Shown here in pieces: positions 1 through 37,466 of a stretch of DNA of 37,466 nt. The notes under the pieces are model-generated. The model did not search any database. It was not told where the DNA came from and was given only the letters and a program-made list of their open reading frames with translations. The position numbers and the translations under genes are program-made. This stretch comes from Gammaproteobacteria bacterium. GTDB lineage: Bacteria > Pseudomonadota > Gammaproteobacteria > DRLM01. The stretch is from the NCBI GenBank assembly GCA_011375345.1, contig DRLM01000146.1:1-37466 (forward strand), given 5' to 3'. Numbering within the stretch: position 1 is the stretch's first letter; every line of letters begins with the position of its first letter.

Positions 1-72
1 AAGGCCTACTTTGATCGTTTGGGGCTGGTGTCGCTGCTCGATACGGTGCGACGACTCCAGTGTGTCTCATGA
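1..72 (+). CDS. C-terminal end of group II intron reverse transcriptase/maturase (partial)
   Basis: Frame 1 is open from the window edge to the TGA at 70-72 and encodes about 23 residues, including YFDRLGLVSL. Group II intron-encoded proteins sit in domain IV and typically stop shortly before domain V. Here the stop comes immediately before the domain V hairpin at 73. The assignment rests on this position and on a loose resemblance to maturase C-termini, because the catalytic part is off the window. It cannot be judged whether the full ORF is intact. Confidence 0.55.
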   Translation, partial: KAYFDRLGLVSLLDTVRRLQCVS

Positions 73-143
73 ACCGCCGGATGCGGAACCGCACGTCCGG
101 TGGTGTGAGAGGACGGCGGGGGTGACCCCGCCTCCTACTCGAT
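1..143 (+). mobile_element. 3' end of a group II intron (domains V and VI)
   Basis: Domain V folds as a 32-nt hairpin at 73-104. A 9-bp stem (73-81 with 96-104, one G-T wobble) is followed by a 4-bp stem (82-85 with 90-93) closed by the tetraloop GAAC, and the characteristic 2-nt bulge CG lies at 94-95. A CGC triad-like trinucleotide sits at 75-77. Domain VI follows: AGGA/TCCT (110-113 with 133-136), then GGCGGGG/CCCCGCC (115-121 with 126-132) with loop GTGA. A candidate branch-point A is at 137, and the intron probably ends at the CGAT of 140-143. The 5' part of the intron lies outside the window. The intron class was not established. Confidence 0.8.
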
Positions 144-175
144 TGAGGGCCCTGAAAAGGGGGGCGGGGTGCCGG

Positions 176-901
176 ATGATCGTTTTTTATACTGATTTCG
201 GCGGCGGGCCGTATCTCGGGCAGATGGAGGCCGCGGTTTATCGCGCCGGTTCCGGGCTTACGGTGGTGAATCTGCTTTCCCGGGCGCCTCGCTTCCGTCC
301 CAAGCTGGCCGCTTATCTGCTTGCCGCCTATCCCGGCGAGTTTCCGGCGGGCACGGTGTTTGTCTGCGTGGTGGACCCCGGTGTGGGGCAGCCGGAGCGG
401 GGGGCCGTGGTCTTGTGGGCGGATGAGCGCTGGTTTGTTGGTCCCGACAACGGTTTGTTTGATGTGTTGGTGGCGCGTGCCGGCAGGGTCCGTTGTTGGG
501 ACATTGATTGGCGCCGTTTTGCCCCTTCCGCCAGTTTCCACGGCCGCGACGTGTTCGCGCCTATCGCCGCCGTCCTGGCCCGGGGCGGCAGTCCCCCCGG
601 GAAGGAGCGGGCGCCCACTACCCGCGTGGGAACGGTCTGGCCGGAGGACTTGCCGGAGGTTGTGTTCATTGATGACTACGGCAATGCCATGACCGGTGTG
701 CGGGCCTGCGTTCTGGATGAGGGAGGCCGGGTCATGGTGGGCGGGCGGGTCTTGCCGCGGGCGCGCACCTTCAGCGACATGCCGCCGGGCCAGGCTTTTT
801 GGTATTCCAATTCCGTGGGTCTGGTGGAACTGGCAGTGAACCAGGGACGCGCCGATGAGCTGTTGGGCCTGTCTTTGGGCCACCCGGTGACTTTGCAATA
901 G
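176..901 (+). CDS. SAM hydrolase / SAM hydroxide adenosyltransferase family protein (DUF62)
   Basis: This 241-residue protein belongs to the DUF62 family, whose members split S-adenosylmethionine with water or hydroxide into adenosine and methionine. The family motifs appear in order: TDFG (6-9), VVDPGVG (65-71), GPDNGLF (89-95), SxSFHGRDVFAP (118-129) and DDYGN (166-170). The C-terminal half is the small beta-barrel domain, ending in the YSNSVGLVELAVN stretch typical of the family. The ATG at 176 is chosen because it begins the conserved MIVFYTDFG block and has a purine-rich stretch upstream. An in-frame extension back to 11 would read through the intron tail. The gene lies only 32 nt after the intron end, so its promoter is probably upstream of, or inside, the intron. 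The physiological role of these enzymes is poorly known. Confidence 0.88.
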   Translation: MIVFYTDFGGGPYLGQMEAAVYRAGSGLTVVNLLSRAPRFRPKLAAYLLAAYPGEFPAGTVFVCVVDPGVGQPERGAVVLWADERWFVGPDNGLFDVLVARAGRVRCWDIDWRRFAPSASFHGRDVFAPIAAVLARGGSPPGKERAPTTRVGTVWPEDLPEVVFIDDYGNAMTGVRACVLDEGGRVMVGGRVLPRARTFSDMPPGQAFWYSNSVGLVELAVNQGRADELLGLSLGHPVTLQ

Positions 902-1194
902 CGCATAGTGGGAGACGGGTTGACGGTGTTGTCCCGCCCCGCTGCGGCGCGTATCCGCTTCAGCCACCTGTTCTCCACACCGGCCTGCAGCATGCCGCAG
1001 TGATCGTGTTCCGGCTATCTCCCGCGCCTTTCCATCGCGTGGGAGGCGGTGGCGGTCATTATTGGTTATCATTGCGCTTGGTGCGCACAGCCGCCAAGCC
1101 CGAAGGAACTGCCTCTTTTATGGCGAATGGAGACAGAAAAAAACATGCCAGGGCCGGGGTGGCCGATGGTCATGTCCGGAGTACGCCCTATCCG

Positions 1195-2250
1195 ATGAGC
1201 GGAATCATCAACCGCTGGATCAAGAAGTATTTTTCCGACCCGGAAGCGGTGATCCTGGCCGTGCTGTTGGTGTTGGGGTTCGCCATCGTTATTTTCCTGG
1301 GCGATATTCTGATGCCGGTGTTGGCCAGCCTGGTGATTGCCTACATGCTCGAAGGCAGCGTCAAGGCGCTGGAAAAACGCGGGGCGCCGCGGATCGTCGC
1401 GGTGAGTGTGGTCTTTAGCGGTTTCGTCACCTCGCTGGTGCTGATTCTGTTCGTGCTCATCCCGCTGGTATCCAGCCAGTTGACCCAGCTGGTGCAGGAA
1501 CTGCCCAATATGGTGGCCAAGGGACAGCAGGCCTTGTTGCAACTGCCCGAGCTGTATCCCCGCTTTATCACTGAAGCCCAGGTGAAGGAGGCCATGGCGG
1601 GGATCAAGTCCGGTGTGGCCGATGTGGGGCAGGCCATGCTGTCGATGTCCCTGACCACCCTGACGGGCCTGTTCACCTTGCTGGTTTATCTCATTTTGGT
1701 GCCGGTGCTGGTGTTTTTCTTCCTCAAGGACAAGGGTCCCATGGTGAGCTGGTTGTCCGGCATGCTGCCCCGGGAACGCGCCCTGGCCACCCGGGTGTGG
1801 CGGGAAATGGACCAGCAGATCGGCAACTACATCCGCGGCAAAATCGTTGAGATTCTCATCGTCGGTGTGGTCACGGGGGTGGTGTTTGCGCTGATGGGGC
1901 TGCGCTACTCGATGCTGTTGGGGGTGTTGGTCGGCCTGTCGGTGATCATTCCCTACATTGGCGCGGTGGTGGTCACGTTTCCGGTGGTGATCATTGCGTT
2001 CTTCCAGTGGGGCTGGGGGGCGGATTTCACCTACGTGCTTGTGGCCTATTTCATCATCCAGGCCGTGGACGGCAACGTGCTGGTGCCCTGGCTGTTTTCG
2101 GAGGCGGTCAATCTTCACCCCGTGGCGATCATCGTCGCCATACTCATCTTCGGCGGTTTCTGGGGCTTTTGGGGCGTGTTTTTTGCCATTCCGCTGGCGA
2201 CGCTGGTCAAAGCCGTGCTCAACGCCTGGCCCCGCTCGGTGGAGGAGTAG
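1195..2250 (+). CDS. AI-2E family transporter / PerM-like permease
   Basis: This is a polytopic inner-membrane protein of 351 residues from the ATG at 1195. It has paired N-terminal hydrophobic helices, a central amphipathic periplasmic-type segment (roughly residues 75-150, with long helices and no membrane stretches) and a C-terminal block of about five membrane segments. The conserved family pattern is visible: the RGKIVEILIVG loop, GVLVGLSVIIPYIGA, and a late glycine/phenylalanine-rich GGFWGFWGVFFAIPLA. The family includes PerM, YdiK and TqsA (AI-2 exporter); the substrate cannot be read from sequence. An in-frame ATG at 1120 would add 25 polar residues. The 1195 start matches the usual beginning just before the first helix. 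Its stop is only 20 bp from the stop of the convergent PhoH-like gene. Confidence 0.85.
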   Translation: MSGIINRWIKKYFSDPEAVILAVLLVLGFAIVIFLGDILMPVLASLVIAYMLEGSVKALEKRGAPRIVAVSVVFSGFVTSLVLILFVLIPLVSSQLTQLVQELPNMVAKGQQALLQLPELYPRFITEAQVKEAMAGIKSGVADVGQAMLSMSLTTLTGLFTLLVYLILVPVLVFFFLKDKGPMVSWLSGMLPRERALATRVWREMDQQIGNYIRGKIVEILIVGVVTGVVFALMGLRYSMLLGVLVGLSVIIPYIGAVVVTFPVVIIAFFQWGWGADFTYVLVAYFIIQAVDGNVLVPWLFSEAVNLHPVAIIVAILIFGGFWGFWGVFFAIPLATLVKAVLNAWPRSVEE

Positions 2251-2270
2251 GGGGGTGTCCCCGGTGTGGG

Positions 2271-3668
2271 TTACAAAATGTCGCTGGCGTAGTCCGCCAG
2301 GCGGGAGCGCTCGCCGCTCAGCAGGGTGATGTGTGAGGCATGATCCCAGGTCTTGAATCGGTCGACGACGTAAGTCAGGCCTGAGGTGGTTTCCGTCAAA
2401 TAGGGCGTGTCAATCTGCCCCACGTTACCCAGCACCACCATCTTTGTTCCCGGTCCGGCGCGGGTGATCAGGGCCTTCATTTGCTTGGACGTGAGGTTTT
2501 GCGCCTCGTCGATGATCACGTACTTGTTCAGGAACGTGCGGCCGCGCATAAAGTTCATGGCGTGAATTTTAATCCGGTTGCGCAGCAGATCATTGGTGGC
2601 CGCCCGCCCCCAGCTGCCGCCGTCAGTATTGGACAGCACTTCCAGATTGTCCATCAGGGCGCCCATCCACGGCGCCATCTTCTCTTCCTCGGTGCCGGGC
2701 AGAAAGCCGATGTCTTCACCCATGGGTACCGTGGCCCGGGTCATGATGATTTCCTGATAGCGGCGTTCGTCCAGCACCTGCGCCAGTCCTGCGGCCAGGG
2801 TGAGCAGGGTTTTGCCCGTGCCGGCGTTGCCCAGCAGGGTGACGATGTCGATGTCCGGGTCCATCAGCACATTGAGAGCAAAATTTTGTTCCCGGTTGCG
2901 GGCGTTGATGCCCCAAACACTGTGATGGCTTTTGCGGTAGTTGTCCAACAGTTCCAAGGTGGCCGTGCCGGCGTCGAGGCGCCGGGCGATGGCTTCGAAG
3001 CCATCAGCCCGGCCGTCGTGTACCAGCATATTGGGATGCCAGGTGTCCACATCCGGGCCGCTCAGTGTGTAATAAGTGCGGCCGTTGTCCTGCCAGGATT
3101 TCAGCCGTTTACCGCTGCGCTCCCAAAAGCCTTCGGCCAGCCGCGCCTGGCCCGTGGCCAGCAGCGACAAGTCATCCAACACTTTGTCGTTGCGGTAATC
3201 CTCCGCCTGAATGCCCAGTGCTGCCGCTTTGATCCGCAGGTTGATGTCTTTGGACACCAGCACCACAGCCCGGTCCGGCAGCCGCGTTTGCAGGGCGAGC
3301 ACGGTGGCCAGAATTGTGTTGTCCGGCACATTGCCCGGCAAGTCCCGCGGCAGGTCGTACCTTAGGGTGCGGGTCTGAAAATAGAGCTTTCCGCCGCTGC
3401 CGTTGTCACCCAGCGGGGGCAGCGCCAGCCCCTGTTCTATGGCCTCGCGGGAGACATTGCGTATGCGTTCCTCCAGAAAGCGGCTGGCCTGGCGGGCGTT
3501 GCGCGCCACTTCGGAATGACCGCGCTTATTGTTGTCCAGCTCCTCCAGGACCATCATGGGGAGGAAAATATCGTGCTCTTTAAAGCGAAACAAACAGCTC
3601 GGATCGTGCATCAGCACATTGGTGTCCAGCACAATCAGGCGTTTGTTTGCGTTGCCGTCTATGGCCAT
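2271..3668 (-). CDS. PIN domain-PhoH family ATPase (PhoH2-like)
   Basis: This two-domain protein has 465 residues. The N-terminal PIN RNase domain carries the acidic active-site signature LDTNVLMHD (14-22), a second acidic patch near EELDNN (42-47), and VLVSKDINLR (136-145). The C-terminal PhoH P-loop domain has Walker A GNAGTGKT (280-287) and Walker B YVIIDEAQN. The PIN-PhoH architecture is known to couple ATP hydrolysis with RNA unwinding and cleavage, as in mycobacterial PhoH2. The cellular role in gammaproteobacteria is not settled. ATG at 3668 is the only start that keeps the PIN motif. The Shine-Dalgarno is weak. It reads in the same direction as bcp upstream, separated by 211 nt that contain a GC hairpin. 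Confidence 0.9.
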   Translation of the reverse strand: MAIDGNANKRLIVLDTNVLMHDPSCLFRFKEHDIFLPMMVLEELDNNKRGHSEVARNARQASRFLEERIRNVSREAIEQGLALPPLGDNGSGGKLYFQTRTLRYDLPRDLPGNVPDNTILATVLALQTRLPDRAVVLVSKDINLRIKAAALGIQAEDYRNDKVLDDLSLLATGQARLAEGFWERSGKRLKSWQDNGRTYYTLSGPDVDTWHPNMLVHDGRADGFEAIARRLDAGTATLELLDNYRKSHHSVWGINARNREQNFALNVLMDPDIDIVTLLGNAGTGKTLLTLAAGLAQVLDERRYQEIIMTRATVPMGEDIGFLPGTEEEKMAPWMGALMDNLEVLSNTDGGSWGRAATNDLLRNRIKIHAMNFMRGRTFLNKYVIIDEAQNLTSKQMKALITRAGPGTKMVVLGNVGQIDTPYLTETTSGLTYVVDRFKTWDHASHITLLSGERSRLADYASDIL

Positions 3669-3821
3669 GATGTTTCATTGCCGGGCGGCGCCTGGCCGCC
3701 GTGTCAGTGATGGGTAAAGGCGGGTTTGTCATGCACAGAGAGGGACGGTGCATCGCCGGGCTGGCGGTCAGGCCAGCCGTAAACCGTGGCAGACAGCGTC
3801 AGGCCGAAGCAGCACCGCCTG

Positions 3822-3850
3822 CCCTCTCACCCCCGCCGGGGGAAGGGGTG
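3822..3850. repeat. C/G-rich hairpin between bcp and phoH-like gene
   Basis: A perfect CCCCC-GCC-GGGGG hairpin occupies 3830-3842, inside a longer CCCTCTCACC...GGGGTGG context. It resembles the CCCTCTCCC/GGGAGAGG hairpins at 12542-12565 and 12621-12642. It lies downstream of the bcp stop. No T tract follows on the minus strand, so it is not a classical intrinsic terminator. Confidence 0.4.
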
Positions 3851-3879
3851 GAGTACCACCGGGGTAGCGCCGTTGCGGG

Positions 3880-4347
3880 TCAGAGGGCTTTGACCGCATC
3901 CAGCACGCTTTGGGCATGACCGTCCACTTTGACCTTGCGCCATTCCTGCCGCAGCACGCCCTCGGCGTCGATCAGAAAAGTGCTGCGCTCGATGCCCCGC
4001 ACTTGTTTGCCGTACATGTTTTTCATTTTGATGACATCGAACATCTGACACAGCGTTTCCTCGGTGTCAGACAGCAGTTCAAAAGGAAAGTCCTGTTTCG
4101 CTTTGAAGTTTTCGTGTGATTTGAGGCTGTCGCGGGAGACGCCGAACACCATGGTGTTCGCTCGTTTAAATTGTTCGTGCAGGGCGCGGAAGTCCTGGCC
4201 CTCCCGGGTACAGCCCGGGGTGCTGTCCTTGGGGTAAAAATACAGCACCACGTTCTTTCCCTTCAGTTCAGAAAGCGTGACGTCCCGGTCTCCCGTCGCC
4301 GGCACGGTAAAATCGGGCACGGCCTGTCCCACTGTCACAGTGCTCAT
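3880..4347 (-). CDS. bcp: Peroxiredoxin, Bcp/PrxQ family
   Basis: This 155-residue thiol peroxidase reduces hydrogen peroxide and organic peroxides in the cytoplasm. The peroxidatic motif is YFYPKDSTPGCT, with the peroxidatic cysteine at C46. The start at 4347 follows GGGAGCATCC, which gives a good Shine-Dalgarno. It begins with the family-typical VGQAVPDF, and the in-frame extension to 4485 lacks family similarity. The +5 cysteine that resolves the disulfide in E. coli Bcp is absent (the residue is Asp or Gly in the CTREGQDF stretch). The only other cysteine is C100 in ETLCQMFDV. It may therefore act as a 1-Cys enzyme or use C100. It is divergent from dapA. Confidence 0.92.
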   Translation of the reverse strand: MSTVTVGQAVPDFTVPATGDRDVTLSELKGKNVVLYFYPKDSTPGCTREGQDFRALHEQFKRANTMVFGVSRDSLKSHENFKAKQDFPFELLSDTEETLCQMFDVIKMKNMYGKQVRGIERSTFLIDAEGVLRQEWRKVKVDGHAQSVLDAVKAL

Positions 4348-4698
4348 GGATGCTCCCAGTTCAAACCGGGGATTAATAATACGCCGTTTCCGCGGGCCCA
4401 TAAATACAGTTTGTGCGGTCGGAGCCCGGCGGGCGGGTCCGGTGGGTCGAAAGGGTGTTGCAGTTCCTCTCCGCGGTTCTGACACTGTGTGCAGTGACGC
4501 AGAAAAATTCCGGTTTTTCAGTCGGCTGTTCCAGCGTCCGCCTTGTCAGAACGAGACCGCGCAAGTACCATCCCCTAACAGATTTCACGGCGCGCTGAGT
4601 GCCCCCGGTTGTAAGCTGCCCGGTCTGACCCCGGACCGTGGCGCGGGGTGTGGGGGGCCGCCCGCGGCTCTCCAGTGACCCATCGATGGAGGTGTTCC
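4348..4698. promoter_or_regulatory. Divergent intergenic region bcp / dapA
   Basis: This is a 351-nt gap without a convincing gene. On the minus strand a TATTAT (-10-like) lies at 4376-4381, about 29 nt before the bcp start, without a clear -35. A perfect 9-bp inverted repeat, GTTCTGACA (4476-4484) and TGTCAGAAC (4544-4552), is spaced 59 nt apart and could be an operator pair or chance. The dapA ribosome-binding site is GGAGG at 4688-4692. Confidence 0.35.
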
Positions 4699-5574
4699 AT
4701 GTTTCACGGCAGCATGGTGGCTTTGGTGACACCCATGAAGGCCGACGACAGTCTGGATTTCGAGGCGCTGGAGCGTCTGCTGGCCTGGCATATCGAACAG
4801 GGCACTGACGCGGTGGTGGCCGTGGGCACCACCGGCGAATCCGCCACCCTGGATGAAAAAGAGCATTGCCGGGTGATCCGGGAGGTGGTGCGCATGGTGG
4901 CCGGACGCATCCCGGTGATTGCCGGCACAGGAGCCAATTCCACCCGCGAGGCCATCAGCCTGACCCGTTGCGCTCTGGAAGGGGGGGCGGATGCCTGCCT
5001 GCTGGTGACGCCTTACTACAACAAGCCGACCCAGGAGGGGCTCTACCGCCACTATCTGGCCGTGGCTGAGGCGGTGCCCATTCCCCAGATCCTTTACAAC
5101 GTTCCCGGCCGCACTGCCGTGGATATGCTGCCGGAGACGGTGGAGCGCCTGTCCCACGTTCCCAATATCGTCGGCATCAAAGAAGCCACGGGCAGCCTGG
5201 AGCGGGCCCGCGCCGTGTTGGAACGCTGCGGCGGGCGGTTGGATCTGTACAGCGGTGATGACGCCATCGCCCGGGAGATGATCCTGGCTGGTGCCAAGGG
5301 GGTGATTTCCGTCAGTGCCAATCTCGCCCCCCGGGCCATGCATGAGATGTGCGCCGCTGCCCTGGCCGGGGACCGGTCCCGGGCCGAGGCCCTGGACCGG
5401 TCCCTTGGCGGTCTGCACCAGGGCTTGTTTGTGGAGTCCAACCCCATTCCCGTCAAATGGGCGCTGGCGGAGCTGGGCAGGATCGCGCCGGGTATCCGCC
5501 TGCCCCTCACGCCGCTGTCCGAGACGTGTCACGACACTGTCCGCGATGCCATGCGTCGGGCGGGCGTCCTATAA
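4699..5574 (+). CDS. dapA: 4-hydroxy-tetrahydrodipicolinate synthase
   Basis: This TIM-barrel enzyme condenses pyruvate with aspartate-4-semialdehyde, the first committed step of lysine and diaminopimelate synthesis. The 291 residues align in numbering with the E. coli enzyme. The Schiff-base lysine is K161 in VGIKEATG. T44/T45 lie in GTTGES, Y107 in TPYYNKPTQ, Y133 in LYNVPGRT, and R138 binds the substrate carboxylate. The start at 4699 has GGAGG six nt upstream. It is the first gene of a run continuing into bamC after 25 nt. The dapA-bamC-purC order matches E. coli. Confidence 0.97.
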   Translation: MFHGSMVALVTPMKADDSLDFEALERLLAWHIEQGTDAVVAVGTTGESATLDEKEHCRVIREVVRMVAGRIPVIAGTGANSTREAISLTRCALEGGADACLLVTPYYNKPTQEGLYRHYLAVAEAVPIPQILYNVPGRTAVDMLPETVERLSHVPNIVGIKEATGSLERARAVLERCGGRLDLYSGDDAIAREMILAGAKGVISVSANLAPRAMHEMCAAALAGDRSRAEALDRSLGGLHQGLFVESNPIPVKWALAELGRIAPGIRLPLTPLSETCHDTVRDAMRRAGVL

Positions 5575-5599
5575 ACATCCAGAAAGTCCCCTTTTGATT

Positions 5600-6196
5600 A
5601 TGCTTCGAGTCCTGTTGGTTCTGTGTTGTGCGCTGGCGGCAGCCGTGTCCTTGAATGCGTGCAGCAACAAAGAAGATGACCTCTACCTCAAAGCCAAGCC
5701 CCTGCCGCCCCTGGAAGTGCCACCGGATTTGGTCTCGCCCCGCAGCGACCCCGATCTCGCCGTGCCCCGCGTCGCCGCGGCGGGCGTCCCCGGCGCGCCC
5801 CCCGCAGCGTCTGTTCAGCGCGATGGCAGCCGCCGCTGGCTGGTCGCCGTCGGCGCGTCGGCGGAGATCTTGTCCCGCCTGAAAGCCTTTTTGGAACAAT
5901 CAGGCTGGACCGTGGAGCGTTTCGACCGGGTGGAAGGCATTGTTACCACCGCCTGGCGGCCGGCGTCGGACCCGGCCCTGCGCACGATCCGGCGCCACCG
6001 TTTGCGGTGGCTGGTGGAAGCGGGACGGGTGGCAGACACCAGCGAGATTTATCTCGTCCATGAGAGTTTGCAGCGGGAAGCGGGTGCCTCAGAGGAGGCG
6101 TGGCGGGCGGGTGAGTCTGATCCCCTGCTCGAAGCCCAGTGGCTGGACCGGTTCAAAACTTATCTGTCCGGCAGTCCGGCATTCCCCGGCCGCTGA
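5600..6196 (+). CDS. bamC: Outer membrane assembly lipoprotein BamC (short form)
   Basis: This 198-residue lipoprotein has a lipobox of LNAC with the lipidated cysteine at C21, after a hydrophobic signal. The region after the cysteine (residues 24-53, with DLYLKAKPLPPLEVPPDL) resembles the unstructured BamC N-terminus that binds BamD in the BAM complex. The next 130 residues form one helix-grip-like domain (residues 65-190). E. coli BamC has 344 residues and two such domains, so the second is missing here. The identification rests on the N-terminal lasso and on the conserved position between dapA and purC. The start at 5600 is the one giving a signal peptide; its Shine-Dalgarno is weak. Confidence 0.85.
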   Translation: MLRVLLVLCCALAAAVSLNACSNKEDDLYLKAKPLPPLEVPPDLVSPRSDPDLAVPRVAAAGVPGAPPAASVQRDGSRRWLVAVGASAEILSRLKAFLEQSGWTVERFDRVEGIVTTAWRPASDPALRTIRRHRLRWLVEAGRVADTSEIYLVHESLQREAGASEEAWRAGESDPLLEAQWLDRFKTYLSGSPAFPGR

Positions 6197-6216
6197 GTGG
6201 CGGTGGCGCCTGAATC

Positions 6217-6978
6217 GTGCGTTTTGCGGTGCTGGGCAGTGGCAGCCGGGGCAACGGCCTGGTGATCGAAGCGGGTGGCACCTGTTTGCTGGTGGACTGC
6301 GGCTTCAGTGTTCAGGAGTTGGGCCGGCGCCTGGCGCAAGTGGGCAGATGTCTGGGGGACTTGAGCGCGGTGCTGGTCACCCACGAACATGGGGATCACG
6401 TCCAGGGCGTTGCCGCCCTGGCCCGTCAGCGCGGTCTGCCGGTGTGGCTTACCGCCGGCACGGCGCGCCACAAAGGCTTGGCCGACGTGCCGGACCGGAG
6501 GCTGTTCCACTGTCACCAGGATTTCGCCATCGGTGATCTGCAGATTCAGCCCTTCCCCGTGCCTCACGACGCTGCGGAGCCCGGCCAGTGCGTGTTCGGC
6601 GATGGCCGGGTGCGGCTTGGCCTGTTGACCGACTGCGGCAGTGTGACGCCCCATGTGGAACAGTGTCTCGATGGTGTGGATGCCCTGGTGCTGGAGTGCA
6701 ATTACGAGCCGGTGTTGCTGGAGGGAGGGGATTATCCCCCCGCGCTGAAGCGGCGGGTGGGTGGCAGCTACGGCCATCTGAGCAACGCCCAGGCGGCGGC
6801 GTTGCTCGGTCGCATCGACACCAGTTGCCTGCAGCATGTGCTGGCCGCTCACCTGAGTGAAAAGAACAACACGCCCGGCCTGGCCCGGGCGGCCCTGGCG
6901 GATGCCCTGGGTGCGATGCCGGGTGATGTTGCTGTAGCCACCCAAGACCAGGTCCTGCCCTGGCGCGAAATAACATGA
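6217..6978 (+). CDS. MBL-fold metallo-hydrolase (YycJ/WalJ-like)
   Basis: This 253-residue protein is a metallo-beta-lactamase fold hydrolase, probably with two metal ions. The HxHxDH motif is THEHGDH at residues 55-61. It begins with [13 protein letters not shown], typical of the YycJ-like branch, and later has LLTDCG, LECNYEP and SYGHLSN with a further conserved histidine. The start is GTG at 6217, because an in-frame TGA lies six nt upstream and the conserved beta-strand starts at residue 2. It sits 20 nt after bamC and 49 nt before purC, so it is probably co-transcribed. YycJ relatives have been linked to exonuclease activity or cell-wall control, but no substrate can be assigned here. 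Confidence 0.88.
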
Positions 6979-7027
6979 CGGGCGCTCCGGCGCGGCCGCC
7001 ACCACCATGAGACAACGAGGACCCGCC

Positions 7028-7741
7028 ATGGAAATCCGCCAGGAACTCTATTCCGGCAAAGCCAAATCAATCTTCAAAACCGCTGACCCGGATTATCTGG
7101 TCATGCGCTTTCGCGACGACACCTCTGCCTTCAACGGTGAGAAGGTGGCCCAGCTCGACCGCAAGGGCATGGTCAACAACCTGTTCAACGCCCACATCAT
7201 GACCCGGCTCCGGGAGGCGGGTATTCCCACCCATTTCGAACGGCTGTTGTCCGACACCGACGCGCTGGTAAAGAAACTGGACATGATTCCGCTCGAATGT
7301 GTGGTGCGCAATATCACTGCCGGCAGCCTGTGCCGCCGTCTGGGAGTGGCCGAAGGGGTGGAGTTGCAGCCCCCCGTGTTCGAGTTCTTTCTCAAGAACG
7401 ATGCCCTGCACGACCCCATGGTCAACGATTACCATATCCTCGCCTTCAACTGGGCGAGCGAAGACGAAATCACCGCCATGAAGCGCCTTACCTTCCGGGT
7501 GAACGACGTGCTCAAGCAGCTCTTTCTCGATGCCGGCATGTTACTGGTGGACTACAAACTGGAGTTCGGCCGCTTCCACGGCGGCATGGTGCTGGGCGAC
7601 GAATTCAGTCCCGACGGCTGCCGCCTGTGGGACGCCGAAACCCGCACCAGGCTGGACAAAGACCGTTTTCGCCAGGGGCTCGGCAATGTGGTGGAAGCCT
7701 ACGAAGAGGCGGCGCGGCGCTTGGGGATCAGGCTGCCGTGA
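7028..7741 (+). CDS. purC: Phosphoribosylaminoimidazole-succinocarboxamide synthase
   Basis: This 237-residue SAICAR synthetase catalyses the ATP-dependent ligation of CAIR with aspartate in de novo purine synthesis. The nucleotide-binding N-terminus reads [10 protein letters not shown]. Other signatures are [25 protein letters not shown], and the C-terminal [11 protein letters not shown] with [13 protein letters not shown]. Length equals the usual family length. The ATG at 7028 has GAGGA nine nt upstream. The in-frame ATG at 7007 lacks a site and adds seven unconserved residues. The TGA overlaps the ATG of the next gene (TGATG at 7739-7743). Confidence 0.97.
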
Positions 7742-8451
7742 TGGTGGTGGACAGCGGCGCAGTCTCGGCAAAGGCTGGCCCCAAGGCAGAGCCTGATCCC
7801 GCCGGCGATCTTTTGGCTAAAGTAGAGGGAAGGTACGCGACGATATTGGCCGATCCCCCGTGGCAGTTTCAAAACCGGACCGGGAAGATGGCGCCGGAAC
7901 ACAGGCGGTTGCTACGGTATCCGACGATGACACTGAAAGAGATTCTGGCGCTTCCGGTCGCCACAGTGGCCGCGGCAAAGTCACATCTGTATCTGTGGGT
8001 GCCCAACGCCTTGTTGCAAGAAGGTCTCAAGGTCATGGCGGCGTGGGGGTTTGCATACAAGTCCAACCTGGTTTGGTACAAGATCCGGAAAGACGGCGGT
8101 CCCGACGGGCGCGGCGTCGGCTTTTATTTTCGCAACGTCACCGAACTTATATTATTCGGTGTGCGCGGCAGCCTGCGCACCCTGCAACCGGGCCGGACCC
8201 AGGTGAACATGCTGGTGACGCAAAAGCGTGAGCATTCCCGCAAGCCCGACGAAATCTACGATGTCATCGAGTCCTGTTCGCCGGGTCCCTACCTGGAGTT
8301 GTTCGCGCGCTTTCACCGGGACGGTTGGGGGCAATGGGGCAATGAAGATGTGGAGGAAAACTCGCACTACGGAGTGGCCAAACGCAAGGGTCACCTGGAT
8401 TCACAGCTTCGCTTGTTGGAAACGCCGGGCGGATACGGCAGAAAGCGTTGA
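7741..8451 (+). CDS. MT-A70 family adenine methyltransferase
   Basis: This 236-residue protein of the MT-A70 family of SAM-dependent N6-adenine methyltransferases carries the catalytic motif DPPW at 38-41 (ILADPPWQF). Downstream family blocks are YPTMTL, AAKSHLYLWVPNALL, WGFAYKSNLVWYK, FRNVTELILFGVRG, EHSRKPDEIYDVIE and PGPYLELFAR. The C-terminus ends in a polar tail. The start overlaps the purC stop as TGATG, which indicates translational coupling. The first 30 residues are not conserved, so an internal start is possible. No restriction endonuclease or phage gene is adjacent, so it is a candidate orphan DNA methylase. RNA is a less likely substrate. Confidence 0.87.
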   Translation: MVVDSGAVSAKAGPKAEPDPAGDLLAKVEGRYATILADPPWQFQNRTGKMAPEHRRLLRYPTMTLKEILALPVATVAAAKSHLYLWVPNALLQEGLKVMAAWGFAYKSNLVWYKIRKDGGPDGRGVGFYFRNVTELILFGVRGSLRTLQPGRTQVNMLVTQKREHSRKPDEIYDVIESCSPGPYLELFARFHRDGWGQWGNEDVEENSHYGVAKRKGHLDSQLRLLETPGGYGRKR

Positions 8452-8547
8452 AGACCCGTCGGCGCGCCACAGCCGTGAAGCACGACAACGGAATGTCAAC
8501 GACGGGCAGCATTAGAAAACACCATTGCCATGGCCAGGGAGATTGAC

Positions 8548-11500
8548 ATGTTGAGTTTGCGCGGCTCGGCCGCTTTGTCGTCGTTTCGCCGAAAGAAGCT
8601 GCTCGCCGCGGTGCAGGAGCGGGTGCCCGCGGTCACGAGTGTATACGCTGAATACGTGCACTTCGTCGAGCTGGAACAGCGCCTGAGCGATGATGAGCGC
8701 GCGGTATTGGCGCAGGTGCTTAGCTATGGCGACGGGCCGCCCATGGCGCAGGCCCCGGCGGGGGAGTTGCTGCTGGTCACCCCGCGTCTGGGCACAGTCT
8801 CCCCCTGGTCCAGCAAAGCCACCGACATCGTCCGCCGCTGCGGCCTGGCCAAGGTGGCGCGGGTGGAGCGGGGCGTGGCCTATTACTTCAGCGCCGCGGC
8901 CTCTTTGGATGCTGAGTATGCCGCCTTGGCTGCACTGGTGCACGATCCCATGACCGAAAGCGTGCTCCGCGAGCTGGATGAGGCGGAAGATCTGTTCGCC
9001 GCTGCCGAGCCCGCGCCCCTGCAAACGGTGGACGTGCTCGGTGGCGGCCGCGAGGCGCTGGCGACAGCGGACAAGGAACTGGGCCTGGCGCTGAGCGAGG
9101 ACGAGCTGGATTATCTGCTGGACGGTTTTACCGCTCTGGGCCGCAATCCCACTGACGTGGAATTGATGATGTTCGCCCAGGCCAATTCCGAACACTGCCG
9201 CCACAAAATTTTCAACGCCGGCTGGCGCATCGACGGGCGCGAGCAAAGCCACTCTCTGTTTGACATGATCCGCAACACCCACGACCACTGGCCCGACGGG
9301 GTGCTCTCGGCCTATCGTGACAATGCCGCCGTGCTGGCCGGGCCGCGGGCCGAACGCTTTTTCCCCGATCCCGGGACGGGGGAATATCAGCACGTGCGGG
9401 AAGATGCCCATCTGTGCATCAAAGTGGAGACCCACAACCACCCCACCGCCATTTCCCCTTTTCCCGGCGCGGCCACCGGTGCGGGCGGCGAGATCCGCGA
9501 CGAAGGGGCCACCGGCCGGGGCGCCAAGCCCAAAGCGGGTCTGTGCGGCTTTTCCGTATCGAATCTGCGCATTCCCGGCTTCGAGCAGGCCTGGGAGCCG
9601 GACTACGGCAAACCGGCCCGCATTGCCTCGGCGCTTGACATCATGCTGGAAGGCCCCGTCGGTGCGGCGGCGTTTAACAATGAATTCGGCCGCCCCAATC
9701 TGTGCGGCTATTTCCGCACCTTCGAAGCAAAAGTGCCTGGCCCCGAAGGTGCAGCGCTGCGCGGTTACCACAAACCCATCATGTTGGCGGGGGGCGTGGG
9801 TGCCATCCGGCCCCAGCTGGTGGACAAGCTCCCCCTGCCGCCGGGGGCGCAGCTGGTGGTGCTGGGTGGGCCGGCCATGCTGATCGGTCTGGGTGGCGGT
9901 GCGGCCTCGTCTGTGGCCAGCGGTGCCGGCAACGCGGCGCTGGATTTCGCCTCCGTGCAACGGGGCAACCCGGAAATGCAGCGCCGCGCCCAGGAAGTCA
10001 TCGACCGCTGCTGGCAGCTGGGCGAAGACAATCCCATCGTCAGCATTCACGATGTGGGTGCCGGTGGCCTGTCCAATGCCCTGCCCGAGCTGGTGCACGA
10101 CAGCGGTCGGGGCGCCACCATCGAGTTGCGCGCCATCCCGTCCGACGATCCGGGCATGTCGCCGCTGCAAATCTGGTGCAACGAGGCGCAAGAGCGCTAC
10201 GTGATGGCCGTGTCCGCCGAGGCCATGGCGCAGTTTCAGGCCATTTGCGAACGGGAGCGCTGCCCCTTTGCCGTGGTGGGGGAGGTTACCGAAGAGCAAC
10301 AACTGCTGGTGGGCGACAGCGAGTTTAACAACACGCCGGTGGATATGCCGCTGCCCATGCTGCTGGGCAAGCCGCCAAAAATGTTTCGCGATGTGCGCCA
10401 CCGCACCTACGCCAAACCCGAGCTGGACCGCGCGCTCATCGACGTGAACGAGGCGGCCGGGCGCGTGCTGCGCCTGCCCGGCTGTGGCTCAAAAAGCTTT
10501 CTGATCACCATTGGCGACCGCAGTGTCACCGGCTTGGTGGCGCGCGACCAGATGGTGGGCCCCTGGCAGGTGCCGGTGGCAGACTGCGCCGTGACGGTGG
10601 GTTGTTTCACCGAATACGGCGGTGAGGCCATGGCCGTGGGTGAGCGCACCCCGGCGGCCTTGCTGCAACATGCCGCTGCGGCGCGTCTGGCGGTGGGCGA
10701 GGCCATCACCAACATCGCCGCCAGCCGCATCGACTACATCGGCGACATCAAACTCTCCGCCAACTGGATGGCCGCCGCCGGCTACCCCGGCGAAGATGCG
10801 GGCCTGTTTGATGCCGTCAAAGCCGTGGGCATGGAACTGTGTCCCGCCCTGGATATCGCCATTCCTGTGGGCAAAGATTCACTGTCCATGCGCACCGTGT
10901 GGGAGCAGGACGGCGAACAGCGGGACATGGCCGCGCCGCTGTCGCTGATTGTCAGCGCTTTCGCCCCGGTGGAAGATGTGCGCCAGACCCTCACTCCGGA
11001 GTTACGCAGGGACGAGGGCGATACCGATCTGATTTTAATCGACCTGGGCAAAGGCCAGAACCGTTTGGGCGCCTCCGCCCTGGCGCAGGTCTATGGCCAG
11101 CTGGGCCACCATGCCGCCGACCTGGATGACCCCCAGGCCATGCGGCATTTCTTCGATGCCATTCAAAGCCTGAACGATGACGGTGTGATTTTGGCTTATC
11201 ACGACCGTTCCGATGGCGGCTTGTTCGTCACCCTGTGTGAAATGGCCTTCGCCGGTCACACTGGCATCACCGTGACCCTGGACGATCTGGGCGACGACCC
11301 GCTGGCGGCCCTGTTCGCCGAAGAGCTGGGCGCTGTGCTGCAAGTGCGCCATTGCGATACTGAGACGGTGCTGGCCGTGCTCAGGGAAGAAGGCCTGGGG
11401 CGGCACAGCCACGTGATCGGCAGTTTGAATGATGACGACCGCATCGTCTTCAATTACGAACAACGCGAATGGCTGGCGGAACAGCGGGTGACCTGGCAGC

Positions 11501-12441
11501 GGGCCTGGGCCGAGACCAGCTACCGCATGCAGGCGCTGCGCGACAATCCTGCCTGCGCCGGGCAGGAGTACGACCGGTTGCTGGACGCCGGCGATCCGGG
11601 CTTGAACGTCAGACTCAGCTTTGATGTGGACGACGACGTGGCGGCGCCCTTTGTGAACACGGGCGTCCGCCCGAAAGTGGCCGTGCTCAGAGAGCAGGGT
11701 GTCAACGGCCAGGTGGAAATGGCGGCGGCCTTCGACCGCGCTGGCTTCACCGCCGTGGACGTGCATATGAGCGATCTTTTGGCGCGGCGCGTGTCTCTGC
11801 AAGACTTCCAGGTTCTGGCCGCCTGTGGCGGTTTTTCTTTTGGCGACGTGCTGGGGGCGGGCGGCGGCTGGGCCAAATCCATTCTGTTCCACAGCCCCGT
11901 GCGCGACGCTTTCGCCGACTACTTCACCCGCGGCGACACGCTGAGCCTGGGCGTGTGCAACGGCTGTCAAATGATGGCCCAGCTCAAGGACCTCATCCCT
12001 GGCGCCGGACACTGGCCCCGCTTTCAACGCAACCTCTCTGAACAATTCGAAGCCCGCGTGGCCTTGGTGGAAGTGCAGGATTCGCCCTCGGTGTTGCTGC
12101 GCGGCATGGCCGGCTCCCGCATCCCCATCGCCGTGGCCCACGGTGAAGGCCGGGCCGAGTTTGCCCATGCCAATGGCGCCGAGCAGGCCCTGGCCGCCGG
12201 CCTGGTCAGCCTGGCCTACGTTGACAACCGTGGCCAGACCACTGAAGCCTACCCTGCCAACCCCAACGGCTCCCCCCGCGGCATCGCCGGTCTCACCACC
12301 GCCGACGGCCGTGCCACCATCATGATGCCTCACCCCGAACGCGTCTTCCGCACCGTGCAAAACAGCTGGTATCCCAAAGACTGGGGCGAAGACGGGCCGT
12401 GGTTGCGCCTGTTCAGGAATGCGCGGGTGGCGTTGGGCTGA
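8548..12441 (+). CDS. purL: Phosphoribosylformylglycinamidine synthase, single-chain form
   Basis: FGAM synthase of 1297 residues, the large one-chain form typical of gammaproteobacteria (E. coli has 1295). It converts FGAR, glutamine and ATP to FGAM in purine synthesis. The N-terminal PurS-like domain contains YAEYVHF and WSSKATDI. The linker and FGAM core have [28 protein letters not shown] and [19 protein letters not shown]. The C-terminal glutamine amidotransferase has the nucleophile C1137 in [10 protein letters not shown] and the catalytic His/Glu in [14 protein letters not shown] at 8536-8541 is six nt before the ATG at 8548, which favours this start over the ATG at 8530. It lies 96 nt after the methyltransferase gene. 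Confidence 0.97.
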
Positions 12442-12541
12442 TTCGCCCCAGGTGCCGGCTTGCGGCGCCTGCCGGGCTTCAATGTCTTTGACAGGGGGTC
12501 GGTAAATCCCCCGCCTTGAGGCGGCATGCTTGCTTTTTACC

Positions 12542-12565
12542 CCCTCTCCCCTTGAGGGGAGAGGG
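12542..12565. repeat. Inverted repeat of the CCCTCTCCCC type after purL
   Basis: A perfect 10-bp stem, CCCTCTCCCC (12542-12551) and GGGGAGAGGG (12556-12565), has a TTGA loop. It lies between the convergent purL and deacetylase genes. It may stop transcription from either side. Hairpins of this type are dispersed in many proteobacterial genomes. Confidence 0.55.
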
Positions 12566-12620
12566 ACGGATGTGAAGTGGGGACATGCTCCGGGGTTGAA
12601 ACTGAAACCCTCACCTTTGG

Positions 12621-12642
12621 CCTCTCCCGGTCTTGGGAGAGG
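12621..12642. repeat. Second inverted repeat of the same family
   Basis: CCTCTCCC (12621-12628) and GGGAGAGG (12635-12642) flank GGTCTT. It shares the CCTCTCCC core with the hairpin 56 nt upstream, so the two are probably copies of the same dispersed element. Confidence 0.5.
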
Positions 12643-12692
12643 GGACGCCCGGCCGCACGGCCGGTCCATCCGGCTTATTGCCGTAACATGAG

Positions 12693-12713
12693 CCACCGGC
12701 CCCAGGCCGGTGG
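12693..12713. terminator. Hairpin downstream of the deacetylase gene
   Basis: CCACCGGCC (12693-12701) and GGCCGGTGG (12705-12713) form a perfect 9-bp GC-rich stem with a 3-nt loop. It starts six nt beyond the stop codon of the minus-strand deacetylase gene. No T tract follows, so termination is only inferred. Confidence 0.45.
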
Positions 12714-12718
12714 AGTAT

Positions 12719-13780
12719 TCACAGCCCGTCCTCGCTGGTCCTGAGCCACGGATGGCTGTACCAGTAGTACCGCCCCGCTTCCTTTGAAGGTGCGATGCAA
12801 TTGTAGCGGCTGCGGCCCACGGGCAGGGGTCCGGGCGCTTCGGTTTGAAAACGCGGGGGGGTGCGGCTGATCCATTGCACTTCGATCCGGCCCTGCTTGC
12901 CGGCGTAGCAGTCGATGATGTCTTGCGCCGGCATAAGCTTGCCGTCCAGGGTGACGGTAAGGGCGGGGCGTTTGGCGAGAGTGACCGGCTCCCAGGGGGA
13001 GACCTCCACCACAGGCAGGGCCAGGCTGCTGGCTTTTACCAGAAACTGATTCAGGTCCGGGTATTCGTCGGACAGGGGAAAACGCGGCAGGGCGCGGGGG
13101 TCGCTGTGGGGGCCGATGGCGCCGGAATGCTGACCGAAGCCGATGAGGCCCAGTTCGTCCACCAGGTCTGCCAGGGCCTGACTGTATTCGCCGAAGGGGT
13201 AGGCAAACAGGGGCGGTGTGGGGCCCAGTTCTTTTTCCAGTCGGTCCTGCGCCCGCAGGATGTTGCGCCGTGCCCGTTGCAGCCAGGCGCGCACGCTTTC
13301 TCCCGCCCGTGGCAGGGCCAGGCTGGCGTGGGTGGTGGAGTGGTTGGCGAAGCTGGCACCGTGGGCCTGCATGTCCCGCAATTCGTCCCAGCTCATGTAG
13401 CCCTTGCGTTGCTCGTCGATGTAGTCGGTGGCGACGAAGACGGTGAAGGGCAGCTGGCGTTCCCGCAGCAGGGGGTAGGCCACGCGGTAGACGGAAATGT
13501 GGGCATCGTCGATGGTGATGGCGACGGTTTTGTCGGGAATGGCTTCATCCTGCGACCAACGCTCAATCAGCTCGGGCAGGGCGACGATGTGGAAACCTTC
13601 CCGGATCAACAAGTCCAATTCCCGGGCGAACAGCTCCGAACTGATGTGGGTGGCGCGGTAGCGGGGCTCGTCGAAATGATGATAGGCCAGCACCACGGCA
13701 TGGCCGGCCGCCAGCACCGGGCCGAAGGCCAGGGCCAGACCGCCGCCGAGCAGTATCTGTCTGAGGAGTGTCTGCATCAT
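12719..13780 (-). CDS. Secreted polysaccharide deacetylase family protein
   Basis: This 353-residue protein has an N-terminal signal peptide (hydrophobic core LGGGLALAFGPVLAAG) and a NodB-like carbohydrate esterase 4 domain over roughly residues 28-220. The metal-binding motif 1 is TIDDAH instead of the usual TFDDG, keeping the two aspartates. Motif 2 is ANHSTTHASL with the H-x3-H pair. Motif 3 is FAYPFGEY. The C-terminal part (about 225-353) looks like a beta-rich domain with a paired cysteine pattern (DCYAGKQ and YNCIAP). It probably removes acetyl groups from an envelope or capsule N-acetylated sugar. It stands alone, so the substrate is unknown. The start is one of two adjacent ATGs; neither has a clear Shine-Dalgarno. 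Confidence 0.85.
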   Translation of the reverse strand: MMQTLLRQILLGGGLALAFGPVLAAGHAVVLAYHHFDEPRYRATHISSELFARELDLLIREGFHIVALPELIERWSQDEAIPDKTVAITIDDAHISVYRVAYPLLRERQLPFTVFVATDYIDEQRKGYMSWDELRDMQAHGASFANHSTTHASLALPRAGESVRAWLQRARRNILRAQDRLEKELGPTPPLFAYPFGEYSQALADLVDELGLIGFGQHSGAIGPHSDPRALPRFPLSDEYPDLNQFLVKASSLALPVVEVSPWEPVTLAKRPALTVTLDGKLMPAQDIIDCYAGKQGRIEVQWISRTPPRFQTEAPGPLPVGRSRYNCIAPSKEAGRYYWYSHPWLRTSEDGL

Positions 13781-13865
13781 GGGAGGGGCAAGTATAGCCG
13801 TTTCCTTTCGGCTGATGTGATGCCAATACCGGTTCGCGCAGTGGACCCGCTACACGAGAATGACC

Positions 13866-14810
13866 ATGTTAATCAAGCGTAAAAAGTCCTGGGATATCCC
13901 CGAGTCGGATGTCACCGAGCACGCGGATTATCTATCCCGCCGGCGTTTCATTCAACAGGCGGGAGTGGGGCTGGCGTCCGCCACCGGCCTGGTGAGCTTG
14001 GAGGCGGCGGCCGGTACGAAGCTGGCTGGCGTCAAGTCTGGTTCCTACACGGTGGATGAGGAATTGACACCTTATTCCGCCGCCACCAGTTATAACAATT
14101 TCTACGAATTCGGCACCGACAAGGAAGACCCGGCCCGCCTGGCCGGCAGCCTGAAACCGCGTCCCTGGACGGTGAGTGTGGAAGGGGAGGTGGAAAAGCC
14201 CGGCGTTGTGGATGTGGATGAGCTTATCCGGCCCCACGCTTTGGAAGAGCGCATTTACCGGCTGCGTTGCGTGGAGGCCTGGTCCATGGTGATTCCCTGG
14301 CTGGGCTTTCCCCTGGGCGATGTGCTGAAGCGCTTTCAACCCACCTCGCGGGCGAAGTTTGTGGTATTTGAAACCCTGTTTGATCCTGAGCAGTTTCCCG
14401 GTCAACGGCGCCGGATTCTGAACTGGCCCTACGTGGAAGGCTTGCGCATGGACGAGGCCATGCACCCCTTGGCCATATTGGCTGTGGGCATGTACGGTGA
14501 GGTGCTGCCGAACCAAAACGGCGCGCCATTGCGTTTGGTGGTGCCGTGGAAATACGGTTTCAAAAGCATCAAGTCCATTGTCAAAATCCGCCTCAGCGAG
14601 CAGATGCCCACCACGGCGTGGATGGCGGCTTCCCCGAAGGAGTACGGATTTTACGCCAATGTGAATCCGAAAGTGGATCACCCCCGCTGGAGTCAGGCCA
14701 GAGAACGCCGGATTGGGGATTTCTTCAAGCGGCCCACCCTGATGTTTAACGGCTATTGGGAGGAGGTGGGGGCGATGTATGCCCGCATGGATTTGAAAGT
14801 GTTTTTCTGA
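13866..14810 (+). CDS. msrP: Protein-methionine-sulfoxide reductase catalytic subunit MsrP
   Basis: This periplasmic molybdopterin enzyme repairs oxidised methionine in envelope proteins, taking electrons from MsrQ. It has 314 residues with a twin-arginine signal SRRRFIQ near residues 24-30. The molybdenum-ligating cysteine is C135 in [11 protein letters not shown]. Other strong family blocks are [48 protein letters not shown] and [11 protein letters not shown] at 13866 has GAGA six nt upstream, whereas the ATG at 13860 directly abuts that purine stretch. Both are plausible. The msrQ gene follows after a 73-nt gap containing two hairpins. Confidence 0.96.
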
Positions 14811-14815
14811 TGTGG

Positions 14816-14870
14816 GGCGGGCTGTGCCCGCCGTTTCCCATTTGCTGATATCTGGCGGGCGCAGCCCGCC
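14816..14870. repeat. Pair of GGCGGGC/GCCCGCC hairpins between msrP and msrQ
   Basis: The first hairpin is GGCGGGC (14816-14822), TGT, GCCCGCC (14826-14832). The second is GGCGGGC (14854-14860), GCA, GCCCGCC (14864-14870). The two elements also pair with each other as a larger imperfect inverted repeat. The layout resembles REP-type intergenic elements, and it sits inside what should be a bicistronic msrPQ mRNA. Confidence 0.65.
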
Positions 14871-14883
14871 CTGTGTTTTGACG

Positions 14884-15504
14884 ATGAACGAAACGCAAGT
14901 GATACGTTGGGCGCTGAAACCCGTATTGTTTGTGCTGTGTCTGGTGCCGGTCCTGCTGTTGGCCTGGCGCGCCTGGCAGGGCAGCTTGGGTGCCAATCCG
15001 GTCGAGACCCTGAGTCACGAGACCGGCGCCTGGGCTTTGCGCATGTTGCTGCTGACACTGACCGTGACCCCCCTGCGCCGTTTGACCGGCTGGCAGCCGC
15101 TCATCCGGTTTCGTCGTATGTTGGGTTTGTCCGCTTTTTTTTATGCCTGTCTGCATATCACCGTTTATCTGGTCTTCGATCAGTTTTTCGACTGGGATGA
15201 AATCGTCAAAGATATCGTCAAGCGGCCTTACGTCACCGTGGGTTTCACTGCCTTTGTGCTGCTACTGCCTTTGGCCGTCACCTCCACCAAAGGCATGATG
15301 CGGCGTCTGGGCCGCCGCTGGGCCCGCCTGCATCAACTGGTGTATGTGGCGGCCACCGCGGGTGTGCTGCACTTTCTGTGGCTGGTGAAGGCTGACGTGC
15401 GCGATCCTTTGTATTACGCGGTGGCTTTGCTGGTGTTGTTGCTGTTCCGCGTCTGGTGGGCGCGGCGGGGGGCGGCGGCAGTGGCGGCGCCGGGCCGGGC
15501 CTAG
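14884..15504 (+). CDS. msrQ: Heme-binding membrane subunit MsrQ
   Basis: This 206-residue inner-membrane b-type cytochrome passes quinone or flavin-derived electrons to MsrP. About six membrane helices are visible. It has the ferric-reductase-like core: an SHETGAWALRMLLLTLTVTPLR helix, RRMLGLSAFFYACLHITVYL with a heme-ligand histidine, and a late RLHQLVYVAATAGVLHFLW containing two further histidines. The start at 14884 opens the conserved N-terminus before the first helix; no strong Shine-Dalgarno is seen. Its TAG (15502-15504) overlaps by four nt the stop codon of the convergent GspE-like gene. Confidence 0.94.
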   Translation: MNETQVIRWALKPVLFVLCLVPVLLLAWRAWQGSLGANPVETLSHETGAWALRMLLLTLTVTPLRRLTGWQPLIRFRRMLGLSAFFYACLHITVYLVFDQFFDWDEIVKDIVKRPYVTVGFTAFVLLLPLAVTSTKGMMRRLGRRWARLHQLVYVAATAGVLHFLWLVKADVRDPLYYAVALLVLLLFRVWWARRGAAAVAAPGRA

Positions 15505-17876
15505 TCCGTGCAGGCCGCGCGCACTTGTGCGAGGTCGGTTTGGCCCTGCAGCAGTTTTTCTATGCCGTCCTGCTTCAAGGTTTTCATTCCTCCCTGCCGC
15601 GCGAGGGTGATCAGGGCTTGGTTTGTGGCACCGTCCAACAAGGCCTGACGCAACGGCGCCGTCATTTCCAACAGTTCATGCAGGGGCAGTCGTCCCGAAT
15701 AGCCGCTATGATGACAACGCGGACAGGCGCGGCGCCGATAGAGGGTGAAAGCCCCGTTCATGTCGGCGTAGTGCTCGGTCCAGTGGGCGACGATGCTTTC
15801 GTGCACCGTGGGATTGTGCGCACCGTCTCTGGGTGCGGATTCCGCGTGGTACTCCGCCGCCAGCGCGATCAGTTCGTCCTTGGCCGGGTGGTAGCGTTCC
15901 TTGCAGTGGGTGCACAGGCGGCGCGCCAGCCGCTGCCCCAAAACACCCCGCAAACCCTCGGCCAGGGCATAGGCCGGCGCACCCAGATGCAACAAGGTGG
16001 TCAGGGCGTCCGCCGCCCGGGGGGACAGGGTGCTGGCCAGGGCCAGTCTGCCGCCCAGGACGAATTCCATCATGGCCTGGGTGGTGGCCGCATCGGTGAC
16101 GGTGGGCAGGAAAGCGGCGTCGGCATCAGCGCTGGCCAGTTGTTTGAGCTGGGTGGTCGCGTTGAACGCATGAGCGTCGGCGCGCAGTTGGCGGGTGTTG
16201 GGGGGCGGGGCAAAGGGGTGTTCCCCCACCATCCAGGCCTTGCGGGTGTCACCATTGATGTGTTCGAACAGCGCGCGCAAAGTGGTGGACTTGCCCTGGC
16301 CCCTGGGACCCGTGACCAGGATCAATCCGCTGCGGTTGTCGCTGAGCTTGATCAGGCGCTGCAGGTGTTCGTCGCTCAGATCCAAATGCTCGAAGCCGTC
16401 CTGTGACGCGTCGGGCAGGCAATGGAGCACATAGTCTTCCCTGCCGTCGACGCAGGGCAGATAGTGGAGCGGCAACGTGCGGGTCTGTCCGCCTAAATCC
16501 AGCGTGAGTTCTCCCCGCTGCGGCACATGCGCAAGGGCTTGGGGAAAACGGCTTTGGGTTTTGAGTTGGGCGAGGAAGGCGGTCTGCTGGCTGGCGGTGA
16601 TGTTGCCCCGGTGTTCCAGCCGCTCGGCGATGCGAAAGGAGACATTGATGCCGCGGTTATGTCCCTGGCATTCGAAGTGAATATAGCTCGCGCCCTCGCC
16701 CGCCGCCCGGCTGATGAAGTCCATGATTTCGGGCGCCCTGGTCTTGCTGCGCAGTTTGGGGCCGGGCGCCCGGGTCTGGCGGGCAGCCTGTGCTTTTTGC
16801 TTGGGTTCCAGATGATCGCGGTTGTACTGGTCGATGGCCCAGAGTATGTCCTCGCGGCCCGCCATGACGGGCTCGATGATTTGTCCCGTTTGCTTGTGCA
16901 GGGCATCGATCACTTCACCCTTAGTGGGGTCATCCATGGCCACGACGAGTTTGGAACCGAAGCGGTGCACGGGCAAAACGGTGTGGCAGCGGGCGTAGCT
17001 GGAGCCGATGGACTTGGCGGCCACATAGTCCACCGGAAATTCGCGCAGATTGACATAGGGCACGCCGTATTTGGAGGCCAGGCTTTTTTGAATGTCCTCT
17101 GCCGTCACCAGACCCCGGGCCACCAGCAGCTCGCCCAGGGGTTTGCGCCGCTGTTGTTTTTGTTGCGCCAGGGCATTGTCGAGTTCAGCTCGCTCGATCA
17201 TGCGCTCTTCCACCAGTATTTCGCCGAGCTGCATGTGCGGCATGCGCTCCTGGCGTTTGACCGCCCGCTCCAGGGCGGCGGGGCTGATAATGGCGTTGCG
17301 CGTCAATACATCGCCCAGGGACTCGGACCTTTTTTCCTGTTGTTCCAGCAGGACCATGGCCACGTCCCTCTCGCTGAGGATACGGTCTTTGACCAGTTGC
17401 TGGCCCAGTTGCTTGCCGATGCGGTGGCGGGCGATGGCCCCGTTGGGGACGAACAAGTGGGTATAGCGCTTGCCTTCCAGCACGGGGAACAAATGAATGC
17501 CGTGGCGGCCGTTGCGGAAGCCGAAGGTGCTGCCGTCTATGGTGCTGTGATCGTTGAATTCAATTTCGAATTCCAGCGGCTCGGTGGTCACTTTGACCCC
17601 TTTTGAAGGCGATAGCAGGCTGTCTTCGTCGGGCAGCCACAGCCGCGGCTCGGGCGCGTGCATCAGCCGGATCTCATGCATACCCAGCGTTTTTGTGCTG
17701 TCTTGGGTTTTGCCGCTGACCTCGATCTGACCTTCGTCCGCATCGAAGCTTTGCAAGGCGCCGATGAGTTTGCGCCCGTCGCTGAGTTCCAGGACGACGC
17801 GTTCATCTTTGGTGATCACCGTCTCGGGGCGGACGGCGCACAGCGGGGGAACAGGCAGATCGATTTCGCTATTCAT
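15501..17876 (-). CDS. GspE/PilB-like protein with degenerate ATPase motifs
   Basis: This 791-residue protein is related to type II secretion/type IV pilus ATPases. The N-terminal 150 residues are an unrecognised beta-rich domain. Residues about 152-275 hold four tandem ~30-residue helical repeats of the LGxxLvxxxxIxxxxLxxAlxxQ kind, as in MshE/GspE N-domains that can bind c-di-GMP. The C-terminal ATPase-like domain keeps Walker A as GPRGQGKS (523-530) and the four-cysteine zinc site (C655, C658, C718, C721). The Walker B segment, normally ending VGEIRD, reads AAFLPTVTD (587-595) and lacks the catalytic glutamate. The His box, normally STLHTN, reads STLSPR (615-620). ATP hydrolysis is therefore doubtful. 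No pilus or secretion genes are adjacent. Confidence 0.82.
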   Translation of the reverse strand: MNSEIDLPVPPLCAVRPETVITKDERVVLELSDGRKLIGALQSFDADEGQIEVSGKTQDSTKTLGMHEIRLMHAPEPRLWLPDEDSLLSPSKGVKVTTEPLEFEIEFNDHSTIDGSTFGFRNGRHGIHLFPVLEGKRYTHLFVPNGAIARHRIGKQLGQQLVKDRILSERDVAMVLLEQQEKRSESLGDVLTRNAIISPAALERAVKRQERMPHMQLGEILVEERMIERAELDNALAQQKQQRRKPLGELLVARGLVTAEDIQKSLASKYGVPYVNLREFPVDYVAAKSIGSSYARCHTVLPVHRFGSKLVVAMDDPTKGEVIDALHKQTGQIIEPVMAGREDILWAIDQYNRDHLEPKQKAQAARQTRAPGPKLRSKTRAPEIMDFISRAAGEGASYIHFECQGHNRGINVSFRIAERLEHRGNITASQQTAFLAQLKTQSRFPQALAHVPQRGELTLDLGGQTRTLPLHYLPCVDGREDYVLHCLPDASQDGFEHLDLSDEHLQRLIKLSDNRSGLILVTGPRGQGKSTTLRALFEHINGDTRKAWMVGEHPFAPPPNTRQLRADAHAFNATTQLKQLASADADAAFLPTVTDAATTQAMMEFVLGGRLALASTLSPRAADALTTLLHLGAPAYALAEGLRGVLGQRLARRLCTHCKERYHPAKDELIALAAEYHAESAPRDGAHNPTVHESIVAHWTEHYADMNGAFTLYRRRACPRCHHSGYSGRLPLHELLEMTAPLRQALLDGATNQALITLARQGGMKTLKQDGIEKLLQGQTDLAQVRAACTD

Positions 17877-17995
17877 ACCGACAAACCGTTGATTCCCGGG
17901 CGGCCTGCAATTTTAAGGATCCATGGGGTGACAGGGCGCAGGGAAGCTTGCTGTGGCCGCTCCCCTGGCGCTATAGCTCTTATCGGAAAGGTTCG

Positions 17996-18017
17996 CAAAA
18001 ACTTTCGATATGAAAGT
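17996..18017 (-). terminator. Intrinsic terminator of the prkA-yeaH-spoVR operon
   Basis: On the minus strand ACTTTC, loop ATATC, GAAAGT (18017 to 18001) is followed directly by TTTT. It begins six nt after the stop codon of spoVR. The stem is only 6 bp and AT-rich, so it is likely modest in strength. Confidence 0.55.
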
Positions 18018-18023
18018 GTGACG

Positions 18024-19517
18024 CTATTGGACTTTTTCGCACTGGTGGGTGATTTCGACGCCGCTGTCGCCATAGACAGATTCCAGCTTCACCGTGAAGC
18101 CCCAAAGCCGCGCCAAGTGTTTCATGACTTCGTCGCTGTCGTCCGCAAGCGGCTGCCGGTTGTGCTGTACGTGGCGTACGGTGAGGGCGCGGTCGCCGCG
18201 CAAATTTACGTTGTAAACCTGCAGGTTGGGCTCCCGCACGCTGAGATTGTACTGCTGCGCCAGTACACTGCGCACATGGCGGTAGCCCGCCTCGTCGTGG
18301 ATCGCGGAGATTTCCAGTTCGCTGTCGCAGTCGTCGTCCAGCACGCTGAAAAGCTTGAAGTCCCGGATGAGTCTGGGGGAGAGATACTGGGAAATGAAGC
18401 TTTCATCCTTGAAGTTGCGCATGGCAAAATCCAGGGTTTCAAGCCAGTTGCTGCCGGCAATGTCGGGGAACCAGCGGCGGTCTTCTTCGGTAGGGTGCTC
18501 GCAAATGCGACGGATGTCACAAAACATGGCGAAGCCGAGGGCGTAAGGGTTGATGCCTGAATAGAAGGGACTGTTGTAGGGGGGTTGGTAGATGACGTTG
18601 GTGTGTGTTTTGAGCAACTCAATCATGAAACCGTCGGCCACCAAGCCTTTGTCATAAAGCGAGTTCAAGATGGTGTAATGCCAGAATGTGGCCCAGCCCT
18701 CGTTCATGACCTGGGTTTGCCGCTGGGGATAGAAGTACTGCGCGATCTTGCGCACGATGCGCACCAGCTCGCGTTGCCAGGGTTCCAGCAGGGGTGCATT
18801 CTTTTCGATGAAATAGAGGATGTTTTCCTGGGGTTCGCTGGGGAAGCGGCCGTGGCTTTGTTCGATTTCCGCATCGACGGGTTTGGGGATGGTCCGCCAC
18901 AGGTCATTGATCTGGGATTGCAAATAGGCTTCCCGGTCTTTTTGGCGGGCGCGTTCTTCCTGGATGGACAGGCGGGGTGGACGCTTGTAGCGGTCGACAC
19001 CGTAATTCATCAGGGCGTGACAGGAGTCCAGGATCAGCTCGACTTCCTCCTCGCCGTGGCGGCGTTCACACTCCATCACGTAGTTTTTTGCGAACACCAG
19101 GTAGTCGATGATGGAGTCGGGGCAGGTCCAGGTACGGAACAGGTAATTGCCTTTGAAAAAGGAGTTGTGGCCGTAAGACGCGTGCGCCATGACCAGGGCC
19201 TGCATGGCCATGGAATTTTCCTCCATCAGATAGGCAATGCAGGGATTGGAGTTGATCACAATTTCATAGGCCAGGCCCATGTGGCCGCGCTTGTAGCGTT
19301 GCTCCACCCCCAGAAACTGTTTGCCGAAGGACCAGTGGTGATAGCCTACGGGCATGCCTACCGAGGAATAGGCGTCCATCATCTGCTCGGCGCTGATGAT
19401 TTCAATCTGGTTGGGATAAGTGTCCAGCCCGTATTCTTCGGCGCTGCGGCGGATCACCTCCTCGTAGCGCTGCAGCAGTTCATAGGACCACTCTGAGGTG
19501 TAGGGCAGTTGGCTCAT
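18024..19517 (-). CDS. SpoVR family protein (YcgB-like)
   Basis: This 497-residue protein is similar throughout to the SpoVR/YcgB family. The diagnostic block reads YPNQIEIISAEQMMDAYSSV, GMPVGYHHWSFGKQF, YEIVINSNPCIAYLMEENS, and a late INPYALGFAMFCDI. The C-terminal 100 residues form the typical SpoVR C-terminal domain. In Bacillus, SpoVR affects spore cortex formation. In proteobacteria the gene is usually linked to prkA and yeaH and is stress or stationary-phase associated; the biochemical function is unknown. Its ATG overlaps the yeaH stop by four nt (ATGA at 19514-19517), so it is translationally coupled. Confidence 0.95.
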   Translation of the reverse strand: MSQLPYTSEWSYELLQRYEEVIRRSAEEYGLDTYPNQIEIISAEQMMDAYSSVGMPVGYHHWSFGKQFLGVEQRYKRGHMGLAYEIVINSNPCIAYLMEENSMAMQALVMAHASYGHNSFFKGNYLFRTWTCPDSIIDYLVFAKNYVMECERRHGEEEVELILDSCHALMNYGVDRYKRPPRLSIQEERARQKDREAYLQSQINDLWRTIPKPVDAEIEQSHGRFPSEPQENILYFIEKNAPLLEPWQRELVRIVRKIAQYFYPQRQTQVMNEGWATFWHYTILNSLYDKGLVADGFMIELLKTHTNVIYQPPYNSPFYSGINPYALGFAMFCDIRRICEHPTEEDRRWFPDIAGSNWLETLDFAMRNFKDESFISQYLSPRLIRDFKLFSVLDDDCDSELEISAIHDEAGYRHVRSVLAQQYNLSVREPNLQVYNVNLRGDRALTVRHVQHNRQPLADDSDEVMKHLARLWGFTVKLESVYGDSGVEITHQCEKVQ

Positions 19518-20785
19518 GCCTGCAGGCCTTTCTTTTTGAACAGTTTGCGAAAGACCGGAAAGATGTCAGCAGCACCTGCGATGCGCTGCATGGCGAAATT
19601 GGGGCAACTTTGCTTGATGCGCAGGAACTCGCGCCACAGGCCGCGGGGTGTGTCGTCGGCGATTTCGATGTAAGCGTAGTATTGCACCTTGGGCATGATG
19701 CGGTTGATCAGCAGCTCGCGGCACAGGGGGGAGTCGTCACTCCAGTTGTCGCCGTCGGACGCCTGCGCGGCGTAGATGTTCCATTCGGTGGGCGGATAGC
19801 GCTCATCGATGATGTTCTGCATGAGCTTCAAGGCGCTGGAGACCACGGTGCCGCCGGTTTCCCTGGAATAAAAGAACTCGTTCTCGTCTACTTCCTTGGC
19901 GACGGTGTGGTGGCGAATAAACACCAAGTCTATGCTCTCGTAGGTGCCGGTCAAAAAGAAATACAGCAATGTAAAAAACCGCTTGGCCAGGTCTTTTTTG
20001 GCCTGATCCATGGAACCGGACACATCCATGAGACAAAACATGACGGCCTGGCTGGAGGGTTCTGTCTGGGTGATGCGGTTGCGGTAGCGCAGATCGAAAT
20101 TGTCGATGAAGGGCACTGCGCGCAGGCGGGCCTTGATGCTTTTGATCTGCTCCAGCAAGGCCTGCACTTGCGGATCGTCTTCGTTGTGAAACTGGCGCAG
20201 TTGTGCCAGTTCCTGCTCGGCTTCGCGCAGGCGGCTTTTGTGGGGGCTTTGCAAGGCGATGCGCCGGCTCAGTGCGCCTTTCAGCGACCGGACCACGTCG
20301 ATGTTGGCGGGGACGCCGTCGGTAGTGTAACCGGCGCGCACTTTTTTGTACTTGACCAGCTTGGCGAGCTGGGTTTTTACCAGGTCGGGCAGCTCAAGGT
20401 CGTCAAAGAACAGGTCCAGAAATTCTTCGCGGGAGATTTGAAAAGCGAAATCGTCCAGGCCTTCGCCTTGCTTGCTGGCCTTGCCACTGCCGGATCCGCC
20501 ACCCCCGCCCAGGGGGCGGGGGAGACGGTCTCCGGTGACGAAGTCAGTGTTGCCGGGGTGTACCGCCTCCCGGCGTCCGCCGGGGCCGTGATGAAAGGTG
20601 GGCTCGCTAATGTCTTTGGCGGGAATGTTGACCTTCTCGCCCCGGTCCAGATCAGTGATGCTGCGCCCGGAGACGGCGTCCGCCACGGCTTTTTTGATCT
20701 GGCTTTTGAAACGCCGGATAAACTTATGACGGTTTACCGCGCTTTTGTTTTTGCCGTTGGGCCGTCTGTCGATGAACTGCGACAC
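19514..20785 (-). CDS. yeaH: YeaH/YhbH family protein (DUF444, vWA-like domain)
   Basis: This 423-residue protein of the DUF444 family nearly always accompanies PrkA. It has a basic N-terminus, a glycine-rich linker (around residues 92-100, GGGGGSGSG), a helical middle, and a C-terminal von Willebrand A-type domain with MIDAS-like DVSGSM. The start is GTG at 20785, preceded by GGTGGTG; a nearby ATG at 20790 is out of frame. It may be an adaptor or substrate-presenting partner of the PrkA kinase, as inferred from linkage in E. coli yeaGH. It is the middle gene of a three-gene operon, 24 nt after prkA. Confidence 0.95.
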   Translation of the reverse strand: MSQFIDRRPNGKNKSAVNRHKFIRRFKSQIKKAVADAVSGRSITDLDRGEKVNIPAKDISEPTFHHGPGGRREAVHPGNTDFVTGDRLPRPLGGGGGSGSGKASKQGEGLDDFAFQISREEFLDLFFDDLELPDLVKTQLAKLVKYKKVRAGYTTDGVPANIDVVRSLKGALSRRIALQSPHKSRLREAEQELAQLRQFHNEDDPQVQALLEQIKSIKARLRAVPFIDNFDLRYRNRITQTEPSSQAVMFCLMDVSGSMDQAKKDLAKRFFTLLYFFLTGTYESIDLVFIRHHTVAKEVDENEFFYSRETGGTVVSSALKLMQNIIDERYPPTEWNIYAAQASDGDNWSDDSPLCRELLINRIMPKVQYYAYIEIADDTPRGLWREFLRIKQSCPNFAMQRIAGAADIFPVFRKLFKKKGLQA

Positions 20786-20809
20786 TGCATCACCACCGTT
20801 TGTCTGTGA

Positions 20810-22732
20810 TCACGATGTTTTGCGGGTGCGCAAATGCCACTCGCACAGCAGGCGCACCTGCTTGGGGGTATAGCCTTTTTGCACCATGCGGTTGACGAAT
20901 TCCTCGTGCTTTTTCTTGTCCTCGCTGGAGGACTTGGCGCTGAAGGAAATCACCGGCAGAAGATCTTCGGTGGTGGAGAACATTTTTTTCTCGATGACTT
21001 CGCGCAGTTTTTCGTAACTGGTCCAGGCGGGGTTTTTCCCGGCATTGTTGGCCCGGGCGCGGAGCACGAAGTTGACGATCTCGTTGCGGAAGTCTTTCGG
21101 GTTGCTGATGCCCGCCGGCTTCTCTATTTTTTCCAGCTCTTCGTTGAGCGCCGCGCGGTCCAGGTATTCGCCAGTGTCCGGGTCGCGGTATTCCTGGTCC
21201 TGAATCCAGTAGTCAGCGTAGGTCACGTAACGGTCGAAAATGTTCTGACCGAATTCCGAATAGGACTCCAGATACGCCGTCTGGATTTCCTTGCCGATGA
21301 ATTCCGCGTAGCGCGGTGCCAGGTAGCCTTTCAGGAAAGTGAGATATTTTTCCTTCACCTCCGGTGGAAATTGTTCCTGTTCAATCTGCTGCTCCAGAAT
21401 GTAGAGCAGGTGCACCGGGTTGGCAGCGATCTCGGAATGGTCGTAGTTGAATATCTTCGACAGTATTTTGAAGGCAAAGCGGGTGGACAGGCCGCTCATG
21501 CCTTCGTCCGGGCCGGCGTAGTCGCGGTATTCCTGATAGGACTTCGCTTTGGGGTCGATGTCTTTCAGGTTCTCACCGTCGTAGACCCGCATTTTTGAAT
21601 AAATACTGGAGTTTTCCGGTTCTTTGAGGCGTGACAAAACTGCGAACTGGGACATCATTTCCAAAGTGCCCGGTGCGCAGGGCGCTTGCGACAAAGAGCT
21701 GTTGGCGAGCAGCTTTTTGTAAATGCTCACTTCATCGCTCATGCGCAGGCAGTAAGGCACTTTGACGATGAAGATGCGGTCCAAAAAAGCTTCGTTGTTT
21801 TTGTTGTTGCGGAAGGACTGCCACTCCGATTCGTTGGAGTGCGCCAGCACGATGCCATCGAAAGGAATGGCAGGGAAGCCTTCGGTGCCCTTGTAATTAC
21901 CCTCTTGGGTGGCGGTGAGCAGGGGATGCAGCACCTTCAGCGGGGCTTTGAACATTTCCACGAATTCCAGCAGGCCCTGGTTGGCCAGGCACAGGCCGCC
22001 GGAATAGCTGTAGGCGTCCGGGTCGTCCTGGGAATAGTGTTCCAGCTTGCGGATGTCCACCTTGCCCACCAGGCTGGATATGTCCTGGTTGTTTTCATCG
22101 CCGGGTTCGGTTTTGGCGATGCCGGTCTGGCGAAGCTGGGAGGGCATGAGCCGGACGACTTTGAACCGGCTGATGTCACCGTTGTATTCATGCAGACGTT
22201 TTACCGCCCAGGGCGACATGATTTTGCCCAGGTAACGCTGGGGAATGCCGTAGTCTTCTTCCAGGATGCGGCCGTCTTCGGCGCGGGAGAACAGGCCCAA
22301 AGGGGATTCGTTCACCGGCGAGCCTTTGATGGCGTAGAAGGGCACGCCCTCCATCAGGGATTTGAGCTTCTCCGCCAGGGACGATTTGCCGCCGCCGGGT
22401 GGCCCCAACAGGTAGAGGATTTGTTTTTTCTCCTCCAGGCCCTGGGCGGCATGGCGGAAGAAGGAGACGATCTGCTCGATGGTCTCTTCCATGCCGTAAA
22501 AATCGCGAAAGGCCGGATAGATTTTGATGACCTTGTTGGCGAAGATGCGGCTTAAGCGAGGGTCTTTGCTGGTGTCCACCAGTTCGGGTTCGCCGATGGC
22601 GGTCAGCATGCGTTCGGCGGCTGTGGCGTAGGCGCTGGGGTCGTTTTTGCAGATCTCCAGATAGTCATGGAGACTCAGTTCTTCTTCCCGGGATGATTCG
22701 TAGCGCGACCGGTAGCTGTCAAAAATACTCAT
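20810..22732 (-). CDS. prkA: PrkA family serine protein kinase / AAA+ protein
   Basis: PrkA (YeaG) of 640 residues, close to E. coli (644). The N-terminal AAA+-like module has Walker A LLGPPGGGKSS (108-118); family blocks include EEELSLHDYLEICK and YPAFRDFYGMEETIEQIV. The C-terminal PrkA domain follows, ending with a helical stretch near GYTPKQVRLLCEWHL. PrkA is described as a serine kinase, and in some species as an AAA+ protease-like regulator, acting in starvation or sporulation. The ATG at 22732 is chosen: it matches the E. coli beginning (M-x-IFD-x-Y) and GAGG lies eight nt upstream. The ATG at 22738 is too close to that site. A sigma-54 promoter lies about 50 nt upstream. Confidence 0.96.
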   Translation of the reverse strand: MSIFDSYRSRYESSREEELSLHDYLEICKNDPSAYATAAERMLTAIGEPELVDTSKDPRLSRIFANKVIKIYPAFRDFYGMEETIEQIVSFFRHAAQGLEEKKQILYLLGPPGGGKSSLAEKLKSLMEGVPFYAIKGSPVNESPLGLFSRAEDGRILEEDYGIPQRYLGKIMSPWAVKRLHEYNGDISRFKVVRLMPSQLRQTGIAKTEPGDENNQDISSLVGKVDIRKLEHYSQDDPDAYSYSGGLCLANQGLLEFVEMFKAPLKVLHPLLTATQEGNYKGTEGFPAIPFDGIVLAHSNESEWQSFRNNKNNEAFLDRIFIVKVPYCLRMSDEVSIYKKLLANSSLSQAPCAPGTLEMMSQFAVLSRLKEPENSSIYSKMRVYDGENLKDIDPKAKSYQEYRDYAGPDEGMSGLSTRFAFKILSKIFNYDHSEIAANPVHLLYILEQQIEQEQFPPEVKEKYLTFLKGYLAPRYAEFIGKEIQTAYLESYSEFGQNIFDRYVTYADYWIQDQEYRDPDTGEYLDRAALNEELEKIEKPAGISNPKDFRNEIVNFVLRARANNAGKNPAWTSYEKLREVIEKKMFSTTEDLLPVISFSAKSSSEDKKKHEEFVNRMVQKGYTPKQVRLLCEWHLRTRKTS

Positions 22733-22780
22733 TGTCATTACCTCGCTGCCGTATGAAATGGGACCTGGTCGTCCAGGGAA

Positions 22781-22796
22781 TGCAAATACAGGGCCA
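22781..22796 (-). promoter_or_regulatory. Sigma-54 promoter of prkA-yeaH-spoVR
   Basis: The minus strand reads TGGCCCTGTATTTGCA. Against the consensus TGGCACGN4TTGCW it mismatches only at positions 5 and 7, and the GG/GC spacing is exact. The predicted start of transcription is near 22771, giving a leader of about 38 nt before the prkA ATG. E. coli yeaGH is known to be sigma-54/NtrC responsive under nitrogen starvation, which supports the call. No clear NtrC site was seen in the remaining 190 nt. Confidence 0.72.
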
Positions 22797-23050
22797 GTGC
22801 CGGCGGCTGCCGGATCAGGTGGAATCTGCGGTCCCGCGCACTCCCCGGTCCGCGCCTTGTTCAAGGCGACAATTATATTATCGTACCCGGTGTCTGACTT
22901 CCGAAGGTGGGAGCGTTGGGTGCCGTGCAGACAGCCTCCCACCGCCGTAATCCTTATGACCCTGTGCCGTTGATCTAAGTTCAGCCCCGCCGGGCGCTGC
23001 CCGCTCTGCTGCTGCGGTGGTAAACAAATGTCATAACGCCGGTTTTGGGA

Positions 23051-23079
23051 TTGCCTTGGACCCACCCAGACGCTACTGT
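23051..23079 (+). promoter_or_regulatory. Candidate sigma-70 promoter of the DUF481 gene
   Basis: TTGCCT (23051-23056), a 17-nt spacer and TACTGT (23074-23079) put the transcript start near 23086, 34 nt before the ATG. The match is moderate. Confidence 0.4.
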
Positions 23080-23119
23080 GCGCGTGTCCATTGATTTGTC
23101 AGCGCGAAAGGAGAGCGAC

Positions 23120-23833
23120 ATGGGGAAGAAAAACGCTGGGTTGGCCTGTACCGCCGCGGCGATGCTGGGGGTGGCCCTGGGTGCGCAGGCGGGCGTGTGG
23201 AAAGGCGAGGCGGAACTGGGTGTGGTCAATACCTCGGGCAACACGGACACCCAGAAGATCAATGCCCGCGCCAAGCTTGAAACAGAGCGGGAAAAATGGC
23301 GCCACATCATCAAGGCCGAAGCGCTGAAAAGTTCTGACAACGACAAAACCACTGCTGAACGCTACGAGCTGTCCGGCCAAAGCAACTATAAATTTAATGA
23401 GTACGACTATCTCTTCGGCACGCTGAAATACGAAGACGACCAGTTCAGCGGTTATGACTACCGTCTCACTGCCGCCCTGGGTTACGGGCGCCGCCTGATT
23501 CATCGTGACAATCTGGTTGTGGATGTCGAGGCCGGCCCCGGTTACAGGCTCAGCAAAGAAGAAGCCACTGGCGATGACATCAGCGAAGCTGTGCTGCGGG
23601 CGGCGGGCGATTTGCTGTGGAAAATCAGCAAGACCACCCAGCTCACCGAGGAACTCAGCACGGAGATTGGCGAACAGTCCACAGTCAGCAAATCGGTGAC
23701 AGGTTTGAAGTCACAAATCAATGGCAATTTCGCCACCAAGATCACGTTCACCGTCAAACATGTGTCCGATGTGCCGGCGGGTGTCAAAAATACGGACACT
23801 GAAACGGCCGTCACCCTGGTGTACAGCTTCTGA
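23120..23833 (+). CDS. DUF481 family outer-membrane protein (YdiY-like)
   Basis: This 237-residue protein has a cleavable signal peptide (residues 1 to about 24, ending GVALGAQA) and a DUF481 beta-barrel pattern of alternating hydrophobic and polar strands. The strands include [47 protein letters not shown] and GPGYRL. It ends in the terminal aromatic residue (VTLVYSF) expected for insertion by the BAM complex. E. coli relatives are called salt-induced outer membrane proteins, but the function is unknown. Start at 23120 follows AAAGGAGAG, a strong ribosome-binding site. It is divergent from prkA, with a 387-nt shared control region. Confidence 0.92.
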
Positions 23834-23942
23834 GTCTGGCAAGCCCCCGGATCTGCCTGCCGGAGCCGTGCGCGCCGGCAGGCGGGACGGCGCGACGCCG
23901 GCGCCCGGGATGGCCGGCATGGATGCGGCGGGGACAATTCGA

Positions 23943-23948
23943 TATAAT
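23943..23948 (+). promoter_or_regulatory. -10 box upstream of prfC
   Basis: A perfect TATAAT lies 28 nt before the prfC start codon, in a short AT-rich patch within very GC-rich DNA. No good -35 is seen 17 nt upstream, so it may depend on an activator or an extended contact. Confidence 0.45.
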
Positions 23949-23976
23949 ACCCCGTTTTCCCGAATCCAGCCAAAGT

Positions 23977-25557
23977 ATGTCTGAGCTTTCCACCGAGGTG
24001 GCGCGCCGGCGCACCTTCGCCATCATTTCCCACCCTGACGCGGGTAAAACCACTCTCACCGAAAAGTTGCTGCTCTACGGGGGGGCGATTCAGCTCGCCG
24101 GGGCGGTGAAAGGCCGCAAGGCGGCCCGCCATGCCACTTCCGACTGGATGGCCATGGAAAAAAGCCGGGGGATTTCGGTGACCACCTCGGTGATGCAGTT
24201 TCCTTACCGGGGTGTGATCGTGAACCTGTTGGACACCCCCGGTCACGAGGATTTCTCGGAAGACACCTACCGCACCCTCACTGCGGTGGACTCGGCCCTG
24301 ATGGTGATTGACAGCGCCAAAGGTGTGGAGGCGCGCACCATCAAACTGATGGAGGTGTGCCGCTTGCGTGACACGCCCATTATCACCTTCATCAACAAAC
24401 TGGACCGGGACGGCCGCGAGCCCATTGACCTGCTGGACGAAGTGGAATCCGTGCTGGCTATCCAGTGCGCCCCTGTCACCTGGCCCATCGGCATGGGCAA
24501 GGCCTTCAAGGGCGTGTTCAACCTGTACACTGACAGCGTGCACCTCTACAGCCCCACCCACGGCGGCAAGGTGCAATCGGGCGAAGTGATTCAGGGCTTG
24601 GACAATCCCCGTCTCGATGCGCTGTTCGGCTCCCTGGCCGGTGATTTGCGCGAAGAAGTGGCGCTGGTGCGGGGTGCCAGTCATGAATTTGACCACGAGG
24701 CCTATCTGGCGGGCCGCGTGACGCCGGTGTTTTTCGGCTCGGCAGTGAACAATTTCGGCGTCGAGGATTTGCTGGACGCCATGGCCCGCTACGCTCCCGC
24801 CCCCCTGCCGCGCCAGACCACCCGCCGCGAAGTGAGGCCCACCGAGGAGCGCTTCAGCGGTTTTGTGTTTAAAATCCAGGCCAATATGGACCCGGCCCAC
24901 CGGGACCGCATTGCTTTTCTGCGGGTTTGTTCCGGCCGCTACCGGGACGGGCAGAAACTGCGTCATGTGCGTTTGGGGCGGGATGTGAAAATTGCCAATG
25001 CCATCACCTTCCTGGCCCGCGACCGGGGCCGCGTGGAAGATGCCTGTCCGGGCGACATCATCGGCCTGCACAACCATGGCACCATTCAGATCGGTGATGC
25101 CTTCAGCGAGGGTGAAGAGCTCAAATTTCTCGGCATCCCCCACTTTGCCCCCGAACTGTTCCGCCGGGCGCGCTTGAAAGACCCGCTGCGCTTGAAAGCC
25201 TTGCAAAAAGGGCTGACCCAGCTCTGTGAGGAAGGGGCGACCCAGCTCTTCCGGCCGCTGGAAAGCAATGACTGGATATTGGGCGCCGTCGGCATGTTGC
25301 AATTTGATGTGGTGGCCCAGCGCCTGCACGACGAATACGGGGTGGACTGCCTGTTCGAGCCCGTGCCCATCAACACCGCGCGCTGGGTCTACGGTGACGA
25401 CAGCAAACTGCTGGACGATTTCCGCCGCAAAGCGGGGGCGAATCTTGCCTTGGACGGGGGGGGGGATCTCACCTATCTGGCACCCAGCCGGGTCAATCTG
25501 GAACTCACGATCGAACGCTGGCCCGGACTGCGCTTCGAGGCGACGCGGGAGCACTAG
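23977..25557 (+). CDS. prfC: Peptide chain release factor 3
   Basis: RF3 of 526 residues, a translational GTPase that removes RF1/RF2 from the ribosome after termination. The G1 motif is SHPDAGKTT (18-26). The switch regions contain [17 protein letters not shown] and [19 protein letters not shown] gives base specificity. C-terminal blocks [19 protein letters not shown] and [15 protein letters not shown] are family-typical. ATG at 23977 begins the conserved [20 protein letters not shown] block. The 54-nt in-frame extension upstream contains the -10 box, so it is not translated. It converges with glrR. Confidence 0.97.
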
Positions 25558-25607
25558 CCGGCGGGGTCAGCGGGAGGGATGACCGCCATTGGCGCAAGTC
25601 GATGCGA

Positions 25608-25694
25608 GCCCGCGAAATACCAGCCATTTCGCACAATGGCGCCCGTATTTCGCGGGCGGCAATCAAACAGGTCAGGACGACCTGTTTGATTGCC
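25608..25694. terminator. Two long inverted repeats between convergent prfC and glrR
   Basis: The first has 13-bp arms GCCCGCGAAATAC (25608-25620) and GTATTTCGCGGGC (25645-25657), with a nested GCCATT/AATGGC (25623-25628 and 25635-25640). The second has perfect 16-bp arms (25658-25673 and 25679-25694, starting GGCAATCAAACAGG) around AGGAC. They are adjacent without a gap. As they lie between converging genes, they probably act as a bidirectional terminator, although no T tract follows. Confidence 0.6.
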
Positions 25695-25718
25695 GGGTTA
25701 ATAGGTAGCCCATAAGCG

Positions 25719-27092
25719 CTATGCCGTGGGTTGACGCCCCGCCTCTTTGAACAAACCCGGCTCCAGATGGTGGCGCCGCAGGAGCTTGTAAAACTCCGTC
25801 CGGTTGCGCCGCGCCAGGCGTGCCGCCTGGGTGACGCTGCCGCGGGTGATTTGCAGCAGTTGCACTAGGTATTCCCGCTCGAACTGTTGCCGCGCATCGG
25901 CAAAAGACATGATTTCCGCCGGTTGGGCGCGCAGGGCTTTTTGCACCAGGGTCAATGGCACGATAGGGGTGGTGGACAGGGCCACGGTCTGCTCCACCAC
26001 GTTAAGCAGCTGCCGCACATTTCCCGGCCACGGCGCTTTCACCAGCAGTTCCATGGCTTCGGGGGCGAACCCCTTGACCTGGCGGCGGTTGCGCTTGGCC
26101 AGCTGCTTCAGGAAATGGGTGGCGAGCACAGGGATGTCTTCCCGCCGCTCCGCCAAAGCCGGTATTTCCAGGGCGATGACATTGAGTCGGTAGTAGAGAT
26201 CTTCGCGGAAATCGCCACTGGTCATGGCCTTGTCGAGGTCGCGGTGGGTGGCGGAAATGACCCGCACGTCCACAGGGACGGTCCGGGTGGCGCCCACGGG
26301 CCGGACCTCGCGGTCTTGCAGCACCCGCAGCAATTTGGCTTGCAAGGACAAAGGCATGTCCCCGATTTCGTCCAGAAACAGGGTGCCGCCATTGGCGGCC
26401 TGGAACAGGCCTTTGTGGTCGCGGGTGGCGCCGGTGAAGGAGCCTTTGCTGTGGCCGAACAATTCCGATTCCAGCAAGGGTTCGGGGATGGCGGCGCAGT
26501 TCACCGCGACGAAGGGACGGTTGGCGCGGGGGCTGGCCTTGTGTATGGCCCGGGCCAGCAGGTCTTTGCCGGTGCCGCTCTGGCCATGAATGAACACGCT
26601 GGTGTCGCCTTCTGCGACGAGTCGGGCCTGGTTGAGCACGTCTTCCATGGCGGGGTTGCGGGTGATGATCTCGCTGCGCCAGCCGTCGTCTGCCGGGGCT
26701 GCGCTGGAAGCGGGTTGCGCACCCACCACCGCCAGGGCTTTCTCCACTTGCTCCAGCAATACTTTGCTGTCGAAGGGCTTGGTGAGGAAGCCGAACACGC
26801 CGCGCTTGGTGGCGGCCACCGCATCGGGGATGGTGCCGTGGGCGGTGAGAATGATCACGGGCAGGGTGGGGTTTTGCTGGTGGATGGTGTCGAACACCGC
26901 CATGCCGTCCATGCCCGACATGCAAAGGTCCGTGATCACCACCTGGGGCCGGTGCAGGGGCAGGTGGGCCAGGGCTTTTTCGCCGCTTTCCACGGGCACC
27001 ACGTCGTAGCCCGCCGCGCTGAGGCGGATGGACAAAAGGCGCAGGAGATCCGGGTCGTCGTCGATGAGCAGAAGTTTGGCTTTGGTACTCAT
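25719..27092 (-). CDS. glrR: Sigma-54-dependent response regulator GlrR (QseF-like)
   Basis: This 457-residue NtrC-type activator has a receiver domain with phosphoacceptor D55 (VITDLCMSG), acidic pocket D11-D13 and K105. Its AAA+ domain has Walker A GQSGTGKD (169-176), the sigma-54-contacting loop GSFTGA (216-221, alanine-to-serine variant of GAFTGA) and Walker B GGTLFLDEIGDMP. A C-terminal Fis-type helix-turn-helix is near SVTQAARLARRNRTEFYKLL. It is assigned to GlrR rather than NtrC because of the operon glrK-qseG-glrR, the same order as in E. coli, and the RNRTEFYKLLRRH helix. In Enterobacteria GlrR binds TGTC-N10-GACA and activates glmY. The start overlaps qseG by four nt. Likely targets are discussed at 29413-29575. 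Confidence 0.93.
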   Translation of the reverse strand: MSTKAKLLLIDDDPDLLRLLSIRLSAAGYDVVPVESGEKALAHLPLHRPQVVITDLCMSGMDGMAVFDTIHQQNPTLPVIILTAHGTIPDAVAATKRGVFGFLTKPFDSKVLLEQVEKALAVVGAQPASSAAPADDGWRSEIITRNPAMEDVLNQARLVAEGDTSVFIHGQSGTGKDLLARAIHKASPRANRPFVAVNCAAIPEPLLESELFGHSKGSFTGATRDHKGLFQAANGGTLFLDEIGDMPLSLQAKLLRVLQDREVRPVGATRTVPVDVRVISATHRDLDKAMTSGDFREDLYYRLNVIALEIPALAERREDIPVLATHFLKQLAKRNRRQVKGFAPEAMELLVKAPWPGNVRQLLNVVEQTVALSTTPIVPLTLVQKALRAQPAEIMSFADARQQFEREYLVQLLQITRGSVTQAARLARRNRTEFYKLLRRHHLEPGLFKEAGRQPTA

Positions 27093-27700
27093 GGTGTGTC
27101 CGTCATTTCGATTTTTTTGCGTTCGTGCAGGCTGCGCTCGATGACTTTCAGGGCTTCGAGTTGTTGGTGCAGGGTGTCGATCTCCGCCTGTCTGGCTTTC
27201 AGTTCCCGCCGGGCTGCGCGGAGCTGCCGGTTGCTTCGTTGCCGGGTACGCACCTTGTCGTGAATCAGGTAGGCCAGGTTTCTGAGCGGCGCCGGCTGGC
27301 TGCTTTCATCGGCGAAGGTGCGCAGCAGTTTGGCGGAACGGTTGGGGTTGTAATAGGGCGTGCGCGGCACTGTCATCAATATGGCCAGGCGCAGCTGCTC
27401 CCGTGCCGTGGGGGCGATTTCCAGCGCTTCCCGTACTGCGGCGTATTCCGCTTTGAGTTCGGCGCGTTTGCGCTCATCCAGGCTTCGATAGTACTCCAGC
27501 AGCCAGGCGGCGTCGACCAGGGCCAGTTCCTCGGGTGATTTTTCCTTTGCCGCGGCGGCGGGAACGGCCGGCGCCTTGGGGGCGGGTTCGGCGGGCGGCA
27601 GGGCGGACTCGGGGGTTAGTGGCGCGAAGGGTTCCAGGAGGCTGGCGCAGGCGGACAAAAGGAGGGTGGCCGCCAATGTGGCGAAGAGCTTACGACCCAT
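27089..27700 (-). CDS. qseG: QseG-like lipoprotein
   Basis: This 203-residue lipoprotein has signal MGRKLFATLAATLLLSAC with lipid-modified C18. A proline/alanine-rich linker follows (about 30-52). A helical domain comes next, then a basic coiled-coil (about 155-195, LRAARRELKARQAEIDTLHQQLEALK). In E. coli, QseG lies between glrK and glrR and is an outer-membrane lipoprotein that influences GlrK activity. Sequence similarity to QseG is low, so the name rests mainly on position and architecture. It overlaps glrK by 11 nt and glrR by four, so all three are coupled. Confidence 0.78.
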   Translation of the reverse strand: MGRKLFATLAATLLLSACASLLEPFAPLTPESALPPAEPAPKAPAVPAAAAKEKSPEELALVDAAWLLEYYRSLDERKRAELKAEYAAVREALEIAPTAREQLRLAILMTVPRTPYYNPNRSAKLLRTFADESSQPAPLRNLAYLIHDKVRTRQRSNRQLRAARRELKARQAEIDTLHQQLEALKVIERSLHERKKIEMTDTP

Positions 27701-29411
27701 GCCCGTCCCCTTTGTGGCTCAGCGGCAACGAGACGCGGAAATGCGCGCCCCGGGTGCTGGGTACGATTTGGATGGTGCCGTCGTGGGCGAGCACGTGTTC
27801 GCGGGCGATGGACAGACCCAGGCCCGAGCCTTTTACGTGTCCCGCCTCCGCGGCGGCACCGTGGTAGAAGGCATCGAACAGCTTGTCGCGTTCCTCTTCC
27901 GGGATGCCGGGGCCGCTGTCTTTCACATCCAGTACCGCTTTGCTGCCCGTGTTTTTCAATGTGAGCAGAAGGCGCCCGCCCTGGGGGGAGTATTTGATGG
28001 CATTGGAGAGCAGGTTGTCGGCAATGACCCGCAGGCGCTCTTCGTCCCCTTCGACAAAAGTGGTGTCCAGTTCCAGTTTCAGATTGAGTTCCTTTGCAAC
28101 CATGGTGAGTTTGTGTGCTTCCAGTGCGCGGGTCAGGAGTTTGTGCAGGGAAACCGTCGTCACATTTGTGGGCCGTTGATGATATATGGCGAGGTTGAAA
28201 TGGAGAAGGTCTTCGATTAATTTTTGCAGCCGGACGCTGTTTTGCTGCACGATACGGACAACTTCCCGCTGCTCGCGCCGCAAGCTGCCCACCACTTCAT
28301 CGCCAAGCAGTTCCGCCCCCTCGCGCAGCGCCGTCAAGGGCGTTTTGAGTTCGTGGGAAACATGCTGGATAAAGCGGGTTTTTTGCTTTTCGACGTCCAT
28401 CAGGCGGATGCGCAGCCAGTCCAGCCGCTGGCCCAGATATTCAAGATCCCGCGGACCGGTGACGCGTATGGGGGCGTTGAATTTTCCGTCTCCCAGCTGC
28501 CTGATGGCCCGGTCCACCTGTTTGATGGGGCGTGTCAGGATGACCGTGAAAATCGCCGCCAGCACCAGAGACACCGGCGCCAGGGCGAAGGCGATCCAGA
28601 CCAGAACCTGCAGGGCATGGTCGGTGGCTGCGCCCATGGCGGTGACTTCGCGGTCGATGCTTTTCTCATTGAGCGCCAGCAGGGATTGCGCGGTTTCGCG
28701 CAGGGAAAGGAATGTTTCCACGGCCTGCAGGCTTTTTTTGCTGTTGGGCGGTTCGCTTTTCAGGGTGGTGTACTGGTCTGCCTCTTCTTGCAGCAGGGTT
28801 TGCAGGTGTTCGTGCACGGCCGGGTCGTTGACCAGCTGGGACAGCTGCACCGCTGTATTCTGCATATCGCTGTGTTTTTCTTCATAAGCCTGGAAGAGCT
28901 GCTTGTCCCTCAAGACCTGATACTGGCGGGCGCTGCGTTCCATTTCCACCAGCTGATCCACCAGCGTGCGGCTGAGGCCGGTGGCCTGGGCCGCTTCGTA
29001 GACAGTCGCCTGGCTTTGCTTGGCCAGGCGTTCCACAAACACCGAGGCGTAAATCAGGGCCGAGATCAAGGGCAGCACGACCACGACGAAACCGAGCAGC
29101 AACAGGGCGGCGAAAGACCGGGGGCCGTAAAAATAGAGCGATTTGGGCGCTACGCTGTTCATCGCGAAAAAAGCCTGTTTGCTTGCCTGGGGGGCTGAGG
29201 GTTCAACCGCCCGCCCCGCACCCGGCGTCAGTGCCGCAGCCGTGATGAATCCCGCTTGGGGTCCGGTGCCCGGGGTTTCCTCCAGTGCCGGGCTGTCCCC
29301 GGCCGTTGTGTGTTCCATGACACCGGAGGGTTGCGCGCCGGTTTTTTCAGGTTTTGCGATTATACGCTGCAAATCACTTTTGTCTGTTTGGGCGTTTGCC
29401 CCTCCCGTCAC
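27690..29411 (-). CDS. glrK: Sensor histidine kinase GlrK (QseE-like)
   Basis: This membrane kinase of the GlrR system has two membrane segments (about residues 100-124 and 268-292 from the 29411 start), with a helical periplasmic region between them that includes EMERSARQYQVL as in E. coli GlrK. A HAMP-like linker follows. The phosphorylated histidine is H353 in HVSHELKTPLTALREGAELL. The N, G1 and G2 boxes are NLLSNAIKYSP, DSGPGIP and GSGLGLSI. The conserved part begins at ATG 29162. The GTG at 29411 adds 83 alanine/proline-rich residues, but AGGAG lies four nt upstream, and a TTAACA...GATAAT-like promoter (29459-29434, minus strand) precedes it. The longer start is listed with caution. Confidence 0.88.
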   Translation of the reverse strand: MTGGANAQTDKSDLQRIIAKPEKTGAQPSGVMEHTTAGDSPALEETPGTGPQAGFITAAALTPGAGRAVEPSAPQASKQAFFAMNSVAPKSLYFYGPRSFAALLLLGFVVVVLPLISALIYASVFVERLAKQSQATVYEAAQATGLSRTLVDQLVEMERSARQYQVLRDKQLFQAYEEKHSDMQNTAVQLSQLVNDPAVHEHLQTLLQEEADQYTTLKSEPPNSKKSLQAVETFLSLRETAQSLLALNEKSIDREVTAMGAATDHALQVLVWIAFALAPVSLVLAAIFTVILTRPIKQVDRAIRQLGDGKFNAPIRVTGPRDLEYLGQRLDWLRIRLMDVEKQKTRFIQHVSHELKTPLTALREGAELLGDEVVGSLRREQREVVRIVQQNSVRLQKLIEDLLHFNLAIYHQRPTNVTTVSLHKLLTRALEAHKLTMVAKELNLKLELDTTFVEGDEERLRVIADNLLSNAIKYSPQGGRLLLTLKNTGSKAVLDVKDSGPGIPEEERDKLFDAFYHGAAAEAGHVKGSGLGLSIAREHVLAHDGTIQIVPSTRGAHFRVSLPLSHKGDGHGS

Positions 29412-29412
29412 C

Positions 29413-29430
29413 TGTCTCCTTTCGGAGACG
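29413..29430 (+). promoter_or_regulatory. Candidate GlrR enhancer site 1 (TGTC-N10-GACG)
   Basis: TGTC (29413-29416), 10 nt, GACG (29427-29430). The core GTCTCC-TTTC-GGAGAC is a perfect dyad. It is centred about 164 nt before the predicted sigma-54 transcription start and overlaps the ribosome-binding region of the glrK GTG start. GlrR of Enterobacteria binds TGTC-N10-GACA, so one base differs. Confidence 0.55.
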
Positions 29431-29445
29431 ATTATTATCGTTAAA

Positions 29446-29458
29446 AATCAATTTGTTA
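29446..29458 (+). promoter_or_regulatory. IHF-binding consensus
   Basis: AATCAATTTGTTA matches WATCAANNNNTTR at every fixed position. It lies in a 40-nt AT-rich stretch between the two candidate GlrR sites, where bending by IHF could bring an activator to the sigma-54 promoter. Confidence 0.6.
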
Positions 29459-29478
29459 AATATATATCGGTGCATGCT

Positions 29479-29496
29479 TGTCGTATATGGGCGACG
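29479..29496 (+). promoter_or_regulatory. Candidate GlrR enhancer site 2 (TGTC-N10-GACG)
   Basis: TGTC (29479-29482), 10 nt, GACG (29493-29496). It has the same half-sites as site 1, 66 nt downstream, and is centred about 98 nt before the predicted sigma-54 start. Confidence 0.55.
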
Positions 29497-29559
29497 TCTT
29501 TGGGGGGCGCAGGGGTGAATATTTCACAAAAACGGGCGATTTTCAGCACTATGGGGTGT

Positions 29560-29575
29560 TGGCGCGGGTATTGCT
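29560..29575 (+). promoter_or_regulatory. Sigma-54 promoter upstream of the acyltransferase
   Basis: TGGCGCGGGTATTGCT matches TGGCACGN4TTGCW at 11 of 12 fixed positions (A to G at position 5). Spacing is exact. Predicted start is near 29586, about 262 nt before the acyltransferase ATG. The leader contains TGGACC/GGTCCA (29591-29596 and 29606-29611) and CGCCAAG/CTTGGCG, so it may be structured or give a small RNA. Confidence 0.78.
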
Positions 29576-29783
29576 TGCGAGCTGTCCCCGTGGACCAGGC
29601 GGATGGGTCCAATTACTTAGTAAATTGCTCGGTTGAAAACGGGCGGGGAAAACGCCAACATGCACTCAACGCCAAGTCACTATACCCAATCTCACACTGG
29701 CTTGGCGGTGCATTGTCCCCGCGTTCTTTGTTTCCGGGGCGCTGGTTTGCGAACAACCGTCCACTACCCGAGCAATAATGTGG

Positions 29784-29795
29784 ACTGACGTCAGT
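29784..29795. promoter_or_regulatory. 12-bp perfect palindrome before the acyltransferase
   Basis: ACTGACGTCAGT is a perfect dyad ending 52 nt before the start codon. It may be an operator or a leader-RNA stem. No known regulator consensus was recognised. Confidence 0.35.
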
Positions 29796-29847
29796 AGTGC
29801 GGCAGTCTGCATATGATGGATAACTACAAGGAACGGGAAGAGGGATA

Positions 29848-30570
29848 ATGCGCGATACGCGTTATGAAGTCATCATTGCGAATGACGATTTAGGGCGCCA
29901 AATTCATTACCGCTTGAGATACCAGGTGTTCTGCCTGGAAACCGGGTACGAGAACCCGGAAGCATTCCCCAACCGCGAAGAGAAGGACGAGTGGGACGCC
30001 TGTTCCCAGCATTTTCTCGTTCGCGACCGGGAAAGCAAGCAGTGGGTCGCCACCATGCGCCTGATTTTGCCCAGCGAACGTATGCTTCCCATCGAAACCC
30101 GCGCGGCGCTGGATGCCGGTGCAGTGCCCCCCCTGGAACAGTGCGCGGAGATTTCGCGCCTGTGTGTGGTGGGCCAGTTCCGCAAACGTTTGCGGACCGG
30201 TGTGAGCTGCGAACCTCTGGTTCCCGGCGAATCCTGGGCCGAGCCCGAACTGGCCGCCTTGCGCTGTTCTGCCCAGGTGTTGCGTGCCCTGTTGCCGGTG
30301 ACGCTGCGTTACAGCCGCTCCCGCGGCATCAATTATTGGTATATGTTTACCACCAAGGCGCTGGCGCGCATTGTTACCCGTGCCCTGCCCATGGACTTGC
30401 GGCAAGTCGGCTCGCCCGCCTGGTATCGGGGGGAACGGCTGCCGTATCTGGTGGATGTGCGCAAGGTGATTCACGCCCTGGCCAGCGAACAGCGGGCGCG
30501 GGCGGCGAGCGCCAGCATATTTTACGACGGTCCCGAACTGTCGCCGGTGGCGACGGCCCAGGCGGGTTGA
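29848..30570 (+). CDS. PEP-CTERM/exosortase system-associated N-acyltransferase
   Basis: This 240-residue protein has the LuxI/FeeM-like acyltransferase fold (GNAT-related). Family features are the N-terminal RLRYQVFCLETGYE (22-35), the acidic DEWDACSQHFLV (48-58), a strand pair around VATMRLILPS (67-76) and CAEISRLCVV (99-108), the counterpart of the E-x-SR motif of acyl-homoserine-lactone synthases. The architecture matches exosortase-associated acyltransferases, which are found with exopolysaccharide and PEP-CTERM sorting loci. The acyl donor and acceptor are unknown; N-acyl amino acids or a signal lipid are possible. No exosortase is in the window. The upstream sigma-54 promoter and GlrR-like sites suggest control by the neighbouring two-component system. 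GGAAG/AGAGGG provides the ribosome-binding site. Confidence 0.82.
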   Translation: MRDTRYEVIIANDDLGRQIHYRLRYQVFCLETGYENPEAFPNREEKDEWDACSQHFLVRDRESKQWVATMRLILPSERMLPIETRAALDAGAVPPLEQCAEISRLCVVGQFRKRLRTGVSCEPLVPGESWAEPELAALRCSAQVLRALLPVTLRYSRSRGINYWYMFTTKALARIVTRALPMDLRQVGSPAWYRGERLPYLVDVRKVIHALASEQRARAASASIFYDGPELSPVATAQAG

Positions 30571-30586
30571 ACGGTGTCGAAATGCC

Positions 30587-30617
30587 GCCGCCCGGACGTG
30601 CGGGGGGCGGCCTTTTT
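30587..30617 (+). terminator. Rho-independent terminator after the acyltransferase
   Basis: GCCGCCC (30587-30593) pairs with GGGCGGC (30605-30611), followed by CTTTTT. It begins 16 nt after the stop codon, so the acyltransferase is the last (and perhaps only) gene of its transcript. Confidence 0.8.
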
Positions 30618-30635
30618 CCGTTTTGGTGATGAATC

Positions 30636-31055
30636 TTACTCCGCCGGGCGGTGGTCGACGTATTCAAAACGGTTTTCTGACAGTATTTCCCCGTCCTCAC
30701 CGACGACATACACCACCCATGTGCCCAGCCAGTCGGGTGCGAGTGTTTTGCTTGACCATACCCGCCACCGCGGTCCGCCCACGTTGAAGCTCACCTCAGC
30801 CCTTGTCTTGTCACCGTAGACCCAGCGGTGGGTGATGCGTTGTCCTTCCAGGGCGTGAAGTTCCGAAAAGAAAAAAATCGTGCCGCTGTCGTTGCCGAGT
30901 AGTGAGACCTGGTCGATGGGCTCTCGGTTTTGGATACCGGTGGTAAACTGGCTGCGGCTGACGGCGCCGGCCTGGGCGGTGAAACTTTGCAGTGTCAGGC
31001 CCAGGCACAGCAGTATTGCCGCCAGTGCTGGCCTTTTCTCTCTTTGACAAGCCAT
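30636..31055 (-). CDS. DUF2914 domain-containing secreted protein
   Basis: This 139-residue protein has a signal peptide of about 29 residues (hydrophobic AAILLCLGLTLQSF, cleavage near AQA-G). The rest is a single DUF2914-like beta domain with the pattern IFFFSELHALEGQRITHRWVY, WRVWSSKTL, and GTWVVYVVGEDGEIL. Function is unknown; it is probably periplasmic. ATG at 31055 is preceded by AGGAGG at ideal spacing. The long in-frame extension to 31322 is not used. It is divergent from argG and converges with the acyltransferase across the terminator. Confidence 0.82.
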   Translation of the reverse strand: MACQREKRPALAAILLCLGLTLQSFTAQAGAVSRSQFTTGIQNREPIDQVSLLGNDSGTIFFFSELHALEGQRITHRWVYGDKTRAEVSFNVGGPRWRVWSSKTLAPDWLGTWVVYVVGEDGEILSENRFEYVDHRPAE

Positions 31056-31234
31056 GTTGCTGTCCTCCTGAGGTGTCGCCGGTGGGGCGGGGGTATTGTT
31101 CCGGCATCCAAACAGGTCGTCCTGAGCTGTTTGGTTTTGCCTGTGAAATCCGCCTGCCGTTTGCCGACATGGCGGGGGCGTCGCGGGTGCGCACTGGCTG
31201 GCGCCTGAGGTGGCGCATCCATCCCTGTGCCGCG

Positions 31235-31331
31235 ATATCAGCCCCACAATCTGCAACGCCGGGCTGATATATTGCCAGCGTAGCCGCGCCAGCCGGTCTG
31301 TATCGACCCGCTTGGCCGGCATTGGTAGAAT
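31235..31331 (+). promoter_or_regulatory. Control region of argG / DUF2914 gene
   Basis: The 316-nt divergent gap (31056-31371) has a candidate argG promoter, TCGACC (31303-31308), 17 nt, TAGAAT (31326-31331). Upstream is a perfect 10-bp inverted repeat ATATCAGCCC (31235-31244) and GGGCTGATAT (31261-31270), which could be an operator. No classical ArgR box was recognised. Confidence 0.45.
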
Positions 31332-31371
31332 CTGCCGTCCGTCTCCCAGATTTTCTCAGCCAGGGGCGTTT

Positions 31372-32586
31372 ATGTCTGACATCAAAAAGGTGGTGCTGGC
31401 CTATTCCGGCGGGCTCGACACCTCCATTATTCTCAAGTGGTTGCAAGACGAGTACCAGTGTGAGGTGGTCACCTTCACCGCCGACATCGGCCAGGGCGAA
31501 GAAGTGGCCCCGGCCCGTGCCAAAGCCGAGGCCCTGGGGGTGAAAGAGATTTTCGTCGATGATCTCAAAGAAGAATTCGCTCGCGATTTCGTTTTTCCCA
31601 TGTTCCGGGCCAATGCGGTCTATGAGGGGGAATACTTGCTGGGCACCAGCATTGCCCGGCCGTTGATCGCCAAGCGCCAGATCGAAATCGCCGAGCAGAC
31701 CGGTGCCGATGCCGTGGCCCATGGCGCCACCGGCAAGGGCAATGACCAGGTCCGCTTCGAACTGGGCTATTATGCCCTGAAGCCGGATGTGAAAGTGATT
31801 GCCCCCTGGCGTGAATGGGATCTGACTTCGCGGGAAAAGCTGCTGACCTATGCCAGGTGCCATGGCATTGCGGTGGAACACCAGCGCAGCGGCGGTTCTC
31901 CCTATTCCATGGACGCCAACCTGCTGCACCTCTCCTACGAGGGCGGGCCCCTGGAGGATCCCTGGGTGGAGCCCGAAGAGGCCATGTGGCGCTGGACCTG
32001 CGCCCCCGAACGGGCCCCGGATGAGGCGCAATACGTGGAACTGAGTTATGAAAGAGGCGACCTCAGTGCCGTGGACGGTGAGGCGCTGAGCCCGGCGGCG
32101 GCGATGGCGGCCTTGAACCGCATGGCCGGCGCCCACGGCGTAGGAAGGCTGGACATCGTTGAAAACCGCTACGTGGGCATGAAATCCCGCGGCTGTTACG
32201 AAACCCCGGCCGGGACTGTGATGCTGAAAGCCCACCGCGCCCTGGAATCCATCACCCTGGACCGCGAAGTGGCACATCTCAAGGACGAACTCATGCCCCG
32301 CTACGCCAGCCTGATTTACAACGGCTATTGGTGGGCGCCGGAGCGGGAGCTGCTGCAACAGGCCATCGACGCCTCCCAGGTGCGGGTCAACGGCCGGGTG
32401 CGGCTCAAGCTGTACAAAGGCAATGTCACCGTGGTGGGGCGGGAGTCCGCCAACGACAGCCTGTTCGACGCCCATGTGGCCACCTTCGAGGACGATGCGG
32501 GCGCTTACAATCAAGGGGATGCCGAAGGCTTCATCAGGCTCAATGCCCTGCGTTTGCGCCTCGCGGCCCGCAAGCGGGGCCGTTGA
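31372..32586 (+). CDS. argG: Argininosuccinate synthase
   Basis: This 404-residue enzyme ligates citrulline and aspartate with ATP to argininosuccinate in arginine synthesis. The ATP-pyrophosphatase P-loop is AYSGGLDTS (10-18), followed by [14 protein letters not shown]. The citrulline/aspartate-binding blocks [15 protein letters not shown] and [14 protein letters not shown] are intact, and the C-terminus contains [12 protein letters not shown]. Length is normal for the type 1 family. The start at 31372 begins the conserved block; its Shine-Dalgarno GGGG is moderate. gloA follows after 33 nt. Confidence 0.97.
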
Positions 32587-32619
32587 GCCGCGATCCCCGA
32601 GACCTATAGGGAGACCGTC

Positions 32620-33006
32620 ATGCGTTTGCTGCATACCATGATCCGGGTGGGTGACCTGGACCGCTCCATCCGCTTCTATACCGAGGTGCTGGGCATGAAG
32701 CTGCTGCGGCGCAAGGATTATCCGGAGGGCAGCTTCACCCTGGCTTTCGTGGGTTACGGCGATGAGGCGCGCCACACCGTCATCGAGCTGACGTACAACT
32801 GGGACGTGGAGCACTACGAGCTGGGCAATGGTTTCGGCCACATCGCCATCGGGGTGGACGACATCCACGCCACCTGTGAGGGGATCAAGGCCCGGGGCGG
32901 CCAGGTGGTGCGCGAGCCCGGTCCCATGAAGCATGGCACCACGGTGATTGCCTTCGTGGAAGACCCCGACGGTTACCGGCTTGAACTCATTGAAGAAGGG
33001 CGGTGA
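32620..33006 (+). CDS. gloA: Lactoylglutathione lyase (glyoxalase I)
   Basis: This 128-residue glyoxalase I converts the hemithioacetal of methylglyoxal and glutathione to S-lactoylglutathione. The four metal ligands are at the same positions as in E. coli: H5, E56 (VIELTYN), H74 (GFGHIAI) and E122 (LELIEE). The family-typical [15 protein letters not shown] follows the start. GGGAG precedes the ATG by seven nt. The active-site pattern suggests the short nickel-type enzyme. The next gene begins five nt after its stop, so the two are probably co-transcribed. Confidence 0.96.
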
Positions 33007-33010
33007 GGCG

Positions 33011-33415
33011 ATGGACGCTGTCAAACAGGGCGCGCTGTGCGGCGCAATACTCGTGCTGGGCGCCTGCGCCCCGGCCAAGACGCCCGTCACGGCCACGGTG
33101 GGCGACTACACATTGGCGGTCACCAGCGAGCCGCAGCCCCTGCAGGTGGGTGAGAGCGCGGATATCTTCGTGGCCTTGAGCAAGGCCGGCGCCCCCGCAG
33201 ACGATTGCCAGTTGCGTTTCCGTCAATACATGCCCGACCATGAGATGAGTGAAGACAGGGTCTGGAATACCCTCACGGCCACCGGGAAAGGCCGTTACCG
33301 TGGCCGTGGCGGCGAATATCACATGGGCGGCGACTGGGAGCTGGAGTTTGAGTTGAACTGCGGCGGCGAGCCGCACAAGGTGGCCCTGCCGTTTCATCTG
33401 GAGTGGCCGGAATAG
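33011..33415 (+). CDS. Small lipoprotein with YtkA/FixH-like domain
   Basis: This 134-residue putative lipoprotein has hydrophobic GAILVLGAC with lipidated C19. The mature part is one immunoglobulin-like beta domain with GDYTLAVTSEP, LQVGESADIFVAL, MPDHEMS and GDWELEFEL, resembling the YtkA/FixH fold; the MPDHEM and YHMGGDW stretches are typical of that family. It may handle metals or envelope components; no specific function is known. GGTGAGG at the end of gloA provides the ribosome-binding site, so translation may be coupled. Confidence 0.75.
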   Translation: MDAVKQGALCGAILVLGACAPAKTPVTATVGDYTLAVTSEPQPLQVGESADIFVALSKAGAPADDCQLRFRQYMPDHEMSEDRVWNTLTATGKGRYRGRGGEYHMGGDWELEFELNCGGEPHKVALPFHLEWPE

Positions 33416-33537
33416 CCCCCTCACCCTCCCGGGCGTGCTTTACCGGTGTCCCGCCTGTGTTCGCTGAGCGCCAGGCGCGGGTGTCCCGCGGCCGTGCCGT
33501 ATGAGCCCCATCCTCCCCAAGACCGTGACGTGAGCCC

Positions 33538-34929
33538 ATGAGCGACGAGCAGCAGCACACTCCTGAGTCCGGGAACGGCCGTTACGACGCGTTCCTGGAA
33601 AAGGCCTTCAACAGGGTCAAGACACCTTTTGACGAGTTCATCCACGAGCAGACCACCAGCGGTCTGATCCTTATGGCCTGTACGCTGGTGGCCTTGGTGC
33701 TTGCCAATTCCCCCTGGGCCGGCGCCTACCAGCATTTGTTGCATACTGAGATGGGCTTCAGTGTGGACGGCTGGCAGCTCCAAAAGACCCTGCTTCATTG
33801 GGTCAATGATGGCCTGATGGCACTGTTCTTTTTTCTGGTGGGGCTGGAAATCAAGCGCGAAATTCTGGTGGGTGAGCTGGCCGAGCCCCGTCAGGCGGTG
33901 CTGCCCATTGTCGCCGCCGTCGGTGGAATGGTGGTGCCGGCCTTGTTTTACTTCGTGGTCAATTTTGGCGGTGCGGGCTCGTCGGGCTGGGGCGTGCCCA
34001 TGGCCACCGATATTGCCTTCGCCGTGGGGGTGTTGGTCTTGCTGGGCAGCCGGGTTCCCAAGACCCTGCTGACCTTCCTGGTGGCGCTGGCGATCGTGGA
34101 CGATTTGGGCGCGGTGTTGGTCATTGCCCTGTTCTACACCGAGCAAATCGTGCTGTCGGCGCTGGCCTGGGGAGGGGGTTGCCTGGCCCTGCTGGTGGTG
34201 TTCAACTTGGTGGGTATCCGCAGTCCCCTGCCCTATTTTGTGGTGGGCGCCTTGTTGTGGTTGGCGCTGCTGAAATCCGGGGTGCATGCCACCCTGGCCG
34301 GCGTCATCACGGCGCTGACCATTCCCGCGCGGCCCAAGTTCAATCCGCCCTTTTTCAGCCGCCGGGTGCGGGCCCTGATGGATGAATTCGACGCCCACCA
34401 CCGGCCCGGCGCCAGCATCATGACCAACGACCCCCAGCGGGCGGTGCTGCAAACCCTGGAAAACGCGGTCCACAAAGTGGAAACGCCTCTGCAGCGTTTG
34501 GAACACAGCCTGCACATGCCTGTCGCCTTTCTCATTATTCCGCTGTTTGCGCTGGCCAACGCCGGGATACCGTTGGCATGGTCCCAAATGAATAAAGTGG
34601 TGGTGGACCCGGTGGTGCTGGGTATCGTCAGCGGCTTGATTCTGGGCAAGCTGGCGGGGATAGCCGGGGTGTCCTGGCTGGCGGTCAAATGTGGGGTCGC
34701 CGCCCTGCCCGCCGGTGTCAGCCTGAGCCAGATCGTGGGTGTGGCCCTGCTGGGTGGCATCGGTTTTACCATGTCTATTTTCATTGCCGAGCTGGCCTTT
34801 GCCGGCCAGGCGGAGCTGTTGCTCATGGCCAAGACCGGTATTCTCATTGCCTCCCTGGGCGCGGGGGTGGGGGGGTATTTGTGGCTGCGCTACGTCGCCC
34901 GGCCGCCGGCAGAGGCCGGGAGTCGCTAG
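33538..34929 (+). CDS. nhaA: Na+/H+ antiporter NhaA
   Basis: This 463-residue inner-membrane sodium/proton antiporter exports sodium in exchange for two protons. The ion-binding aspartates are D188/D189 in LAIVDDLGAV, and D158 in PMATDIAFAVG, equal to E. coli D163, D164 and D133 with an offset of 25. About 12 membrane segments are visible, together with the family motif FFFLVGLEIKREI and the helical IGFTMSIFIAELAF near the C-terminus. The first 25 residues and a roughly 70-residue polar loop (about 260-330, FFSRRVRALMDEFD) are longer than in E. coli. It stands alone after the lipoprotein gene. Confidence 0.96.
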   Translation: MSDEQQHTPESGNGRYDAFLEKAFNRVKTPFDEFIHEQTTSGLILMACTLVALVLANSPWAGAYQHLLHTEMGFSVDGWQLQKTLLHWVNDGLMALFFFLVGLEIKREILVGELAEPRQAVLPIVAAVGGMVVPALFYFVVNFGGAGSSGWGVPMATDIAFAVGVLVLLGSRVPKTLLTFLVALAIVDDLGAVLVIALFYTEQIVLSALAWGGGCLALLVVFNLVGIRSPLPYFVVGALLWLALLKSGVHATLAGVITALTIPARPKFNPPFFSRRVRALMDEFDAHHRPGASIMTNDPQRAVLQTLENAVHKVETPLQRLEHSLHMPVAFLIIPLFALANAGIPLAWSQMNKVVVDPVVLGIVSGLILGKLAGIAGVSWLAVKCGVAALPAGVSLSQIVGVALLGGIGFTMSIFIAELAFAGQAELLLMAKTGILIASLGAGVGGYLWLRYVARPPAEAGSR

Positions 34930-35325
34930 ACGGCTGATCTTTCGCGCTGCAAGGGAGCGGAGGTCTTCACGGTACGCGGCGGGCGGTGCACAAAGAGGCA
35001 GAAGCGCGCCTGCCCGCATTCATGCGGGGGATTGCGTTCCGGCGGCTGTGCGCCGGGCCGGCAGGACTTCATTGCCCCCACATCTGCGGCAACCAACCCA
35101 CGCGCTGGAAGGGGAGCCTGACCGTCATCGCTCGGCTGCGCTCCATTGCCAGCGCCTTCAGCCACGTCTGTTGCTGCCGCGCCGCTGGCACCTTCGACTT
35201 CTATCGAGACGGAGGGGGCGGCCAATTCATAAGCACGCCATGGCTTGCTTTGGATAGCGGTCTGAAAAAGGTCTTCCTGGTCCTTTCCAACGCCGGAAGG
35301 CGCAAGCGCGGTTTCCGACTCCTCG

Positions 35326-35356
35326 CATATTCAATGACTGGTCGTCATTGAATATG
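35326..35356. repeat. 13-bp perfect inverted repeat
   Basis: CATATTCAATGAC (35326-35338) and GTCATTGAATATG (35344-35356) flank TGGTC. The AT-rich sequence contrasts with the surrounding GC-rich DNA, so it may be the end of a mobile element or an operator. Confidence 0.65.
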
Positions 35357-35384
35357 ACGGTGCATTCCTACATCGCACACAGGT

Positions 35385-35409
35385 TGTTGAAAAACAGAAT
35401 TTTTCAACA
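35385..35409. terminator. TGTTGAAAAA hairpin upstream of guaB
   Basis: TGTTGAAAAA (35385-35394) and TTTTTCAACA (35400-35409) form a perfect 10-bp stem around CAGAA. It could be a weak bidirectional terminator for nhaA or a transposon end remnant. The stem itself is AT-rich. Confidence 0.5.
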
Positions 35410-35487
35410 GGGGTGTGGCTGCGCTTTTTCCGCGCCAGGCCAGCGCTCGATCCTGGGCGCGGCGCGCGTGAAGGTGAATCGCGTTGT

Positions 35488-37012
<1,525 letters not shown>

Positions 37013-37025
37013 TTCGACTTTTTTC

Positions 37026-37149
37026 ACCACGGAGAGCACGGAGTCAAGACTATTGGGAAAGGCACCATAGCCCGGTCCTGCAGCGAAGGCCGCGCCCGGC
37101 GCCAATCTCAGGTACTTTCCAAATTATATTTCTTTGTGCTCTCCGTGGT
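37026..37149. repeat. 14-bp inverted repeat bracketing the guaB-guaA spacer
   Basis: ACCACGGAGAGCAC (37026-37039) and GTGCTCTCCGTGGT (37136-37149) are perfect complements, 96 nt apart. The ACCACGGAGA-type sequence is common in dispersed repeats of proteobacteria. The interior includes an AT-rich patch (AAATTATATTT, near 37121-37131). Confidence 0.7.
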
Positions 37150-37169
37150 TCAACGAAACACAGGCTCCC

Positions 37170-37466
37170 ATGACCGATATCCACGCCGACCGCGTTCTGA
37201 TTCTCGACTTTGGTTCCCAATACACACAACTCATTGCCCGCCGGGTGCGGGAGCTGGGGGTGTATTGTGAGCTGCATCCCTTTGACATGAGTGAGGATGC
37301 TATCCGCCGCTTCAAGCCTAAGGGCATCATCCTGTCGGGAGGGCCGGACACGGTCACGGCGGAGACCACGGGCCGGGCGCCGGATATCGTATTCGAGCTG
37401 GGCGTGCCGGTGCTGGGCATCTGTTATGGCATGCAGACCATGGCCGCGCAACTGGGTGGCGAGGTG
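37170..37466 (+). CDS. guaA: GMP synthase (glutamine-hydrolysing), N-terminal part
   Basis: The first 99 residues of GMP synthetase, which aminates XMP to GMP; the rest lies beyond the window. The class I glutamine amidotransferase domain is visible: [20 protein letters not shown] (9-28), ILSGGP (54-59) and the nucleophile C85 in [10 protein letters not shown]. The start at 37170 matches the family N-terminus. The Shine-Dalgarno is weak (AGGC). It is downstream of guaB, as in many proteobacteria. Confidence 0.95.

Follow-up and report, generated by a model that had tools for sequence, protein, structure and literature searches.

The presence of c-di-GMP sensors in pilus and secretion motors is already known, and engineered mutants have shown that one PilB signals without ATP hydrolysis. 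Among the closest described systems are the MshE-type ATPases, represented by Vibrio MshE and Thermus PilF, which combine tandem 24-residue motifs and an MshEN C-subdomain with an N2D/CTD core and a four-cysteine site. In MshEN, a Leu-Gly pair contacts guanine (PMC5013675), and R/K/L has been proposed as the range for the first position of the motif (PMC11731258). For the assembly motors, the functions of the catalytic residues are taken from Geobacter metallireducens PilB, and mutation of the motifs disrupts ATPase activity in PilB-family ATPases (PMC5424180). In Myxococcus, a PilB Walker A mutant with no ATPase activity still signals exopolysaccharide production, and signalling there came from the nucleotide-free state rather than from the ATP-bound one (PMC5544727). 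A search of the available literature for a GspE pseudo-ATPase gave no match, and other searches gave related, non-matching papers.

The gene studied here lies in a window of 37,466 nucleotides, the whole stretch of DNA that was analyzed, and encodes a protein of 791 aa (Table 1). The reading frame has the extent first reported for it, with an ATG start and no internal stops, and the start codon is conserved in relatives. Residues 217-785 fall in the PilB/GspE family by Pfam and NCBIfam, far below the equivalog cut-offs: the protein scored 228.8 bits for PilB (cut-off 675.65) and 186.4 bits for GspE (cut-off 630.25). The whole-chain AlphaFold2 model had a mean pLDDT of 80.5, and the top Foldseek matches of its C-terminal half were GspE, PilF and PilB, with E-values down to 1e-31. 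The earlier note's assignment to a GspE/PilB relative was therefore confirmed for the full-length protein by Pfam, NCBIfam and Foldseek. Compared with the MshE-type ATPases, the protein shares the C-subdomain, the N2D/CTD core and the four-cysteine site and has tandem motifs of that type with deviating first positions. Missing from it are the catalytic Glu, HIS box, arginine fingers and ASP box; it carries an extra tandem-barrel N-terminus and has no pilus context. With the PilB/GspE motors it has the fold of the C-terminal half, Walker A and the zinc cysteines in common, but not the catalytic set. Our preferred reading, to which we give a probability of roughly 0.55, is that the gene encodes a lineage-specific pseudo-motor working as a ligand-binding regulator.

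Table 1. Features of the probable pseudo-motor gene and of the genes upstream of it (window positions)
Feature	Coordinates	Strand	Basis
prkA/yeaG serine kinase	20810-23065	-	NF011999, residues 112-750
yeaH (DUF444), 4-nt overlap with spoVR	19514-20785	-	PF04285, E 1.9e-183
spoVR (YcgB-type), directly upstream, same strand	18024-19517	-	PF04293, E 5.5e-179; NF008737
Degenerate GspE/PilB-type gene, 791 aa	15501-17876	-	ORF; Pfam; full-length orthologues L010, L011, L012
First five-stranded barrel, residues 25-79, Sm/SH3-like	17640-17804	-	AlphaFold2; LSM E 0.0013; Foldseek Hfq/LSm
Second five-stranded barrel, residues 101-153	17418-17576	-	AlphaFold2
Four MshEN-type helical repeats, starts 156, 186, 216, 246	17070-17411	-	Repeat alignment; NF053729
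MshEN C-subdomain, residues 270-355	16812-17069	-	PF05157, E 2.6e-18
T2SSE ATPase region, residues 383-785	15522-16730	-	PF00437, E 3.7e-48; Foldseek GspE, PilF, PilB
Two arginine-finger sites, lost, P469 and H485	16422-16472	-	Motif table
Walker A GPRGQGKS, kept, residues 523-530 (G523..K529-S530)	16287-16310	-	Motif table
ASP box, changed, GEHPF, residues 551-555; intact EDPVE/EDPIE	16212-16226	-	Motif table
Walker B/catalytic Glu region, lost, DADAAFLPTVTD, residues 584-595; intact DPDVIMVGEMRD	16092-16127	-	Motif table
HIS box, lost, residues 608-619	16020-16055	-	Motif table
First CxxC, zinc site, C655/C658, kept	15903-15914	-	Motif table
Second CxxC, zinc site, C718/C721, kept	15714-15725	-	Motif table

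The motifs were compared column by column with 23 intact relatives in an alignment of 27 proteins, using the numbering of G. metallireducens PilB (PMC5424180). This comparison bore out that Walker A and the four-cysteine site are kept. It also agreed with the two losses described previously: the catalytic glutamate E395 corresponds to T592, inside the stretch 587-595 reported as a lost Walker B Glu region, and the HIS-box residues H413 and H420 correspond to R610 and L617, the box having been described as lost (STLSPR, 615-620). The losses go beyond that list, as both arginine fingers are gone (R271 and R286 being P469 and H485) and the ASP box is altered, with G551 in the place of E357. A glutamate, E552, adjoins the ASP-box position, so metal might still be bound. 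The earlier proposal that the protein probably cannot hydrolyse ATP is well supported by these further missing catalytic elements, most of them common to three orthologues, and from the alignment we consider it very probable that no ATP is hydrolysed.

Three further genomes from the same taxonomic family carry full-length orthologues (L010, L011 and L012), with six same-order genomes in the comparison. Together with the window gene they form one clade in the tree (support 100/100). The HIS box, the second arginine finger and most of the ASP box are absent in all four members, and the P-loop and the four cysteines are present in all four. The catalytic Glu is lost in three; L010 alone retains it, without the HIS box and arginine fingers, and for this reason the clade is not uniformly dead at that site. 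L011 and L012 retain R271, one of the arginine fingers, and have Asp in the ASP-box position (D551-equivalent). The 23 intact relatives have 72 invariant columns in residues 380-791; 18 of these are lost and 20 are kept in all four proteins, the lost ones including the ASP box, R286, T411, H413 and H420. The kept columns comprise 8/8 P-loop/Cys positions versus 12/64 others (Fisher p 1e-5, indicative only, as the four rows are related). The homologue survey suggested in the earlier note thus found the motif losses conserved in one clade, with most of them common to three orthologues. A sequencing or assembly error in the motif region was ruled out, as the clade losses are common to three separate genomes.

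Full-length or near-full-length intact relatives occur in 17 further genomes of the class (L013, L015-L030). Restored catalytic residues, named previously as a possible refutation, were not a feature of the close homologues; distant same-locus orthologues still have every motif, so it is one clade that is dead and not the entire family. In the tree, this clade may lie inside or beside the intact orthologues (node support 87/68, long branches). The intact N-barrel GspE-like ATPases (such as L015, L016 and L017) resemble the window protein in architecture from residue 1 to 790 and in chromosomal neighbourhood, but differ in having all catalytic motifs, in not lying beside prkA-yeaH-spoVR and in their reverse pattern of conservation. 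When the N-domain was looked for in other architectures, the proteins found had an intact Walker A, ASP box and catalytic Glu wherever these could be read; the simple HIS-box pattern matched none of these proteins and was uninformative.

Within the window, the gene has no identified pilus or secretion genes as neighbours, in line with the isolation from such operons described before. The earlier note did not mention the adjacent prkA-yeaH-spoVR genes, which lie directly upstream on the same strand in the four degenerate genomes, with spoVR adjoining in 4/4. SpoVR is also encoded in eight of the intact-only genomes, at another location in each. A promoter and terminator scan of the 147-nt gap to spoVR detected no promoter and no terminator-like site, so co-transcription of the pseudo-motor gene with spoVR is possible. 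The E. coli yeaGH genes form a stress operon that the cell requires to adapt to nitrogen starvation (PMC4664914). The linkage goes back to a single ancestral event, so the adjacency may be accidental. The prkA frame is about 110 codons longer than its family, and its true start is probably near 22732, because the match to the family starts only at residue 112 of the frame. In the genome G004 (L033:10188-11691), spoVR is split into two overlapping frames, probably by an assembly frameshift.

The intact orthologues in four genomes (G245, G132, G340 and G041) share a neighbourhood with prfC and variously with polysaccharide deacetylase, msrPQ and purL, where prfC and purL were named from translated sequence and not by family search. 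In two genomes (L035:7810-11399 and L036:8546-12114), the intact orthologue and a polysaccharide deacetylase may form an operon, as they share a strand and are ~50 and ~20 nt apart. In G003, a genome of the same family that is 83% complete, the GspE-like gene is absent at the locus (L075, G003:C277), so the gene is dispensable there. At that locus, spoVR is followed directly by the polysaccharide deacetylase, with neither the GspE-like gene nor msrPQ in between. Across the genomes this makes an ordered series from motor to pseudo-motor to absence.

A true PilB and a true GspE are encoded elsewhere in the window genome (L006 and L007, each scoring above its cut-off), so the 791-aa protein is not needed as either. 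Also present in that genome is a paralogue of 822 aa (L003, G000:C109) whose motifs are intact and whose N-terminus is of another type, by eye perhaps GAF-like. A plasmid search for a copy of the gene gave no match, and a scan of genome contigs with the protein matched a G002 contig only. The main alternatives to a regulator are a non-catalytic subunit and a drift to loss. As in other ring ATPases, a non-catalytic subunit could co-assemble with an active paralogue and tune that motor; the retained fold and P-loop would suit this, as would the active paralogues in the genome and an intact second copy (L014) beside the degenerate orthologue in G002. We nevertheless find it unlikely, as the inter-subunit residues (R286, T411 and the HIS box) are lost clade-wide, linkage to pilus or secretion genes is absent, and no intact N-domain orthologue was found in the window genome, G001 or G004. 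L014 itself lies on a 6.6-kb contig (L034, G002:C147) with its N-terminus cut, and it clusters with a protein from a different family, so that contamination of the bin is possible.

Conservation along the protein differed strongly between the two groups. In the degenerate clade, identity over the first 148 residues is 61-79%, versus a mean of about 27% among intact orthologues. The ATPase core of the clade is mostly 20-44% identical (N2D 20-33%, CTD 32-44%), with 59% and 68%, respectively, for the close pair L011/L012, versus means of 67% (N2D) and 74% (CTD) for the intact orthologues. Likewise, 52% of the N-terminal columns are identical in all four degenerate proteins versus 20% in four intact relatives, and for core residues 491-672 the figures are 21% versus 69%. 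Constraint is thus inverted in the clade, as would be expected if the motor half had been released and the front half had become important. A decaying gene, whose motor became useless in the family and whose protein is drifting to loss with a functionless ATPase half, would also account for the diverged core and for the empty locus in G003. Such decay is improbable in view of frames that stay open over about 790-840 aa in four genomes, the conserved N-terminus, the P-loop and cysteines kept in all clade members, and a core dN/dS well below 1 for L011/L012 (0.18 versus 0.02-0.09 in intact pairs, rough values with dS near saturation). A weak or unconventional ATPase, still cycling via a Glu or Asp at or beside the ASP-box position, could draw on the intact Walker A, on E552 and, in L011/L012, the D551-equivalent, and on the Glu retained in L010, but it is very unlikely for a window protein without catalytic Glu, both arginine fingers and HIS box, when mutating the same motifs disrupts activity in the PilB family (PMC5424180).

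The extra N-terminal domain of ~150 residues proposed earlier is real and is predicted to consist of two small five-stranded barrels in tandem (residues 1-154, mean pLDDT 87.6). The second barrel carries DHSTIDG..GFRNGRHG, which is almost invariant in the degenerate clade. Single barrels matched Hfq/LSm proteins in Foldseek with a probability of 1.00 and an E-value of about 0.1, and the Pfam LSM match was weak and under the cut-off; DUF6982 and DUF4388 matches were seen in some family members. We call the predicted fold Sm/SH3-like, with no claim of RNA binding attached.

The four helical repeats that follow are likewise real and are spaced 30 residues apart. The NF053729 c-di-GMP motif scored 70.4 bits, above the curated cut-off of 38 and below the 80-104 bits of the intact orthologues checked. 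Each repeat fits 7-9 of the 11 positions of (R/K/L)LGxx(LVI)(LVI)xxG(LVI)(LVI)xxxxLxxxLxxQ, two full copies of which are expected of an MshEN c-di-GMP receptor. Leu-Gly is kept in all four repeats; position 1 is Q/S/Q/P instead of R/K/L, the internal Gly deviates in several repeats, and the last Q of repeat 4 is K, with repeat-4 changes also present in the intact relatives shown. In L010, repeats 1 and 4 are poor. The genome has 29 GGDEF matches, which suggests active c-di-GMP signalling. The c-di-GMP binding raised in the earlier note is therefore plausible: it has the above-cut-off score on its side, and the deviating positions and the lower score than in intact orthologues against it.

We envisage an ancestor that was an ordinary GspE/PilB-type ATPase with N-terminal barrels and MshEN repeats at the same chromosomal place. 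The catalytic and inter-subunit residues would have been lost in the ancestor of the bacterial family, and the protein kept in a non-hydrolysing form that drives no filament. The P-loop would still bind nucleotide, and the helical repeats would bind a small ligand, of which c-di-GMP is the likeliest; binding could then shift the posture of the barrel pair, which would serve as the conserved output surface and bind a partner. The linkage to prkA-yeaH-spoVR suggests that this output may feed the PrkA/YeaH/SpoVR stress response. The inverted conservation agrees with the earlier idea of a regulator derived from a secretion motor, and the regulatory role is one that we infer. More doubtful is the full scheme of a natural, vertically inherited GspE/PilB pseudo-ATPase that acts as a ligand-gated switch with an Sm-like barrel-pair output coupled to PrkA-YeaH-SpoVR, which we put forward only tentatively. 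Signalling independent of ATP hydrolysis would be shared with Myxococcus PilB, but the natural protein there is an active motor and its dead form was made by mutating Walker A (PMC5544727), which is kept here. As the signalling form in Myxococcus is nucleotide-free, retention of the P-loop need not point to a shared mechanism.

The degenerate clade, the intact positional orthologues and the one recorded loss form a ready comparison. If the regulator reading is true, a natural clade with a dead motor half and a selected sensor/adaptor half would be direct evidence that the signalling job of these ATPases can stand alone, and it would open a way into the PrkA-YeaH-SpoVR stress module, which is poorly understood.
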